Assembly: GCF_004684085.1 (NCBI RefSeq)
Contig: NZ_SRHZ01000002.1
Span: forward strand, 1-64,000
Origin: Stenotrophomonas maltophilia
GTDB taxonomy: Bacteria > Pseudomonadota > Gammaproteobacteria > Xanthomonadales > Xanthomonadaceae
Reading direction: 5' to 3'
DNA length: 64,000 nucleotides
The translations under genes and the position numbers were made by a program. Numbering within the stretch: position 1 is the stretch's first letter; each line of letters opens with the position of its first letter. The notes under the pieces were generated by a model. It made no database searches and was not told where the DNA came from. It worked only from the letters and a program-made list of their open reading frames with translations. Positions 1 through 64,000 of the stretch are shown here, one piece after another.

Positions 1-11
1 CGTCACACACG

Positions 12-34
12 GTAGCGCCGGGCCATGCCCGGCG
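12..34 (+). repeat. GTAG-headed palindromic REP (SMAG-type)
   Basis: GTAG at 12-15 is followed by a perfect 8-bp palindrome, CGCCGGGC / GCCCGGCG, around a CAT loop (16-34). The same design recurs at least ten times in this window. It matches the known GTAG family of palindromes of Stenotrophomonas maltophilia. It lies just past the stop of the leftward acid phosphatase gene. Confidence 0.85.
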
Positions 35-51
35 AGCGCAGTGGCGATGGC

Positions 52-891
52 CTACAGGGCGCTCTGCGGGCGCACCTTCAGCACCGCGTTCTCGGTGGTG
101 CAATCGCGGCTGGAGTGCAGGCCGGTCTTGCGCGCGGCAGCGATCTCCTTGCGAGCGGCCAGCAGGTCCTTGTTGAATGCAGCGTTGTCGTGCAGGCGGG
201 CCACGGCGGCGGCACCCATGAAGCGGCCTTCGAGGATGTCGCTCTGCCAGTGCACGTTGCACACCAGACGGCTCTCGCCGTAGTTGCGGCCACGCGCCTG
301 GATGGCATCGGCGCGGTCCGGTGCGATCTCCGACAGGATCAGGGCCCAGGCCCAGCCGATCGAAGTGTGGCCGGACGGGTAGGAGCCGTTTTTGCGCAGG
401 CCGTCTTCGTCCTTCGGCGAGCAGGTCGGTTCACCGTTGACCATGAACGGGCGCGGGCGCTGGTAGTGGTTCTTGGCGGCCTTGGTGGCGGCGCTGGCGT
501 CGATCCGGCTGCGCTCCAGCAGTCGGTACAGCGCCGGGGTCTTCACTGCATCGACGTCGATGTCAGCGGCGCAGGAGAAGTGGTTGGCGCCTTCGGGGAA
601 GCCGAGTTCCGCATCGACACCGGCCTGGGCGAAGCGCGGGCTGCCACGCAGCGCGCGGGCTTCACGGCTGACCTGTTCGTCCAGGGCGAGGGCGGCCGAA
701 CCGGCCACCGGCGGTGCCGGCACCAGGTCGAGGCTGGCCGGTACCGCGCTCTTGTCCAGATAGCCCACCGCCTTGGTGGTGATGTTGGCTTCGACGGCGG
801 TCGGCTTGGCGGCGGTGGCGGCACAACCGGCCAGGGCCGCGACGACGGCAAGGCCGAGCAGCGGGCGGGCAGGGTGGGAAATCAGCGACAT
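52..891 (-). CDS. phoN: Class A non-specific acid phosphatase lipoprotein (PAP2 fold)
   Basis: Predicted periplasmic phosphomonoesterase of the class A bacterial acid phosphatase/PAP2 superfamily, 279 aa. The signature is complete: K140-x6-RP, PSGH at 172-175, and SR at 207 followed by His214 and Asp218, the phosphate-binding and phospho-histidine residues of this fold. The N-terminus is a lipoprotein signal with lipobox LAGC (Cys23), so it is probably anchored in the outer membrane. I chose the start at 891 because GGAG lies 7 nt upstream; a longer frame opens at 924 but has no ribosome site. It is divergent from the next gene, and a REP palindrome follows its stop. The PhoN-type symbol is by family only; the substrate in vivo is unknown. 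Confidence 0.88.
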   Translation of the reverse strand: MSLISHPARPLLGLAVVAALAGCAATAAKPTAVEANITTKAVGYLDKSAVPASLDLVPAPPVAGSAALALDEQVSREARALRGSPRFAQAGVDAELGFPEGANHFSCAADIDVDAVKTPALYRLLERSRIDASAATKAAKNHYQRPRPFMVNGEPTCSPKDEDGLRKNGSYPSGHTSIGWAWALILSEIAPDRADAIQARGRNYGESRLVCNVHWQSDILEGRFMGAAAVARLHDNAAFNKDLLAARKEIAAARKTGLHSSRDCTTENAVLKVRPQSAL

Positions 892-1154
892 GGACAGGCT
901 CCGGAAGAGAAAACAACGCGCCATGATCGCAGCCCGAATACGACACCGCAGTGGCCATCGGTCATACAGCCAGACCCGGCATGGTCATTGTCGCGATATG
1001 AAAAGCGTCATCGTTTGACGTCAGTCTCCTGAATATGGGCGCAGCGCACGGACTTTCACGCCACTGCCCCGCGAGCATCGGCACAACGGCAAGTGCGAGG
1101 CGCCGTCCAGTTCCAGCCGGGTCGGGGGGATCCGCTGACAGAGGGAGAGAAGCG

Positions 1155-2033
1155 ATGCGCAGCACCGCAACAGGAAGTACCGTCCTGGCCCTGCTCCTCG
1201 GGCTGGCAACCGCGCCGACACAGGCCGCCGACGTGGTTGGCGTGGCCTTCGTGCATGGCACCGGCGCGCAGACCAACGCCACCCAGGACTACTGGCAGCC
1301 GGCGATCATCGACACCGTGCGCCAAGGGCTGCCGAACAGCAGCAACTATGTGGTCATCAACTGCGATTTCACCCAGTACATGTGGAAGCCGGAAGCCGCC
1401 GGCTGCCTGGCCAACCAGCTCACCGGCTTCATCGACAGCCGTGGCATCACCCAGCTGGTGGTGATCACCCACTCCAACGGCGGCAACGTGATGCGCTGGA
1501 TCCTGTCCAACCCGACCTACGACAGCCGCTATCCGAAGATCATCCGCACGGTGCGCAAGGTCAACGCGCTGGCACCGTCCTCGGCCGGCACACCGTTGGC
1601 CGACGCGGTGCTCAACGGCAACACCTTCGAAACCTCGCTGGGCTGGCTGCTGGGCTACAAGAACGACGCGGTGCGCCAGCAGCAGGTGGCGAGCATGGCC
1701 ACCTACAACGCGCAGAACCTGTACGGCACCGCCGGTCGCCCGGCCTTGCCCAAGCCGTTCCGCGCAGTGGTCGGCAGTGACGTGGAATCGGCGGTGTGGG
1801 ACAGCAACAGCTACTGCGGTGGCTATGCCGCCAACGTGGGCCTGGAGTTCACCCAGAACTGGCTGTCGTCCTGCTCCGACGGCTTCCTGGAGTGCAGCAG
1901 CCAGAAGGCGGCCGGCACCACCTGGTTCACCGACAAGGCGCGTACCCAGGGCGCAGAACCGCTCAGCCACAACCAGAGCCGCCGTGAGTGCTTCGGCCTC
2001 GGCACGATCCTGCGCAACGACCTGACCCAGTGA
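1155..2033 (+). CDS. Secreted alpha/beta-hydrolase, lipase-like
   Basis: 292-aa predicted secreted hydrolase. Residues 1-23 form a Sec signal peptide ending in an A-x-A type site (PTQAA). The mature part opens with a strand plus VHGTG oxyanion-type motif, and the nucleophile elbow THSNGG (VVITHSNGGN) fits the A/T-H-S-x-G elbow of small bacterial lipases. Several cysteines in the C-terminal half suggest disulfides and a periplasmic or extracellular location. A purine-rich site (GAGGGAGAGA) precedes the chosen ATG; the upstream in-frame extension has none. The stop is followed 11 nt later by the DUF4785-like gene, so the two are probably co-transcribed and act together outside the cytoplasm. 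The substrate (lipid, polyester or other ester) cannot be told from sequence. Confidence 0.7.
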   Translation: MRSTATGSTVLALLLGLATAPTQAADVVGVAFVHGTGAQTNATQDYWQPAIIDTVRQGLPNSSNYVVINCDFTQYMWKPEAAGCLANQLTGFIDSRGITQLVVITHSNGGNVMRWILSNPTYDSRYPKIIRTVRKVNALAPSSAGTPLADAVLNGNTFETSLGWLLGYKNDAVRQQQVASMATYNAQNLYGTAGRPALPKPFRAVVGSDVESAVWDSNSYCGGYAANVGLEFTQNWLSSCSDGFLECSSQKAAGTTWFTDKARTQGAEPLSHNQSRRECFGLGTILRNDLTQ

Positions 2034-2044
2034 GGGAGATGACC

Positions 2045-3247
2045 ATGACGATCCATTCCACCCTGCTGGCCAGCGCCGTGCTGGCGGTGCTGTCCCTGTC
2101 CACAGCGCAGGCCGCGCAGCCGCTGCAGGCTGCCCGCGCGGGCGATCAGGTGCCCACCGCGCTCGTTGCCGCGCCGCTGCCGTCTGATGAAAGCGAACAC
2201 GCGCCGCTGGCCTTTGCCTGGACGTTGGACCCGGCACAACCGCTGCAGGCGGCCACGCCGTATGCCGCAGTCAGCCGCAGCTATTGGCAGCAGGTCGATG
2301 GCACGCAGCTGCAGCGCGGCCTGGACCTGCCACTGACGGCACCTGATGCGGTGATCCAGCTGAGCCCGACCGAGGGCGCGCGTGCACTGCCGGCCAAGGC
2401 CCTGCAGGTGCGCGACCCGGCCGGTCGCAGCAGCGTCGCGCGCAGTGTCGATGCCCGCGCGCTGCAGGACGCCGGCATGCCGGTGAGCGATGGCAGCAGC
2501 ATGCTGCGTACCGGCGCTACCAGTGCAGTTGGTGCATACACGCTGCAGAGCGCGCAGGCACAGGGCCGCTATGTGGTGCAGGTACTGGAGCCCAACAGCC
2601 CGTTGCGGCTGGAAGTGCAGGCCAACCAGGCGCAGGTGCTGGCCGGCGGCAACGTGCAGCTGCAGGCGCGCCTGCTGCAGGACGGCGCCACCACCGCGCA
2701 GCTGGCATCGCGTCGTGGCGGCCTGGGCGGCGAAGCCCTGCTGGTCGCACCGGATGGCCGCAGCTGGCCGCAGCGGCTGCTGCGCACCAGCGATGGTGCC
2801 CTGCGCGCGCAGGTAAGGATCCCGGCCGATGTCGGCAGCGTGCAGGGGCTGTGGGAACTGCAGGTGTTCGCACAGGCCGATGGTGTGCTGCGCGATGGCA
2901 AGGTCGCCTTCGCGGTGGCACGGCCGACCGCCCGTTTCAGTGGCCAGGCGGCACCGGACCCGGCCAGCCGCCAGGTGGCGCTGCCGCTGCAGGTGGCAGC
3001 GGTGGGCCGCTACGAGGCGCGTGGCACGCTGTACGCCACCGGTCGCGACGGCCAGCTGAAGCCGGTCGCACAGGCGCATGCGGCGGCGTGGTTCGATGGT
3101 CCCGGCGCGGGCCAGCTGGTGCTGCCGTTCGACCAGGCTGCATTGCCGGCTGGCTTCGGCGCACCGTACGAGCTGCGTGACCTGCAGCTGCAGGACCAGA
3201 GCCGGATGGCACCGATCGAATCACGCGCGCTGGCGTTGCGGTTCTGA
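2045..3247 (+). CDS. Secreted DUF4785-like protein
   Basis: 400-aa protein with a clear signal peptide (residues 1-21, cleaved near AQAAQ). It is rich in Q, A, V and L, with alternating beta-strand patterns suggesting Ig-like domains. The layout (N-terminal domain, a hinge near 120-150, then a VLEPNSPLRLEVQ strand block) resembles DUF4785 proteins of Xanthomonadaceae and Legionella, which have no settled function. The start at 2045 is chosen because GGGAG sits 6 nt upstream; an ATG at 2039 overlaps that site. It lies 11 nt after the hydrolase gene in an apparent two-gene operon and ends just before a strong hairpin. It could be a partner or inhibitor of the hydrolase, but that is inference from position only. 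Confidence 0.6.
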   Translation: MTIHSTLLASAVLAVLSLSTAQAAQPLQAARAGDQVPTALVAAPLPSDESEHAPLAFAWTLDPAQPLQAATPYAAVSRSYWQQVDGTQLQRGLDLPLTAPDAVIQLSPTEGARALPAKALQVRDPAGRSSVARSVDARALQDAGMPVSDGSSMLRTGATSAVGAYTLQSAQAQGRYVVQVLEPNSPLRLEVQANQAQVLAGGNVQLQARLLQDGATTAQLASRRGGLGGEALLVAPDGRSWPQRLLRTSDGALRAQVRIPADVGSVQGLWELQVFAQADGVLRDGKVAFAVARPTARFSGQAAPDPASRQVALPLQVAAVGRYEARGTLYATGRDGQLKPVAQAHAAAWFDGPGAGQLVLPFDQAALPAGFGAPYELRDLQLQDQSRMAPIESRALALRF

Positions 3248-3255
3248 GGTTGCGT

Positions 3256-3282
3256 GCAGCGGGCCGGATTCCGGCCCGCTGC
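3256..3282. terminator. Strong intergenic hairpin, terminator-like
   Basis: Perfect 12-bp stem GCAGCGGGCCGG / CCGGCCCGCTGC with a 3-nt loop, 9 nt after the stop of the DUF4785-like gene. There is no long T run, so it may end transcription weakly or stabilise the 3' end. It lies between convergent genes and could serve both directions. Confidence 0.6.
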
Positions 3283-3292
3283 AATGCTCCTT

Positions 3293-3314
3293 GTAGGGCC
3301 GAGCCATGCTCGGC
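3293..3314 (+). repeat. GTAG REP palindrome
   Basis: GTAG at 3293-3296 followed by GG and the palindrome GCCGAGC-CAT-GCTCGGC at 3298-3314. A related half-element in opposite orientation (CGAGC-ATG-GCTCG) follows near 3342-3354, giving the head-to-head pair often seen for this family. Confidence 0.75.
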
Positions 3315-3388
3315 TGCTTCTGCTCGCGGCGAACGGCAGGCGAGCATGGCTCGACTCCACAGACGGCTACGGAAAGCGATGCGTCTGT

Positions 3389-4210
3389 CTATCCCGCGTA
3401 TGCGGTCAGCCGGCCTTCCTGCTCCACCACCGTGATCGCGCCGCCGAACACGGCCGACAGCGGTTCGTTGCGCAGCAGCTCTGCGCGGGTGCCATCGGCC
3501 AGTACGCGGCCGTCGCGCAGCAGCACCACGCGCTCGATCTCGGGAATGATCTCTTCGATGTGGTGGGTCACCAGCACCAGGGTGATGCCCTGCTGGGCCA
3601 GTACCCGCATGGTCGCCACCAGCTGCTCGCGGGCGACCAGGTCAAGGCCGGTGGAGGGCTCGTCCAGCAGCAGTGCCTGTGGCCGATTGACCAGCGCGCG
3701 CGCGATCAGCACGCGGCGGGTCTCGCCGGCCGACAGCTCGGCATAGGCGCGTTCGCGCAGTGACAGGGCGCCGGTCATCGCCAGCGTCTCGCCGACGCGT
3801 GCGCGCATGTCGGTGGTCACTTCGCGGAAGGCCGGCACCACGTAGCTGGCAAAGAAGCCGGACAGCACCGCCTGCTCCACGGTCAGCCCCGGCATGTCGG
3901 CCAGGTTGCTGCTGAGGTCGCCGGTGACGATGCCCAGCTGCGAGCGCAGCCGAGCCACCTGCCAGCGGTTTTGGCCCAGCACCCTTACCGCCACGGAGCC
4001 GTCGCCCTGCGCCAGCGGATACAGCTCGCGGGTGACCAGCTTGATGAAGGTCGATTTGCCGCAGCCGTTGGGGCCGAGCAGGGCAGTGTGCTGGCCCTGC
4101 GCGATGCGCAGGCTGAGCCCGTGCAGCACCTTCACCTGGCCGCGCACCACGGTGGCGTGGTCCAGTTCGATCAAGGCGGGCAGCTCCGCGACGGGCGGGG
4201 CGGTGGTCAT
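3389..4210 (-). CDS. ABC transporter ATP-binding protein (ModF/YlmA-like)
   Basis: 273-aa single ABC ATPase. Walker A is GPNGCGKST (around residues 40-48), the signature is LSAGE, Walker B is ALLLDEPSTGLD, and the switch histidine lies in LVTHH. All hydrolysis residues are present. The family resemblance is to stand-alone YlmA/ModF-type ATPases. No permease or binding-protein gene lies beside it in this window, so its partner and substrate are unknown. The open frame runs to 4900, but the upstream part is antisense to the desaturase gene and lacks ABC homology. The ATG at 4210 gives the expected N-terminus (ALIELDHATVV), although its ribosome site is weak. It is divergent from the desaturase. 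Confidence 0.8.
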   Translation of the reverse strand: MTTAPPVAELPALIELDHATVVRGQVKVLHGLSLRIAQGQHTALLGPNGCGKSTFIKLVTRELYPLAQGDGSVAVRVLGQNRWQVARLRSQLGIVTGDLSSNLADMPGLTVEQAVLSGFFASYVVPAFREVTTDMRARVGETLAMTGALSLRERAYAELSAGETRRVLIARALVNRPQALLLDEPSTGLDLVAREQLVATMRVLAQQGITLVLVTHHIEEIIPEIERVVLLRDGRVLADGTRAELLRNEPLSAVFGGAITVVEQEGRLTAYAG

Positions 4211-4361
4211 GGCGCTGGCACGTGGATCAAGGCTCGACAACTCAGGTCCCCAACTGTGAACGGTGCCACGGATGGCGATGCGAGGCACCGCCGCAGGGAT
4301 GCAGTTTGCAACGCAAGCGCCCATGATGTCTGCCATCCCCGCGTCGATCCGGAGAGCCGTC

Positions 4362-5564
4362 ATGCCAGATGCCCTGATGTCCCTGTTGACCGGTGGTGTG
4401 CTCGGCCTGGGCTGGTGGGCCATGCTGGTCGTACTGCTGGTCTTCACCCAGATCACCATTTTCTCGGTGACCCTGTACCTGCACCGCAGCCAGGCCCATC
4501 GCGGGGTCGATTTCCACCCGGCGCTAGCCCACGTGTTCCGCTTCTGGCTGTGGCTGACCACCTCGATGATCACCCGCGAATGGGTGGCGATCCACCGCAA
4601 GCACCACGCCAAGGTGGAGACCGAGGACGACCCGCACAGCCCGGTCACCCGCGGCATCGGCAAGGTGTTCTGGCATGGCGTGGAGCTGTACCGCGAAGCG
4701 CGTGGCATGCGCGCGGACATCGAGCAGTACGGGCGTGGTACGCCCGATGATGCGATCGAGCGCCGCCTGTATACCCCGCATGCCACGTTCGGCCCGGTGC
4801 TGCTGTTCGCGATCAATACCGTGTTGTTTGGCCTGCCCGGCGTGGCCCTGTGGGCGATCCAGATGGCCTGGATTCCCTTCTGGGCGGCCGGCGTGGTCAA
4901 CGGCCTGGGCCACTGGTGGGGCTACCGCAACTACGAGTCGGCCGATACCTCCACCAATCTCACCCCATGGGCGTTCTGGATCGGTGGCGAAGAGCTGCAC
5001 AACAACCACCATGCCTTTCCCAGCTCGGCGCGCTTTGCGATGCGGCGCTGGGAGTTCGACATCGGCTGGAGCGCGATCCGCCTGCTGCAGGCGCTGCGCC
5101 TGGCCAAGGTGCTGCGGGTGGCGCCGGCCATGGACGTGCGGCCGAACATCGTCGTGCCCGATGCCGAAACCCTGAGGGCGTTGCTCTCGCACCGCTTCCA
5201 GGCCATGACCGACTACCAGCGCAACGTATTCATGCCGGCCCTGCGCGAGGAAGCCGCGCACGCCGGGGCCAAGCTGCGCCGCCTGCTGCCGCGTCGGCTG
5301 CGCCGTGGCCTGGTCAACGACGGTCGCTGGTTGAAGCCCGATAGCCGCGCCCAGCTGAGTGAATGGGTGGCGCAGCGCCCGCGCATCCGCACCCTGGTGG
5401 AGTACCGCGCGCGGCTGGCGGCGCTGCTCGAGGCCCGCGGCCACGATGCCGCCGAACGCCTGCACCAGCTGCAGGCCTGGTGCCGCGAAGCCGAGGAAAG
5501 TGGTATCGCCGCGCTGCAGGCGTATGCCGCGCGCCTGAAGGGCTACAGCCTGGTGGGCGCGTGA
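4362..5564 (+). CDS. Membrane acyl-lipid/acyl-CoA fatty-acid desaturase
   Basis: 400-aa integral membrane di-iron desaturase. The three histidine boxes are present: HRSQAH (residues 43-48), HRKHH and NNHH in the ELHNNHHAFP context, which is the delta-9 type arrangement. Two hydrophobic hairpins flank the boxes. About 100-120 residues after the last box form an Arg/Leu-rich, soluble, helical tail that is longer than in minimal desaturases. It introduces a double bond into acyl chains, probably to tune membrane fluidity. GGAGAG 5 nt before the ATG fixes the start. Its stop overlaps the start of the EF-hand gene (GTGA). Confidence 0.88.
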   Translation: MPDALMSLLTGGVLGLGWWAMLVVLLVFTQITIFSVTLYLHRSQAHRGVDFHPALAHVFRFWLWLTTSMITREWVAIHRKHHAKVETEDDPHSPVTRGIGKVFWHGVELYREARGMRADIEQYGRGTPDDAIERRLYTPHATFGPVLLFAINTVLFGLPGVALWAIQMAWIPFWAAGVVNGLGHWWGYRNYESADTSTNLTPWAFWIGGEELHNNHHAFPSSARFAMRRWEFDIGWSAIRLLQALRLAKVLRVAPAMDVRPNIVVPDAETLRALLSHRFQAMTDYQRNVFMPALREEAAHAGAKLRRLLPRRLRRGLVNDGRWLKPDSRAQLSEWVAQRPRIRTLVEYRARLAALLEARGHDAAERLHQLQAWCREAEESGIAALQAYAARLKGYSLVGA

Positions 5565-5893
5565 GGGCAGGGCGTTGCGTCCTGCTGGCGCTGCTTCTGC
5601 CCGCTGCTGCATGGGCCCAGGTCACCGACACGGCCAGCTACCTGCAGCGCATGGACAGCGATGGCGACGGCCGGGTCAGTGAATCCGAGTACGTGCAGTG
5701 GATGCTGTATGCCTTCGACCGCATGGACCGCAATGGCGATGGTGTGCTGAGCGCCGACGAGCTGCCCGGCGGCAAGGGCAGGGCGATCAGCCGCGAGCAG
5801 CAGCGGCAGGTGATCGTGCAGCGCTTCCACAAGCAGGATGCCAACGGTGATGGGTTCCTGGATGCCCGCGAACTGGCGGCGCCACCGCGTTGA
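5561..5893 (+). CDS. Small secreted EF-hand calcium-binding protein
   Basis: 110-aa protein beginning at a GTG that overlaps the desaturase stop. Residues 1-20 form a signal peptide (cleavage near AWAQ). The mature protein carries three canonical EF-hand loops in a row: DSDGDGRVSESE, DRNGDGVLSADE and DANGDGFLDARE, each with the D-x-D-x-D-G-x5-E ligand set. It probably binds Ca2+ in the periplasm. Translational coupling to the desaturase suggests co-expression, but a joint function is not established. An ATG start is absent; the GTG is supported by the overlap and by the exact signal peptide it gives. Confidence 0.78.
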   Translation: MRAGRCVLLALLLPAAAWAQVTDTASYLQRMDSDGDGRVSESEYVQWMLYAFDRMDRNGDGVLSADELPGGKGRAISREQQRQVIVQRFHKQDANGDGFLDARELAAPPR

Positions 5894-5915
5894 ATCGGCC
5901 GGTTCGCGATCACCG

Positions 5916-5938
5916 GTAGCGCCGGGCCATGCCCGGCG
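5916..5938 (+). repeat. GTAG REP palindrome
   Basis: GTAG at 5916-5919 then CGCCGGGC-CAT-GCCCGGCG, identical in its palindrome to the element at 12-34. It lies in the 112-nt gap before mutM. Confidence 0.85.
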
Positions 5939-6005
5939 AGCACAGGGCGCGGACGGGAGACCGGCCGGTGACGGCTCGCATGTGGCGCGGGCGTAGAATC
6001 GGCCC

Positions 6006-6818
6006 ATGCCTGAACTGCCCGAAGTCGAAACCACCCGCCGCGGCCTGGCGCCGCATCTGCAGGGCCGCCGCGTGCACGGCGTGATCCTGCGCCGCGCCGA
6101 CCTGCGCTGGCCGATTCCACCGGAAGTGGCCGAGCTGCTGCCGGGGCAGCGCATCGAGGACATCCGCCGCCGCGCCAAGTACCTGCTGCTGGATACCGCC
6201 ATCGGCAGCGCGGTACTGCATCTGGGCATGTCCGGCAGCCTGCGCGTGCTGCCCGGTGATACCCCCGTGCGTGCCCACGACCACGTCGACATCAGCCTGG
6301 ACAACGGCCGCCTGCTGCGCTTCAACGACCCGCGCCGCTTCGGCAGCCTGCTCTGGCAGCCGGCCGGCGAGATCCACCCGCTGCTGCAGGGGTTGGGCCC
6401 GGAGCCGCTGGACGATGCCTTTGACGGTGATTACCTGTTCGCCCGCAGCCGTGGCCGCAGTGCGCCGGTGAAGACCTTCCTGATGGACCAGGCGGTGGTG
6501 GTGGGGGTGGGCAACATCTACGCCGCCGAGAGCCTGTTCAAGGCCGGCATCAGCCCCTTGCGGGAGGCGGGCAAGATCTCGCGCGGGCGCTACCAGCGGT
6601 TGGCCGACGCGGTGAAGGAGATCCTCGGCTACGCCATCACCCGCGGCGGCACCACCCTGCGCGATTTCATCAGCCCCGACGGCGCCCCCGGCTACTTCGA
6701 GCAGGAACTGCTGGTCTATGGCCGTGACGGGCTGCCCTGCCCGAACTGTGGCCGCGCGCTGAAGCACGCCACCATCGGCCAGCGTGCCAGCGTCTGGTGC
6801 AGCCACTGCCAGCGCTGA
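6006..6818 (+). CDS. mutM: Formamidopyrimidine-DNA glycosylase
   Basis: 270-aa bifunctional base-excision repair enzyme that removes 8-oxoguanine and formamidopyrimidines and nicks the abasic site. The N-terminus MPELPEVET gives the catalytic Pro2 and Glu3. The conserved lysine lies in [10 protein letters not shown], and the C-terminus is the zinc finger C-x2-C-x16-C-x2-C that contacts DNA. The length is standard for Fpg. It is cytoplasmic and apparently monocistronic, between a REP palindrome and opgD. No unusual features. Confidence 0.97.
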
Positions 6819-6923
6819 GGCAGGCAGCCAGCGGCAGCTGAACGGGCAGGGCGCGTCTCCGCTGCCCGTTAACGTTTGTCTGCCTATGATGGCCGACCTT
6901 CCCTCTGTGCCTGACGCGCCTGC

Positions 6924-8528
6924 ATGCAACGACGCGACTTCATCCGCAATGCCTCCCTCGCCCTGGCTGCATTCGGCCTGCCGTCCCTGCCCGCGTGCGC
7001 GGCCAGCAAGAGCGGCCAGATGGGCCTGCGCCGCCTCGGCCAGCCGCAGCCGTTCGATTTCGCCACCCTGAAGGGCCAGGCGCGCGCGCTGGCACAGGCG
7101 CCCTACAAGAGCCACAAGCGGGTGCTGCCGGGCCGCCTGGAAGGCCTGGACTGGGACCAGTACCAGTCGATCGGCTACCGCCAGGACCACGCGCTGTGGG
7201 CTGACCAGCCGGGCAAGTTCCAGGCCAAGTTCTTCCACCTGGGCCTGTACTTCCACTCGCCGGTGCGCATGTTCGACGTGGTTGACGGCAAGGCGCAGGA
7301 GCTGGCCTATGACGGCGCGGCGTTCAACTACGGCAAGAGCGGCATCAAGGACGGCGAGCTGCCGGCCGATCTCGGCTTTGCCGGTTTCCGCCTGAACACC
7401 CGCAAGGACACCGACCGCGATTTCGCCGCCTTCCTCGGCGCCAGTTACTTCCGCGCGGTCGGCAAAGAAGGCCAGTACGGCCAGTCCGCGCGCGGCCTGG
7501 CGATCGACACCGGCATGGGCAAGCCGGAGGAATTCCCGGACTTCATCGCCTATTACCTGGAACAGCCGTCGGCCGATTCGGAAACGATCGTGGTCTACGG
7601 CCTGCTGGATTCGCCCAGCGTGGCCGGCGCCTACCGCTTCGCGATCACCAATGGCGACGTGCTGCTGATGGATATCGACAGTGCGCTGTACCCGCGCAAG
7701 GCGATCGAGCGGCTGGGCATCGCACCGTGCACCAGCATGTACCAGGTGGGCGAGAACGACCGCCGCATGGCATGGGACTGGCGCCCGGAGATCCACGATA
7801 CCGATGGCCTGTCGCTGTGGACCGGTGCCGGCGAGTGGATCTGGCGCCCGCTGCTGAACCCGCGCAACCTGCGCTTCAACATGTTCGTGGACCGCAACCC
7901 GCGCGGCTTCGGCCTGCTGCAGCGCGACCGCAACTTCGACCATTACCAGGATGACGGCGTGTTCTACGAGAAGCGCCCCTGCCTGTGGGTGGAGCCGAAG
8001 GGCGAATGGGGCGAAGGTTCGGTGCAGCTGGTGGAGATTCCCACCGTGGACGAGACCTTCGACAACATCGTGGCGTTCTGGAACCCGAAGGAAAAGCCGC
8101 AGCCGGGTCAGGAACTGCTGGTCGGCTATCGCCTGTACTGGGGCGCCGAGCCGCCGGCACGCCCGCCGCTGGCGCACTGCGTTGCCAGCCGCACCGGCCT
8201 GGGTGGCGTGGTGGGCAAGAAGCGTGAGTACTTCAGCTGGCGCTTTGCGGTGGACTTCGAAGGCGGCGAACTGGCCGGGCTGATCGACAAGGGCGAGGTC
8301 GAGGCGGTGGTGGAAACCAGCCGTGGCCGGGTCGAGATCGTGTCGGCGCGCCCGCTACGCGAGATCAACGGTTACCGCGCGATGTTCGACCTGGTGCCGC
8401 CGGAAGGCAGCACCGAGCAGATCGACATCCGCCTGTTCCTGCGCAGTGGCGGCAAAACCCTGACCGAGACCTGGCTGTACCAGTACACCCCGCCACCGGC
8501 CGGCGCGCCGGAGCGCACGCTGTACTAA
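6924..8528 (+). CDS. opgD: Glucan biosynthesis protein D (osmoregulated periplasmic glucans)
   Basis: 534-aa periplasmic protein of the OpgG/OpgD family that helps shape the backbone of osmoregulated periplasmic glucans. The N-terminus MQRRDFIRNASLALAAF is a twin-arginine signal, as in E. coli OpgD (OpgG uses Sec). The body shows family blocks such as YQSIGYRQDHALW, FQAKFFHLGLYF and EWIWRPLLNPRNL. No opgH is seen in the window, so the glucosyltransferase must be encoded elsewhere. A hairpin and a dense set of repeats follow the stop. Confidence 0.92.
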   Translation: MQRRDFIRNASLALAAFGLPSLPACAASKSGQMGLRRLGQPQPFDFATLKGQARALAQAPYKSHKRVLPGRLEGLDWDQYQSIGYRQDHALWADQPGKFQAKFFHLGLYFHSPVRMFDVVDGKAQELAYDGAAFNYGKSGIKDGELPADLGFAGFRLNTRKDTDRDFAAFLGASYFRAVGKEGQYGQSARGLAIDTGMGKPEEFPDFIAYYLEQPSADSETIVVYGLLDSPSVAGAYRFAITNGDVLLMDIDSALYPRKAIERLGIAPCTSMYQVGENDRRMAWDWRPEIHDTDGLSLWTGAGEWIWRPLLNPRNLRFNMFVDRNPRGFGLLQRDRNFDHYQDDGVFYEKRPCLWVEPKGEWGEGSVQLVEIPTVDETFDNIVAFWNPKEKPQPGQELLVGYRLYWGAEPPARPPLAHCVASRTGLGGVVGKKREYFSWRFAVDFEGGELAGLIDKGEVEAVVETSRGRVEIVSARPLREINGYRAMFDLVPPEGSTEQIDIRLFLRSGGKTLTETWLYQYTPPPAGAPERTLY

Positions 8529-8542
8529 GAGGGGTGCGGGTT

Positions 8543-8563
8543 TGCAGGGCTTGCAGCCCTGCA
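8543..8563. terminator. Hairpin after opgD
   Basis: Perfect 9-bp stem TGCAGGGCT / AGCCCTGCA with loop TGC, 15 nt after the opgD stop. An almost identical hairpin (8-bp stem, 9035-9053) lies just past the tdk stop, so the pair brackets the whole 8.5-9.06 kb gap. Neither has a T run. Confidence 0.5.
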
Positions 8564-8569
8564 CCTGCG

Positions 8570-8592
8570 GTAGTGCCGGCCGCTGGCCGGCA
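8570..8592 (+). repeat. GTAG REP palindrome
   Basis: GTAG (8570-8573) then TGCCGGCC-GCT-GGCCGGCA. This subtype recurs at 29571-29593 and 36255-36277. Confidence 0.82.
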
Positions 8593-8625
8593 AACTCAAC
8601 AGCAGAAGCTGGTTTTCTGTGGGTA

Positions 8626-8737
8626 GGCGGGGTGGATCCGGTTGCGGGGGACGGCGTAAATACGTCCATGTAGCCTCGGTCGCGCCATCCATGGCGCTCA
8701 CGCCCCCGCAACCGGACCCGCCCCGCCTTCGACAGAT
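8626..8737 (-). repeat. 111-bp dual-hairpin element, copy 1
   Basis: Read on the minus strand this begins with ATCTGTCGAAGG (8737-8726). It then has two 25-nt arms (8703-8727 and 8626-8650) that match over 23 positions as an inverted repeat. Between them is a 52-nt core (8651-8702) with hairpin GCGCC-ATGGAT-GGCGC and a second hairpin TAC-ATGGAC-GTA. Copies 2 and 3 lie at 8869-8979 and 24495-24604. I do not recognise this family by name. Confidence 0.75.
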
Positions 8738-8763
8738 CTCCGCGATCTGTCGGAATTGCTCTT

Positions 8764-8804
8764 GGGGTCAGATCCGTTTTCCGAAAGAAAGCGGATCTGA
8801 CCCC
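8764..8804. repeat. GGGGTCAGA-type inverted repeat
   Basis: Perfect 13-bp arms GGGGTCAGATCCG / CGGATCTGACCCC around a 15-nt purine-rich loop. The same GGGGTC...GACCCC design recurs after rep (13172-13210) and inside each 117-bp unit at 51444-51794, so it is a second repeat family besides the GTAG palindromes. Confidence 0.75.
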
Positions 8805-8833
8805 GGAATTTCATTCGATATCTGACAGATTTC

Positions 8834-8856
8834 ATCCACGCATGGCGTGGATCTAC
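8834..8856 (-). repeat. GTAG REP palindrome (ATCCACGC subtype)
   Basis: On the minus strand this reads GTAG, then ATCCACGC-CAT-GCGTGGAT. The same subtype makes up the 20671-20848 array and is part of the 117-bp tandem unit near 51.5 kb. Confidence 0.82.
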
Positions 8857-8868
8857 TGGCCGTCGGGC

Positions 8869-8979
8869 ATCTGTCGAAGGTGGGGCGGTTTGGGTGGGCA
8901 GGACCGTTGGCGCCATGGATGGCGCCATCGAGCCCCCATGGATGGGTTTACGGCGTGTCCTGACCACCCACACCGCCCC
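8869..8979 (+). repeat. 111-bp dual-hairpin element, copy 2
   Basis: Starts with ATCTGTCGAAGG (8869-8880). The outer arms at 8882-8904 and 8957-8979 pair at 21 of 23 positions. The core, 8905-8956, is again exactly 52 nt and contains TGGCGCC-ATGGAT-GGCGCCA and CCC-ATGGAT-GGG, then TTTACGGCGT. It lies between the convergent genes opgD and tdk, on the opgD strand and oriented oppositely to copy 1. Confidence 0.8.
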
Positions 8980-9063
8980 GCCGTCCCACGCAATGCCGCT
9001 TTGGCTTTGGCCGTTGCCGTCGCGTTGAGCAGGTGCAGGGCTGCAAGCCCTGCCGAACACCCC

Positions 9064-9684
9064 TTACAGCGGCAGGGGCGCCTGCGCCGGATCGATCCGC
9101 CCTTCACCGCGGGTGATCTTCTTGAACTCGGCACGGCTGACCGACACGTAGCGGTCGTTGCCACCGATCTCCACCTGCGGGCCGTCCTGTACGGCATGCC
9201 CGTGCTCGTCCACGCGCACGGTCATCGTCGCCTTCTTGCCGCTGTGGCAGATGGTCTTGATCTCCTGCATCTCGTCGGCCCAGGCCAGCAGGTACTGGCT
9301 GCCTTCGAACAGCTCGCCGCGGAAGTCGGTACGCAGGCCGTAGCAGAGCACCGGAATGCGCAGCTGATCCACGACTTCGCTGAGCTGCCAGACCTGGGCG
9401 CGGGTGAGGAACTGCGCCTCGTCCACCAGCACGCAGCCTATCGGACCATTCGTCGCCAGATCCTGCTCCACCCAGCGCTGCAGGTCGGTATCGCGGTCGA
9501 AGGCCATGCCGTCCGCTCGCAGGCCGATGCGCGAGGCAACCACGCCGGCACCGGCACGATCATCCAGGCGCGGGGTCAGGATCGCAACCCGCATGCCGCG
9601 CTCGCGGTAGTTGTGCGCGCTCTGCAGCAGGGTAGTGGTCTTGCCGGCGTTCATCGCCGAATAGTAGAAATAGAGCTTGGCCAT
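9064..9684 (-). CDS. tdk: Thymidine kinase
   Basis: 206-aa type II thymidine kinase of nucleotide salvage (thymidine + ATP to dTMP). It starts [20 protein letters not shown] with the P-loop GKTT. The Walker B-like motif is VDEAQFL, and the lasso/substrate region shows YGLRTDF and the ending [11 protein letters not shown]. The length is normal. Of the four zinc cysteines found in some type II kinases, only scattered ones are seen (for example in [10 protein letters not shown]), as in gammaproteobacterial enzymes. It is cytoplasmic and lies 9 nt before the Sel1-like gene in the same direction. Confidence 0.95.
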
Positions 9685-9693
9685 CGGCCAATT

Positions 9694-10425
9694 CTAGTCG
9701 CCACCCGGCGCGTCGTCGCGGATCTGTCGCAGGGTGCCGATCTCGACGCTGGGTGTCGGTGGGGCGTTCTGCCAGATCTGGTCCTGCAGGCACCAGTAGG
9801 CGGCCGGTTCCCAGAAGGCATCACGGTAGTAGTCATCACCGGTGATCAACCGGTTGGCCTCCGGGCCCTCGCCCAGCTCCATGCGCAGACCCGGATTGAC
9901 GAAACCAGTACGGCTGCCGGTCATGCTGTTGCGGGCGACCCGCAGAACGGTCTCCATGCGGGGCTTGGCCACGCTGTCGCCATACTGTGCGTACAACGCC
10001 GGGCCTTCGGCCAGCACCCGCTGGCGCTGTGCAGAATCCAACCGCTGCCAGTACCGCTCGCGCTCCACCAGCAGGTCGCGGTAGCCGCGTTCGGAGGCCA
10101 GGTCCATCCAGATGTAGGCCAGTACCGGGTCGGTCCCGGTGCCGACACCCTCCTGGTACATGCGCGCGACCATCGATTGCGAGAACTTGTCGGCGTACAG
10201 GCTCGCGCGCTGGAAGCGCACCAGGGCCTGCGCCGGCTTGCCGCGCCGCCACGACAGCTGGCCCAGGTCGCGCCAGTACAGGTCCGGGTGGGCCTGCAGG
10301 AACCCTTCGGTCAGCAGGGCCGACGGGATCGATGCTGTGGGGTTGGGAGCGCAGGGGCTGGCCGTGGCGCAGAAGGGCGCCAGCAGCAGCACGACGGCGC
10401 CGACCGCACGTGGGATGCGGGTCAT
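9694..10425 (-). CDS. Secreted Sel1/TPR-like repeat protein (second of tandem pair)
   Basis: 243-aa protein with a signal peptide (residues 1-23) and helical repeats. The stretch around FSQSMVARMYQEGVG then LAYIWMDLASERG fits the Sel1-like repeat pattern (A-x2-Y/F-x2-G-x-G...A-x-x-W). It is clearly a paralogue of the gene upstream: both share DK-x-SQ, the YxWMDLAxERG block, an ERxRxW segment and LYxxxGD. Its ATG overlaps that gene's stop (ATGA), so the two are translationally coupled. It continues 9 nt from the tdk start in the same direction. No enzymatic motif is visible; it is probably a periplasmic scaffold or adaptor of unknown partner. Confidence 0.65.
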   Translation of the reverse strand: MTRIPRAVGAVVLLLAPFCATASPCAPNPTASIPSALLTEGFLQAHPDLYWRDLGQLSWRRGKPAQALVRFQRASLYADKFSQSMVARMYQEGVGTGTDPVLAYIWMDLASERGYRDLLVERERYWQRLDSAQRQRVLAEGPALYAQYGDSVAKPRMETVLRVARNSMTGSRTGFVNPGLRMELGEGPEANRLITGDDYYRDAFWEPAAYWCLQDQIWQNAPPTPSVEIGTLRQIRDDAPGGD

Positions 10426-11093
10426 CGTCCGGACCGGGCCAGCTCCTCGTCCTGCCACTGCCGGTAGGCTACGGGATCCCAATAGCGCGCCAGTTGATGC
10501 TTCTCCGGCTGCAGCACACGCGCCCCGGCATCGCCGCGGCCCTGGCTGCGCATGGCACCACTCCAGCCAGCGCGGCTGCCGGTCTGCTGCATGCTGCCGG
10601 CCCGCAGTTCGCGCTCCAGCCGCGGGCTGGCTGCCGGGTCGCCGAACTCGGTGTACAGCGTGCGGCCCTCGCGCACGGCCCGTTCGCGCTCCTCGGGTGA
10701 CAATGCCTCCCAGAAGCGCTCGCGCTGTACCACCAGCCATTCGGTGCCACGCTCGGCCGCCAGGTCCATCCAGGCATAGCCCAGGGCGCGGTCGGCCGGA
10801 CCGCCCTGCCCATTCCAGAACATGTCAGCCAGCGCGGCCTGCGAGAGCTTGTCGCCATAGCGCGCGGCATTGCGGAACTGGGTACGGGCTTCTTCGTCGC
10901 GGCCGCGTTCACGGGCGTCCATGCCGAGCCCACGGAAGCGCAGGTCCGGGTGGTAGGTCAGGAATTCGTGCGACTGCAACACGATCGCTTCATAGGCGTC
11001 GGTGCGCGGGGCCTGCGCCGAACCGATGGAAGGCACCGCCAGCACGCCCAGCAGGGCGGCCATGAACGGCCGGACGATGAGACTCGATGACAT
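10422..11093 (-). CDS. Secreted Sel1/TPR-like repeat protein (first of tandem pair)
   Basis: 223-aa protein with a signal peptide (residues 1-26, cleavage near GSAQA). One good Sel1-like repeat reads SQAALADMFWNGQGG then ALGYAWMDLAAERG. The open frame continues far upstream to 13406, but that part is antisense to rep. AGGAG 8 nt before the ATG at 11093 fixes the start. Downstream it overlaps its paralogue by 4 nt. It is divergent from rep across a 99-nt gap that must hold both promoters. Function unknown. Confidence 0.68.
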   Translation of the reverse strand: MSSSLIVRPFMAALLGVLAVPSIGSAQAPRTDAYEAIVLQSHEFLTYHPDLRFRGLGMDARERGRDEEARTQFRNAARYGDKLSQAALADMFWNGQGGPADRALGYAWMDLAAERGTEWLVVQRERFWEALSPEERERAVREGRTLYTEFGDPAASPRLERELRAGSMQQTGSRAGWSGAMRSQGRGDAGARVLQPEKHQLARYWDPVAYRQWQDEELARSGR

Positions 11094-11192
11094 GGACCAC
11101 GCTCCTGTGTTCCGAAGCTGATTCAATACCTTACGGCGCGCTGCGGCGCAAGTCAGGTCCGCCCGTCGTCGCCCCGCTACAATCCCCATCCA

Positions 11193-13169
11193 ATGCACGG
11201 TCTCAATCCCCCCCAAGCCGCCGCCGTCCTGCACATCGAAGGCCCGTTGCTGGTGCTCGCCGGCGCCGGCAGTGGCAAGACGCGCGTGATCGTGGAAAAA
11301 ATCGCCCACCTGATCAGCTGCGGCCGCTATCCGGCCCGGCGCATCGCGGCGATCACCTTCACCAACAAGTCGGCCAAGGAAATGCGCGAGCGTGTGGCCA
11401 AGCGCCTGCGCGAGCAGGACGCCGACGAGGTGACGATCTGCACCTTCCATGCGCTGGGCCTGAAGTTCCTGCAGATCGAGCACGCGGCCGTGGGCCTGAA
11501 GCGTGGATTCTCGATCTTCGATGCCGACGATGCTGCCGCGCAGATCAAGGACCTGATGTACGGGGCCAAGCCCGACGACATCGAGGACATGAAGAACCTG
11601 GTGTCGCGCGCGAAGAACGCCGGCCTGTCGCCCGAGCAGGCGATGGCCGCTGCGCGCAGCAACCGCGAGAAGGAAGCGGCCAGCGTCTACGAGCGCTACC
11701 AGCTGCGCCTGACCGCGTTCAACGCGGTCGACTTCGATGACCTGATCCGTCTGCCGGTGCAGATCCTGGAAGAAAATGCGGAGATCGCGCTGGCCTGGCG
11801 CGAGCGCATCGGCTACCTGCTGGTGGACGAGTGCCAGGACACCAACGACGCGCAGTACCGCCTGCTCAAGCAGCTGGCCGGCGACAAGGGCAACTTCACC
11901 TGCGTGGGCGACGACGACCAGTCGATCTACGCCTGGCGTGGCGCCAATCCGGAAAACCTGCAGCAGATGGGTCGCGATTACCCTGCGCTGGAAATCATCA
12001 AGCTGGAGCAGAACTACCGCTGTTCCAACCGTGTATTGCGCGCGGCCAACGCACTGATCGCCAACAACCCGCATGAGCACCTGAAGAAGCTGTGGAGCGA
12101 CCAGGCCGACGGCGAGCGCATCCGCGTATGGGAATGCCGCAACAGTGAGCACGAGGCGGAGAAGGTCGCTGCCGAGATTGCCTTCGTGGCGCAGTCGCGC
12201 AAGGTGCCGTGGAGCGATTTCTGCATCCTGTTCCGCGGCAACTTCCAGTCGCGGCCGCTGGAAAAGGCGATGCAGCTGCTGCGCATTCCCTACCACCTGA
12301 CTGGCGGCACCATGTTCCTGGAACGCCAGGAAGTGAAGGACACGCTGGCCTGGCTGCGGTTGCTGGTGAACCCGGACGACGACACTGCGTTCATGCGTGC
12401 GGTGCAGTCGCCCAAGCGCGATGTCGGTGCTGGCACGCTGGCCAAGCTGGCCGAGCTGGCTTCGGAGAAAGACATGCCGATGGCACAGGCGGCCGAAGCC
12501 ATCGGTGCGCTGCAGCAGCTGCCGCCGCGCGCGGCCAACAGCCTGGCGCGCTTCACCGACATCCTGCGTGACCTGCGCGCGCAGACGCGGCAGATCACCT
12601 CTGGCGACATGATCCGCAAGGTGGCCAAGGAATCGGGGCTGCTGAGCGAACTGCGCCAGCAGGCCAAGGAAGAAGCCAGCTACCAGCGACGCGCCAACAA
12701 CATCGAAGAACTGGCGCAGTGGTTCGAAGGTGGCCCGCGTGGTGCCACCGCCGCCGATCTGGCCGGGCAGCTGGCGCTGCTGTCGCGCAGCGACAAGGAC
12801 GAGGGCGGCAACCAGGTGCGGATGATGACCATGCACGCCTGCAAGGGTCTGGAGTTCCCGTACGTGTTCATCGTTGGCTGCGAGGACGGCGTGCTGCCGC
12901 ACCAGATCAGCCTGGATGAGGGCAACCTGCAGGAAGAACGGCGCCTGCTGTACGTGGGCATCACCCGCGCCAAGATCCAGCTGTGGATGAGTTACAGCAA
13001 GCTGACGCGCAAGTTCGGTGAGCACGTGCGGCTGAAGCCGAGCCGGTTCTTCGAGGAGATTCCGGCCGAGGAGATCCAGCGCGATGGTGCAGATCCAGTG
13101 GCAGATGCAGCGCGCAAGAAAGAGCGGGCGAGCGCGGGGTTGGCGGCGATCGAGGCCCTGTTCGATTGA
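11193..13169 (+). CDS. rep: ATP-dependent DNA helicase Rep (UvrD/SF1A)
   Basis: 658-aa 3'-5' superfamily 1A helicase that helps replication forks through blocks. Motif I is GAGSGKT (residues 24-30), motif Ia is ITFTNKSAKEM, and motif II is DECQDTND near residue 213. The motif III region is GDDDQSIYAWRGA and motif IV lies in EQNYRCS. The motif V/VI region runs from MTMHACKGLEFPYVF to ERRLLYVGITRA. Length and N-terminus (MHGLNPPQAAAV) are typical of Rep rather than UvrD or PcrA. It is cytoplasmic and followed by a GGGGTC-type hairpin. Confidence 0.95.
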   Translation: MHGLNPPQAAAVLHIEGPLLVLAGAGSGKTRVIVEKIAHLISCGRYPARRIAAITFTNKSAKEMRERVAKRLREQDADEVTICTFHALGLKFLQIEHAAVGLKRGFSIFDADDAAAQIKDLMYGAKPDDIEDMKNLVSRAKNAGLSPEQAMAAARSNREKEAASVYERYQLRLTAFNAVDFDDLIRLPVQILEENAEIALAWRERIGYLLVDECQDTNDAQYRLLKQLAGDKGNFTCVGDDDQSIYAWRGANPENLQQMGRDYPALEIIKLEQNYRCSNRVLRAANALIANNPHEHLKKLWSDQADGERIRVWECRNSEHEAEKVAAEIAFVAQSRKVPWSDFCILFRGNFQSRPLEKAMQLLRIPYHLTGGTMFLERQEVKDTLAWLRLLVNPDDDTAFMRAVQSPKRDVGAGTLAKLAELASEKDMPMAQAAEAIGALQQLPPRAANSLARFTDILRDLRAQTRQITSGDMIRKVAKESGLLSELRQQAKEEASYQRRANNIEELAQWFEGGPRGATAADLAGQLALLSRSDKDEGGNQVRMMTMHACKGLEFPYVFIVGCEDGVLPHQISLDEGNLQEERRLLYVGITRAKIQLWMSYSKLTRKFGEHVRLKPSRFFEEIPAEEIQRDGADPVADAARKKERASAGLAAIEALFD

Positions 13170-13171
13170 CC

Positions 13172-13210
13172 GGGGTCGGATTCCTTCCCAAAGGGAAGGG
13201 CTCTGACCCC
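13172..13210. repeat. GGGGTC...GACCCC hairpin after rep
   Basis: Imperfect inverted repeat with inner perfect stem CCTTCCC-AAA-GGGAAGG and outer GGGGTC / GACCCC. It starts within 3 nt of the rep stop. It belongs to the same family as 8764-8804 and may act as the rep terminator. Confidence 0.65.
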
Positions 13211-13254
13211 AGCACACGGCCCTACAATCAGACGCTGTCTCCAGAGGCCTGCCC

Positions 13255-13779
13255 ATGCATCCGATTGAAAGTGAACGCCTGCGTCTGCGAGCGATCGAGC
13301 CCGACCGCGATGCGGTGCCGATGCTGGCGCTGTTGAATGATCCGGGATTCGTGCGTTTCATCGGTGACCGCAATGTGCGCAGCGAGGAGCAGGCGCGGGA
13401 ATACATCGCGCTGCGGGTGCTGCACAGCTATGCGTTGAATGGCTTCGGCATGTATGCCATCGAGCGCTTGTCCGATGGGGCGTGGCTGGGCAACGCCGGG
13501 CTGGTGCGCCGCGATGGCCTGCCGGCCCCGGATATCGGCTATGCGGTGCTGACCGAACACGCAGGGCAGGGCTATGCCGGTGAGGCGGCACGCGCGGTGT
13601 TCAATCACGCGCGCACAGTGCTGGGCCAGCAGGATCTGTATGGCATCACCGATCTGGACAACGTGGTATCCGGCAAGATCCTGCTGGGCCTGGGCATGCA
13701 GGAACGCGGGGTGATCCAGTTGCCGGGCATTGACACGCCGAGCCGCCTGTACGCCACGCTGGGCGCGGCCGAGGTTTGA
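13255..13779 (+). CDS. GNAT-family N-acetyltransferase (RimJ/RimL-like)
   Basis: 174-aa acetyltransferase. The opening ESERLRLRAIEPDRDA is typical of the RimJ/RimL branch, followed by FVRFIGDR, the core strand WLGNAGLVRRDGLPAPDIGYAVL, and an acetyl-CoA loop region GQGYAGEAARAV (the Q/R-x-x-G-x-G/A motif). It would transfer acetyl from acetyl-CoA to an amine; the substrate (a protein N-terminus or small molecule) is not evident. The gene stands alone between two repeat elements. Confidence 0.82.
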   Translation: MHPIESERLRLRAIEPDRDAVPMLALLNDPGFVRFIGDRNVRSEEQAREYIALRVLHSYALNGFGMYAIERLSDGAWLGNAGLVRRDGLPAPDIGYAVLTEHAGQGYAGEAARAVFNHARTVLGQQDLYGITDLDNVVSGKILLGLGMQERGVIQLPGIDTPSRLYATLGAAEV

Positions 13780-13783
13780 TTGT

Positions 13784-13857
13784 GGTGGGTGCCGACCGTT
13801 GGTCGGCACCGCATCGGCAGGACAGCCAGTAGTGCCGACCAACGGTCGGCACCCACC
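13784..13857. repeat. Paired REP: 26-bp perfect inverted repeat
   Basis: Arms 13784-13809 and 13832-13857 are perfect 26-nt reverse complements containing GTGCCGACC and AACGGTCGGCAC, separated by 22 nt. Each arm is itself a palindrome, so this is a head-to-head pair of GTAG-type REPs. It sits between convergent genes and probably limits read-through both ways. Confidence 0.85.
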
Positions 13858-13869
13858 CTGCAGCCCCCC

Positions 13870-14523
13870 TCAACCGCGCAGTTCGGCCAGCTGTGCCTGC
13901 AGATCGGCCACGGCCGCTTCCAGCTGGGCCACGCGCTCGGCCAGGCCCGGGTCGGCCGCATCGCTGCCGCCACCGCCGCTGCTGGCGAACTTCGCCGCCA
14001 GCGCCGCACCGTCCACTTCACCGCACAGCAGGTGCATGTAGCGGTCTTCGCGCTGGCCGCTGGCGCGCGGCAGTACCACCAGCAGCGCGCGCTGCTGCAG
14101 GCGTTCGATGGCGTGGCGGGCTTCATCGGTGTCGGCGAAGCGGTGCAGGCGCTCGCTGCGCGTGATCAGTTCGCCCAGGGTCTGCGGCCCACGCAGCAGT
14201 AGCAGGGCCAGCAGCACGGTCTGCTGCCGGGTCAGGTCCAGCGCGCTCTGCAGGCGGTGCTCGTAGCGGTCGGCGCGCGAGGAGAAGTGCTGGCGGGCCA
14301 GCCCCAGCGTTTCCAGCTGGCGCAGCGCGTGCTGCACGCTGCCGGCATCGACGTTCATCACCGGCTCGCGGGCGGTCTTCTGGTTGGCGGCCGACTGCGC
14401 GGCATTGACCGTCAGCGGGTAGGTGTCCGGAGTGGTCGCTTCCTTCTCCACCAGGCAGCCCAGCAGGCGGGCCTGCACGGCGTCGAGCAGGGGAACGTCG
14501 GGGGTCTGGGCGGAATCGGTCAT
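13870..14523 (-). CDS. yceH: YceH family protein (DUF480)
   Basis: 217-aa protein of the YceH/DUF480 family. It shows the family start [22 protein letters not shown], then [21 protein letters not shown] and an [11 protein letters not shown] winged-helix segment; the fold is two winged-helix domains. The last 40 residues form a coiled coil ([22 protein letters not shown]) after a Gly/Ser linker. The family's role is not settled. It is cytoplasmic, alone on its strand, and divergent from the e(P4)-type phosphatase gene. Confidence 0.9.
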
Positions 14524-14624
14524 GGCGGCCTTCGCAGGGACAACGGGTCAACCACCAAGCATAGCCGTCCCAGGGCCGCCTTTGCCGGTAAAATGGGCCG
14601 GTATATCTGATTGCCGGTGAATCC

Positions 14625-15548
14625 ATGCGTCGTCCCGTTTCCCTGTCCCTGACCCTGCTCGCCACCGCGGTGCTGGGCCTGTCCGCCTGCAAGCGCGTGG
14701 ATGCGCCTGCCGCCGAAGCCGCTGCGCCGGAGGCTCCGGCCGCCGCTGCCAAGGCTGAAGGCACGCCCGATGCAACCGCCAACGACAACCTCAACGCAGT
14801 GCTGTGGATGCAGCGTGCGCAGGAGTACAAGGCGATCACCGAGCAGACCTACCGTGCCGCCGCCGATCATCTCGACGTTGCGCTGAAGGAAGCCCATTGG
14901 GACGCGCTGGTACCGGAAGAGCGCGGCAACGATGCCAAGGGCCTGAAGCCGGCCGTGGTGCTGGACGTGGATGAGACCGTGCTGGACAACTCGCCCTACC
15001 AGGCGCGTCTGGTCCGCGACGGCAAGGAATACGACGAACTGACCTGGGACCAGTGGGTGGCCGAAAAGAAGGCCAAGGCGATCCCGGGCGTGGTTGATTT
15101 CGCCAAGGCCGCCAACGCCAAGGGCGTGACCCTGCTGTACATCTCCAACCGCGCCGTGCACCTGAAGGACGCGACCCTGGCCAACCTGCGCGAGCAGGGC
15201 TTGCCGGTGGCCGATGACAGCGTGTTCCTGGGCCTGGGCACCGTGGTTGAAGGCTGCGAGCAGGCCGGCAGCGAGAAGAACTGCCGCCGCCGCCTGGCCG
15301 GGCAGAAGTACCGCGTGCTGATGCAGTTCGGCGACCAGCTGGGCGATTTCGTCGAAGTGACCGCCAACACCAACGACGGCCGCGACGCGCTGCTGCAGCA
15401 GTATCACGACTGGTTCGGCGAGCGCTGGTGGATGCTGCCGAACCCGACCTACGGCGGCTTCGAGCCGGCGCAGTTCAACAACGATTACAGCCAGTCGCGC
15501 CAGGCCCGCCATGACGCCAAGCGCGCCGCCCTGGACTACGCACCGTGA
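14625..15548 (+). CDS. 5'-nucleotidase lipoprotein, e(P4) family (HAD class C acid phosphatase)
   Basis: 307-aa lipoprotein of the HAD IIIB/e(P4) group, which hydrolyses nucleoside monophosphates at the outer membrane and helps nucleotide/NAD scavenging in Haemophilus. The lipobox is LSAC (Cys near 23) followed by an Ala/Pro/Glu linker. The HAD nucleophile motif is DVDETVLDN; motif II is ISNR ([10 protein letters not shown]), and the later acidic motif is FGDQLGDF. It probably feeds nucleosides into the cell. Its stop overlaps the pyrF GTG start by 4 nt, so pyrimidine scavenging and de novo synthesis appear coupled in one transcript. Confidence 0.9.
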
Positions 15549-16270
15549 GCCGCGCACCGCTGCCGCTGCGCGATGACGAGCGCCTGATCTTCGCGCTGGA
15601 CGTGCCTGACCGCGTGCAGGCACTGGAGTGGGTCGATCGCCTCGGCGACAGCGTGGCGTTCTACAAGATCGGCATGGAACTGCTCGCCTCCGGCGAGTAC
15701 TTCCAGGTGCTCGATGAGCTGGCCCGCCGCGACAAGCGCGTGTTCGTCGACCTGAAGTTCTTCGACATTCCGGCCACCGCCGCGGCGGTGATCAAGCGGC
15801 TGTCGCAGTGGCCGGTCAGCTACGCCACCATCCATGGCTGGCACCCGGCGATGATGGAGGCCTGCGCCGCTGCCAACAGCAGCGACATGCGCCTGCTGGC
15901 GGTGACCGTGCTGACGTCGATGGGCCGTTCGGACCTGGCGCAGATGGGCATCGACCGCGAGCCGGTGGACGTGGTGGTCGAGCGTGCGCAGGCCGCGCAG
16001 GCCGCCGGCATCGATGGCGTGATCGCCTCGGGCCAGGAAGCCGGCCCGATCCGTGCCGCTACCGGCGCCGGTTTCTCGATCGTCTGCCCGGGCATCCGCC
16101 CCGGTGGGCCGGTCGGCGATGACCAGAAGCGTACCGTGGGCGTGGCCCAGGCCTTCGCCGATGGCGCCGATGCCATCGTGGTCGGCCGCCCGATCCGCCT
16201 GGCCACCGATCCGCAGGCCGCGGCGCGGGCCATCCAGCAGGAAATCGCGTCGGCGCTGGCTGCGCGCTGA
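15545..16270 (+). CDS. pyrF: Orotidine 5'-phosphate decarboxylase
   Basis: 241-aa TIM-barrel enzyme for the last step of UMP synthesis (OMP to UMP + CO2). The signature catalytic block is [15 protein letters not shown] with the D-x-K-x2-D array; FALDVPD lies near the start and the phosphate site near VCPGIRP and [10 protein letters not shown]. It begins with GTG overlapping the preceding phosphatase stop. A Rho-independent terminator follows 28 nt after the stop. Length and motifs are standard. Confidence 0.96.
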
Positions 16271-16297
16271 GATTCAGCCGCGAAGGCTGCAGCTTCG

Positions 16298-16331
16298 AAC
16301 GCCATCCCGACCCGCGCGGGATGGCGTTTTT
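16298..16331 (+). terminator. Rho-independent terminator of pyrF
   Basis: 12-bp stem AACGCCATCCCG / CGGGATGGCGTT with a 7-nt loop, ending in a T run (16327-16331). It closes the phosphatase-pyrF transcript. Confidence 0.88.
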
Positions 16332-16454
16332 GCATCGGCCCGTGGAGCCGTTGTGCCCGAATCGCCGTAAAACCTGCCGTAGATTTCATGGGGCCGCTGC
16401 GCGGCGACATGTAATCAAACAAAATCAATGATTTATATGACATTACGTGAAGTG

Positions 16455-16483
16455 TTGCCTTAACTTGGGCGGCAGCGTAGGAT
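16455..16483 (+). promoter_or_regulatory. Likely sigma-70 promoter for an intergenic RNA
   Basis: TTGCCT (16455-16460), a 17-nt spacer and TAGGAT (16478-16483) form a good -35/-10 pair. An unusually A+T-rich stretch (about 16408-16447) lies upstream and could act as an UP element. The first downstream gene starts more than 230 nt later, after a strong terminator, so this promoter appears to serve a short RNA. Confidence 0.6.
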
Positions 16484-16489
16484 CGCCGC

Positions 16490-16585
16490 CATCCGGTCTT
16501 CGGACCGGACATGTGCCACAACTGTCCACCGGCCTCGCGCCGGCTTGAAGAGTCTGTGATCCTCGTGATCCGGGCTCTTTTTTTT
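16490..16585 (+). ncRNA. Candidate small RNA, about 95 nt
   Basis: Transcription from the promoter at 16455-16483 would begin near 16490. The RNA would fold into a 7-bp hairpin with a UUCG tetraloop (16492-16509) and a 5-bp hairpin CCGGC-CTCGC-GCCGG (16529-16543). It ends with a terminator stem (AAGAG at 16548-16552 paired with CTCTT, plus GATC / GATC) followed by eight T (16578-16585). No ribosome site with a plausible frame is seen. pyrF already has its own terminator upstream. I cannot assign it to a named sRNA family; the 5' end is inferred from promoter geometry. Confidence 0.6.
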
Positions 16586-16716
16586 CGCGCGGAGCCAGAG
16601 CCCCCTGCCGCTGGCAGCGGGATCAGACCCCTCTGCTGACGGAACCGTGACCTCACGGCTTGCCGCTGTCACGTCGCAGGCCGCAAGATGCGGACCGGTC
16701 CGGGGAGTCCGAGTGC

Positions 16717-17670
16717 ATGAGCGTGGCGGTGCGAGGAAGGTCTGCGCGGGGATGGGGGCTGGCAGCCATGCTGCTGCTGGCCGTGGCGGCGTGCCGCGAA
16801 TCGGCCGACGATCCGGCCAAGCCGGCCGCCGAACCGGTGGCAGCGGTGCAGGCAATGGCCCTGCGCCTGGCTGAAGACGATCTGGTCGGCTACGCAAAGC
16901 TGTCGGTACCGCCGAGCCAGTACCAGCGGCTGCAGCAGGCCTGGACCGAGGGCCACAGCCAGTGGCCGCTGACCGAACTGCCGCTGGGTGACCAGTTGTT
17001 GCCGATGCTGGCCGCACTGCGCAAGCCCAATGCCAGCGCCGAACTGCAACGCAGCTTCGACCGCCAGCTGGCCGGCCAGGCCAGCGCCGTACGCCAGGCG
17101 GCGCAGTCGATGGGCAACTTCGGTGTGCAGTATCTGCGTCACCAGAAGGGCTTCACGCCGGGCCAGCAGGCCCATTACGTCGCCCTGGTCCAGACCCTCG
17201 CCGAGTGGGCGCAGGGAGCACCGATCAGCGACCGCGCCCGCGCCCGCAGCACCATCGCCGCGCTGGTCGGTGCCGCCGGCAAGGTCGGCTTCGACGACGA
17301 GGCCGGCCTGCAGGCCGCGGGCATGGAGGGCAGCCTGCAGCAGCTGGCACCGTTCATCCACACCCTCAAGGCGGTGCTGGGCAGCTACGGGCTGGGCGTG
17401 GACGACGCACTGCGCAGCGTGCGCGGCGAACTGCTGTCGGTTGAGGGCGACAATGCGCTGGTGCGCCTGCGTTACGACCTCGCCGGCCGCGAGATGAGCC
17501 TGCAGTTGCCGCTGAGCCGGCGCGAAGGCCACTGGTACCTGACCCGCACCCTGGCCGATACCGATGCCCTGCTGCGCAAGGCCGACGCGGCCCGTGCAGC
17601 GGCGGCCCCGGCGCCGGTTGAAGCCCCTGCCGAGGGTGGGGAAGCGGCAACGCCGCCGCCTAAGCCATAA
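16717..17670 (+). CDS. Hypothetical lipoprotein
   Basis: 317-aa protein with a lipoprotein signal (lipobox near LAVAAC, about residue 28). The mature part is helical and rich in Ala, Gln and Leu, with no recognisable enzyme motif, and a Pro/Ala-rich tail ends it. The start at 16717 follows GGGGAG; a longer frame to 16660 has no such site. It ends exactly where the plsB ATG begins (the last A of TAA is the first base of ATG), so translation is coupled to plsB. I do not recognise the family; a link to envelope lipid homeostasis is suggested only by this coupling. Confidence 0.65.
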   Translation: MSVAVRGRSARGWGLAAMLLLAVAACRESADDPAKPAAEPVAAVQAMALRLAEDDLVGYAKLSVPPSQYQRLQQAWTEGHSQWPLTELPLGDQLLPMLAALRKPNASAELQRSFDRQLAGQASAVRQAAQSMGNFGVQYLRHQKGFTPGQQAHYVALVQTLAEWAQGAPISDRARARSTIAALVGAAGKVGFDDEAGLQAAGMEGSLQQLAPFIHTLKAVLGSYGLGVDDALRSVRGELLSVEGDNALVRLRYDLAGREMSLQLPLSRREGHWYLTRTLADTDALLRKADAARAAAAPAPVEAPAEGGEAATPPPKP

Positions 17671-20306
17671 TGGCGCCGATGTCGAAACAGAACCCGCTGC
17701 CGTTCCCCGGCGAAGAATCCCCGTCGACGCCCGCCGATACGGTGCCGGCGTCCCCCTCGACCGGTACCGGCCCGAACCCGGTGCCGCCGCCCGCGCACGC
17801 GCGTCCGGCCGGCCGCCGCCCGCTGTGGGCACGGTTGCTGGGCCGCCTGGTCGAGCCGTGGCTGTCGCTCAAGATCGAGCCGGAAGACCCGGGCCAGCAC
17901 AACGATGGCCGCCCGGTCATGTACGTGCTGGAAGACTACGGCCTGTCCAACGCGCTGATCCTGGACAAGGCCTGCCGCCAGGCCGGCCTGCCGTCGCCGC
18001 TGGTGCCGCTGGCCGGTGACCCCACCGGCCGCAAGCGTGCCTACCTGGCGCTGTCGCGGCGCAGCTCCAGCAACTCGCTGATCCCCGAGCAGCGTGGCGC
18101 CAAGACCCATTCCGATTCGCTGGCCAAGGTGCTGCAGGCGCATCGCGTACGCGACGACCTGGACGTGCATCTGGTGCCGGTGTCGATCTTCGTCGGCCGC
18201 GCGCCGGACAAGCAGAGCGGCTGGTTCGCCGTGCTGTTCTCGGAAAACTGGGCGCTGGTCGGCCGCTTCCGCCGCCTGCTGGCAGTACTGCTGAACGGCC
18301 GCAGCACCATCGTCCGCTTCGCCCCGCCGATCTCGCTGCGCAGCACCGTGGACGAAGGCCTGGAGCCGGAGCGCACGGTACGCAAGCTGCAGCGCGTGCT
18401 GCGTACCCACTTCCGCCGCATCCGTGAATCGGTGATCGGCCCCGACCTGTCGACCCGGCGCCTGCTGGTGGACCAGGTGCTGGCGGCCGAGCCGGTGCGC
18501 GAAGCGATCGCCGCACAGGCCAAGCGGGACAATTCGAAGCCGGCCGACGCCTGGAAGAAGGCGCACGCCTACGCCTGGGAAATCGCCGCGGACTATTCCA
18601 GCCCGGTGGTGCGCTCGGCCAGCTTCATGCTCAGCCATGTGTGGAACCGCATCTACGCTGGCGTGCTGGTGCACCACCTGGACAAGTTCAAGGCCGCTGC
18701 GCCGGGCCACGAAGTGGTCTACGTGCCCAGCCACCGCAGCCACATGGACTACCTGCTGCTGTCCTACCTGCTGTACGACCGTGGCATCGTGCCGCCGCAC
18801 ATCGTGGCCGGCATCAACCTGAACCTGCCGGTGGTCGGCACGCTGCTGCGCAAGGGCGGCGCGTTCTTCATCCGCCGTTCGATCCGTGGCAACGCACTGT
18901 ATTCGGCGGTGCTCAGTGAGTACGTCGCGCAGCTGGTGGCCGGAGGCTACTCGCTGGAGTACTTCGTCGAGGGTGGCCGCTCGCGTACCGGGCGCCTGCT
19001 GCAGCCCAAGGGCGGCATGATCTCGATGACGCTGCGTGCGTTCCTGCGCCAGCCGCGCAAGCCGGTGCTGTTCCAGCCCATCTACATCGGTTACGAGAAG
19101 CTGATGGAAGGCGGCAGCTACCTGGATGAACTGTCCGGGCGGCCGAAGGAAAAGGAATCGATCTGGTCGCTGCTGTGGGGCATCCCCAAGGTGCTCAAGC
19201 AGAACTACGGCCAGGTAGTGGTGAACTTCGGCGAGCCGATCGCGTTGAACGACGTGCTGGCCGAGAAAGCCCCGGAGTGGGGCGGCGAAGCGGTGTCCGA
19301 GGACGAGAAGCCGTCGTGGCTGTCGACCACCGTCGACACCCTGGCCGAGCGCATCCAGGTGCGCATCAACGGTGCCGCCGACGTCAACCCGATCAACCTG
19401 CTGGCGCTGGCCCTGCTGTCCACGCCCAAGCACGCGATGGGCGAGGCCGACCTGATCGCGCAGATCGAGCTGTGCAAGACCCTGCTGGTGGAAATGCCGT
19501 ATTCGGGCCGGGTGACGGTGACTCCGCATTCGCCGGAGCGGATCATCGCCCACGCCGAGGAAATCAACGTCCTCACCCGCATCAAGCATCCGCTGGGCGA
19601 CGTGCTGAGCGTCAGTGGCGATACCGCGGTGCTGCTCAGCTACTTCCGCAACAACGTGGTGCACCTGTTCACTGCATCGTCGTGGGTGGCCTGCTGCTTC
19701 CAGAACAACCGCCGCATGAGCCGTACCGGCCTGGTGCAGCTGGGTCGCACGGTGTACCCGTTCCTGCAGGCTGAACTGTTCCTGCCCTGGACCGAGGACG
19801 AGTTCGCGCAGCGCATCGACCAGACCATCGACGTGTTCGTCCGCGAAGGGCTGCTGCAGAACGTCAACGAAGACGACGGCGGCATCCTCGCCCGCAACAC
19901 CGGGCAGACCGACGAGGTGTTCCGCCTGCGGGCCATCGGCCACTCGCTGCAGCAGGCCTTCGAGCGCTATTACATCGCCATCTCGGTGCTGGTGAAGAAC
20001 GGCCCGGGCGTGCTGGGCGCCGCCGAACTGGAAAGCCTGTGCCAGCAGGCCGCGCAGCGGCTCAGCCTGCTCTACGCACCGGCCGCGCCGGAGTTCTTCG
20101 ACAAGTCGCTGTTCCGTGGCTTCATCCAGAAGCTGCGTGAGCTGCGCCTGGTCTGGCCGGACGAGAACAGCAAGCTGCTGTTCGACGAACGCCTGGATGC
20201 CTGGGCCAAGGATGCCAAGTTCATCCTCGGCCGCGAACTGCGCCACACCATCGAACGGGTCAGCCCGGAAGCGGCACGCCCGGACGAGCCGGCGACGCAG
20301 GATTGA
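17670..20306 (+). CDS. plsB: Glycerol-3-phosphate 1-O-acyltransferase
   Basis: 878-aa membrane-associated acyltransferase that makes lysophosphatidic acid from glycerol-3-phosphate, the first step of phospholipid synthesis. The acyltransferase motifs are in order: HRSHMD (residues 355-360, catalytic H-x4-D), the GAFFIRRS block, the FVEGGRSRTGR block and the FQPIYIGYEKL block. Length matches E. coli PlsB (about 807 aa) plus a longer, Pro-rich N-terminus. Two starts are possible: 17670 (overlapping the previous stop) and an ATG at 17679. The small secreted protein gene overlaps its end (TTGA). Confidence 0.94.
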   Translation: MAPMSKQNPLPFPGEESPSTPADTVPASPSTGTGPNPVPPPAHARPAGRRPLWARLLGRLVEPWLSLKIEPEDPGQHNDGRPVMYVLEDYGLSNALILDKACRQAGLPSPLVPLAGDPTGRKRAYLALSRRSSSNSLIPEQRGAKTHSDSLAKVLQAHRVRDDLDVHLVPVSIFVGRAPDKQSGWFAVLFSENWALVGRFRRLLAVLLNGRSTIVRFAPPISLRSTVDEGLEPERTVRKLQRVLRTHFRRIRESVIGPDLSTRRLLVDQVLAAEPVREAIAAQAKRDNSKPADAWKKAHAYAWEIAADYSSPVVRSASFMLSHVWNRIYAGVLVHHLDKFKAAAPGHEVVYVPSHRSHMDYLLLSYLLYDRGIVPPHIVAGINLNLPVVGTLLRKGGAFFIRRSIRGNALYSAVLSEYVAQLVAGGYSLEYFVEGGRSRTGRLLQPKGGMISMTLRAFLRQPRKPVLFQPIYIGYEKLMEGGSYLDELSGRPKEKESIWSLLWGIPKVLKQNYGQVVVNFGEPIALNDVLAEKAPEWGGEAVSEDEKPSWLSTTVDTLAERIQVRINGAADVNPINLLALALLSTPKHAMGEADLIAQIELCKTLLVEMPYSGRVTVTPHSPERIIAHAEEINVLTRIKHPLGDVLSVSGDTAVLLSYFRNNVVHLFTASSWVACCFQNNRRMSRTGLVQLGRTVYPFLQAELFLPWTEDEFAQRIDQTIDVFVREGLLQNVNEDDGGILARNTGQTDEVFRLRAIGHSLQQAFERYYIAISVLVKNGPGVLGAAELESLCQQAAQRLSLLYAPAAPEFFDKSLFRGFIQKLRELRLVWPDENSKLLFDERLDAWAKDAKFILGRELRHTIERVSPEAARPDEPATQD

Positions 20307-20659
20307 TCCTGCGCACGGCCCCTGCCTGGCGGGTGCTGATCGCCATTGCGGCGCTGGCGGTCGGTACGGTGCAGGCCGCCGAGGCGTGCGTGGATGACAA
20401 CCTGCCCGGGCGGCTGGCCGATGCGCCGGTACGCCTGTGTGTCGAGGTGACAGACGGACAGCCGGCGCAGTACACCCTGTGGCTGGCCGGTGAAGTGCGC
20501 GTCAGCGGTGAGGAACCGGCTGCCCGCCAGGGCCTTGCCGGTGACTGGTACGGCCATCCGCTGCTGCTGCGCTGTACGCGTGACGGGGCGTTGCACCGCT
20601 GCGCGTTGCGCGTGGACGGTGACGCTGCCTGGCGTGCGGATCTGCCGCTGCCGGGCTGA
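20303..20659 (+). CDS. Small secreted hypothetical protein
   Basis: 118-aa frame starting with TTG that overlaps the plsB stop. Residues 1-25 form a signal peptide (cleavage near VQAAEA). The mature part has four cysteines (ACVDD, RLCVE, LRCTR, HRCAL) spaced as two likely disulfides, and beta-strand-like alternation. No family recognised. The rare TTG start is supported by the exact stop/start overlap and by the good signal peptide it yields. A tandem REP array follows 12 nt after the stop. Confidence 0.55.
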   Translation: MILRTAPAWRVLIAIAALAVGTVQAAEACVDDNLPGRLADAPVRLCVEVTDGQPAQYTLWLAGEVRVSGEEPAARQGLAGDWYGHPLLLRCTRDGALHRCALRVDGDAAWRADLPLPG

Positions 20660-20670
20660 CCCTTGGCGGT

Positions 20671-20848
20671 CATCCACGCATGGCGTGGATCTACCGGGCA
20701 TCACGTGGGGTGTGGATTTACGGGGCATCCACGCATGGCGTGGATCTACCGGGCATCACGTCGGGTGTGGATTTACGGGGCATCCACGCGTGGCGTGGGT
20801 CTACCGGGAAGGGGCGCGCCGGCAGTAGATCCACGCCATGCGTGGATG
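20671..20848. repeat. 55-bp tandem REP array plus inverted copy
   Basis: Three units begin CATCCACGC(A/G)TGGCGTGG at 20671, 20726 and 20781, giving a period of exactly 55 bp. Each contains one ATCCACGC palindrome and a spacer ending GTGTGGATTTACGGGG; the third unit is truncated. A GTAG element in the opposite orientation closes the array (20825-20847). The array separates the convergent genes of the small secreted protein and the DUF465 protein. Confidence 0.85.
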
Positions 20849-20857
20849 GGCCACCGG

Positions 20858-21061
20858 TTACGCCGGTTCGTCGGGAATCTGCAGGCTTTCCAGCTTGGTG
20901 ATGCAGTCCTTCAGCTGCAGCTTGCGCCGCTTCAGCCGCTTGGACTCCAGCTCGTCCTCACCGTTGGCGGCCATGCGGGTGATCTGTTCATCCAGCAGGC
21001 GGTGCTCGGCGCGCAGGGCGGCGAGGTGTTCGACGATCTCGGCGGGGCTGTAGGTGTCCAC
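20858..21061 (-). CDS. DUF465/YdcH family small protein
   Basis: 67-aa helical protein of the YdcH/DUF465 family: EIVEHLAALRAEHRLLDEQI then a charged LKRRKLQLKDCITKL segment, an antiparallel helical hairpin. The function of the family is not established. The start is taken as the GTG at 21061, where GGAGG lies only 2 nt upstream (closer than usual); no ATG exists in frame nearby, and the family length (about 65-75 aa) fits. It is divergent from ttcA across 90 nt. Confidence 0.75.
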   Translation of the reverse strand: MDTYSPAEIVEHLAALRAEHRLLDEQITRMAANGEDELESKRLKRRKLQLKDCITKLESLQIPDEPA

Positions 21062-21151
21062 AGCCTCCGAGCATACACAGCGATGATGACTGCCGGGAGA
21101 GGGAAATCCCGACACGGGGCCCGGGCTGCCGCAAGCCGTTAGAATGGACCG

Positions 21152-22048
21152 ATGACCGCCGTGATTTCCCTGCCCGATCCTTCGCAGCGCGCTTCGCGTG
21201 ATCCACGCGTGGCCGGGCCGGGGCTGGACAGACTGGGCAAGCGCCTGCGTCGCCAGGTCGGCCAGGCCATCGCCGACTTCGGTATGATCGAAGCCGGAGA
21301 CAAGGTCATGGTCTGCCTGTCCGGCGGCAAGGACAGCTACACCCTGCTGGACCTGCTGCTGCAGCTGCAGAAAAAGGCGCCGGTGCCGTTCGAACTGGTT
21401 GCGGTGAACCTGGACCAGAAGCAGCCCGGTTTCCCCGAACATGTCCTGCCGGAGTACCTGGCCGCGCTGGGTGTGCCGTATCAGATCATCGAGCAGGACA
21501 CCTACTCGGTGGTCAGCCGGGTCATCCCGGAAGGCCGCACGATGTGTTCACTGTGCTCGCGCCTGCGCCGGGGCGCGCTGTACAACCACGCCAAGGCGCA
21601 TGGCTTCACCCGGATCGCGCTGGGCCATCATTGCGACGACAGGGTGGCTACGTTGTTCATGAACCTGTTCCACCATGCCAAACTGGCTGCCATGCCACCG
21701 AAGCTGCTCAGCGACGATGGCCAGCACGTGGTGATCCGCCCGCTGGCCTACGTGCGCGAGCACGATATCGCCGAGTATGCGCAGGCCCGCCGTTTCCCGA
21801 TCATTCCCTGCACCCTGTGTGGCAGCCAGGAAAACCTGCAGCGTCGGCAGGTCGGCCTGATGCTCAAGCAGTGGGACCAGGACCATCCGGGCCGTATCGA
21901 ACAGATCGCACGCGCCATGGCTGATGTGCGGCCAGCGCAACTGGCCGATGCCACGCTGTTCGATTTCAAGGCCCTGGGCCGTAGCGGGCACGCGGCGCAT
22001 GCCGATGCCTGGCTGGCCGACGCAGTCCCCGAGACGCCTGCCGTTTAA
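21152..22048 (+). CDS. ttcA: tRNA 2-thiocytidine(32) synthetase TtcA
   Basis: 298-aa PP-loop enzyme that thiolates cytidine 32 of some tRNAs, using a 4Fe-4S cluster and ATP. The PP-loop is [13 protein letters not shown]. The cluster cysteines are in [11 protein letters not shown] and [12 protein letters not shown], the two TtcA C-x2-C pairs. The ALGHHCDDR block is also typical. Cytoplasmic; it is followed 36 nt later by rdgC on the same strand. Confidence 0.95.
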
Positions 22049-22084
22049 GGTCGGGCGCCCTTCTACTTCAGACACCGGAATTCC

Positions 22085-22990
22085 ATGTTCTTTCGCAACC
22101 TGACGTTCTTCCGTTTCCCGACCACCACTGATTTTTCCGAAGTCGACACCCTGCTGCCGCACGCCCTGCTGAAGCCGGTCGGCGCGCTGGAAATGAATTC
22201 GCGCGGTTTCATCTCGCCGTTCGGCCGCGAGGAGAAGGAACTGCTCTCCCACCGCATTGCCGAGCACCTGTGGCTGACCGTGGGCGGCGAGGACAAGATC
22301 CTGCCGGCGGCGGTGGTCAACGACCTGCTCGAGCGCAAGCTGGAGGAGATCGAAGAGAAGGAAGGCCGCCGCCCGGGTGGCCGCGAGCGCAAGCGCATGA
22401 AGGACGACCTGCTGCATGAACTGCTGCCGCGCGCCTTCGTGAAGTCCTCGCGCAACGACGCCTTCATCGACATGCAGCACGGCTACGTCGCGGTCGATAC
22501 CTCCAGCCGCAAGACGGGCGAGTACTTCATGTCCGACATCCGCGGCCTGCTCGGCAGCTTCCCGGCGATGCCGCTGAACGCCGAAGTCGCGCCGCGCTCG
22601 ATCCTGACCGGCTGGATCGCCGGCGAGCCGCTGCCGACTGGGCTGATCCTGGGCGAAGAGTGCGAGATGAAGGACCCGGTCGAGGGTGGCGCGGTGGTCA
22701 AGTGCCAGCACCAGGAACTGCGCTGCGACGAGATCGACAAGCACCTGGACGCCGGCAAGCAGGTGACCAAGCTGGCGCTGATCTTCGAGGACAACCTGTC
22801 CTTCGTCATCGGCGACGACCTGATCGTGCGCAAGCTGAAGTTCCTCGACGGCGCCCTGGACCAGCTGGAGCATGCCGACGAAGACGGTCGCCGTGCCGAG
22901 TTCGATGCCCGCTTCGCCCTGCAGAGCGCCGAGATCCGCCGCCTGTTCCTGTTGCTGGAAGAAGCCTTCAAGCTCAGCAAGGCTGACTGA
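22085..22990 (+). CDS. rdgC: Recombination-associated protein RdgC
   Basis: 301-aa ring-forming DNA-binding protein that restrains RecA. The start MFFRNLTFFRFP, the GFISPFGR motif and the ending EIRRLFLLLEEAFKLSKAD are diagnostic. Length equals that of E. coli RdgC (about 303 aa). Codon use is that of a normal housekeeping gene. It lies 36 nt downstream of ttcA. Confidence 0.95.
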   Translation: MFFRNLTFFRFPTTTDFSEVDTLLPHALLKPVGALEMNSRGFISPFGREEKELLSHRIAEHLWLTVGGEDKILPAAVVNDLLERKLEEIEEKEGRRPGGRERKRMKDDLLHELLPRAFVKSSRNDAFIDMQHGYVAVDTSSRKTGEYFMSDIRGLLGSFPAMPLNAEVAPRSILTGWIAGEPLPTGLILGEECEMKDPVEGGAVVKCQHQELRCDEIDKHLDAGKQVTKLALIFEDNLSFVIGDDLIVRKLKFLDGALDQLEHADEDGRRAEFDARFALQSAEIRRLFLLLEEAFKLSKAD

Positions 22991-23049
22991 ACAGGCAGCC
23001 CGACGGCCGCCGGTCATCCGGCGGCCCGAAGCAGCGCTATGCTGGTCGC

Positions 23050-23829
23050 ATGAGCCGTCTGCTGCGCCGCCTGATCAGCCCGACCCCGCCCGCCACCGTA
23101 CAGCGCGACACCGTTCGCCTGCGCCTGGAGGATGCCGAGATCGAGGTCCTGCGCGTGCGCGATCCGCGTGCGCGCCGGATCAAGCTGAGCGTGGACGAGC
23201 GCGGCGCACGGTTGACCCTGCCGCCGCGCGCAAGCCTGGTGATGGGCGAGCGCTTCCTGGAACAGCACCGCGACTGGCTGGCGCTGCAGCTGCGCCAGTA
23301 CCAGGGCCAGGGACTGCCGGCACCCCTGCAGCCGGGCGAAGCCGGCGTGCTGCCACTGCGCGGCGAACTGTTGCCGCTGCGTTGGCAGGAAGGTCGCTAC
23401 GCACGGCTGGAGATCGACGACCACGGCGCATGCGTGCAATGGCCGAGCCGTGGCGGCGATGCGACCCTGCGGCGCCTGCTGCGCGAGTTCTACGAAGCAC
23501 AGACCCGCGCCGATGTCGGCCGCTGGCTGCCGAAGTACCTTCCTTCCCTCCCACGCGCACCCAGCCGCCTGCGCCTGAAGGTGATGTCCTCGCAATGGGG
23601 CTCACTGGCCCCCGATGGCAGCATGGCATTGGACCTGGCCCTGGTGCTCGGTCGTTCGGAAGCGTTCGAGTACGTGCTGGTGCACGAGCTCTGCCACCTG
23701 ATCCAGGCCAACCACTCGCCTGCGTTCTGGCACGAAGTGGAACAACGCTTCCCCGCTTGGCGCGAACAGCGCGATTACTTCCAGCTGGAAGGCCGCCGAC
23801 TGAAGGCGATGCTGCGGCAACTGCTATAG
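23050..23829 (+). CDS. YgjP/SprT-like zinc metalloprotease (DUF45)
   Basis: 259-aa protein of the YgjP-like M48-related group. The zinc motif HELCH is in the block LVHELCHLIQANHSPAFWHEVEQ, where the later His and Glu are the usual third ligand region. The N-terminal half carries a beta-rich DUF45 part (IKLSVDERGARLTLPPR). No signal peptide, so cytoplasmic. Its substrate is unknown. It is alone after rdgC and followed by a 7-bp hairpin. Confidence 0.85.
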   Translation: MSRLLRRLISPTPPATVQRDTVRLRLEDAEIEVLRVRDPRARRIKLSVDERGARLTLPPRASLVMGERFLEQHRDWLALQLRQYQGQGLPAPLQPGEAGVLPLRGELLPLRWQEGRYARLEIDDHGACVQWPSRGGDATLRRLLREFYEAQTRADVGRWLPKYLPSLPRAPSRLRLKVMSSQWGSLAPDGSMALDLALVLGRSEAFEYVLVHELCHLIQANHSPAFWHEVEQRFPAWREQRDYFQLEGRRLKAMLRQLL

Positions 23830-23886
23830 CGCGCGGGCGCTACAGCCGTTGCCCACGCATTCTTCCTCTACCCCCGCCTTCGGCGC

Positions 23887-23906
23887 GCCCCTTCAACAGA
23901 AGGGGC
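23887..23906 (+). terminator. Small hairpin, possible terminator
   Basis: GCCCCTT-CAACAG-AAGGGGC, 7-bp perfect stem, 57 nt after the metalloprotease stop. It is followed by TTCAC rather than a long T run, so terminator strength is uncertain. Confidence 0.45.
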
Positions 23907-23966
23907 TTCACAATAGACACTGGCCCGCATCCGAGCGTGCGCGGTACCGACGTTCCGGGAGAGGTT

Positions 23967-24263
23967 ATGTGCGAGTTGCTTCAAATCATCAGGATCGCCG
24001 GCTTTGCACTCTGCGTGATTGCGGGGTTAACCGCCGTACTTTCTGCAAACGCTTACTGCAAAAAGAACGGAATCAACATGAATACCTTCGAGGGCATGTT
24101 CGAGATGTACCGGCGGGTTTTCAGGTTTGAGAACAAACGCCTCTCGATACTGATGTTGTCTACCACCTATGGCGGGGCCGTGGTGATGGCGGGGGTTGTC
24201 GCCATTACATTCTGGGGCCAGGCGCAAGGGTGTGACTTCCACATCAACAGGCTCGCGCGCTGA
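23967..24263 (+). CDS. Small two-TM membrane protein, unknown
   Basis: 98-aa protein with two hydrophobic segments (about residues 8-27 and 66-83) joined by a charged loop containing KKNGINMNTFEGMFEMYRR. GGGAGAGG just before the ATG at 23967 decides the start; the longer frame to 22872 overlaps rdgC out of phase. Base composition is visibly lower in G+C than its neighbours, so it may be a recent arrival. No family recognised. The 404-nt gap after it holds a GTAG palindrome and copy 3 of the dual-hairpin element on the same strand. Confidence 0.6.
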   Translation: MCELLQIIRIAGFALCVIAGLTAVLSANAYCKKNGINMNTFEGMFEMYRRVFRFENKRLSILMLSTTYGGAVVMAGVVAITFWGQAQGCDFHINRLAR

Positions 24264-24403
24264 ACTTGGCGGTGCATCGGCGCTCTCACAGGACTTTTCG
24301 TACGGAGCCTGGATAGAAGATCCCTCGGCATAGAACGCAAGAGCAGAGCGCATGTTTGGCTGACGCGCGTAGCGCAGGGTTCCAGTCATCACGTCGAAGA
24401 GCA

Positions 24404-24425
24404 GCCGAGCATGGCTCGGCTCTAC
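24404..24425 (-). repeat. GTAG REP palindrome (GCCGAGC subtype)
   Basis: GCCGAGC-ATG-GCTCGGC followed by CTAC, i.e. GTAG-headed on the minus strand. Same subtype as 3293-3314. Confidence 0.78.
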
Positions 24426-24494
24426 AGAAGAGCGCGCACAGCGCGCGACCCGCTTTTGCTCTTCTTTTCTTTCTTCCGTGGTGGGCACACCGGA

Positions 24495-24604
24495 ATCTGT
24501 CGAAGGACGGGATGGGTGGGATTGCGGGGGTGTCCGCGGCATGGATGCCGTGGCCAAGCCCCCATGGATGGGTCTACGGCGTCCCCCGTAATTCCACCCA
24601 TCCC
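24495..24604 (+). repeat. 111-bp dual-hairpin element, copy 3
   Basis: Begins ATCTGTCGAAGG (24495-24506). Outer arms 24509-24530 and 24583-24604 pair at all 22 positions if two G-U pairs are allowed. The core 24531-24582 is exactly 52 nt, with CCGCGGC-ATGGAT-GCCGTGG and CCC-ATGGAT-GGG. It lies after the small membrane protein gene, on its strand, facing the leftward methylglyoxal synthase gene. Confidence 0.8.
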
Positions 24605-24667
24605 GGCCAACCTCATGACCGCGCAGGCCCAACCCACCACGAGGGGCTCAGCCGTTGGCCGAATCCC

Positions 24668-25534
24668 TCAGCCCGCCCGCAACGCCGCCGCGGTCGCCCA
24701 CCGCGCCGCCACCCGTGGCGCCGTAATACACACCGCCTGATCGGTCACCGTCGTCACCGCGCGTTCCAGCAGCTGGATGTCCGCCTCGTGCTGGCGCGCC
24801 ACATGCGGATCCTCGAAGAAGATCGCGCGCTGGCAGCGCCCCTCCAGCACCCGGTCGGCAATCTGCGCGTCGCCACCCATCGGGCCGCTCTGGTAGCGCG
24901 TCACCCACGGTGTGTCGCTGGGCCAACCGCGGCTCCAGGCCAGCTCATTCAAGCGCTGGCCGGTGGTACCGGTCGCTACGCGCTCACCGAACCGGGCCAG
25001 CACATCGAAGTGCTCATCGGCGAAGGCCAGCATCGCCGGCTTCATCGCATCGTGCGCGATCAGGGCCAGCGTCTGCTGTTCGAACGCATGCAGGTCGTCG
25101 GCGCCGCCGTCGGCGGCCAGGCCGGCGTGGATACGTTCGACCTCGACCCAGTCGCGCGCCGTCGCCACGGTCGAAATGAACGGCTTGCCGTGGATCACGC
25201 ACTGTCGCTTCAGCGCGGTCGCTTCCGGGAACACCGAGGAGGGATCGACCGGATCGATCAGATAGATCGCGCCATCCAGGGTCCGCTCCGGGCCCATGCC
25301 GACCACCTCGGCAACCAGTTTCATCAACCCACCTTCGCGGCCATAGGGATAACGGTGCAGGCCGTCGTATCCGGCCAGGAAGCCATGCCGTTCGATCGCA
25401 TCATGGGTGCGCCCGACCGCGTGCAGCGATACACCGAGTTCGCGCAGACCGGGCTCGCTGGCACGCAGCCAACGGAACAGGGCGGCGCGCACGTCGTGGT
25501 GGTGAAGACGGTTGGCAGCCAAGCCGATACGCAT
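24668..25534 (-). CDS. mgsA: Two-domain methylglyoxal synthase
   Basis: 288-aa protein, about twice the usual length (E. coli MgsA is 152 aa). Residues about 155-288 are a full MGS domain converting dihydroxyacetone phosphate to methylglyoxal. It shows ALIAHDAMKP (His-Asp), ATGTTGQRL, GPMGGDAQI, and FFEDP followed by HEADIQ, so the catalytic aspartates and the His-x2-Asp are kept. Residues 1-150 look like a diverged second MGS-like domain: IGLAANRLHHHDV aligns with the first strand, VGRTHDAI with the phosphate loop, and DGAIYLIDPVDPSS with FFEDP, but the catalytic residues are lost. It is probably cytoplasmic, with the N-terminal domain regulatory. It is divergent from the hybrid kinase. Confidence 0.85.
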   Translation of the reverse strand: MRIGLAANRLHHHDVRAALFRWLRASEPGLRELGVSLHAVGRTHDAIERHGFLAGYDGLHRYPYGREGGLMKLVAEVVGMGPERTLDGAIYLIDPVDPSSVFPEATALKRQCVIHGKPFISTVATARDWVEVERIHAGLAADGGADDLHAFEQQTLALIAHDAMKPAMLAFADEHFDVLARFGERVATGTTGQRLNELAWSRGWPSDTPWVTRYQSGPMGGDAQIADRVLEGRCQRAIFFEDPHVARQHEADIQLLERAVTTVTDQAVCITAPRVAARWATAAALRAG

Positions 25535-25686
25535 CGAGAGCTCCGCAGGTACGGGTGAAGGCGGCAGTGTATGTCGCTATTTGCTTTTCTGGAGGCTTTT
25601 GCAACTTTCTTCATTGCCGCCCGTCCGCACGTCGATAGCGTGTCAGGCAGCGGTACCGCTGCGCGGCCGTTTCTTCCGCCTGCGAG

Positions 25687-29593
<3,907 letters not shown>

Positions 29594-29602
29594 CGGAAAA
29601 CA

Positions 29603-32600
29603 TCACGCGGCGCGTCGCAGGGTCTCGGTCAGCGACTCGATGCTGGCGGCCTTGGGTTTGACCAGCCAGAACTTGCCGATGTAATCGCGGAACTCGTCCA
29701 GGATCTGCTGCGCCCAGATACTGCCGGTCAGTTCGCGGTGGCGGCCGATCAGGCGGTGCAGGTGCTGGCGGTAGTTCTCGAAGCCTTCGGCGGATACGCG
29801 ATGGATGTCGATCAGCTCGTGGTTGTAGCGGTCGACGAAATCGCGGTCCACGTCCAGCACGTAGGCCAGGCCACCGGTGAAGCCGGCGCCGAAGTTCAGG
29901 CCGACCTTGCCCAGCACCAGCACCACGCCGTCGGTCATGTATTCGCAGCAGTGGTCACCGGCACCTTCGACCACCGCCAGCGCGCCGGAATTGCGCACGG
30001 CGAAGCGCTCGCCGGCACGACCGGCAGCGAACAGCTCGCCACCGGTGGCGCCGTACAGGCAGGTGTTGCCGATGATGGCGGTACTGCGTGCCTCGAAGCG
30101 CGCACCACGCGGCGGGCGTACCACCAGGCGGCCGCCGGCCATGCCCTTGCCCACGTAGTCATTGGCTTCGCCTTCCACTTCCAGGTGCAGGCCGCCAACG
30201 TTGAACGCGCCGAAGCTTTGCCCGGCACTACCGCGGAAGCGCAGTTCCAGCGGCGATTCGGCCATGCCCTGGTTGCCATGCGCGCGTGCCACCGCGCCGG
30301 CCAGGCGGGTGCCGATGCTGCGGTCGGTGTTGTGGATCAGGAAGCGATGCTCGCCACCACGCTTGTGCTCGATGGCCGCCGCCAGCAGGCCATCCATCTG
30401 CGTGGCCAGGCTGTCCGGCGATTCGTACAGGCGCTGCGCGGCGCAGTGACTGCCTTCGTAACGGGCATCGGCCAGCAGGCGCGACAGGTCCACGCGCACG
30501 CCGTCGCGTGGCGCGGCCTCGATCTGCCGCAGCAGGTCGGTGCGGCCGACGATCTCTTCCAGCGAACGCGCGCCCAGGTAGGACAGCCAGCCACGCACTT
30601 CCTCGGCCAACAGGCGGAAGAAGTTCTCCACGCGCTCGGGCTGGCCGGTGAAGTGGTTCTCGCGCAGGCGCTCGTCCTGGGTGGCCACGCCGGTGGCGCA
30701 GTTGTTGAGGTGGCAGATGCGCAGGTACTTGCAGCCCAGCACGATCATCGGCGCGGTGCCGAAGCCGAAACTGTCGGCACCCAGCAGCGCCGCCTTGACC
30801 ACGTCCAGCCCGGTCTTCAGGCCACCATCGGTCTGCAGCAGGGTGCGCCCGCGCAGGTCGTTGGCCAGCAGCGCCTGGTGCGCTTCGGCAATGCCCAGCT
30901 CCCACGGTACGCCGGCATAGCGGATCGAGCTGACCGGCGAAGCACCGGTGCCGCCGTCATGGCCGGAGATGGTGATCAGGTCCGCACCGGCCTTGACCAC
31001 GCCCGCAGCAATCGTGCCAACGCCGGCATGGCTGACCAGCTTCACCGACACCAGCGCGGTCGGGTTGACCTGCTTGAGGTCGTAGATCAGCTGCGCCAGG
31101 TCTTCGATCGAATAGATATCGTGGTGCGGCGGCGGCGAGATCAGGCCGATCCCGGGACGCGCATAGCGCAGGCGTGCGATCAGCTCGTTGACCTTGTGGC
31201 CAGGCAGCTGGCCGCCTTCGCCCGGCTTGGCACCCTGCGCGACCTTGATCTGCAGGACTTCAGCGTTGACCAGATATTCGGCGGTAACGCCGAAGCGGCC
31301 CGAGGCTACCTGCTTGATCTTGCTGCGCTTGTCGGTGCCATAGCGCGCCGGGTCTTCGCCACCTTCGCCGGAATTGCTGCGGCCACCGAGGCGGTTCATG
31401 GCAATCGCCAGTGCCTCATGCGCCTCGGGCGAAAGCGCACCGAGGCTGATCGCTGCGGTATCGAAGCGCGGGAACAGTGCGCTGGCCGGAGCCACCTCGT
31501 CCAGCGGTACCGGCAGGGCCGCCGGCACCAGCTCCAGCAGGTCGCGTAGTGCCGACGGTGGTCGTGCGTGCACCGCATCGCAGTACTGCTGCCACGCACG
31601 CGCATCGCCGCTGCGCGCTGCGCGCTGCAGGGTGGTCACCACATCCGGGTTGTACATGTGGTATTCGCCGCCGTGCACGTACTTCAGCAGGCCGCCGACA
31701 TCGACGCCCTGCTGCGCATCCCATGCCTGCGCGCACAGTTCGCGTGCATCGGCATCCAGGCGGGCGAAGCCGGCACCCCCGATGCGCGAAGCGGTATCGG
31801 GGAAGCACAGGTCCACGACTTCCGGTTCCAGGCCGATAATCTCGAACAGCTGCGCGCCGCGGTAGCTGGCCACGGTACAGATGCCCATCTTCGAGATGAT
31901 CTTCGAAAGGCCCTTGTACACGCCCTTGCGATAGCGGCGGCCGATCTGCGACTGCTCGCCGCCCTCGCTGAGCTTGAGAATGCCGCGGCGGCCCAGGTCG
32001 AACAGGGTCTGGTAGGCCAGGTACGGATAGACCGCGGTGGCGCCGAAGCCGAGCAGGCAGGCCATGTGGTGCGGATCGCGCGCGGTGCCGGTCTCGACGA
32101 TGAGGTTCACGTCGCAGCGCAGGCCCAGGCGCGAGAGGTGGTGGTGGATGGCGCTGGTGGCCAGCAGGGCATGCACCATCGGCCGCCCGGCCACCGGGTA
32201 GCGGTCGGACAGCAGCAGCATCACCATGCCATCGCGTGCGGCCTGCTCGGCCTCGCCGCAGATGCGCTCGATGCCGGCGCGCAGGCCCTCGTCTTCACTG
32301 TAGGACAGGTCGAGCAGGCGGTTGGCCTGCACGTACTGGTCCATCTTCAGCAGCTGGCGCAGCTTGCGTTGGCTCAGCACCGGCGAATTGAGGATGACGT
32401 GGTTCACCGTCTCCGGGCCGGCATGGAAGATGTTGGTCTCCCTGCCGAGCTGGGTGGACAGGGACATCGCGCAGTCTTCGCGCAGCGGGTCGATGGGTGG
32501 GTTGGTGACCTGCGCGAAGGCCTGGCGGAAGTAGTCGTACAGCGGACGGCTGCGCTGGCTCAGCACCGCCATCGGCGTGTCGTCGCCCATCGAGCCGGTG

Positions 32601-34057
32601 GCTTCCTGTTCGGTCTCGGCCAGCGGCCGCAGCACCTGCTCCACTTCCTCGCTGCTGAGCTGGTACAGCTTGTGGTAGCTGCGCAGGGTGCCTTCGTCGA
32701 AGGGCTCTTCCACCAGCGACGGGTCGATCAGTTCGGTCTGGAGGTAGGTCACGCCCTGCTGCAGCCACTGCTTGTACGGCGCGCGGCCACGGTTGATGCG
32801 GTCCACTGCGTCGGAGTCGAGCAGGTCGCCACGCTTGAGGTCGATGGCGATCATCTCGCCCGGGCCGAGCTTGCCCTTGCGCACCACGCGCTCGGTCGGT
32901 ACTTCCCACACGCCCGCTTCGGAGGCGACCAGGAAGTGGCGGTCGGCGGTCAGCATCCAGCGCGCCGGACGCAGACCGTTGCGGTCCAGCGTACACACCG
33001 CATAGCGGCTGTCGCAGGCAACGATGCCGGCCGGGCCGTCCCACGGCTCGCTGTTCAGGCCATGGAATTCATAGAACGCCGCCAGGTCCGGGTCCTTGAA
33101 CTCCAGCGACTGCGTAGCCGGCGGCACCAGGATGCGCAGTGCCTGGATCAGTTCCATGCCGCCGGACACCATCAGCTCCAGCATGTTGTCCAGGCTCTGC
33201 GAGTCAGAGCCGTGCATGGAGATGACCGGGTCGAATTCACCGATATCGAAGCGCGGCGTTTTCCACACCTTGCTGCGCGCCTGCGCCCAGCGACGGTTGC
33301 CTTCGATGGTGTTGATCTCGCCGTTGTGCGCGAGCATGCGGAACGGGTGCGCCAGCGGCCAGCGCGGCAGCGTGTTGGTGGAGAAGCGCTGATGGAACAC
33401 GATCGCACTGGAGGCCAGTTCGCGGCGCTGCAGGTCCAGGAAGAAGCGGCTGAGCTTGTCCGGCAGCACCATGCCCTTGTAGCTGATCGCATCCGGGGTG
33501 AGGGTAGTGACGTAGAAATCGGCGTGTTCGCGCAGCTGCTGTTCGCTGCGGCGGCGGGCCAGGAACAGGGCCAGCGCGAAGCCGCCATCGTCCTGGCCGA
33601 CGCCGGCGTCGACGAACACCTGCTCGATGCGCGGCAGCGTGTCGCGCGCCAGCTGGCCGCAGACGCTGTCGTCGGTGGGCACCTCGCGCCAGCCAGCGAC
33701 CTTGCAGCCCACTGCTTCCACCTGCGCCTGCAGCTGTGCGCGGCAGGCCTGCGCGGCTTCGGCATCGTGCGGCAGGAACACCAGGCCGGCGGCGAAGCGT
33801 GCGGAGACTGCGATGCCGGCCTCACTCGCCAGCAGTTTCAGGAACGCATCCGGGCGGCGCAGCAGCAGGCCGCAGCCATCGCCGGTCAGGCCGTCGGCGG
33901 CGACGCCACCACGGTGGGTCATGCGCGAAAGCGCGGCGATGGCGGTATCAACCAACAGGCGTGATGGTTGATCGTCGAGCTGGGCGACCATGCCAAATCC
34001 ACAGGCATCGCGCTCGGAGCGCGGGTCGTAAAGCCCTTGGCGGTTGCGGGGGGCCAT
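29603..34057 (-). CDS. gltB: Glutamate synthase large (alpha) subunit
   Basis: 1484-aa amidotransferase subunit making glutamate from glutamine and 2-oxoglutarate. The ATG at 34057 follows GAGG at 5 nt. It leaves an 18-residue propeptide before Cys19 (RDACGFGMV), the N-terminal nucleophile exposed on maturation. The synthase domain carries the 3Fe-4S cysteines C-x5-C-x4-C (CKYLRICHLNNC) and the FMN region SGHDGGTGASP. The C-terminal beta-helix repeats contain GATGGELFAAGRAGERF. It is the first gene of gltBD. The frame extends to 34093, but no ribosome site supports that. Confidence 0.97.
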   Translation of the reverse strand: MAPRNRQGLYDPRSERDACGFGMVAQLDDQPSRLLVDTAIAALSRMTHRGGVAADGLTGDGCGLLLRRPDAFLKLLASEAGIAVSARFAAGLVFLPHDAEAAQACRAQLQAQVEAVGCKVAGWREVPTDDSVCGQLARDTLPRIEQVFVDAGVGQDDGGFALALFLARRRSEQQLREHADFYVTTLTPDAISYKGMVLPDKLSRFFLDLQRRELASSAIVFHQRFSTNTLPRWPLAHPFRMLAHNGEINTIEGNRRWAQARSKVWKTPRFDIGEFDPVISMHGSDSQSLDNMLELMVSGGMELIQALRILVPPATQSLEFKDPDLAAFYEFHGLNSEPWDGPAGIVACDSRYAVCTLDRNGLRPARWMLTADRHFLVASEAGVWEVPTERVVRKGKLGPGEMIAIDLKRGDLLDSDAVDRINRGRAPYKQWLQQGVTYLQTELIDPSLVEEPFDEGTLRSYHKLYQLSSEEVEQVLRPLAETEQEATGSMGDDTPMAVLSQRSRPLYDYFRQAFAQVTNPPIDPLREDCAMSLSTQLGRETNIFHAGPETVNHVILNSPVLSQRKLRQLLKMDQYVQANRLLDLSYSEDEGLRAGIERICGEAEQAARDGMVMLLLSDRYPVAGRPMVHALLATSAIHHHLSRLGLRCDVNLIVETGTARDPHHMACLLGFGATAVYPYLAYQTLFDLGRRGILKLSEGGEQSQIGRRYRKGVYKGLSKIISKMGICTVASYRGAQLFEIIGLEPEVVDLCFPDTASRIGGAGFARLDADARELCAQAWDAQQGVDVGGLLKYVHGGEYHMYNPDVVTTLQRAARSGDARAWQQYCDAVHARPPSALRDLLELVPAALPVPLDEVAPASALFPRFDTAAISLGALSPEAHEALAIAMNRLGGRSNSGEGGEDPARYGTDKRSKIKQVASGRFGVTAEYLVNAEVLQIKVAQGAKPGEGGQLPGHKVNELIARLRYARPGIGLISPPPHHDIYSIEDLAQLIYDLKQVNPTALVSVKLVSHAGVGTIAAGVVKAGADLITISGHDGGTGASPVSSIRYAGVPWELGIAEAHQALLANDLRGRTLLQTDGGLKTGLDVVKAALLGADSFGFGTAPMIVLGCKYLRICHLNNCATGVATQDERLRENHFTGQPERVENFFRLLAEEVRGWLSYLGARSLEEIVGRTDLLRQIEAAPRDGVRVDLSRLLADARYEGSHCAAQRLYESPDSLATQMDGLLAAAIEHKRGGEHRFLIHNTDRSIGTRLAGAVARAHGNQGMAESPLELRFRGSAGQSFGAFNVGGLHLEVEGEANDYVGKGMAGGRLVVRPPRGARFEARSTAIIGNTCLYGATGGELFAAGRAGERFAVRNSGALAVVEGAGDHCCEYMTDGVVLVLGKVGLNFGAGFTGGLAYVLDVDRDFVDRYNHELIDIHRVSAEGFENYRQHLHRLIGRHRELTGSIWAQQILDEFRDYIGKFWLVKPKAASIESLTETLRRAA

Positions 34058-34198
34058 CTCTACCTCGATGCGGGATGAATTGAACGGGGACACTCAAGCC
34101 CGCCCAATCCCTGGAGCGCATCGTGAGGCCACCGGATGCCTCGACTAGATCACAGGTTGCTGCAACGCCGCAATACACGGTTGCAGGTGCAACAGAAC

Positions 34199-34222
34199 GC
34201 GCCGGCAGCACTGTGCCGGCGC
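34199..34222 (-). terminator. Hairpin after the I78-like lipoprotein gene
   Basis: GCGCCGGCA / TGCCGGCGC, 9-bp perfect stem with a 6-nt loop, 11 nt beyond the stop on the minus strand. The bases after it on that strand (GTTCTGTT) are moderately T-rich, so terminator function is likely. It insulates the downstream gltBD operon. Confidence 0.65.
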
Positions 34223-34232
34223 CGGGTCGAAC

Positions 34233-34622
34233 TCAGCCGCAGCGCACGCCGCTGACTGCGCCCTTGTCGTCCACTTCGATGTTCAGGCGGTCGCCGAGGA
34301 ACTCCATCGTGGCCACATCGTTGGGCTTGAGCACGCGCACCTGGCTGGCGCCGGCGTCTTCCTGCGCCTGCTTGCCGAGGGCGTCGGTGTAGGCCTGGCT
34401 GACCAGGCTCTGCACCTGGCTGGCATCGCAGGTGCCGACCGGCGGTGCCTCGGTGGCCTTGCCAGCGTCGTCGGCCGGTGCCTTGGCGGCTTCTGCGGCC
34501 TGCTGGGCATGGGCGGTGGCCGAATCCTGTTCATCCAGCGCCGGTGCCTGGCAGGCGGTCAGGGCCAGCACGGCCGGCAGCAGCAGGGCGGAGAGCGAAC
34601 GGGCGCGAATCGGAAACGACAT
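34233..34622 (-). CDS. Peptidase inhibitor I78-like lipoprotein (copy A)
   Basis: 129-aa lipoprotein: signal peptide with lipobox LTAC (about residue 24), an Ala/Glu linker, then an I78-type inhibitor domain. That domain has an early Cys (GTCDASQVQSLV), LGKQAQEDAGA, the motif VRVLKPNDVATMEFLGDRLNIEVD and the terminal GVRCG; the two cysteines form the family disulfide. I78 proteins are small serine-protease inhibitors. Of two adjacent ATGs the second (34622) is better spaced from GGAG. It is divergent from topoisomerase IB. Two more I78-like copies lie at 35780-36088 and 44846-45160. Confidence 0.82.
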   Translation of the reverse strand: MSFPIRARSLSALLLPAVLALTACQAPALDEQDSATAHAQQAAEAAKAPADDAGKATEAPPVGTCDASQVQSLVSQAYTDALGKQAQEDAGASQVRVLKPNDVATMEFLGDRLNIEVDDKGAVSGVRCG

Positions 34623-34733
34623 CATGACTCCGGAAGGGGTTGTGAAAGCCCGAGCATAGCGGCGAACCGACCCTCACGTGTTTGTCTTCTGTTATCGACA
34701 GGATCGCGGCATCGCGACGGCGACACTGTGGAC

Positions 34734-35792
34734 ATGCCAACCACCTCCACCCCCGAACGCCAGGCCGCGCGCGCTGCCGGCCTGCGCTATGTCGACGACA
34801 CCCAGCCGGGCATCAGCCGGCGCCGCGCCGGCAAGGGCTTCAGCTACCGCGATGCCGAGGGCCACGCGGTGCGTGATGCCGCCACCCTGCAGCGCATCCG
34901 CGCACTGGCGATTCCACCGGCGTATACCGCCGTGTGGATCTGCGCCCATGCCAGCGGCCATCTGCAGGCCACCGGCCGCGATGCACGTGGACGCAAGCAG
35001 TACCGCTACCACGCCGATTGGGCGAAGGAGCGCGACGCCGGCAAGTTCGACCGCATCATCGCCTTTGGCGAGGCGCTGCCCACGCTCAGGCGGCGGTTGT
35101 CCCGGGACCTCAAGCGACCTGGGTTCCCGCGGGAAAAGGTGCTGGCCATGGTGGTCGCGCTGCTGGCGGACACGCTGGTGCGGGTGGGCAATGAAACCTA
35201 TGCCCAGCAGAACCGTTCGTTCGGACTGACCACACTGCGCAACCGCCATCTGGAGCTGCTGCGCGGTGGCCGGGTGCGCATGCGCTTCCGCGGCAAATCG
35301 GGACAGCTGCAGGAGGTGACCGTGGGTGACCGCAGGCTGGCATTGCTGGTACGGCGCCTGCAGCAGCTGCCGGGGCAGGCGCTGTTCCAGTACCGCGACG
35401 ACGACGGTGCGCTGCAGCCGGTGGATTCCGGCGCGGTGAACGACTACCTGCGCGAGGTGATGGGGGAGGCGTTCACCGCCAAGGACTTCCGCACCTGGGG
35501 CGGTACCGTGGCAGCGGTACAGGCGTTCGCCGCCACCGAATTGCCGGAGCCGGCCAGCCAGCGCGCCCTGGCCCAGGCGCAGCGCACGGTGGTGTGCGAA
35601 GTGGCATCGCTGCTGGGCAATACCCCGGCGGTGTGCCGCAAGGCCTATATCGACCCTTGCGTGTTCGCCGGCTGGGAGCGCGGTGAACTGGCGAAGCTGG
35701 CCGGGCTGCGCGGGCCGCGCCAGTGGGAACAGGCGACCCTGCGCGTGCTGCGCAGGGCGCGCAGGCTCAACCGCAGTCGTCAGCCGCAGTAG
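34734..35792 (+). CDS. DNA topoisomerase IB (poxvirus/bacterial type)
   Basis: 352-aa type IB topoisomerase that relaxes supercoils by a 3'-phosphotyrosine link. The family blocks are present: GFSYRDAEG, IPPAYTAVWI, LLADTLVRVGNETYA, a KSGQ segment with the catalytic Lys, KDFRTWGGT with the Arg/His region, and the nucleophile Tyr305 in CRKAYIDP. Length is that of bacterial TopIB. The ATG at 34734 is taken; an in-frame GTG lies 6 nt upstream. It is cytoplasmic, and its 3' end overlaps the next, convergent gene by 13 nt. Confidence 0.93.
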   Translation: MPTTSTPERQAARAAGLRYVDDTQPGISRRRAGKGFSYRDAEGHAVRDAATLQRIRALAIPPAYTAVWICAHASGHLQATGRDARGRKQYRYHADWAKERDAGKFDRIIAFGEALPTLRRRLSRDLKRPGFPREKVLAMVVALLADTLVRVGNETYAQQNRSFGLTTLRNRHLELLRGGRVRMRFRGKSGQLQEVTVGDRRLALLVRRLQQLPGQALFQYRDDDGALQPVDSGAVNDYLREVMGEAFTAKDFRTWGGTVAAVQAFAATELPEPASQRALAQAQRTVVCEVASLLGNTPAVCRKAYIDPCVFAGWERGELAKLAGLRGPRQWEQATLRVLRRARRLNRSRQPQ

Positions 35793-36088
35793 ATCGCGGT
35801 GATGTTGTTGGTGCGTCCCTTTTCGATGGTCAGGCGGTCACCGCCTTCGCTGGCCGGCGGCACCCGCGGACCATCGTGGCGCAACACCCGCACGTGCAGG
35901 CTGTCGCTGTCCACGCGTGCGCGGGCGACGGTGGCATCCGAAGCGGCCAGGCCGAGCGCGCCGCGCACCATGTCGCTGTGGCACTGGCCGGAAATCACGC
36001 CGTCGATCGGCTGTACCTGGGCCACCGGCGTGCTGCTGCAGGCGGCGAGGGCAACGCTGAGAGCGGCGGCGGCGATCGCATGTTTCAT
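35780..36088 (-). CDS. Peptidase inhibitor I78-like lipoprotein (copy B)
   Basis: 102-aa lipoprotein with lipobox LAAC (Cys17) and an I78-like domain: SGQCHSDMVRGALG, LHVRVLRHDGPRV and the terminal ITAIYCG. It is shorter and more diverged than copy A but keeps both cysteines and the R-V-L core. GAGGA 8 nt before the ATG supports the start. The 3' end overlaps topoisomerase IB tail-to-tail. Likely a periplasmic protease inhibitor. Confidence 0.75.
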   Translation of the reverse strand: MKHAIAAAALSVALAACSSTPVAQVQPIDGVISGQCHSDMVRGALGLAASDATVARARVDSDSLHVRVLRHDGPRVPPASEGGDRLTIEKGRTNNITAIYCG

Positions 36089-36254
36089 GGAGGCATTCCT
36101 CGTGTGGTTGCCTGCAGGGTGCGACGGCGCACGTGGTGGCGGAATGAATGCCGTGCACGCGGTGGGCACGGTGTGCTCACTGCCGCCGACAGCCCGGGTG
36201 GAGAGACTGCAGGTGCGGCGGAAGCCGCCCCCGGTACTGCGGCGCATGCGCCCG

Positions 36255-36277
36255 GTAGTGCCGGCCGCTGGCCGGCA
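36255..36277 (+). repeat. GTAG REP palindrome
   Basis: GTAG (36255-36258) then TGCCGGCC-GCT-GGCCGGCA, 27 nt before the SDR start codon. It lies in the leader of that gene, so it may affect its message. Confidence 0.82.
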
Positions 36278-36303
36278 ACCCCATTCCCCCCGAGGAGACC
36301 TGC

Positions 36304-37419
36304 ATGGCCACCACCAGGAAGACCCCCGCCCGCCGTAAGGCATCGCCGAAGGTGCGCAAAAGCACCCGGGCTGCGCCAGCCGCCGCCGAGACCACGGCAT
36401 CCGAGCGCCCGCGCGTGGTGAAGACCGCCACCCGCAAGGCTGCCGCTTCCGATCCGCGCGCGGCCCGTGTGGCAGCGCGGCAGCGGCGCCTGCAGGATCA
36501 GGAGAAGGCCAAGGACGTGCGCGCGGAAAAAAAAGCAACGAAGAAGACCGCCACCCAGGCCGGTCCGCGGCGTCAGCCCGAGACGATGCCGGCGCAGCAA
36601 CTGGCCAAGCCGGGCCATGAGCACGCACTGGAACTGGCGCCGCGCTTCCTTGCACCGGACTACAGCGGCAGCGGCAAGCTGCAGGGCATGCGCGCGATTG
36701 TCACCGGTGGTGATTCCGGCATCGGTCGCGCGGTAGCGGTGCTGTTTGCGCGCGAAGGCGCCGATGTGGCGGTGCTGCACCTGGACGAAGCCGAGGATGC
36801 GGATATCACCCGCCAGCACGTGGAGCGCGAAGGCGGCCGCTGCGTGGTGATCGCCGGTGATGTGCGTGATCCGCGCTTCTGCAACAAGGCGGTCAAGCAG
36901 GTAGCCAAGGCCTTCGGCGGCATCGACATCCTGGTCAACAACGCCGCGTTCCAGCTGCATTGCGAGCGGCTGGAAGACCTGGAAGACGCGCATCTGCAGG
37001 AAACCCTGCAGACCAACATCGGCGGCTACATCCAGATGGCACGCGCGGTGCTGCCGCATCTGGGCGAGGGCGCCAGCATCATCAACACCGGTTCGGAAAC
37101 GGGCCTGTTCGGCAGCAAAGCACTGATCGACTATTCGGCCACCAAGGGCGCCATCCATGCATTCACCAAGGCGCTGGCCAGCCAGCTGTTGCCACGCGGC
37201 ATCCGGGTCAACTGCGTGGCACCGGGTCCGGTGTGGACGCCGCTGAACCCGGCCGACAAGCAGGCAGAGGACGTCGCTGAATTCGGCAAGGACAGTGACA
37301 TGGGCCGGCCCGCACAGCCTGAAGAACTGTCGCCGGCCTATGTGTTCCTGGCATCTCCGGTCTGTGCCAGCTACATCAGCGGGGCGATCCTGCCGGTGAT
37401 GGGCGGGCCACGGGGCTAG
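36304..37419 (+). CDS. SDR-family oxidoreductase with histone-like N-terminal tail
   Basis: 371-aa protein. Residues about 1-90 are a Lys/Arg/Ala/Thr-rich, low-complexity tail resembling histone H1 or AlgP-type tails. Residues about 120-371 are a classical short-chain dehydrogenase. The NAD(P) motif is TGGDSGIG, NNAA follows, and the catalytic Ser and Tyr-x3-Lys are in TGSETGLFG and YSATKG. The C-terminal ISGAILPVMGG block is typical of the YghA/glucose-1-dehydrogenase-like branch. GAGGAG before the ATG confirms the tail is translated. The tail could bind nucleic acid, which is unusual for an SDR. It is the last high-G+C gene before the acquired cassette. Confidence 0.82.
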   Translation: MATTRKTPARRKASPKVRKSTRAAPAAAETTASERPRVVKTATRKAAASDPRAARVAARQRRLQDQEKAKDVRAEKKATKKTATQAGPRRQPETMPAQQLAKPGHEHALELAPRFLAPDYSGSGKLQGMRAIVTGGDSGIGRAVAVLFAREGADVAVLHLDEAEDADITRQHVEREGGRCVVIAGDVRDPRFCNKAVKQVAKAFGGIDILVNNAAFQLHCERLEDLEDAHLQETLQTNIGGYIQMARAVLPHLGEGASIINTGSETGLFGSKALIDYSATKGAIHAFTKALASQLLPRGIRVNCVAPGPVWTPLNPADKQAEDVAEFGKDSDMGRPAQPEELSPAYVFLASPVCASYISGAILPVMGGPRG

Positions 37420-38033
37420 GGAGAATCTGTTCTGGGCCAACCCAAGACGGAATCGCTGACACAAGATTGTCAGGTGGGCCTGGTCTCGTTGACTTCCTAC
37501 TGATTGCATAGCGGGAAATGGCGGCCCGCTATGCATGTGGCCTTGGTCATTGGTGCCTTGCATCAACCCATCGCAATGTCCAATTGACTCGGCAGAGAGT
37601 CCTGATCGAGCTGCCTTTGACATGGCCGGTAGGCGGCTCGACGCAGGAGTACTGCGTTCCGACCATCGTCGTTGCATCTGTCGGGGAAGGACATGGGAAC
37701 GGCGACGGTGAGTGCAATCTTGCTAATGAGCACACTACGGATGGTCGCGATTCCGACCTCGCTTTGAGATCCAGGCGGTTCTTGGGAGGTCAAAGCGATT
37801 CATGTGGAACGTATACCGTACAGCGAGCTCCACGGCGATTTGCAACTTTCCTCATAGACGCGAACCCCCCTTGAAGAGCACCGTGACTTACGGTGTGGCT
37901 ACGGAATCTTGCACCGCCGCTTTGTTGGCTGTGCTACTACAGAAGATGGTCCCTCCTGCGAGTAACCAGCCTCATAGTGAATCTGCATCAATGCTCAAGA
38001 AGCTGATTCGGCCAGGATTAGGGAAGGACAGAG
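37420..38033 (+). other. 614-nt gap upstream of the export operon
   Basis: No convincing gene. Open frames at 37518-37874 and 37802-38041 lack a good ribosome site and any family pattern. A 24-codon frame at 37693-37767 does have GGGGAAGGAC directly before its ATG and would give a hydrophobic peptide. It is noted as a weak candidate only. The operon promoter should lie here, but I cannot place it. Confidence 0.5.
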
Positions 38034-39296
38034 GTGTCTGAGAATTTCTTTCGTAAAGAAGTGTTCGAGGCTAGACGCAACGAGTCAATCGGCCGCATCT
38101 CAGTATCACAACCGCTTGGAATCACGGTACTCTCCTGGCTGGCGATGTTATTTGCAGCGGCGATCATCTGCGTGCTTCTCTTTGGAAGCTATTCGCGTCG
38201 TACCCCCGTCGCCGGGCATCTAAGCCCTTCCAAGGGACTCTCTGTCATCTTGGCACCCTCCACTGGCGTTCTTACGGAACTACTAGTTCAGGAAGGAGCG
38301 CAGGTGGCAGCAGGACAACGCATTGCGGTGGTCATAGTACCCCGGGCCACCGAAGGGGATGGAGATACAGCAAAGGCCATTGACGACAGGCTCCGCTATA
38401 GGAGACTGAGTCTCGACTCCGAGTCGGCGGCTGAGATGCAGCAACTCCTGCGCAAGGAACGGGCTTTAGCTGCACAGGTCGCGGCCGCCGAATTGGAAAC
38501 TAAAGTGCTGAATGGTGAGATAGTCACTCGGCGCGAGCAAGCGGCAATTGTTGCCTCGATTGTTGACCGAATGCGGCCGCTTACCGCAGAGGGCTTCGTT
38601 AGCCAACTCCAAGTCGACGAACAGATCGCGCGCAAACTCGACTTTGCCGCCCAGGTGAGCTCACTGGAGCGTCAGCGCGCACAGAATGCACGCAACCTCA
38701 GTCAGCTTCGGCTTGGCATGGCAGATGTCACCGAGCAGATGCTGGCCGCGAAGGCAGTCCATGCGCGACAGTTTGCCACGCTTGACCAAGAACGCATCGA
38801 GAATGACGCTAGGGGCTCGCTTGAAATACTTGCTCCTATATCAGGAATTGTCTCCCTCCAGGGGGTAAAGCCGGGCCAGAGCATCCAGGCCGGTCAGCAT
38901 TTGCTAAGCCTCATCCCGCAGGGCGACGTTCTTGAGGCAGAGTTCGATGTGCCAAGCCGAGCGATCGGATTCATATCAGAAGGTGACACCGTACACCTGC
39001 GTTACTTAGCGTTCCCTTATCAGAAGTTCGGGCATCACCTTGGAAGGGTGTCTCGGATCAGCGCCAGCGCCTCAATGCCTGACAATCGTCAGTCGATGAT
39101 CAACGGGAACGACGCAGACGCTAAGTATCGCGTTGTTGTTAAGCCGAATTCACAAGTCGTGTCAGTGTATGGCAGGAACGAATCCCTTCGTGCGGGCATG
39201 CTGATCGAAGCAGACGTAATAGGTGAAAAAAGGACACTGGGTGAATGGCTTTTTGAGCCGCTCATTTCAGTTAAGGGAGCGCTTTCAGGCTCTTAG
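38034..39296 (+). CDS. HlyD/CvaA/RaxA-like membrane fusion protein
   Basis: 420-aa periplasmic adaptor that would join an ABC exporter to an outer-membrane TolC channel. A short cytoplasmic N-terminus (RKEVFEARRNES) is typical of CvaA-type proteins. Then come one transmembrane segment (about 30-52), a lipoyl-like half (VILAPSTGVLTELLVQEGAQV), a long helical hairpin (about 105-270) and the second lipoyl half (LEILAPISGIVSLQGVKPGQ). A beta-barrel ending in LGEWLFEPLISVKG follows. The start is a GTG with AAGGA upstream. First gene of the operon, 66 nt before the first peptide. The outer-membrane partner is not encoded here. Confidence 0.88.
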   Translation: MSENFFRKEVFEARRNESIGRISVSQPLGITVLSWLAMLFAAAIICVLLFGSYSRRTPVAGHLSPSKGLSVILAPSTGVLTELLVQEGAQVAAGQRIAVVIVPRATEGDGDTAKAIDDRLRYRRLSLDSESAAEMQQLLRKERALAAQVAAAELETKVLNGEIVTRREQAAIVASIVDRMRPLTAEGFVSQLQVDEQIARKLDFAAQVSSLERQRAQNARNLSQLRLGMADVTEQMLAAKAVHARQFATLDQERIENDARGSLEILAPISGIVSLQGVKPGQSIQAGQHLLSLIPQGDVLEAEFDVPSRAIGFISEGDTVHLRYLAFPYQKFGHHLGRVSRISASASMPDNRQSMINGNDADAKYRVVVKPNSQVVSVYGRNESLRAGMLIEADVIGEKRTLGEWLFEPLISVKGALSGS

Positions 39297-39362
39297 AAAG
39301 ATTCCAGAAGTATCTGGAACCATGGTGCAAGAGAAAGCACCATCACTAAAGGAGAAGTGCAA

Positions 39363-39509
39363 ATGTTGGAGATGAATTCGGAACAGGTTGAGCTGGTTGA
39401 CGGTGGAGCAATGTCCACCGAGAGCAAAATCGTAATTGCAGCCGGTTGGCTCGTGTCGCCGGTGCTCGGCTTCGGTATGACCGTCGGCTACTACGTAAAC
39501 GCAAAGTAA
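39363..39509 (+). CDS. Double-glycine-leader peptide A (putative bacteriocin/microcin precursor)
   Basis: 48-aa frame with GGAG 8 nt before the ATG. Residues 1-15 form a classic C39 leader, MNSEQVELVDGG from residue 4. Relative to the cut it has hydrophobic residues at -12, -7 and -4 and Gly at -2 and -1. Cleavage after Gly15 would release a 33-residue peptide: a short polar start (AMSTESK), then a hydrophobic helix with the GxxxG motif GMTVG, ending YYVNAK. It has no cysteine, so no disulfide or lanthionine is possible. It lies between the fusion protein and peptide B in the same operon as a C39 exporter. Activity (bacteriocin or signal) is inferred. Confidence 0.82.
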   Translation: MLEMNSEQVELVDGGAMSTESKIVIAAGWLVSPVLGFGMTVGYYVNAK

Positions 39510-39544
39510 TCCTGCATTAATTTAACCGAGTATGGAGAGGTAGC

Positions 39545-39682
39545 ATGAAGGAAATGACGAACGAAGACGTGGCCAAAATCGAAGGTGGCTTCGTGCACTT
39601 CCTAGCCCCGGCCATGGGCGCATATTTCATGGCTGGATACAACATCGGTAAGGATCTCGCTGCGCGCGACAACGCGCGTTGA
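39545..39682 (+). CDS. Double-glycine-leader peptide B (putative bacteriocin/microcin precursor)
   Basis: 45-aa frame preceded by GGAGAGG. The leader MKEMTNEDVAKIEGG has hydrophobic -12, -7 and -4 positions, acidic -8, and GG at -2/-1. Cleavage would release a 30-residue cationic-ended peptide, with a hydrophobic stretch (FVHFLAPAMGAYFMAGY) and the GxxxG motif GYNIG. No cysteines. It is 35 nt after peptide A, and both have leaders of exactly 15 residues, as expected for a two-peptide (class IIb-like) pair handled by one C39 protease. Its C-terminal half resembles peptide C. Function inferred from context. Confidence 0.82.
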   Translation: MKEMTNEDVAKIEGGFVHFLAPAMGAYFMAGYNIGKDLAARDNAR

Positions 39683-39719
39683 CGTAGCCACTCGCTCTTT
39701 CATTCAAGTGAGAACAGAA

Positions 39720-39857
39720 ATGGCGAAGAATAGAGGGCTTCACTCTGTTTTCGGGATCCTCTTGGCAGCTTTGGCGGTAGCAAGCGTTGGCTACTCAATG
39801 GGCAAGAGTCTCGCCCTTGCTGACAACAGCGCACCGGCAGCAACTAGTCAAATCTGA
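39720..39857 (+). CDS. Leaderless small membrane peptide C related to peptide B (possible immunity peptide)
   Basis: 45-aa frame without any double-glycine leader. A short basic start (MAKNRGLH) leads into one hydrophobic helix (about 10-24), then GYSMGKSLALADNSA. This last part matches the peptide B tail GYNIGKDLAARDNA at the pattern GY-x2-GK-x-LA-x2-DN, again with a GxxxG motif (GYSMG). A membrane peptide that copies the active part but is not exported would fit an immunity role; it could also be a third effector. The ribosome site is weak. A strong hairpin begins 9 nt after its stop. Confidence 0.65.
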   Translation: MAKNRGLHSVFGILLAALAVASVGYSMGKSLALADNSAPAATSQI

Positions 39858-39866
39858 AGTTAATGG

Positions 39867-39896
39867 TTGAGGGTGGGGGTACTCCCCCACCCTCAA
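39867..39896 (+). terminator. Strong intra-operon hairpin between peptide genes and exporter
   Basis: Perfect 13-bp stem TTGAGGGTGGGGG / CCCCCACCCTCAA with loop TACT, 9 nt after peptide C and 15 nt before the exporter ATG. No T run follows (TCAAATGG). It is more likely a partial terminator or 3'-end stabiliser that keeps peptide message high and exporter message low than a full stop. Confidence 0.75.
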
Positions 39897-39911
39897 TCAA
39901 ATGGGCCATGG

Positions 39912-42038
39912 ATGAAGAAGAAAACACACGTTGTACTTCAATCTGAGGCCGCGGAATGCGGTATCGCATGCGTGGTTATGCTTGCATCATACTTTGGGCA
40001 CGGGATCGGGCTCTCTGAGGCTAGGCGGCGATTTCGAGTATCCCTCAAGGGTGCCAAGCTGAGCCAGTTAATTGCCATGGCGCAGAGTCTCGGGATGTCT
40101 ACTAGACCCGTCAGACTTGAAATAGAACATGTTCCAGACCTTAAGCTTCCCTGCATCATTCACTGGAGGCTAAATCACTTCGTCGTGCTTACGGGCGTGT
40201 CCGGAAAACACATGACGATCATTGATCCGGCGATTGGTGAAAGACGCGTTTCGATCAGTGAGTTTAGCGATAGCTTTACCGGCGTGGCTCTAGAGGCCAC
40301 ACCAGCGTTCGGCTTCAAGAAGAAGAGAAGACCGCCTCCTGTCTCTCTATCTGAGCTTACCGGGCCAGTTCATGGCTTACATACCTCACTCGCGCAGATT
40401 GCCTTCCTCTCAATTGGCCTACAGGTTCTTTTAGCCACTGCACCCTTCTATATGCAGTGGGTCGTGGATCATGCGCTTGTGTCAGCTGACACGAATCTCC
40501 TTGCCGTACTGGGGTTGGCCTTCGGCGTAGCGCTACTGTTGCAAGTGGTCATCGGATTCTTTAGGGGATGGGCGGTTATTCACCTATCTGCACTGTTGGG
40601 GGTGCAATGGCTCGCAAACGTCTTTGCGCACGCGATTCGTCTGCCGATGGATTTCTTTGAGAGGCGTCACCTAGGCGACGTCACTTCGCGCCTATCTTCC
40701 CTGCAAGCAATTCAGAAAACGCTGACAACGAGCTTCGTCGAGGCGCTAATCGATGGCCTGATGACGGCGGTAGCGCTGGTTCTTATGTTCGTTTACAGCT
40801 GGAAGCTCGCACTAATCAGCGTCGGTGCCATGGCAGTCTATCTGGCCACAAGGGCATGTTTATTCCAGCACCTTAGAGATCGTACCGAGCAGCAACTAGT
40901 AGCCGCGGCCAATCAAGAGACGCATCTTTTGGAGTCCATTCGGGGAATTCAAAGTATCAAGGTGTCGGGCAAAGAGATTGGCAGGGAGACGACATTCCTG
41001 AATTTGATCCATACAAGCGTGGACAAGGAAGTGCGGCTATCGCGCATTTCTCTGAGCTTCTTCTCAATAAGCCAAATGATTTTTGGCATCGAGCGTGTCG
41101 CTGCGATCTGGATTGGTGCGTGGCTAACTATTCAGGGGATATTTTCGGTTGGAATGTTGATCGCATATCTGGCGTACAAGGATCAGTTTTCCACAAGGGT
41201 GGGCTCCTTGGTTGACAAGTGGATGGAACTCCGAATGCTCCGCCTACATGGTGAGCGCCTAGGGGATATCGTCCTAGAGGATTCAGAGAACCAAGTGCCC
41301 ACGCTTGCGACGCCGGACACCAAGTTCGGCGACATTGCCGTTGCTGGCGTCGGATTCAGGTATTCAGAGAGCGAGCCCTGGATCATCAGAGATTGCAGCT
41401 TCACAGTCCGGCAAGGCGAGTCAGTCGCAATCGTCGGCGCGTCAGGCGGAGGAAAGACAACGATGTTGAAGCTAATCCTTGGGCTGCTGAATCCGTCGGA
41501 AGGCTCAGTCCAAATAGATGGCATTGACATCCTCACGATTGGCGCGTCGAGGGTAAGGAGTCGCATTGGGACCGTCATGCAGGATGACCAGCTGTTTGCC
41601 GGCAGCATTGCTGAGAACATTTCATTCTTTGATCCAGAGATGGATGCTGATCGAGTGAGATGGGCGGCGACTCTTGCCTGCGTCCACGACGATATTGTCA
41701 GTATGGCCCTTGGATATGATGGCCTTATAGGCGACATGGGGAGTTCGCTTTCTGGCGGACAAAAGCAAAGAATTGTTCTCGCGCGCGCGCTTTACAGAAT
41801 GCCGGATATCCTTATTCTGGATGAGGCCACGAGCCACTTGGATGTCATGCGGGAGCAAGCCGTTAACATTGCGGTGAGAGAACTCAACCTCACCCGCATC
41901 ATAGTCGCCCACCGGCCAGAGACAATCGCCTCTGCGGATCGCGTTCTGGTTCTCGAAGGAGGACGAGTCGTTCAGGAGTTTCCCGGCAGCGCCGTGGGCT
42001 TGCCACGGAGCAATGGAGTGAACTCTGCTTCATGCTAA
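39912..42038 (+). CDS. C39-peptidase ABC exporter, CvaB/RaxB-like
   Basis: 708-aa bacteriocin-type exporter that cuts double-glycine leaders and pumps the peptide out. The N-terminal C39 protease is complete: Gln10 and Cys16 in QSEAAECGIAC, His89 in RLNHF, Asp105 in IIDPAIG. A six-helix membrane domain spans about 155-440. The nucleotide-binding domain has Walker A GASGGGKTT (509-517), LSGGQ (613-617), Walker B ILILDEATSHLD and the switch His in VAHRPETI. I chose the ATG at 39912; the frame opens earlier at 39867, but that part is the hairpin. With the upstream fusion protein and a TolC it forms a type I secretion system. No sulfotransferase gene (raxST) is present. Confidence 0.92.
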   Translation: MKKKTHVVLQSEAAECGIACVVMLASYFGHGIGLSEARRRFRVSLKGAKLSQLIAMAQSLGMSTRPVRLEIEHVPDLKLPCIIHWRLNHFVVLTGVSGKHMTIIDPAIGERRVSISEFSDSFTGVALEATPAFGFKKKRRPPPVSLSELTGPVHGLHTSLAQIAFLSIGLQVLLATAPFYMQWVVDHALVSADTNLLAVLGLAFGVALLLQVVIGFFRGWAVIHLSALLGVQWLANVFAHAIRLPMDFFERRHLGDVTSRLSSLQAIQKTLTTSFVEALIDGLMTAVALVLMFVYSWKLALISVGAMAVYLATRACLFQHLRDRTEQQLVAAANQETHLLESIRGIQSIKVSGKEIGRETTFLNLIHTSVDKEVRLSRISLSFFSISQMIFGIERVAAIWIGAWLTIQGIFSVGMLIAYLAYKDQFSTRVGSLVDKWMELRMLRLHGERLGDIVLEDSENQVPTLATPDTKFGDIAVAGVGFRYSESEPWIIRDCSFTVRQGESVAIVGASGGGKTTMLKLILGLLNPSEGSVQIDGIDILTIGASRVRSRIGTVMQDDQLFAGSIAENISFFDPEMDADRVRWAATLACVHDDIVSMALGYDGLIGDMGSSLSGGQKQRIVLARALYRMPDILILDEATSHLDVMREQAVNIAVRELNLTRIIVAHRPETIASADRVLVLEGGRVVQEFPGSAVGLPRSNGVNSASC

Positions 42039-42323
42039 CAAGTGTTAATTACAGCTCACACCGCTTCAACTATGGCACCCTGTCCTCATCCGCCTCTACT
42101 TCGAAAGAACTGGGCGGGCTCATGCCGCGTCCGTAGGCTGGTATGAGACCAGCAGCTAGGCACAGGATACTCGGTAGCGAGTGCCGCCGAGCGGCGCACA
42201 CGGGCTGTCATGTCCGATATCGGCCACGAGCAGACTATCGCCGCCAGTGGTCTAAAATTTTTACACAAATGCATAACCGCCCTGCGCGGACCTACCGTTC
42301 GTCGGCCCATGACTTTCGGGGGG
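42039..42323 (+). other. Gap after the exporter: cassette end, no gene seen
   Basis: 285 nt with no supported frame. G+C rises toward the right. Two small hairpins (CTGGT-ATGAG-ACCAG near 42138 and GTGCCGC-CGA-GCGGCGCAC at 42181-42199) may end the exporter transcript. An A/T-rich patch near 42246-42275 precedes the BlaI operator. Confidence 0.5.
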
Positions 42324-42370
42324 TTGACTACAACTGTCGTCACGCAGAAAGTGACGACACGTGTAGTCAA
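42324..42370 (+). promoter_or_regulatory. Paired-dyad operator for the BlaI-type repressor
   Basis: Two 20-nt arms (42324-42343 and 42351-42370) are reverse complements except at two central positions, separated by GCAGAAA. Each arm is itself an imperfect dyad, GAC-x-ACA-x2-TGT-x-GTC, the TACA/TGTA design bound by BlaI/MecI repressors. A TTGACT that could be a -35 box lies at the left edge, and the blaI-like ATG begins 12 nt after the right edge. Repressor dimers on both arms would block this promoter. Confidence 0.8.
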
Positions 42371-42382
42371 GGGAGTGGTGTC

Positions 42383-42769
42383 ATGCGTGGCAAGACGATC
42401 GGGGACCAGGAGCTGGCCCTGCTGCAGTACATCGATGAACATGCGCCGGCCACGGTCGGCGAGGTCGCCAGTGGCTACGGCGAGGCCCGTGGCCTGGCCC
42501 GTTCCACCGTGCTGACGATGATGGAGCGGCTGCGGGCGAAGGGGTATCTTCAGCGCCAGCAGCAGGACGGCGTCTACCGCTACCAGGCCACCCGTGGCCC
42601 GGAGAGCGTGCTGCAGGGTGCCGTGGCCCAGTTCGTCGACAACACCCTGCAGGGCTCGGTGTCGCCGTTCGTGGCCTACCTGTCGCAGCGCCAGCAGGTC
42701 AGCGACAACGAGCTGGCCGAGCTGGAAGCGCTGGTCGCCCAACTCCAATCGCGTCGCCACGAGGGCTGA
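42383..42769 (+). CDS. BlaI/MecI/CopY-family repressor
   Basis: 128-aa winged-helix repressor. The N-terminal DNA-binding part runs from DQELALLQYIDEHAPATVGEV through LARSTVLTMMERLRAKGYL, the typical BlaI recognition helix and wing (VYRYQATRG). The C-terminal helices for dimerisation end in a Leu/Glu segment. GGGAG precedes the ATG. It should be inactivated by the M56 protease encoded 4 nt downstream, as in BlaR1/BlaI systems. It probably represses its own operon through the dyads at 42324-42370. No beta-lactamase gene is present here, so its wider targets are unknown. Confidence 0.9.
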   Translation: MRGKTIGDQELALLQYIDEHAPATVGEVASGYGEARGLARSTVLTMMERLRAKGYLQRQQQDGVYRYQATRGPESVLQGAVAQFVDNTLQGSVSPFVAYLSQRQQVSDNELAELEALVAQLQSRRHEG

Positions 42770-42772
42770 GCC

Positions 42773-44749
42773 ATGGACACCACGATGCTGATCCCGATGT
42801 TGGAGCGGCTGGGCTGGACCAGCCTGCAGACCGTGCTGCTGGTGGCCCTGGTGTACGGCGTGTGCCGCGCGCTGCCGTCACTGTCTGCGGCCACCCGCTG
42901 CCGCTTGTGGTGGCTGGTATCGCTGCAGGCCGTGCTCGGTCTGTTCTGGAGCCAGCCGCTGCAGCTGGCCTGGCTGCCGGCACCGCAGGCGGTGGCGATG
43001 ACCGCCACGGACGTCGCCGCCGATCTGGTCTACCCGTTGGCGCCGGAAGCCTCGGCGCAGCTGCTGGCCGCGATGCCGACGCCGGACGTGCCGGCGGTGG
43101 CGTGGTGGGCGGTGGCGCTGGGCGCGCTGTGGATGTCTGGCGTGCTGTTGATGGCCCTGCGCACCTTCGGTGAGTGGCGTCGCTGCCGCGCACTGCTCGC
43201 TGCGGCCTATCCCTGCGAAGACGAGGCGTTGGTAGAGGCCCTGCAGCTGGCCTCCGATGCACACGGCGTGCGTCCTTCGCCACGGTTGTGGATGAGCGCG
43301 CAGGTGGATGCACCGCAGCTGGTCGGGCCGTTCCGCCCGGTGCTGCTGCTGCCGGCCGGCGACAATGCCCTGCAGGGTGATGCGCTGGACCTGGCCCTGA
43401 CCCACGAACTGCAGCATCTGCAGCGGCGTGACCTGCAGTGGGGCCTGCTGCCCGCACTGGCCCAGCATCTGTTCTTCTTCCACCCGCTGCTGCGCCTGTC
43501 GGTGCGCGAATACGCACAGGCTCGCGAGGAAGCGGTGGATGCGGCCGTGGTCGGCCAGCACGGCGCCAGCCGCCAGGCTTACGGCCGCCTGCTGCTGCAG
43601 CTGGGTGTGGCACCGCAGCCGCACCTGGGCGTGGCCAGTGCCGCACCGAACACCACCAGCCTCAAGCGCCGCCTGCTGTCGTTGCAGTCGCGCCGCTCCT
43701 GCCCGCGCATCCTGGCGATGGCCTTGACCGCCGTGGTGGTGGTGGTGGGCGTGGCACCGATGCGATTGGTCGCAGCACCGGTGCCGCCGGCCCCGCCCGC
43801 ACCTCCGGCCGCCCCGAAGGCCGTAGTCCCGCCGGCGCCGAAGGCTCCGCCCGCACCTCCGGCGTCCGCGCGCGTGCCGGCCGTGCCGGCGGCGCCTGCT
43901 GCGCCCGCCGAACCGGCCGATGTGGAAGAACCGTCCGGTCCAGACGATGCCGATGTGGCCTACGTCGACGATGCCGCTGGCATGGATGAGGACCATGACG
44001 GCACGACGTCCACCACCACGTCCATCACCACCTACGGTCGCCTCGACCTGGGCAAGTCGCCCCGGGAGGCCTACGTGCTGGTGGATGGTGACGCGACCTT
44101 CGCCAACGGTGGCATCGACGACGTGACGGTGGCCCGCAGGCAGCTCGGCAAGGGCCCGGCGCTGTGGTTCCGACAGGGCGACAAGCGCTATGTGGTACGC
44201 GACCCGATGCTGATCCAGACCCTGCAGCGCGCCTACAGCGGTGCCGCAGACCTGGGGCGCCAGCAGAGCGAACTGGGCCGCCAGCAGAGCGTGTTGGGTC
44301 GCCAGCAGGGTGAACTTGGCAAGCAGATGGGTGAGATGGGGCGTCTGCAGGGCGAGGAGTCACGCCGCATCGCACTGGCCGCCGCCGAGGTAGCGCGCAG
44401 CGCGATGGCCGCCCACGACATCAACCGTGAGGCGGCTGCGGAAGCGGCGAATGCCGCGCGCGGTGCAACCCGCGATATGGCCGTTGCGCGTGAGGCTGCA
44501 CGCGAAGCCGCCGCCGAGGCACGTCGTGCGATGCAGGAAGCCCGCAGCGAGGCCGCGCAGTCCGGCCGCACCCGTGACATGCAGCGTCTGGCCAGCCAAC
44601 AGTCTGAACTGGCCAGCCGCCAGGCGGCACTGGGTAGCCAGCAGGCCGCGTTGGGTGAGCGCCAGGCACGCGTGCAGGCCCAGGCATCGCAGCAGGCGCA
44701 GCAGGTGATCGCACGCGCACTGGCCAGCGGCAAGGCCGAGCGACTCTGA
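42773..44749 (+). CDS. M56-family membrane metalloprotease (BlaR1-like, no penicillin-sensor domain)
   Basis: 658-aa protein. The N-terminal membrane domain with helices near 15-40, 35-60 and 100-120 contains the M56 zinc motif HELQH (211-215), with the later acidic ligand region AREEAVDAAVVG; another helix follows near 315-335. Residues about 340-390 are Pro/Ala-rich. The C-terminal 180 residues are Gln/Ala-rich heptads (LGRQQSE, LGRQQSV, LGRQQGE, later ASRQAAL, GSQQAAL) forming a long coiled coil. BlaR1 instead ends in a penicillin-binding sensor domain, absent here, so the signal is probably something other than a beta-lactam. Four nt separate it from the repressor gene. Confidence 0.87.
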   Translation: MDTTMLIPMLERLGWTSLQTVLLVALVYGVCRALPSLSAATRCRLWWLVSLQAVLGLFWSQPLQLAWLPAPQAVAMTATDVAADLVYPLAPEASAQLLAAMPTPDVPAVAWWAVALGALWMSGVLLMALRTFGEWRRCRALLAAAYPCEDEALVEALQLASDAHGVRPSPRLWMSAQVDAPQLVGPFRPVLLLPAGDNALQGDALDLALTHELQHLQRRDLQWGLLPALAQHLFFFHPLLRLSVREYAQAREEAVDAAVVGQHGASRQAYGRLLLQLGVAPQPHLGVASAAPNTTSLKRRLLSLQSRRSCPRILAMALTAVVVVVGVAPMRLVAAPVPPAPPAPPAAPKAVVPPAPKAPPAPPASARVPAVPAAPAAPAEPADVEEPSGPDDADVAYVDDAAGMDEDHDGTTSTTTSITTYGRLDLGKSPREAYVLVDGDATFANGGIDDVTVARRQLGKGPALWFRQGDKRYVVRDPMLIQTLQRAYSGAADLGRQQSELGRQQSVLGRQQGELGKQMGEMGRLQGEESRRIALAAAEVARSAMAAHDINREAAAEAANAARGATRDMAVAREAAREAAAEARRAMQEARSEAAQSGRTRDMQRLASQQSELASRQAALGSQQAALGERQARVQAQASQQAQQVIARALASGKAERL

Positions 44750-44756
44750 TCGTGCG

Positions 44757-44831
44757 GTAGCGCCGGGCCACGCCCGGCGAGCGCAGCGGTGCAGTTGGCA
44801 AGGGAAGTCGCCGGGCATGGCCCGGCGCTAC
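44757..44831. repeat. Head-to-head GTAG REP pair
   Basis: GTAG (44757-44760) with CGCCGGGC-CAC-GCCCGGCG, then the inverted partner CGCCGGGC-ATG-GCCCGGCG-CTAC (44809-44831). It fills the gap between convergent M56 and I78-like genes. Confidence 0.85.
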
Positions 44832-44845
44832 CCGAAGGGCCCGGA

Positions 44846-45160
44846 TCAACCGCAGCTGGCGCGCTCGATGCGGTTCTGCGCGTCCACCTGTATGGTTACG
44901 CGGTCCTGGCGGAAGTCCATGGTCACCGCCATGCCGGGTTTGACCACCCGTGCACCGCGCGCACCGCTGTCAGCCACCAGCTTCTTGATCGTGGCTTCGT
45001 CGGCGGTCTTGCCGGTGAAGGCTTCCAGCGCCTCCGGCTTGCATTCGTGCGCGGCGTCGGCCACTGGCGCTGGCGCGGGATCGTGGGCGGTGCTGCTGCC
45101 GGCGTGGCTGCAGGCGGCCAAGGGCAGGATGGCAAGCAGGACCAAGGGATTGAGGCGCAT
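44846..45160 (-). CDS. Peptidase inhibitor I78-like lipoprotein (copy C)
   Basis: 104-aa lipoprotein with lipobox LAAC (Cys17). Its domain reads ECKPEALEAFTGKTADEATIK, a VVKPGMAVTMDFRQDRVTIQVD core and the ending RIERASCG. This matches copy A at the K-P...V-T-M...D-R...I-x-V-D pattern and keeps the two cysteines. The TGKTADE and RVTIQVD parts are close to the I78 consensus. GGAG 8 nt before the ATG supports the start. Its promoter region faces the MrfB-like gene end. Confidence 0.82.
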   Translation of the reverse strand: MRLNPLVLLAILPLAACSHAGSSTAHDPAPAPVADAAHECKPEALEAFTGKTADEATIKKLVADSGARGARVVKPGMAVTMDFRQDRVTIQVDAQNRIERASCG

Positions 45161-45238
45161 CGTCGGGCTCCAGGCGTGGATGGTGGCGGCAGTGTCACCG
45201 CTGCCACCGTCAGGCCGTGTCAACGCGGCCCGCTGCTG

Positions 45239-46261
45239 TTACTGCCCGACCAATGCCAGCGTCTCGCGCTCGCGCTGTTCCTCGTGCACCAACCGCAGCA
45301 ACAGCAGGGCCAGGGTCACCACGTCCTGGTGGTTGTGGTCGGCCACCCGGCGCAGGTTCACCGCGTCGCCGCCACGCAGGAAGCGCAGCCATGCGCCCGG
45401 CGCCTCCGAGCCGGGCAGGTCATCTTCGCGTACCACGCGCAGCAGCTGGCGTTCGATGGTGGACAGCTTGCAGTTCTCCCACGTGCCGCGATAGCGGCGA
45501 CGGGTCGGGTACAGCAGGTCGACATGATCCAGTGCGGTGATCGGGCAACGCTGACGCGCCAACCGATAGCGCGCCTTCAACAGCGGCGCGTCATAGCTGC
45601 GGCCGTTATAGCTGCAGAACACGGTGGAGGGCTGCAGCCAGCTGGCGAAGGTGGCCAGCATCGCGTCCTCGGCGGCCATCGTCGCCATCAGCAACTGGCG
45701 GATGCGCAGGCCTTCGCCGCGCTGAGGGCACACATGCCAGTCGGCGGCTCCGATCATGAAGGCACGGGTGCCGGTGCCGCCGGCCAGGCCGGTGGTCTCG
45801 GTATCGAAGAACAGCAGATCGCGTGCGGCCACGTGCTGGTCTTCGCGCTTGGCGAAGGCCAGCGACAGCGGGGCCGTGGGAATCGGCTGCGGTTGCAGCG
45901 ACTCGATCAGGAACAGGCCCGGCGCAATCTCCTCGCCGGGCAGCTGGCGATCCTCCACGCTGGCGCGTGTTGGCGCAGGACCGCCGCGTGTGCGCAGGCC
46001 GAGCAGGCGATGCAGGCTGCCCACTTCTGGCCGGCGCAGCGGTGCCGGTGCAACAACAGGCGCCACTACGCCGGTCGGCTTGTGGCGGATCTCCTGTTCC
46101 ACCCAGGCAAACACCGAACGCTCGGCCGGTGGCTGCCGCGTATCGTTGGCGGCCACCGGTGCTACCGGTGCGGGCGGCGGTTCCGGCGTGAGCGGGGTAG
46201 TGGCCTTCGGGTCCCCGGCCTGCTTCCGTAGCAGGCGCAGCTTGTCCAGGCTCAGGCTCAC
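45239..46261 (-). CDS. mrfB: MrfB/YprB-like DEDDh exonuclease
   Basis: 340-aa predicted exonuclease with an RNase H-like fold. The DEDD residues are FFDTETTG (D, E), NGRSYDAPLL (D) and VADHNHQDVVTLA (H then D). A Pro-rich, disordered N-terminus (about 20-70) precedes it. The start is a GTG overlapping the helicase stop (GTGA). In Bacillus subtilis the homologous pair MrfA (YprA) and MrfB (YprB) removes mitomycin C damage independently of UvrABC; this coupled gene pair has the same order. The assignment rests on motifs and gene pairing. Confidence 0.85.
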   Translation of the reverse strand: MSLSLDKLRLLRKQAGDPKATTPLTPEPPPAPVAPVAANDTRQPPAERSVFAWVEQEIRHKPTGVVAPVVAPAPLRRPEVGSLHRLLGLRTRGGPAPTRASVEDRQLPGEEIAPGLFLIESLQPQPIPTAPLSLAFAKREDQHVAARDLLFFDTETTGLAGGTGTRAFMIGAADWHVCPQRGEGLRIRQLLMATMAAEDAMLATFASWLQPSTVFCSYNGRSYDAPLLKARYRLARQRCPITALDHVDLLYPTRRRYRGTWENCKLSTIERQLLRVVREDDLPGSEAPGAWLRFLRGGDAVNLRRVADHNHQDVVTLALLLLRLVHEEQRERETLALVGQ

Positions 46262-48747
46262 GGTGCCAGCAACTCCATTGACTCGCGCGTGGTCACCACC
46301 ACGTCGGGCACCTGCTGGCAGGCGTCGGCATCGAACAGGTCGAGCACGCGCAGCGCCAGCGCACGCGGCGAAGTCTCATCTTCTTCCTGCGCGGCCAGCA
46401 CCGGGCCCACGCAGGCCGGGCAGCCGGCCTTGCAGTCGCAGCGCTGCACCAGTTCGCGCGCGCGCTGCACCAGCTCGGCCTGGCGCTGCCACAGCGGCTC
46501 GCTGAGGCCGACACCGCCGGGGAAGTTGTCGTACAGATAGACGGTGGGCACGAACTCCTGCAGCAGCTCCACCACGCCGGGGTCACCCTCGCTGCCACGC
46601 AGCTGGCCACGGCCACTCTGGTCGGCAATCGCGAACCAGGAACCATCACCGTTGCCCACCGACTTCTGAAGGTCGCGCGCATCGGCCATCACCGCCACGG
46701 TGGCGACGATGTGCAGTGCATAGGCTGCGCCAAGGAACCCATCCAGCGCATCCTGCTTGCTGGCGAACGCGCGCAGCAGCAGCGCCTGCGGCAGCTGCCA
46801 CCACACCGCAGTGGTATGCAGTTCCTGGTCGGGCAGGTTCACCGGGCCGTAGCCGATGTTCTCGTGGGTGTAGTAGCGGATCTTCTTGTAGCCGGCCACG
46901 CGGCGCACCACGTGCACTTCGCCATGGTGCGAATCGCCACGGCCGGCCACGCCGCCATCGAAACGGTCCAGCACCTTGAGCTTGGTGAAGTCGATGCTGT
47001 CGGTGTAGTAGTCCACGTGGGTGCGGGTGACGTAGGCCTTGCGGCCTTCCCAGTCCAGCGTTTCCACCTGGTATGGGGTGGACTGCACCATGTGGATCGC
47101 GCCTTCGTACAAGGTGAGTGCAGCGGCGGAATAGTCGACCTCGGCGATGATCTGCTGGCGGCCATCGCTGCGGTCGACCACCACGAAGTTGCCATCGGCC
47201 ACCGCGCGCAGGCTGACCGCGTTGGCCGGATAGCTGTCGGCGATCCACTCCCAGCGCTCGCCTTCGCGATGGATGACCTCGGTCTCGGCCAGCGCCTCCA
47301 GGAAGACTTCCGGATCGATCGGGCCGAAGCCATCACCCACCCGGAACGGCAGTTCGAAGGCCGCGCAGCGGATGTGGTCGAACAGGATCAGCGGCTGGTC
47401 CGGCGCGATGCGTGCATGTTCGGGCGAGGCTTCGGCGAAGAAATCCGGATGCCGCACCACGTACTGGTCCAGCGGCTGCGAGCTGGCCACCATCACGCCC
47501 AGCGCGGGCTGCTGGCGGCGACCGGCGCGGCCGAAGCGCTGCCAGGTGGCGGCCACGCTGCCGGGGTAGCCGTTGAGGATGACCACGTCCAGGCTGCCGA
47601 TATCCACGCCCAGTTCCAGCGCCGAGGTGCTGACGATGCCGTCGATGTTGCCGGCGCGCATCGCACGCTCGGTCTCGCGGCGCTCGGTGGGCAGGTAACC
47701 GCCTCGGTACGCGCGGATGCGCGGTGGCTTGCGCGGGTCGTGGTCGAAGATGTCCTTCAGGTACTTGGTCAGCACTTCCACCATCAGCCGCGTCTGCGCG
47801 AACACCAGTGTCTTCAGCCCGGATTTGATCGCGATGCGGGCGATGCGGTTGCTCTGCGAACGCGCCGAGGCGCGCAGGCCCAGGTCCGGGTTGATCACCG
47901 GCGGGTTCCACAGCAGCACCTGTTTCGGCCCGCTGGGCGCACCGGATTCAGTGATGGCGGTAACCGGTGCCTCGATCAGCGCCTCGGCATGCGCCTGCGG
48001 ATTACCGATGGTGGCCGAGCACAGGATGAACTGCGGTTGCACGCCGTAGAACGCGCAGATGCGCTTGAGCCGGCGCAGCACGTTGGTGACGTGGCTGCCA
48101 AACACACCGCGGTAGGTGTGCACTTCGTCGATGACGATGTAGCGCAGGTTCTCGAAGAACTGCGCCCACTTTGTGTGATGCGGCAGGATGGCCTGGTGCA
48201 GCATGTCCGGGTTGGAGACCACGATGTCGCCGTGCAGGCGGATGGCCTGCCGCGCATCGCCGGGGGTGTCGCCATCGAAGGTGAAGGCCTTTACGCCCAG
48301 ATCGCCGGCACGGTTGAGTTCCAGCAGCTCGGCCACCTGGTCCTGGGCCAGCGCTTTGGTCGGGAACAGGTACAGCGCCTTGGCCTTGTCCTGCATGGCC
48401 GCACTGACCACCGGCAGGGTGTAGCACAGCGACTTGCCGCTGGCGGTGGGGGTGACGATGGCCACGTGTTCGCCGCGCTGGCTGGCCTCCCAGGCCTCGG
48501 CCTGGTGGCTGTAGAGCTGATCGATGCCACGTGCCTTCAGTGCCGCGGCCAGCGCCGGTGGCACCGAGTCGGGAATGGGTGCATAGCGGCCTTCGCGGCC
48601 GGGAATGGCGAAGCTGCCGGTGATGCGGTCCTGGTAGCGGCGCTGCAGGCGCGCGCTGAGCAGGGCGCCGTCGCGGGCGGGCAGGCCATCGCGGGTGGCG
48701 AGCTTCTGCTCGGCATCGGCGGTGCGCTTGGCGAGTTCGTAGGCCAT
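46258..48747 (-). CDS. mrfA: MrfA/YprA-like DEAD/DEAH helicase with C-terminal DUF1998/zinc region
   Basis: 829-aa superfamily 2 helicase (844 aa if the GTG at 48792 is used). Motif I is TPTASGKS, motif II is DEVHTYRG, and motif III lies at CSAT; the second RecA domain has QTRLMVEVLTKYL and RFGRAGRR. The C-terminal part has the family four-cysteine set C-x-C-x3-C-x2-C (CDCKAGCPAC), which binds zinc in MrfA. It is translationally coupled to the exonuclease gene downstream. No start has a clear ribosome site, so the exact N-terminus is uncertain. Role inferred: DNA cross-link or bulky-adduct repair. Confidence 0.88.
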   Translation of the reverse strand: MAYELAKRTADAEQKLATRDGLPARDGALLSARLQRRYQDRITGSFAIPGREGRYAPIPDSVPPALAAALKARGIDQLYSHQAEAWEASQRGEHVAIVTPTASGKSLCYTLPVVSAAMQDKAKALYLFPTKALAQDQVAELLELNRAGDLGVKAFTFDGDTPGDARQAIRLHGDIVVSNPDMLHQAILPHHTKWAQFFENLRYIVIDEVHTYRGVFGSHVTNVLRRLKRICAFYGVQPQFILCSATIGNPQAHAEALIEAPVTAITESGAPSGPKQVLLWNPPVINPDLGLRASARSQSNRIARIAIKSGLKTLVFAQTRLMVEVLTKYLKDIFDHDPRKPPRIRAYRGGYLPTERRETERAMRAGNIDGIVSTSALELGVDIGSLDVVILNGYPGSVAATWQRFGRAGRRQQPALGVMVASSQPLDQYVVRHPDFFAEASPEHARIAPDQPLILFDHIRCAAFELPFRVGDGFGPIDPEVFLEALAETEVIHREGERWEWIADSYPANAVSLRAVADGNFVVVDRSDGRQQIIAEVDYSAAALTLYEGAIHMVQSTPYQVETLDWEGRKAYVTRTHVDYYTDSIDFTKLKVLDRFDGGVAGRGDSHHGEVHVVRRVAGYKKIRYYTHENIGYGPVNLPDQELHTTAVWWQLPQALLLRAFASKQDALDGFLGAAYALHIVATVAVMADARDLQKSVGNGDGSWFAIADQSGRGQLRGSEGDPGVVELLQEFVPTVYLYDNFPGGVGLSEPLWQRQAELVQRARELVQRCDCKAGCPACVGPVLAAQEEDETSPRALALRVLDLFDADACQQVPDVVVTTRESMELLAP

Positions 48748-48840
48748 GGAAGATGGAGCCGGGACGGATTGCGAGGGATCACATGGCATCACAGATGAGT
48801 CTCAGGATGTGAGACATGGCCGCGAACCGGCGTGAATCAT

Positions 48841-50025
48841 TCAGCGCGAACGCGGAGGCGGGCGAGCCGCCAGCTCGGCGTCGCGGGCCGTGTCGCGGCG
48901 CAGGACCTGGCGTGTGCGCATGACTACTCTCAGCAGCTGCCCCAGCAGCATGGCAGCGGTGACGAACCACCACGGCGCAGGCGTCGGCACGAAAGGGATG
49001 CCAAGGTTGCTGTGCCGGGGAACAGCGTCAAACACGGCGGCGAATGCAAGCAGGCCCAGAATCAGCACCAGCCAGACCAGATGCCGCAGCAGCTGGCTCT
49101 GGGGAAAGCGCAGCCGATCCTGCACCAGCGACCAGCCTGGACCGGCGCCCAACACCGATCCGTCCGTCGCACGGATCTCCAGCCTGGCACGCCGTCCATC
49201 ATGGAAGCGTCCGCTGGTCAGCCATTCGGGAGGCAGTTCAATCCGGTGGTCGCTGCCGAGCATCCAGGTTGGCGGATAGCATGGGTCGAGAATGATCGTG
49301 CCGAGAATGCCATCGAGCAGCAGCACCCGTTGCGGCTGCTTCGGCCCGCGACGACCGGGCCAGGCCGTCCATGTGGCCAGCATGGCGAGGATCAGCAGAA
49401 ACAAGGCGGCCCCTTCGCTGCGGGAGTCAACGGCGATCAGGATCGCCACCACGGCAATCAACAGACCCGTGACGTACAGACCGGGCCCGCGCCGCAGGGC
49501 GACCTCGGCATCGCTTTCCAGGCGGGTGCCAAGCACGTCGCACCTGTCGATGCGGCGGCGCCTGCGCCGGGTATGCTTGCCACACGCTGCGTCATGCGCA
49601 GTGGCCTCGGCATTCACCCGTGCGTGCGCGCCGACGATGTGGAACCCGTTCAAGCGCACGACAAGCGCACAATCGCCCGCGAGTACGACCTCGGCCTGGT
49701 TGTCGTCGGCAAGGTGCCGCCATGCATCGAAGGGCAACAGGACCGCGACGTCGTCGAGCCAGGCCGAATGCAGGAGGCGATCGCCGAAGCCCGATCCGGC
49801 GGTGATTGCCCCCGACAAGGTGCGCACCTCCGCTTCGTGCCTGCGTCCGGTGATCACACGCACACTTGCCAGTGCGGCATCCTCCTCGACGGTCAGCCGC
49901 CGGAGCTGCGGGCGCCGTCGCAGATCGCGCAGCGCATCACGCATGCGCGATGCCCATTCGGCGTAGCCGGCCAGCAGCATCGCTGCCAGCAGGGCGAGAA
50001 CAACCAGCGTGAGGGTGACTGACAT
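48841..50025 (-). CDS. Hypothetical multi-pass membrane protein
   Basis: About 394 aa, with an N-terminal membrane helix (about 3-24), a soluble region (about 40-170), a pair of helices (about 175-215), a second soluble region, and two more helices near the end (about 320-365) before an Arg-rich tail. No family recognised. The start is uncertain: ATGs at 50025 and 50070 are possible and neither has a strong ribosome site; the frame opens at 50355 but overlaps the divergent gene. It lies after the helicase region as a single leftward gene. Confidence 0.55.
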   Translation of the reverse strand: MSVTLTLVVLALLAAMLLAGYAEWASRMRDALRDLRRRPQLRRLTVEEDAALASVRVITGRRHEAEVRTLSGAITAGSGFGDRLLHSAWLDDVAVLLPFDAWRHLADDNQAEVVLAGDCALVVRLNGFHIVGAHARVNAEATAHDAACGKHTRRRRRRIDRCDVLGTRLESDAEVALRRGPGLYVTGLLIAVVAILIAVDSRSEGAALFLLILAMLATWTAWPGRRGPKQPQRVLLLDGILGTIILDPCYPPTWMLGSDHRIELPPEWLTSGRFHDGRRARLEIRATDGSVLGAGPGWSLVQDRLRFPQSQLLRHLVWLVLILGLLAFAAVFDAVPRHSNLGIPFVPTPAPWWFVTAAMLLGQLLRVVMRTRQVLRRDTARDAELAARPPPRSR

Positions 50026-50216
50026 CAGCAGGTTGGCAGTGGCGGTTCTGCAGGCTGCGGGCGTCCTCATCGCAGGGCAATGACATTTGTTGCAGATCGC
50101 GCGCGCGGGTGTCCGAACTGCGAGGGCGGACACACGCTGAACGCCTGTACCTTCATCCAACGAAATATGAAGCCGGCATCCGTATCCTTGGGCACTGGAC
50201 GCAACCAATAGGGTGG

Positions 50217-50735
50217 ATGGATGTGGCACGACGTGGAACGCAGGGAGCACTCCTGGCCGGCATGCTGCTGGCCGGCATCGCACAGGCGCAGCAGGCCGCG
50301 CCGGTAGCGGTGCCCGATGCTGTGCCCGCTCCTCCTGCTGATGCGACGGCAGCACCTGCCGCGCCGATCTCCACCACCCTGCCGCAGGACAATGTCACCA
50401 CCCTGGGCGAAGTGCGTGCACTCAGGCCCGACGACGAGCCGCTGGATCTGTACCGTTTCAAGAACCCGGTGAAGTTCGGCGACAACCGCTTCAGCCGCGA
50501 CTGGAGCGAACCGCCATCGCCGGAGCAGGTCAGCATGGGCGGCGGCTACATCATGATGGGCGTGGTGAAGGGCGTGATGGCGGCGGCCAAGGGGATCAAC
50601 AGACTCACCGGCGGACCGGCACAGATCCAGGCCGCCGTGGCGCGGCCACCGCCGGAGCTCAGTGCTGAACAGCAGCAGCGTGCGCTGCGCTTCTGCCAGG
50701 AGCAGGAAGGCTGCGACGCCCCGCCGGTGAAGTAG
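50217..50735 (+). CDS. Secreted hypothetical protein
   Basis: 172-aa protein with a signal peptide (residues 1-25, cleavage near AQAQQ) and a Pro/Ala linker (about 28-55). A conserved-looking domain follows (LGEVRALRPDDEPLDLYRFKNPVKFGDNRFSR split over two strands), and the tail ends RFCQEQEGCDAPPVK with two cysteines. AGGGTGG lies just before the ATG at 50217; the longer frame from 50109 lacks a signal peptide at its start. Family not recognised. It is 35 nt upstream of another secreted protein on the same strand. Confidence 0.6.
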   Translation: MDVARRGTQGALLAGMLLAGIAQAQQAAPVAVPDAVPAPPADATAAPAAPISTTLPQDNVTTLGEVRALRPDDEPLDLYRFKNPVKFGDNRFSRDWSEPPSPEQVSMGGGYIMMGVVKGVMAAAKGINRLTGGPAQIQAAVARPPPELSAEQQQRALRFCQEQEGCDAPPVK

Positions 50736-50770
50736 GCGTATCCTGCCGCCATTCCATCGAAGCCGCCCGG

Positions 50771-51445
50771 ATGTTGCTGCGTTCCCTGTTCCTGCTTGCC
50801 ACGCTGAGCCCGCTTGCTGCGTTCGCCAGTGAGCTGGCTGACGGCGGTTCCTGCCGCAATGGCGCGTTCCCCTCTCAACAACAAGGCTTCGCGCTGGCCA
50901 AGGTAATCGGCACGCCGCGCCTGTATCTGCTTGGCGACATGGACGGCTGCCCTGCCAAGGGCGAACCGGCCTGCCGTCAGCGCAGTTACGTGGTCAACGG
51001 CGATACGGTGGTGACCGGGCGCGACTTGGACGGCTATCGCTGCGCGTTCTTCCCGAACAAGGTCGGCGGCAGTGCCGGTTGGGTCGACCGCAGCAAGCTG
51101 CAGCCGTTGCCGGTGGACGTGCCGTCGCTGCAGGACTGGACGGGCAACTGGAAAGACGGCGACAACGGGTTGAAGATTCGCGTGCAGGACGGACAGCTGC
51201 ATGTGGAGGGTGACGCCTACTGGCCGTCCGCCAATCCGTCGCCGGAGGTCCGTCCCTATGGGCCCAACATGGGCCAGGTGGAAGCGCGTGCGGCGCCACA
51301 CGGCACCGACGTGGAGTTCGTCGAGGACACCTGCAGGATGCGCGTGCATTCGCTGGGTGAGGTGCTGATCGTGGCCGACAACAGCGAATGTGGCGGCATG
51401 AACGTGCGCTTCAATGGCGTGTACCGGCGCGCGGACACGCGTTGA
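50771..51445 (+). CDS. Secreted hypothetical protein
   Basis: 224-aa protein with a signal peptide (1-20, cleavage near AFASE). Seven cysteines (SCRNG, DGCPAKG, PACRQ, YRCAFF, DTCRM, SECGG and others) and beta-strand patterns suggest a disulfide-bonded periplasmic or surface protein. A segment reading YVVNGDTVVTGRDLDGYRCAFF followed by GWVDRSKL looks like a bacterial SH3-type fold, which is only a suggestion. It probably forms a two-gene unit with the preceding gene. Its stop touches the first base of the 117-bp tandem repeat. Confidence 0.6.
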   Translation: MLLRSLFLLATLSPLAAFASELADGGSCRNGAFPSQQQGFALAKVIGTPRLYLLGDMDGCPAKGEPACRQRSYVVNGDTVVTGRDLDGYRCAFFPNKVGGSAGWVDRSKLQPLPVDVPSLQDWTGNWKDGDNGLKIRVQDGQLHVEGDAYWPSANPSPEVRPYGPNMGQVEARAAPHGTDVEFVEDTCRMRVHSLGEVLIVADNSECGGMNVRFNGVYRRADTR

Positions 51446-51794
51446 AAAGCGCCAACCAAGGTTGGCATCTACGGTAGATCCACGCCATGCGTGGACGCTG
51501 TCTGCGATGCAATGGGTGGGGTCAGCGCCCTTTCGCAGACGAAAGGGATCCGACCCCGTCGAAAAGCGCCAACCAAGGTTGGCATCTACGGTAGATCCAC
51601 GCCACGCGTGGATGCTGTCTGCGGTCCAATCGGTGAGGTCAGAGCCCTTTCGCGGGCGAAAGGGATCCGACCCCGTCGAAAAGCGCCAACCAAGGTTGGC
51701 ATCTACGGTAGATCCACGCCATGCGTGGATGCTGTCTGCGATGCAATGGGTGGGGTCAGAACCCTTTCGCGGACGAAAGGGATCCGACCCCGGG
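51444..51794. repeat. Three tandem 117-bp repeats
   Basis: Units start at 51444, 51561 and 51678, each exactly 117 bp and nearly identical. Every unit holds three palindromes in order: GCCAACC-AA-GGTTGGC, a GTAG/ATCCACGC element, and a GGGGTC...CCTTTCGC...GCGAAAGG...GACCCC hairpin. Because 117 is divisible by 3, open frames run through it on both strands, but these are not genes. It fills the gap between two convergent stop codons. Confidence 0.92.
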
Positions 51795-51795
51795 G

Positions 51796-53604
51796 TCAGC
51801 GTCGTCGCTCGAGCCACCACAGCAGTGATGCGCACAACACGAAGGCCAGCCACCACGGCCAGCGTGAGCCCGGCACGGGTTGCATCGCCGACGTGCTCGC
51901 CGGCGTACTGGCGGCCAACGCCTGCGTGGTCGCCTCGATCATCGCCTGCCGATGCAGCGTCGGCGCATCCTTCGGGTCGAACACATAGCGCCAGACAACA
52001 CTGTTGCCATGTTGCAGGCGCTGCCAGCCTGCCTCACGCGGCCACCAGCCGGCGCAGCGCAGCGCCGACGTCGCTCCATCGACGATCAGGGGCACATCGT
52101 CGCCACGCTTGTTGAAGACCTGCAGCGGCGCCTGCACACCGCACAGCGTCTGCCGTTCGCCCGCCCAGCTGATCGGCTGCGGCGACCACAGCGCATCAGC
52201 GCTGCCCTGTGCACGTGCCAGCCCGGCAACCACGCTGCTCCAGAGTTCACCGTGGCGGTCATCGCGGCCGGCCAGCACCCAGCGCCAGCTGTCGGTCAGC
52301 GGCAGCAGGCCGATGCGGCCCTTGCCGACTGCGCGCCATCCGCCGATCGCATTGCCGGCATGATCCTGCAGCAGCGCGCTGCTGCCCGGCACCTGCAGCG
52401 CCAGTGCTTCCAACGCGGGCAGGGCGGCGTTGTGTGAGCTGCGGTCTGCCTCATCGCCATAGCCGGTCGGCAGCGTACCGGCGGCGAGCGGGCCACGTCG
52501 TGCGGCGAGGATCGCGCTTTCGCCGTCGCCGGGAAGTTCGATGGCACGGCTGCTGCCATCCCCCTGCACGGGCAGGCCAAGATCGCGCAGCCTCTGGCGC
52601 GCGCTGGCCGAAGGTGCGCCCGCACTGCGCACCAGCACGCCAAGCCCCTCGCGCAGTGCCTGGCGCACGGCGGCGAGCTGGCCCGCACTCAATGCCGCCA
52701 GGCTGCGCTCGTCCAGCAGCAGCAGATCGCTGCGCGTGAGCGATGCTGCATCAATCGACACCGCGCCATCGCCGATGCTGAGTCCGGCCCCCGTATCCGC
52801 CTGCACCTGCACACGGATGCCGGCATCGGCCGCCCACCGCCGCAGGTACTTCAGTTCGGGCCCCGGCGCACTGGCGCGCACCAGCAGGCGCAGCGGTGCG
52901 GCCGGCAGGGTCTGCTGCGGCACCGGTACGCTGTCCACCACATGGCCGTCGGCATCGAGCAGGCGCAGCTGGAACACGCTGCGGCCTTCGGCGCGGGCGA
53001 TGCCACTCAACTGCACGCGGCCGTCGTCGGCAACGTCCGTGCGATCGACCACGCTGTCGGCCGGATCGAGCAGTTCGGCCTTCGCCTTTACCACGCCACG
53101 CGCCTGTGCCTGCACGTCGAAGCGAGCACCGGGTGCGACATCGGCCGGCGGTTGCAGCGCGATCCAACCGCGCGGCTCCGGTGCGGCCTGCCAACGTACA
53201 TCCGGCGGCAGCGCCGCGTCGCGGTCACGTGCGGCCAGGCCCGCACCGACCAGCGTCAGCGTGGAGGCCGGATGCTGGCGCAGCGCGGTGGCCAGGTCGG
53301 GAACGCGCTGTGCCCCGGGTACATCGGTGGCCTCCGGCAACAGCAGCATCGGGCCTTCGCTGGCCGGGAATGCGCCAGCCTTGCCGGCATCGATTCCCAG
53401 CACGACCAACCCACCTGCGGGCTGCTGGCGGGTAGGGGGGGCCAGGCAGAAATACAGCAGCGTGGCGGCGATGATCTGCAGCGCGATCACGCCCCACCGG
53501 CGGCCAGGGTGCGCGGTGCTTCCACGCAGCTGGCGCACGCTGGCAATGACCACGACCAGAGTGAGTGCCAGCGCAATCCACAGGTTCAGGCTGGAGGTGT
53601 TCAT
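51796..53604 (-). CDS. Membrane protein at the end of the MoxR/Bat-type operon
   Basis: 602-aa protein with two N-terminal transmembrane helices (about 7-25 and 40-57), a large periplasmic part, and a final helix before WWLERRR. The middle contains a segment LVVLGIDAGKAGAF and a later GEGLGVLVRSAG and GKGRIGLLPLTDSWRW pattern. These resemble the glutamine-amidotransferase-like fold found in membrane proteins of MoxR/Bat gene sets, without a clear catalytic Cys. It overlaps the DUF4175-like gene by 4 nt (ATGA) and is the last gene of the operon. Likely an envelope scaffold; function unknown. Confidence 0.65.
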   Translation of the reverse strand: MNTSSLNLWIALALTLVVVIASVRQLRGSTAHPGRRWGVIALQIIAATLLYFCLAPPTRQQPAGGLVVLGIDAGKAGAFPASEGPMLLLPEATDVPGAQRVPDLATALRQHPASTLTLVGAGLAARDRDAALPPDVRWQAAPEPRGWIALQPPADVAPGARFDVQAQARGVVKAKAELLDPADSVVDRTDVADDGRVQLSGIARAEGRSVFQLRLLDADGHVVDSVPVPQQTLPAAPLRLLVRASAPGPELKYLRRWAADAGIRVQVQADTGAGLSIGDGAVSIDAASLTRSDLLLLDERSLAALSAGQLAAVRQALREGLGVLVRSAGAPSASARQRLRDLGLPVQGDGSSRAIELPGDGESAILAARRGPLAAGTLPTGYGDEADRSSHNAALPALEALALQVPGSSALLQDHAGNAIGGWRAVGKGRIGLLPLTDSWRWVLAGRDDRHGELWSSVVAGLARAQGSADALWSPQPISWAGERQTLCGVQAPLQVFNKRGDDVPLIVDGATSALRCAGWWPREAGWQRLQHGNSVVWRYVFDPKDAPTLHRQAMIEATTQALAASTPASTSAMQPVPGSRWPWWLAFVLCASLLWWLERRR

Positions 53605-55769
53605 GGCTGCGCCTCAAGCGCGTCGAGGTAGCGCTGGCCCATCGCATCGGCCGCACTGCGCCGCATCGCCTGCGGCAGCGGACGCTGCAGCGCCCGCCAC
53701 AGCTGTGTGCGCAGGCGCTGGCGGCAGTCGTGACAACCGGGCTCGATGCGCAGCTGCTCGATGGCGGCGGCCAGATCCAGTGCATCGGACAGGTAGGCGG
53801 CGTTGCGCTGCTGCCAGGCCGCAAGCGCATCGAGATCCGGTGCGCCGGTGTCATCACCGAGGCGCTGCCAGGCCTCAACGATGGCCGGATCCGGCGGAGT
53901 GCGCGCGGCCAACGGCAGATCACGACTGACCAGTCCGGCGCGATCACCGCCGAGGCGACGGCCTTCATCGATCGGCGGCAGCTCCGGCCCGACCCGGGCC
54001 AGGTAGATGCGCTCGGCCTGCTGTACCTGTTTGATGAAGCCCAGCGCCTTGTAGGCGAAGGGCAATGCCTGCTCCGGACGGCCCTGGCGCAGCTCGCCTT
54101 CGGCCGACCACATCTGGTCCAGCGCGGCCTTCAACGTGGCACGGGTCTGCGGATCGAGCAGGGTCGCCGCTTCGGCGTGGTCATGGGTGTGGCCGTATTC
54201 CGACAGCACATCGGTGTCGCTGCCGAACACCGGTGGCGTATCGGCATTGGCCGTCTTGCCGCCGTGATCGTGGCCATGCGCGTCGTGCGCGCCAGTCTCG
54301 GCGCCATGGTCGTGATCGTGATCGTCGTCGTGGTGGTCTGCGGCCGGCGTATCGCTGGTTGGCAGGTCGCTGGTCGGCGGTGGCTTCGGCGCACCTTCGC
54401 TTTCCTCGCCCAGGAACTGGCCGTAACGCAGGCGCAGGATGCGCTGGTCGACGCCGATCGCATCGCTGCGCTTCACGAAGTCCTCGGCGGCCAGGCTACG
54501 TCGCTGCCGGATCAGCGCTTCGGCATCGATGATGATCTGCCGCTGGCTGCGGAAGTACGCAGGCAGGGTCTTCTTGATGCGGCCTTCCAATTCGGCACCG
54601 AGCGCGACTTCGGTGCTGGGCAGGCGCAGGATCACGCTGCTGCTGCGCCCGGTCTGCGGCGTGGGTGCATGGTTGTCGCGCACTTCCAGCTGGGCGATCA
54701 CATCGTTGCCGGGCTGCGCGCCCAGCGCAGCCAGATCCAGGGTATGGGTAAAACGTCGCGCGGTGGCTTCGCCGCTACCGGCAAGCATGACGCTGCGCTT
54801 CACGAAGGTGATGTTCTCACCGCTGCCCTCGGTGGTGGTGATCGACAGTGTTGCCTGCGCCGCGACACCGTAATCATCGCTGGCCTCGAAGCGCAGTGCC
54901 CACTGCCGTTGCCCCGGCGTGCCCAGCACCAGGCTGGCGGCGGGCTCCAGCACGCGCACGCTGGGTGCACGGTCGGCCACCACATCCAGCCGATGCAGGC
55001 GGGTCTCTGCCAGCGCCGGTTCGCTCACCACGCGGTACAGCACCGGCATGCGTGCAACGTCCTGCGCCTGCCACTGTCCTTCGTGCTCGCTCAGCGGCAA
55101 CCGGCGACCATCGTGGAACTGCAGCCATGCCTTGTCCGGTGCGCGGTCGAAGCGCAGCGACCACGACAGCCGGCTGTCGGCGGCGACCTTGGCATCCAGT
55201 GCATTCTGGGTAAGCGTGGCCTGGCCGGTATAGGCCGGCGCGTCGATGCGCAGGCGGGTGGACTGTAGGCGCAGCGGGCCTGCGGCAGCAGTGCTGCCGG
55301 GCGCCGACGAGCGGGCAGGCGCGGAACCGGGGTTCGAACGTGGCCAGCCCAGTGCCAGCACCACAATGGCCAGCCCTGCGATCCAGCACAGCGCCAATAC
55401 CCCACGTGGCCAGCGCGGACGCAGCTCCGGCATCGCGCGTTCCAGCGTGGCCAGCACGTGCGTGCGCTGGCGCTGCTGCAGCGGATTGAGCGTGGTGGCG
55501 TCAGCGAACAGCAGGTCGGCACTGTCCTCGCTGGCACCGCTGCCATCGAGTTGGCGCTGCAGCCACTGCCGGTCCAGCCGGCGGGCACGCGCAGTGGCGA
55601 GTGCTGCGCAGACGAGCAGGCTGACCGTGCCGACAACACAAGCGGTGTCGAAACCGGCCAGGCGCAGGGCCAGCGCCGTCGCGGCCAGCGCCCATGGCAG
55701 GCCCAGCAGCAGGGTGATGGCGGCGCGGCGGCGGCGTGCGCGTTGCCAAGCGTGCTGCAGGGTGTTCAT
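53601..55769 (-). CDS. DUF4175-like membrane protein with His/Asp-rich loop
   Basis: 722-aa protein with two or three N-terminal transmembrane helices (about 18-60 and 122-140), a long periplasmic region, and a C-terminal helical part containing LEAQP. It resembles DUF4175 proteins, which occur in MoxR/DUF58/DUF4159 operons. Around residues 475-520 is a low-complexity stretch with many His and Asp (DHHDDDHDHDHG, then HDAHGHDHGG), likely a metal-binding loop. It overlaps both neighbours by 4 nt. Function unknown; envelope role inferred from context. Confidence 0.72.
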   Translation of the reverse strand: MNTLQHAWQRARRRRAAITLLLGLPWALAATALALRLAGFDTACVVGTVSLLVCAALATARARRLDRQWLQRQLDGSGASEDSADLLFADATTLNPLQQRQRTHVLATLERAMPELRPRWPRGVLALCWIAGLAIVVLALGWPRSNPGSAPARSSAPGSTAAAGPLRLQSTRLRIDAPAYTGQATLTQNALDAKVAADSRLSWSLRFDRAPDKAWLQFHDGRRLPLSEHEGQWQAQDVARMPVLYRVVSEPALAETRLHRLDVVADRAPSVRVLEPAASLVLGTPGQRQWALRFEASDDYGVAAQATLSITTTEGSGENITFVKRSVMLAGSGEATARRFTHTLDLAALGAQPGNDVIAQLEVRDNHAPTPQTGRSSSVILRLPSTEVALGAELEGRIKKTLPAYFRSQRQIIIDAEALIRQRRSLAAEDFVKRSDAIGVDQRILRLRYGQFLGEESEGAPKPPPTSDLPTSDTPAADHHDDDHDHDHGAETGAHDAHGHDHGGKTANADTPPVFGSDTDVLSEYGHTHDHAEAATLLDPQTRATLKAALDQMWSAEGELRQGRPEQALPFAYKALGFIKQVQQAERIYLARVGPELPPIDEGRRLGGDRAGLVSRDLPLAARTPPDPAIVEAWQRLGDDTGAPDLDALAAWQQRNAAYLSDALDLAAAIEQLRIEPGCHDCRQRLRTQLWRALQRPLPQAMRRSAADAMGQRYLDALEAQP

Positions 55770-56887
55770 GCACCCACCCTGCGTCGGGCACTGCTGGCCA
55801 TCCAGCGCTCCAGTGCGAACAGCAGCACGATGGCCAACAACAACCCTGTCGTTGGCTCACGCAGCGGCGGTGTTGCAGCAGGCAATGCGGCCCGGCGCGG
55901 TGCGTGGTCACGTGCATCGCCCAGGTGCGGGGCCGTGGGGGGCTGTAGCGCCAGCAGCAGGGCACGTGGCAGGCGCGGATCTCGCAGTGCGGCGTTGCGG
56001 GCGGTATTCCAGTCGCCCGGCAGCGACAGCAGATAGCCGTGGCCGATGCGTTGCTGCCACAGCAGCGGTGCGCCCTCGGCGTCGCGCAGCAGGATGCGGG
56101 CGCTGGCAGCGGGCTTGCCGGCGGTCACGACACGACCGCCGTCGCGCAGCCACGCCTGCCAGTTCACCGGAAGTGCATCGCTGCGGCCCCACACGCCGAT
56201 CTCGCCGCGTCCGGGCAGGGCATCCCCCGCCAAGGGCGAGGGCAGTGCCTGCACGACCCACGCGCGCTGCAGTGCGTTCAACCAGTGCTGGGCAGCGGCG
56301 GGTGCCTCGCCGTGCACGCGTAGTCGCGGCAGTGCCGCAGCAACCTGCGGCGGTGTGACCGGCATCGGCTGCGCGTGCCATTGCACCTCGCGCGACAGCT
56401 GCAGGCGGGCGCCATCCAGGCCGGGCAGGGGATCGGGAACGTGCACGGTCAACGCGGTGCCCGCGGGCAGCTGTGCGTCCAGTTCGCGCAGCAGGCTGGG
56501 CAGCGACGCGCTGGACGCAGGCGGTGCTTGATCGATGGCAGGGAAGCCGGGTGCAAGCCAGTGCCAGTTGCGGTCCGAAGCGGTACCGCGCAGCGCAGCG
56601 GCATCCAACCCAGGGGCCACCACCGTCCACGCAGTGGGGGGCGCAGCGGGGCCGGTCAGCGCAGGCCGTGCCAGCAGTAATGCCAGCGCGGCCAGCAACA
56701 GCAGGCGCACCAGCAGCAACGGCCAGTCATCGAAGCGGATGCGCTGGCGCGGCCGGACCTGTGCGCGCAGCCAGCGCAGCGCGGCGAAATCCAGCGGCGT
56801 ATACGGATGGCGCCGGGCCAGGTGGATCAGCAACGGCAGCAGCCATGCGGCGAGCGCGGCCAAGCCGAGCGGGAACAGCAGGGTCAT
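55766..56887 (-). CDS. BatA-domain membrane protein
   Basis: 373-aa protein. The N-terminus is a BatA-type module: a first helix (LFPLGLAALAAWLLPLLIHLA), the block RRHPYTPLDFAALRWL, then a second helix (LLLVRLLLLAALALLLARPAL). A soluble domain follows and a last helix lies near residue 350. No intact MIDAS (DxSxS) motif is seen. It overlaps the DUF58 gene (ATGA) upstream and the DUF4175-like gene downstream. It probably forms part of a membrane complex served by the MoxR ATPase. Confidence 0.78.
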   Translation of the reverse strand: MTLLFPLGLAALAAWLLPLLIHLARRHPYTPLDFAALRWLRAQVRPRQRIRFDDWPLLLVRLLLLAALALLLARPALTGPAAPPTAWTVVAPGLDAAALRGTASDRNWHWLAPGFPAIDQAPPASSASLPSLLRELDAQLPAGTALTVHVPDPLPGLDGARLQLSREVQWHAQPMPVTPPQVAAALPRLRVHGEAPAAAQHWLNALQRAWVVQALPSPLAGDALPGRGEIGVWGRSDALPVNWQAWLRDGGRVVTAGKPAASARILLRDAEGAPLLWQQRIGHGYLLSLPGDWNTARNAALRDPRLPRALLLALQPPTAPHLGDARDHAPRRAALPAATPPLREPTTGLLLAIVLLFALERWMASSARRRVGA

Positions 56888-57780
56888 GCACCGCCCCCAC
56901 GGCCGAACAGCGCCTGCAGTGCCTGGTCCAACGGTTGGTCGAGCCAGCCGGTGGCACTGGCGATGCCACTGGACTGCAGGCGCGACTGCAGTGCATTACG
57001 TGCATCGGTAAAGCGCTGCAGGTAGTCGTTGCGGATCGCCGCGCCATCGCCCAACAGTTCTTCGCCAGTCTCCGGATCGCGGAAGCGGTGGCCGGCATCG
57101 AACGGGAAGTCGCGCTCGTCGGCAGTCAGGATCTGCAGCAGTGCCACTTCGCGGCGCGCGCTGGCCAGTTGTTCCAGCAACACGATGCCGGCGTCGTCGA
57201 AGCCGTCGCCAACCGCCAGCAGCAGGTCGCCCGGGCGCACGCGTTCCCATAGGGGACGCAGGCGATCCGATGAGGGCCATCCGCCACGCGCCTGCAAGGC
57301 ATGCAGTTGCAGATGCACGCGATCACGCTGGCGTGCGCCGTTCGCCGCGGGCACCAGCTGCAGGCCATCGCCATTGATGGCCAGCAGGCCAAAACGGTCG
57401 CCCTGTTGCAGGGCCAGTTCAACCACGCAGGCGGCCACACCGCGCATATGGTCCAGACGCGTGCACTGCGGTGCCGCGCGATCCGCCTGGTTGGCCGAAG
57501 CGGTGGCGTCGAGCAGCAGCCAGACCGTGATCGGGCTTTCGCGCTCGGATTCGCGTACGAAGAAGCGATCCGAGCGGGCGTACAGCTTCCAGTCGATCTG
57601 GCGCAGTTCGTCTCCCGGCTCGTACGCACGGTACTGGGCGAATTCGAGACCGGCACCGCGGCTACGGCTGGCGTGCTGGCCGATGCCGCTGGCACCGCTG
57701 GCCAGGCGCGGCCGCAACCGCAGCAGGCGCAGGCGCGCACGCAGTTCCGGTGGCAAGGTCAGCGGGGTACCGGCGTTCAC
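56884..57780 (-). CDS. DUF58 protein (VWA-related), MoxR partner
   Basis: 298-aa soluble protein of the DUF58 family. The signature is AQYRAYEPGDELRQIDWKL followed by YARSDRFFVRESERE and VWLLLDATAS, the VWA-like strand with its acidic cluster. A GTG at 57780, 8 nt after the MoxR stop, is taken as start; the frame extends to 57840 but would run into moxR. DUF58 proteins are paired with MoxR ATPases in most bacteria and are thought to help assemble or activate target complexes. It overlaps the BatA-like gene by 4 nt. Confidence 0.88.
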   Translation of the reverse strand: MNAGTPLTLPPELRARLRLLRLRPRLASGASGIGQHASRSRGAGLEFAQYRAYEPGDELRQIDWKLYARSDRFFVRESERESPITVWLLLDATASANQADRAAPQCTRLDHMRGVAACVVELALQQGDRFGLLAINGDGLQLVPAANGARQRDRVHLQLHALQARGGWPSSDRLRPLWERVRPGDLLLAVGDGFDDAGIVLLEQLASARREVALLQILTADERDFPFDAGHRFRDPETGEELLGDGAAIRNDYLQRFTDARNALQSRLQSSGIASATGWLDQPLDQALQALFGRGGGA

Positions 57781-57787
57781 GCGTGGA

Positions 57788-58771
<984 letters not shown>

Positions 58772-58787
58772 GGGCGTGCAGGTCCTA

Positions 58788-59495
58788 TCAATTGTTCAAC
58801 GCGTACATCACGATGTTGACGCCGAAGCGGGTGTTGTCTTCGGCCAGGAAACGCTTGTTGCGCCAGTCGTAGTCCCACTCGCAGCCGTAGTCCTTGTTGC
58901 TGTAGAGCAGGCCCAGGCGGCCATCGACCTCGATGCCTTTCAGGTAGTCGTGCACCAGGTCGTCGCCCCAGCCGTTGAGTTCGAAGCTGGTGGCGGGCGG
59001 GCCATCGGGGAAGCGGAAGAAGCTGCGGTACAGCGGGTGGCTGTTGGGCAGCTTCTGCAGCGCTTTCGGCCCGAACAGGCGACCCATCTGCGCTTCGAAC
59101 GAGGTGGCGAACAGGCCATCGATGTCGTGGTTGCAGTCGTCGACGAAGACGAAGCCGCCATTGCGCACGTAGCGCACGAAGTTCTGCCGCTCGGCGGCGT
59201 TGAACTCCACCAGTGTGTGCCCGGCCAGGTAGCAGAACGGCGCTTCCAGCATGCGCGGGTCGGCCAGCGCCACCACGTGTTCCTGCGGGTCCACGCGCAG
59301 CGAGGTGTAGTCGATCAGCGAGGTGATCAGGTTGGACGGCATGCGCGCGTCCACATCCCAATCGCCGGAGTCGTACTGCAGGCGGGTGAACCAGAAGTCG
59401 TAGCGCGAACTGCGCGGGCCCGCCTGCGCGAACGCTGGCAGCGCCGCCGCCGAAGCGGCAGCGGCCAACCAGCGCAGGCAGGCCCGGCGATCCAT
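58788..59495 (-). CDS. Exported DUF4159 protein
   Basis: 235-aa protein with an N-terminal MDRRACLRWLAAAASAAALPAFA signal of twin-arginine appearance (split here for reading as RRACLRWL). The domain is DUF4159: FTRLQYDSGDWD, a LRVDPQEHVVALADPRM block, PFCYLAGHTLVEF, and GGFVFVDDCNHDIDG, where the VDD resembles the glutamine-amidotransferase-like core of this family. It ends FGVNIVMYALNN. It overlaps the tldE stop by 1 nt. Such proteins accompany MoxR/DUF58 genes; a biochemical role is not known. Confidence 0.85.
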   Translation of the reverse strand: MDRRACLRWLAAAASAAALPAFAQAGPRSSRYDFWFTRLQYDSGDWDVDARMPSNLITSLIDYTSLRVDPQEHVVALADPRMLEAPFCYLAGHTLVEFNAAERQNFVRYVRNGGFVFVDDCNHDIDGLFATSFEAQMGRLFGPKALQKLPNSHPLYRSFFRFPDGPPATSFELNGWGDDLVHDYLKGIEVDGRLGLLYSNKDYGCEWDYDWRNKRFLAEDNTRFGVNIVMYALNN

Positions 59496-60829
59496 CAGAC
59501 CGCGTCGGACAGCGAGGTGAAGGTGAAATCGCGCAGCTTCATCGGCGGGATCATCATCACGTAGCTGGATTCATCACCGGCCACGCGCACCGGCTTGCCC
59601 AGCTCTTCGATGTTGTTGAGCATGATCACCGGCGATTCGTTGAAGCGGAAGTTCTTCACCGGGTGCTTGATCTGGCCGTTCTCGATGTAGAAGGTGCCGT
59701 CGCGGGTCAGACCAGTCAGCAGCACGGTCTGCGGGTCGACCATGCGGATGTACCAGGTGCGGGTAACCAGGATGCCCTTCTGGGTGCCGCGCACCAGCTC
59801 GGCGGTGCTCTTGTCGCCACCGCTCATCAGCAGGTTGCCCGGCGTTGCCTTGGCGGTCTTGCCCTGCTTCTGCGCCCAGAAGCGCGAGTAGTCCAGATTG
59901 GCGATCTTGCCGTTCTCGATGATCGCCATGCGCTCGCGCGGCATGCCTTCGCCGTCCCACGGCAGCACCGGTGCCTCGGCATGCCACGGGTCAGCATACA
60001 TGCTCACGCGCGGGTCGTAGACCTGCTCACCCAGCTTGTTACCGCCGCCCTTCTTCGAAAGGAAGCTACGGCCTTCATCGGCCGAGCGTGCGCTGAAGAA
60101 ATTCATCATGAAGCTGATCAGGCCCGCGGCTGCGGCCGGTTCCAGGATCACCGTGTACTTGCCCGGCTCCAGCGCCTTGGCTTCGGCCGATTCGGTGGCC
60201 TTGCGCATGGCGATGCGGATGTCCTGGTCGGCCTTGAAGTCGGCGGCATCCTTCAGGTTGCGGCCGACCCAGCCCGAACCCCGACCATCTTCGGTACGCA
60301 CGGTGCAGGTGTAGTCGAAGTTGGTGGTGCGCTGGTAGGCGAAGTTGCCATTGCTGTTGGCGGTGGCCTGGAAGCCCTGGCCATCCTCGAGGAAGCCGGC
60401 GGCGATCAGGCCGTGGCCACGGCACGGTGCGATCGAATCAGCGGCGACCTTGGCGCGGAAGGCCGGATCGATGGCAGCGGTGGATTCGCTGAAGGTCGGG
60501 CTGGCGCGGTAGCTCTGCTTGCCGATGGCCGGCATGAACTCCGGGTTTTCCGGGGCCAGACGTGCCAGGTCTTCGGCACGGCGCACCACGCGTTCCAACG
60601 CGGCGTCGTCGAACTCGTTGATCGAGGCCGTGCCGACGCGCTTGCCGAAGGCGACGGTGACCGCCAGCTCGGTGTTGTCGACGATGCCGCTGGTGGAGAC
60701 ATTGTTCAACGCGAAACGGATGTTGCCGTTGATCGCGCCGGCCAGCACGGCGGTGCACTCGTCGGCCTTGGACAGGGCGATGACCTTGTCGAGGATGGCC
60801 TTGGCCTGGGCTTCGGTGAAGATACTCAT
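59495..60829 (-). CDS. TldE/PmbA-like protein
   Basis: 444-aa member of the TldD/PmbA family, the non-zinc partner (TldE-type): it lacks HExxxH. It shows VILEPAAAAGLISFMMNFFSARS where TldD has its zinc helix, and the C-terminal barrel segment NGQIKHPVKNFRFNESPVIMLNNIEELG. With a TldD it forms a heterodimeric protease whose zinc site is in TldD; in E. coli the pair trims microcin B17 precursor and CcdA. It lies downstream of two TldD-like genes here and 1 nt into the DUF4159 gene. It has no signal peptide, unlike its TldD neighbour. Confidence 0.9.
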   Translation of the reverse strand: MSIFTEAQAKAILDKVIALSKADECTAVLAGAINGNIRFALNNVSTSGIVDNTELAVTVAFGKRVGTASINEFDDAALERVVRRAEDLARLAPENPEFMPAIGKQSYRASPTFSESTAAIDPAFRAKVAADSIAPCRGHGLIAAGFLEDGQGFQATANSNGNFAYQRTTNFDYTCTVRTEDGRGSGWVGRNLKDAADFKADQDIRIAMRKATESAEAKALEPGKYTVILEPAAAAGLISFMMNFFSARSADEGRSFLSKKGGGNKLGEQVYDPRVSMYADPWHAEAPVLPWDGEGMPRERMAIIENGKIANLDYSRFWAQKQGKTAKATPGNLLMSGGDKSTAELVRGTQKGILVTRTWYIRMVDPQTVLLTGLTRDGTFYIENGQIKHPVKNFRFNESPVIMLNNIEELGKPVRVAGDESSYVMMIPPMKLRDFTFTSLSDAV

Positions 60830-60850
60830 GGTGTAAGGGCTCCTGACCGA

Positions 60851-62485
60851 TCAGCCGAGGCTGCGTGCGGTGTTGATGACGTTGATGCCGTTGAAGCGCG
60901 CGGTGGACGAGCCGTGCGAGACCGCCGAGACCTGGCCGGGCTGGCCCTTGCCGTCGAAGAACGAACCGCCCAGGCGGTAGTCACTCTCGTCGGCCACGGC
61001 GGTGCAGGCGTTCCAGAACTCCGGCGTGCGGATCTGGTAGGCCACGTCCTCCAGCATGCGGGTGATCTGACCGTTCTTGATCTCGTAGAACAGCTGGCCG
61101 CCGAACTGCGCGTTGTAGCGCTGCTGGTCGATCGAGAACGAACCATCACCGATGATGTAGATGCCGTTCTCCACGTCCTTGATCAGGTCGGGCACGCTCA
61201 GCGGCTTCTTGCCCGGTGCCATCGACACGTTGGCCATGCGCTGGAACTGCACGCTGGACCACGAGTCGGCATAGCAGCAGCCGTCCGACTCGGTCTTGCC
61301 GAGGATGTGGGCCTGGTCGCGGATGGTCTGGTAGTCCACCAGCTTGCCGTTGCTGATCAGGTCCCAGCGCTTGCACTTCACGCCTTCGTCGTCGTACGCC
61401 ACCGCGCCGAGGCTGCCCTGCTGGGTCTTGTCGGCAAAGATGTTGACCAGCTCGCTGCCGTACTGGAAATGCTGCTCGCGCTTGTCCAGGGTGGCGAAGC
61501 TGGTACCGGCGTAGTTGGCTTCGTAGCCGAGCACGCGGTCCAGCTCCAGCGGGTGGCCGATCGATTCGTGGATGGTCAGCCAGGTGTGCGACGGGTCGAG
61601 CACAAGATCGTACTTGCCCGGCTTCACCGACGGTGCCTTCAACTTCTCCTGCGCCTGCTTGGCGGCGGCGATGGCGTCTTCCTTCATGTCGTAGGAGGAG
61701 CTGTAGTTGACCACGCCGTTGGGGCTGACCACCTTGCCGGCGGCGGCGCCGTCGAGGTACTCGTAGCCCAGGCCCATCGGCGAAGACAGGCCCGAACGGG
61801 TGCGGAACTTGCCGCTGGTCTTGTCGATGGCGGTGACGGTCATCGGCGCCCAGATGCGGTGTACATCCTGGTCGATGTAGGAACCATCGGTGGAGGCAAA
61901 GTACTTCTGCTCGTTGACCAGGAACAGCATCGAATTGACGAAGCTGGCACCGGCGCTCATCGCGGCAGCGTTGACGTCCAGCAGCAGGCCGACCTTGTCT
62001 TTGATCGGCACCTCCATCGCGTTCTTGCGGATCGGCGTGCGCCAGCTCACCTCACCTACGCCCGGCGCCTTGGCCAGCTGCACCGGTGCGGTCTGCACGC
62101 CGGCGTTGGCCTTGGCGATCGCCGCGGCCTGCTGCGCGGCGCGTGCCACATCGGCCGTGCCCAGCGCGTTGGTGGCGGCAAAGCCCCATGCGCCGTTGAC
62201 GATCACACGGATGCCCACACCGGTGGACTCGGTGTTCACCACGTTCTGTACCTTGTCCTCGCGGGTGATCACGAACTGCCGCAGGTAGCGGCCGATGCGC
62301 ACGTCGCAGTAGGTGGCGCCGGCCTGCCGGGCGGCGGCCAGCGCCGCATCGGCCAGGCGCTTCTTCAGCCCCAGGTCCAGCGTGCTCTGCAGCTGCTCGG
62401 CGGCAATCGCCTTGCCGAAGAAGGAGGGCACGATCAGCCCGCCCGCGGTAAGCCCGGTCAGGGCCAGGAAGTCACGTCTTTGCAA
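60851..62485 (-). CDS. TldD-like zinc protease with Tat signal
   Basis: 544-aa TldD-family protease. The zinc motif HESIGH is in TIHESIGHPLELDRVLG. The N-terminus MQRRDFLALTGLTAGGLIV is a good twin-arginine signal (RRDFLAL), so the protein is probably exported, which is unusual because TldD is normally cytoplasmic. The start codon is TTG; GGAGAG lies 6 nt upstream, and no in-frame ATG fits. It is 30 nt downstream of a close paralogue and 21 nt upstream of tldE. Sequence blocks such as EANYAGTSFATLDKR are shared word for word with the paralogue, marking a tandem duplication. Confidence 0.9.
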   Translation of the reverse strand: MQRRDFLALTGLTAGGLIVPSFFGKAIAAEQLQSTLDLGLKKRLADAALAAARQAGATYCDVRIGRYLRQFVITREDKVQNVVNTESTGVGIRVIVNGAWGFAATNALGTADVARAAQQAAAIAKANAGVQTAPVQLAKAPGVGEVSWRTPIRKNAMEVPIKDKVGLLLDVNAAAMSAGASFVNSMLFLVNEQKYFASTDGSYIDQDVHRIWAPMTVTAIDKTSGKFRTRSGLSSPMGLGYEYLDGAAAGKVVSPNGVVNYSSSYDMKEDAIAAAKQAQEKLKAPSVKPGKYDLVLDPSHTWLTIHESIGHPLELDRVLGYEANYAGTSFATLDKREQHFQYGSELVNIFADKTQQGSLGAVAYDDEGVKCKRWDLISNGKLVDYQTIRDQAHILGKTESDGCCYADSWSSVQFQRMANVSMAPGKKPLSVPDLIKDVENGIYIIGDGSFSIDQQRYNAQFGGQLFYEIKNGQITRMLEDVAYQIRTPEFWNACTAVADESDYRLGGSFFDGKGQPGQVSAVSHGSSTARFNGINVINTARSLG

Positions 62486-62515
62486 GGCTGCTCTCCATGT
62501 CGAAGGATGGGTGGC

Positions 62516-64000
62516 TCAAGCGCCGAGACTGCGCGCGGTGTTGATGATGTTGATGCCGTTGAAGCGGGTGGTGGACGAACCGTGCGAGACCGCCGAGACC
62601 TGGCCGGGCTGGCCCTTGCCGTCGAAGAACGAACCACCCAGGCGGAAGTCGCGTTCATCGCAGATGGCGGTGCAGGCGTTCCAGAATTCCGGCGTGCGGA
62701 TCTGGTAGGCCGCGTCCTCGACCATGCCGGCGATCTTTCCGTCCTTGATCTGGTAGTACAGCTGGCCGCCGAACTGCGCGTTGTAGCGCTGCTGGTCGAT
62801 GGAATAGGAGCCACGGCCGTGGATGTAGATGCCGTTCTCCACGTCCTTGATCATGTCCTCGACGCTGAGCGGCTTCCTGCCAGGCGCCAGCGAGACATTG
62901 GCCATGCGCTGGAACTGCACGCTGGACCAGGAATCGGCGTAGCTGCAGCCGTGCGAGGCATCGCGGCCGAGGATATGGGCTTCATCGCGGGTGGCCTGGT
63001 AATCGACCAGGATGCCGTCGCGCACCAGGTCCCAGCGCTGGGTCTTGACGCCTTCGTCGTCGTAGCCGACCGCACCGAGGCTGCCGGGCTGGGTCTTGTC
63101 GGCGAAGAAGGTGACGATGTCGCTGCCCCAGCGGAAACCGGCATCGCGCTTGTCCAGCGTGGCGAAGCTGGTGCCGGCGTAGTTGGCTTCGTAGCCGAGC
63201 ACGCGGTCCAGCTCCAGCGGGTGGCCGACGTTCTCGTGGATGGTCAGGAACAGGTTGGACGGGTCCAGCACCAGGTCGTACTTGCCGGGCTTCACCGACG
63301 GTGCCTTCAGCTTCTCGCGCGCGTGGCGGGCGGCGGCGATGGCGTCCTCGACCGGGTCGTAGGAATCGCGGTAGGCGGTGATGCCACCGGGCAGGTGCAC
63401 CTTGCCGCGCGCATCGCCATCAAGGAACTCGTAGCCCATGCCCATCGGCGAGGACAGGCCGGCGCGCGTGCGGAACTTGCCGCTGGCCTTGTCGATGGCG
63501 GTGGCAGTGAACGGCAGCCAGATGCGGTGGATGTCCTGGTCGATGAACGAGCCATCGCTGGACGCGAAGTACTTCTGTTCGTTGACCAGGAACAGAGTGG
63601 AATTGATGTAGTCGGCCCCCGCATTCAGCGCGGCGGCATTGAGCGCCAGCAGCAGCTCGACCTTGTCCTGGATCGGCACCGCCATCGCGTTCCTGCGGAC
63701 CGGGGTCTGCCAGCGGACCTCACCGACTGACGGCGTCGGCGCCAGCTGCACCGGACGGGTCTGGATACCGGCATTGGCGCGGGCGATGGCCGTAGCCTGC
63801 TCGACCGCAGCGCGCACCGCGGCCTCGGTCTGCTGGTGCGTTGCAGCGAAGCCCCAGGCCCCATTGACGATCACCCGCACGCCCACGCCGGACGATTCGC
63901 GGTTGGTCACATTGCCGACCTGGTGCTCGCGGGTGATGACCGACTGGTTGAGGTAGCGGCCGATGCGGACATCGCAGTAGCTGGCCTTGGCCGAGCGTGC
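62516..64000 (-). CDS. TldD-like zinc protease, paralogue (N-terminus beyond window)
   Basis: At least 495 codons, open to the window edge. The zinc motif HENVGH is in TIHENVGHPLELDRVLG. The reading frame continues without a stop to 64000, giving SYCDVRIGRYLNQSVITRE, which aligns with the paralogue's TYCDVRIGRYLRQFVITRE, so about 45 N-terminal residues are missing. Whether it also has a Tat signal cannot be seen. Apart from Ser/Asn-level changes it is highly similar to the next gene, and it heads or continues the leftward operon. Confidence 0.9.
   Translation of the reverse strand, partial: ARSAKASYCDVRIGRYLNQSVITREHQVGNVTNRESSGVGVRVIVNGAWGFAATHQQTEAAVRAAVEQATAIARANAGIQTRPVQLAPTPSVGEVRWQTPVRRNAMAVPIQDKVELLLALNAAALNAGADYINSTLFLVNEQKYFASSDGSFIDQDIHRIWLPFTATAIDKASGKFRTRAGLSSPMGMGYEFLDGDARGKVHLPGGITAYRDSYDPVEDAIAAARHAREKLKAPSVKPGKYDLVLDPSNLFLTIHENVGHPLELDRVLGYEANYAGTSFATLDKRDAGFRWGSDIVTFFADKTQPGSLGAVGYDDEGVKTQRWDLVRDGILVDYQATRDEAHILGRDASHGCSYADSWSSVQFQRMANVSLAPGRKPLSVEDMIKDVENGIYIHGRGSYSIDQQRYNAQFGGQLYYQIKDGKIAGMVEDAAYQIRTPEFWNACTAICDERDFRLGGSFFDGKGQPGQVSAVSHGSSTTRFNGINIINTARSLGA

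Follow-up and report, generated by a model that had tools for sequence, protein, structure and literature searches.

A YPAL-like mobile repeat of Gammaproteobacteria with a strand-specific two-hairpin core and candidate CsrA/RsmA docking tips

The window (the whole 64,000-nucleotide stretch of Stenotrophomonas maltophilia contig NZ_SRHZ01000002.1 that was analysed) contains three copies of a repeat, each starting with ATCTGTCGAAGG. Copies 1 and 2 point away from each other within a larger composite unit that also holds other palindromes, in the spacer between two convergent open reading frames (ORFs), and copy 3 lies in a second unit amid convergent ORFs 23050-23829 (+) and 24668-25534 (-). 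The features are as follows, with matches to our covariance model of the element, R1, given for each copy.

About 8528-9063: larger composite repeat, which takes up the spacer between convergent ORFs 6924-8528 (+) and 9064-9684 (-)
8626-8737, minus strand: element copy 1 with its paired arms; R1 match at 8631-8722 (-), 96.8 bits
8651-8702, minus strand: core of copy 1, 52 nt, hairpins P2 and P3 with loops ATGGAT and ATGGAC
8761-8806, no strand: GGGGTCAGATCC..GGATCTGACCCC palindrome in the left spacer
8830-8856, no strand: palindrome of the GTAG (SMAG) type in the left spacer, belonging to repeat families of the window
8869-8979, plus strand: element copy 2 with its paired arms; R1 match at 8885-8976 (+), 102.2 bits
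8905-8956, plus strand: core of copy 2, 52 nt, both loops ATGGAT
24445-24668, plus strand: larger unit around copy 3, approximate borders from the extent of homology to other loci
24495-24604, plus strand: element copy 3 with its paired arms; R1 match at 24511-24602 (+), 100.8 bits
24531-24582, plus strand: core of copy 3, 52 nt

The original prediction had described a family of three copies with a core of exactly 52 nt, set within outer arms that are complementary inside each copy. All three copies lie where it placed them, with the same opening letters, complementary arms and a 52-nt core, but the family is far larger than three and its core length is nearly always, not absolutely, fixed. 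Folded as RNA, the window copies have z-scores of -6.29, -4.95 and -5.93, and none of 200 shuffles of any copy folds as well. Homology to the left unit elsewhere in the genome that carries the window (the own genome below) spans 8528-9062, for example over 557 nt at 80% in L009. No sigma-70-like promoter was found within 8500-9100, and no Rfam family matches in the window at its gathering cut-off; the miRNA and other Rfam families that match six element-holding loci at E≤5 are all below their cut-offs. The window also has long direct repeats 1668 bp apart at 60854-63992 (72-88% identity, possibly a duplicated gene or domain) and tandem arrays of 117-bp units at 51440-51792 and of 55-bp units at 20668-20832, each with a GTAG-type palindrome.

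GC-rich intergenic DNA generally folds well (shuffles of the window copies average about -47 to -49 kcal/mol), as would be expected if these repeats were chance palindromes in a GC-rich genome. The element is modelled as a three-way junction of P1, formed by the arms, with P2 (core positions 1-2 with 25-26 and 4-10 with 17-23) and P3 (28-30 with 48-50 and 31-33 with 40-42). A statistical covariation test, proposed with the original prediction, was run on alignment A2, which comprises 23 own-genome copies and 35 pairs (805 cells) and leaves out L023:163-254 (shortened core), L004 (close to L006) and the copies with loop inserts. In A2, pairing covers 97.6% of cells, compared with 71.9% in shuffles. 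Double changes are seen in 31 of the 35 pairs, and the covariation score reaches 0.646, with shuffles averaging 0.174. Sliding the register lowered pairing to at most 46.2% and the score to at most 0.102. A class-wide set of 25 elements behaves similarly (98.5% of cells paired, double changes in 32 of 35 pairs, slides at most 46.7%), a result that leans to the structure model because these elements were found with it. Independently of structure, a scan of public genome contigs with a pattern for the core alone found at least 118 stretches, 80 of them as loci (82 hits, 74 with 20-nt flanks). In the 52-nt register, 70 of these 74, among the matches listed, pair at 14 or more of their 20 arm positions, a level that arms swapped between loci reach in about 8%. 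Thus arms do not generally lose their pairing from copy to copy, and the stem letters are nearly free provided that pairing stays. This covariation and arm pairing, together with the abundance of the element in its own genome and across the class (see below), refute an origin by chance, to which we give next to no credence.

Mismatches tell which strand folds: an excess of G.U over A.C means that the named strand must fold, since the opposite strand would show the reverse. In the own genome, where 66 of 71 copies entered the test (five with a loop insert were left out), there were 30 G.U events and 4 A.C events (p 3e-6) once repeats of an event within a subfamily and position had been collapsed. 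Class-wide, the test used the arms of core-only hits, and among the matches listed 47 of 49 distinct arms entered it, namely those with at least 10 Watson-Crick positions; their cells comprise 847 Watson-Crick, 33 G.U/U.G, 12 A.C/C.A and 48 other combinations (one-sided p 0.0012). Among the matches listed, 46 elements have 12 or more paired positions; counted per element, G.U outnumbers A.C in 14 of them and A.C outnumbers G.U in 6, with 26 ties. Covariation and the preponderance of G.U over A.C mismatches bear out the earlier proposal that it is a folded single strand which is conserved. The G.U excess alone fits folded RNA or folded single-stranded DNA without telling them apart, and strand-specific folding is also expected if the core is a selfish mobility signal with no RNA role, that is, a single-stranded DNA hairpin recognized by a transposase (HUH/Y1, as for REPs) or by another DNA enzyme.

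The length of the core does not vary freely: among 91 matches in other genomes it is 52 nt in 79, 53 nt in six, 51 nt in three, 50 nt in two and 55 nt in one. An insert in a core loop occurs in five of the 71 own-genome copies, the broken loop being that of P3. Extra hairpin modules inside the P2 or P3 loop were seen in the own genome, in a relative and in G288, a related genome discussed below (L018, L019, L021, L315, L331; L241; L376-L378), and those of G288 nest and bear further GGA/UCC tips. L131 and L157 share two kinds of tail with the sides exchanged: the core is flipped relative to the tails, which gives the look of a heart that inverts within its arms. In L138 and L154, from one metagenome genome, the arms are perfect over 37-48 bp and apparently unrelated to each other; in other genomes, the arms of different copies are recognizably related. 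The perfect arms suggested that arms might be born by inverted copying of the target, an origin that we did not adopt because, in Stenotrophomonas and in G288, the arms are themselves flanked by conserved tails.

BLAST with one copy gave 48 own-genome matches, several at contig ends. The covariance-model search, which had also been proposed with the original prediction, went further: with 150 of 5544 first-look candidates scored, R1 gave 102 own-genome matches at E≤1, 89 of them at E<0.001 and some cut by contig ends, and it found matches class-wide. Several contigs of the own assembly start or end in an element (e.g. C9, C10, C31, C37, C72), and the element is thus a likely cause of assembly breaks. 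Among relatives, 23 of 41 genomes were positive, with per-genome counts that are lower bounds limited to first-look candidates; within the genus, R1 matches in 20 of 25 genomes, own included, and in none of G004, G007, G016, G018 and G024. In Gammaproteobacteria the distribution is patchy, with 45 of 274 genomes and 40 of 221 genera positive, own included. A phylum survey found 30 of 398 genomes positive, every one of them the own genome, of the same genus or of the same class, the share of the 398 that lies outside the class not being given. The titles of the 80 listed core-only loci name gamma-proteobacterial groups, except for two isolates (4 loci) labelled only Proteobacteria. One metagenome genome, titled Klebsiella pneumoniae (L137, L168, L190), has at least six element matches, and its label may be wrong. 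A blastn search with a 56-nt core consensus at E 0.01 hit two plasmids, both of Shewanella, but neither phages nor E. coli genomes; the null for E. coli does not show absence, because the Rfam family Ysr224 (see below) gives sub-cut-off matches in the E. coli control and PMC2847712 counts three copies of YPAL, a known Yersinia repeat, in E. coli. A pattern scan of IMG/VR matched 4 contigs.

Where the element lies relative to genes bears on what it might do. Outside the own genome, 44 of 135 distinct elements lie within ORFs 400 nt or longer, although the ORFs come from a crude longest-first caller and these overlaps may be spurious. For the other elements, the median distance from core to gene is 76 nt at 3' ends (n=81) and 144 nt at 5' ends (n=70), so that cores are closer to the 3' ends. 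Such a placement, like that of the window copies between convergent genes, would suit a plain structure at mRNA 3' ends, stabilizing or terminator-like, as has been proposed for YPAL, with no specific protein involved and with loops kept only for folding. PMC2229807 agrees in that it reports YPAL to target dyad symmetry or its vicinity and possibly to affect transcripts upstream. At gene 3' ends, however, the elements are 35 in sense and 46 in antisense orientation, with no preference for sense, and this commonness of antisense copies counts against the explanation, which we regard as unlikely. The same orientation, neutral to genes, is what a mobility signal would show. Elements that lie close together are arranged with 5' sides facing in 27 of 29 distinct pairs, own genome included; two pairs are co-directional and none is convergent. 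This opposed arrangement also favors a mobility signal and recalls REPIN doublets. A hairpin beside the 5' side of the element, seen in the own genome (35 versus 6 of 53), was rejected as a general target, the count being 36 versus 40 of 97 in other genomes. We also rejected the idea that the gene between opposed elements is a transposase: opposed elements bracket aroA in two different genomes (L123 2336-3887 and L071 51-1592). This aroA reads as part of a tyrA-aroA-cmk operon, judging by the translations, with cmk seen only in L123.

Insertion could be read exactly in G288, in which the twelve retrieved copies of the element are closely alike, one of them without its right end. The units have inverted ends (CAGCAATTCCC), and the end motif CAGCAATTCCCANTTTG, at up to two mismatches, matches 165 and 155 times on the two strands, against 3 and 2 for a reversed-pattern control. 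From these matches 24 end pairs, 165-400 bp long, were read; exact 9-bp target duplications flank 16 of them, and the other eight lack an exact one. Of the 24 units, 21 fit a loose pattern for the core. The core is uninterrupted in six only, five 165-bp units and L374, and the other 18 have extra hairpins nested in or beside P2, with one tip intact. Terminal inverted repeats together with a duplication of fixed length, the marks of a MITE, were found in G288 only, as was the target-site duplication characteristic of YPAL. Stenotrophomonas copies carry outer tails other than those of G288 around the same core, and TTCCRAAT, within a CTAAATACGTGTTCCRAAT-like end, adjoins 10 of 119 elements. Thus the outer ends differ between the lineages whose ends could be read, and the heart is constant. 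Since the ends differ while the heart does not, the heart resembles a cargo or a host-factor site rather than the end recognized by a transposase.

These data argue against the core being a mobility signal in two ways. First, the inverted ends and 9-bp duplications of G288 indicate a double-strand process that works outside the core, on ends that vary between lineages around a constant core. Second, none of 33 Y1_Tnp (RAYT) loci (33 of 49 matches, in 13 genomes) carries an element within about 1.5 kb, and a RAYT/TIRYT partner was rejected on this basis. We judge a selfish signal of this kind to be less likely than not. The palindromes that do accompany such genes are of GGGGTCAG type, with two or more at 6 of the 33 Y1_Tnp loci and one at a seventh; they adjoin the Stenotrophomonas RAYT-type genes of L029, L084-L087 and L089, and the palindrome at 8761-8806 of the window is of the same kind as those beside these six genes. 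Orthologous loci also differ in what they hold. At the left site of the window, R1 matches in 15 of 30 orthologous loci, own included, with both copies in eight; the core subtype varies between species, and L235 has a 152-bp spacer without elements. At the 24495 site, R1 matches in 6 of 30 orthologous loci, own included, and other loci hold, by eye, interrupted or partial copies or, in L275, a bare palindrome. Either insertion or loss could account for the differences between filled sites and bare ones such as those of L235 and L275.

What the constant heart might offer a host is suggested by its loops. The tips fit CANGGANG, with N and the sixth loop letter free, in 32 of 32 P2 and 31 of 32 P3 hairpins of standard-length cores, which were found with R1 (26 in the class survey, 6 in the relatives survey) and chosen irrespective of loop pattern. 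Eleven rows were left out of this count, ten for odd length and L049 (+) without such a reason; among them P3 fits in 11 of 11 and P2 in 7 of 11 (off pattern in L049 (-), L072, L073 and L076). Over all 43 rows, ANGGAX tips closed by C-G occur in 39 for P2 and 42 for P3. The loop letters A, GG and A and the closing C-G pair are thus almost invariant class-wide though folding does not need them, which speaks against a plain 3'-end structure. PMC4005645 defines a high-affinity CsrA/RsmE site as an ANGGAX hexa-loop, N and X being variable, that sits immediately on a stem. By an estimate, not a test, both loops would match the four fixed letters by chance about once in 65,000, or once in 256 if similarity between the two loops is required. 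Spaced 23 nt apart, such a pair of loops would suit one CsrA/RsmA dimer. The two hairpin tips therefore look like docking sites predicted for CsrA/RsmA. CsrA was found in 44 of 48 element-bearing genomes tested; a match is absent in G048, G109 and G140, which are less than 90% complete, and in G235, which is 98% complete. All five element-free Stenotrophomonas genomes tested also have csrA, so that csrA alone does not predict the element.

That the repeat is a YPAL-type mobile element with a strand-specific folded module is well supported. The fuller explanation that we prefer, tentatively and at somewhat less than even confidence, is a MITE-like element of the YPAL kind whose folded two-hairpin module is probably bound by CsrA/RsmA, the binding being inferred from the loops; a CsrA/RsmA role is the most likely function but unproven. 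Under this explanation, the element would be short and non-autonomous. Its heart of about 52 nt is shown to fold, on one named strand, as two small hairpins on a long paired stem. In G288 this heart, either plain or with inserts nested in it, is shown to have inserted many times as part of units of 165-400 bp with inverted ends. Read-through from neighboring genes would transcribe the named strand, and one CsrA/RsmA dimer could dock on the two tips (C-ANGGAX-G). The repeat would then be a dispersed RsmA-binding element that alters the stability of host transcripts and holds part of the RsmA of the cell, and, whichever side a transcript comes from, an opposed pair would present it with one module in the right orientation.

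Several observations weigh against this CsrA/RsmA explanation. The orientation at gene 3' ends, the missing promoter at 8500-9100, the interruption of P2 in most G288 units and the modelling of Ysr224 on the opposite strand, without a GGA loop, speak against a simple two-tip 3'-UTR role everywhere. In addition, P3 is broken in the own-genome copies with inserts, P2 departs from ANGGAX in four of the left-out rows, csrA is present in genomes free of the element, and four element-bearing genomes have no CsrA match. A broader version, which strikes us as rather unlikely as a whole, would make the repeat a transposable CsrA/RsmA docking module: a single RNA part with tips kept across Gammaproteobacteria, carried by MITE-like units with lineage-specific ends and present in tens to more than 100 copies in some genomes, on which the regulator pool and many transcripts would depend. 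Binding of RsmA/CsrA at the tips, if it occurs, would mean that a mobile repeat rewires a global post-transcriptional regulator across many gamma-proteobacteria, and it would add many candidate RsmA-binding RNAs in Stenotrophomonas. Even without such binding, Yersinia YPAL and Rfam Ysr224 are joined to a class-wide family, G288 offers a genome where insertion can be read exactly, and the stem letters of the element prove almost free to change as long as pairing persists.

The element can be compared with several known systems. Like REP/BIME/REPIN sequences and the GTAG (SMAG) repeats with their RAYT genes, it consists of intergenic palindromes that form opposed doublets. Unlike them, it has no GTAG tag in its core, is longer, has a two-hairpin core and stands beside none of the 33 Y1_Tnp genes, and the distinction from GTAG palindromes drawn in the original prediction holds. 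The decoy RNAs of the Csr/Rsm system (CsrB, RsmX/Y/Z) carry more than one ANGGAX loop closed by C-G per molecule, on hairpins; they are single genes, whereas the element is a dispersed mobile repeat and a candidate binder, judged from its letters. TwoAYGGAY RNAs likewise have, by name and description, two hairpins with AYGGAY loops, as in the element. This family (RF01731) is absent among the 53 Rfam matches at E≤5 over six element-holding loci, and it is present in Rfam 15 (PMC11701678).

In S. maltophilia, TIRYT genes have TIR repeats (PMC3733652) that resemble the element in being intergenic, self-complementary, close together and in the same genus; the same source describes two TIR families in strain K279a and a GGGGWSAS motif, which the GGGGTCAG-type palindromes at Y1_Tnp loci fit. 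Because these palindromes flank 6 of the 33 RAYT-type loci and the 111-bp element none, the K279a families are most likely other repeats. Ysr224 (RF02770) gives 50 own-genome matches at E≤0.01 at the places of the element, on the opposite strand, with a best score of 40 bits against a gathering cut-off of 70; its model differs from the element in strand and loop, as noted above. Ysr224 has been placed among the most prevalent sRNAs (PMC9029176), and several expressed copies have been reported in Y. ruckeri (PMC12112432).

The original prediction had called the repeat new-looking, and in part it matches an element already described: its core is that of Yersinia YPAL/RU-2, also touched by Ysr224, and these matches make the repeat a relative of that element. 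Table 1b of PMC2759123 lists a Y. pestis RU-2 repeat of 168 nt that its author equates with YPAL; the printed RU-2 contains the core, one letter longer on our reading, and L113, with the same core as RU-2, is an R1 match (62.5 bits, E 2.5e-9). The two are alike in core letters, two-hairpin plan, intergenic position, mobility, perhaps a position near gene ends, and multiple copies, which for the element means the 89 matches at E<0.001 in its own genome. In published descriptions, YPAL is mobile in Yersinia and Erwinia carotovora with duplications of 3-26 bp (PMC2229807), which differ from the exact 9 bp of G288, and has been counted across Yersinia (PMC2847712). Within the literature searched, no paper was found to place the repeat outside enterobacteria, in Stenotrophomonas or across the class, and no YPAL report was found that mentions CsrA-like tips, class-wide spread or differing ends. 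New here, relative to YPAL, are the spread through the class, the lineage-specific ends around one core, the 9-bp duplications, the opposed pairing, the G.U excess and the ANGGAX tips.
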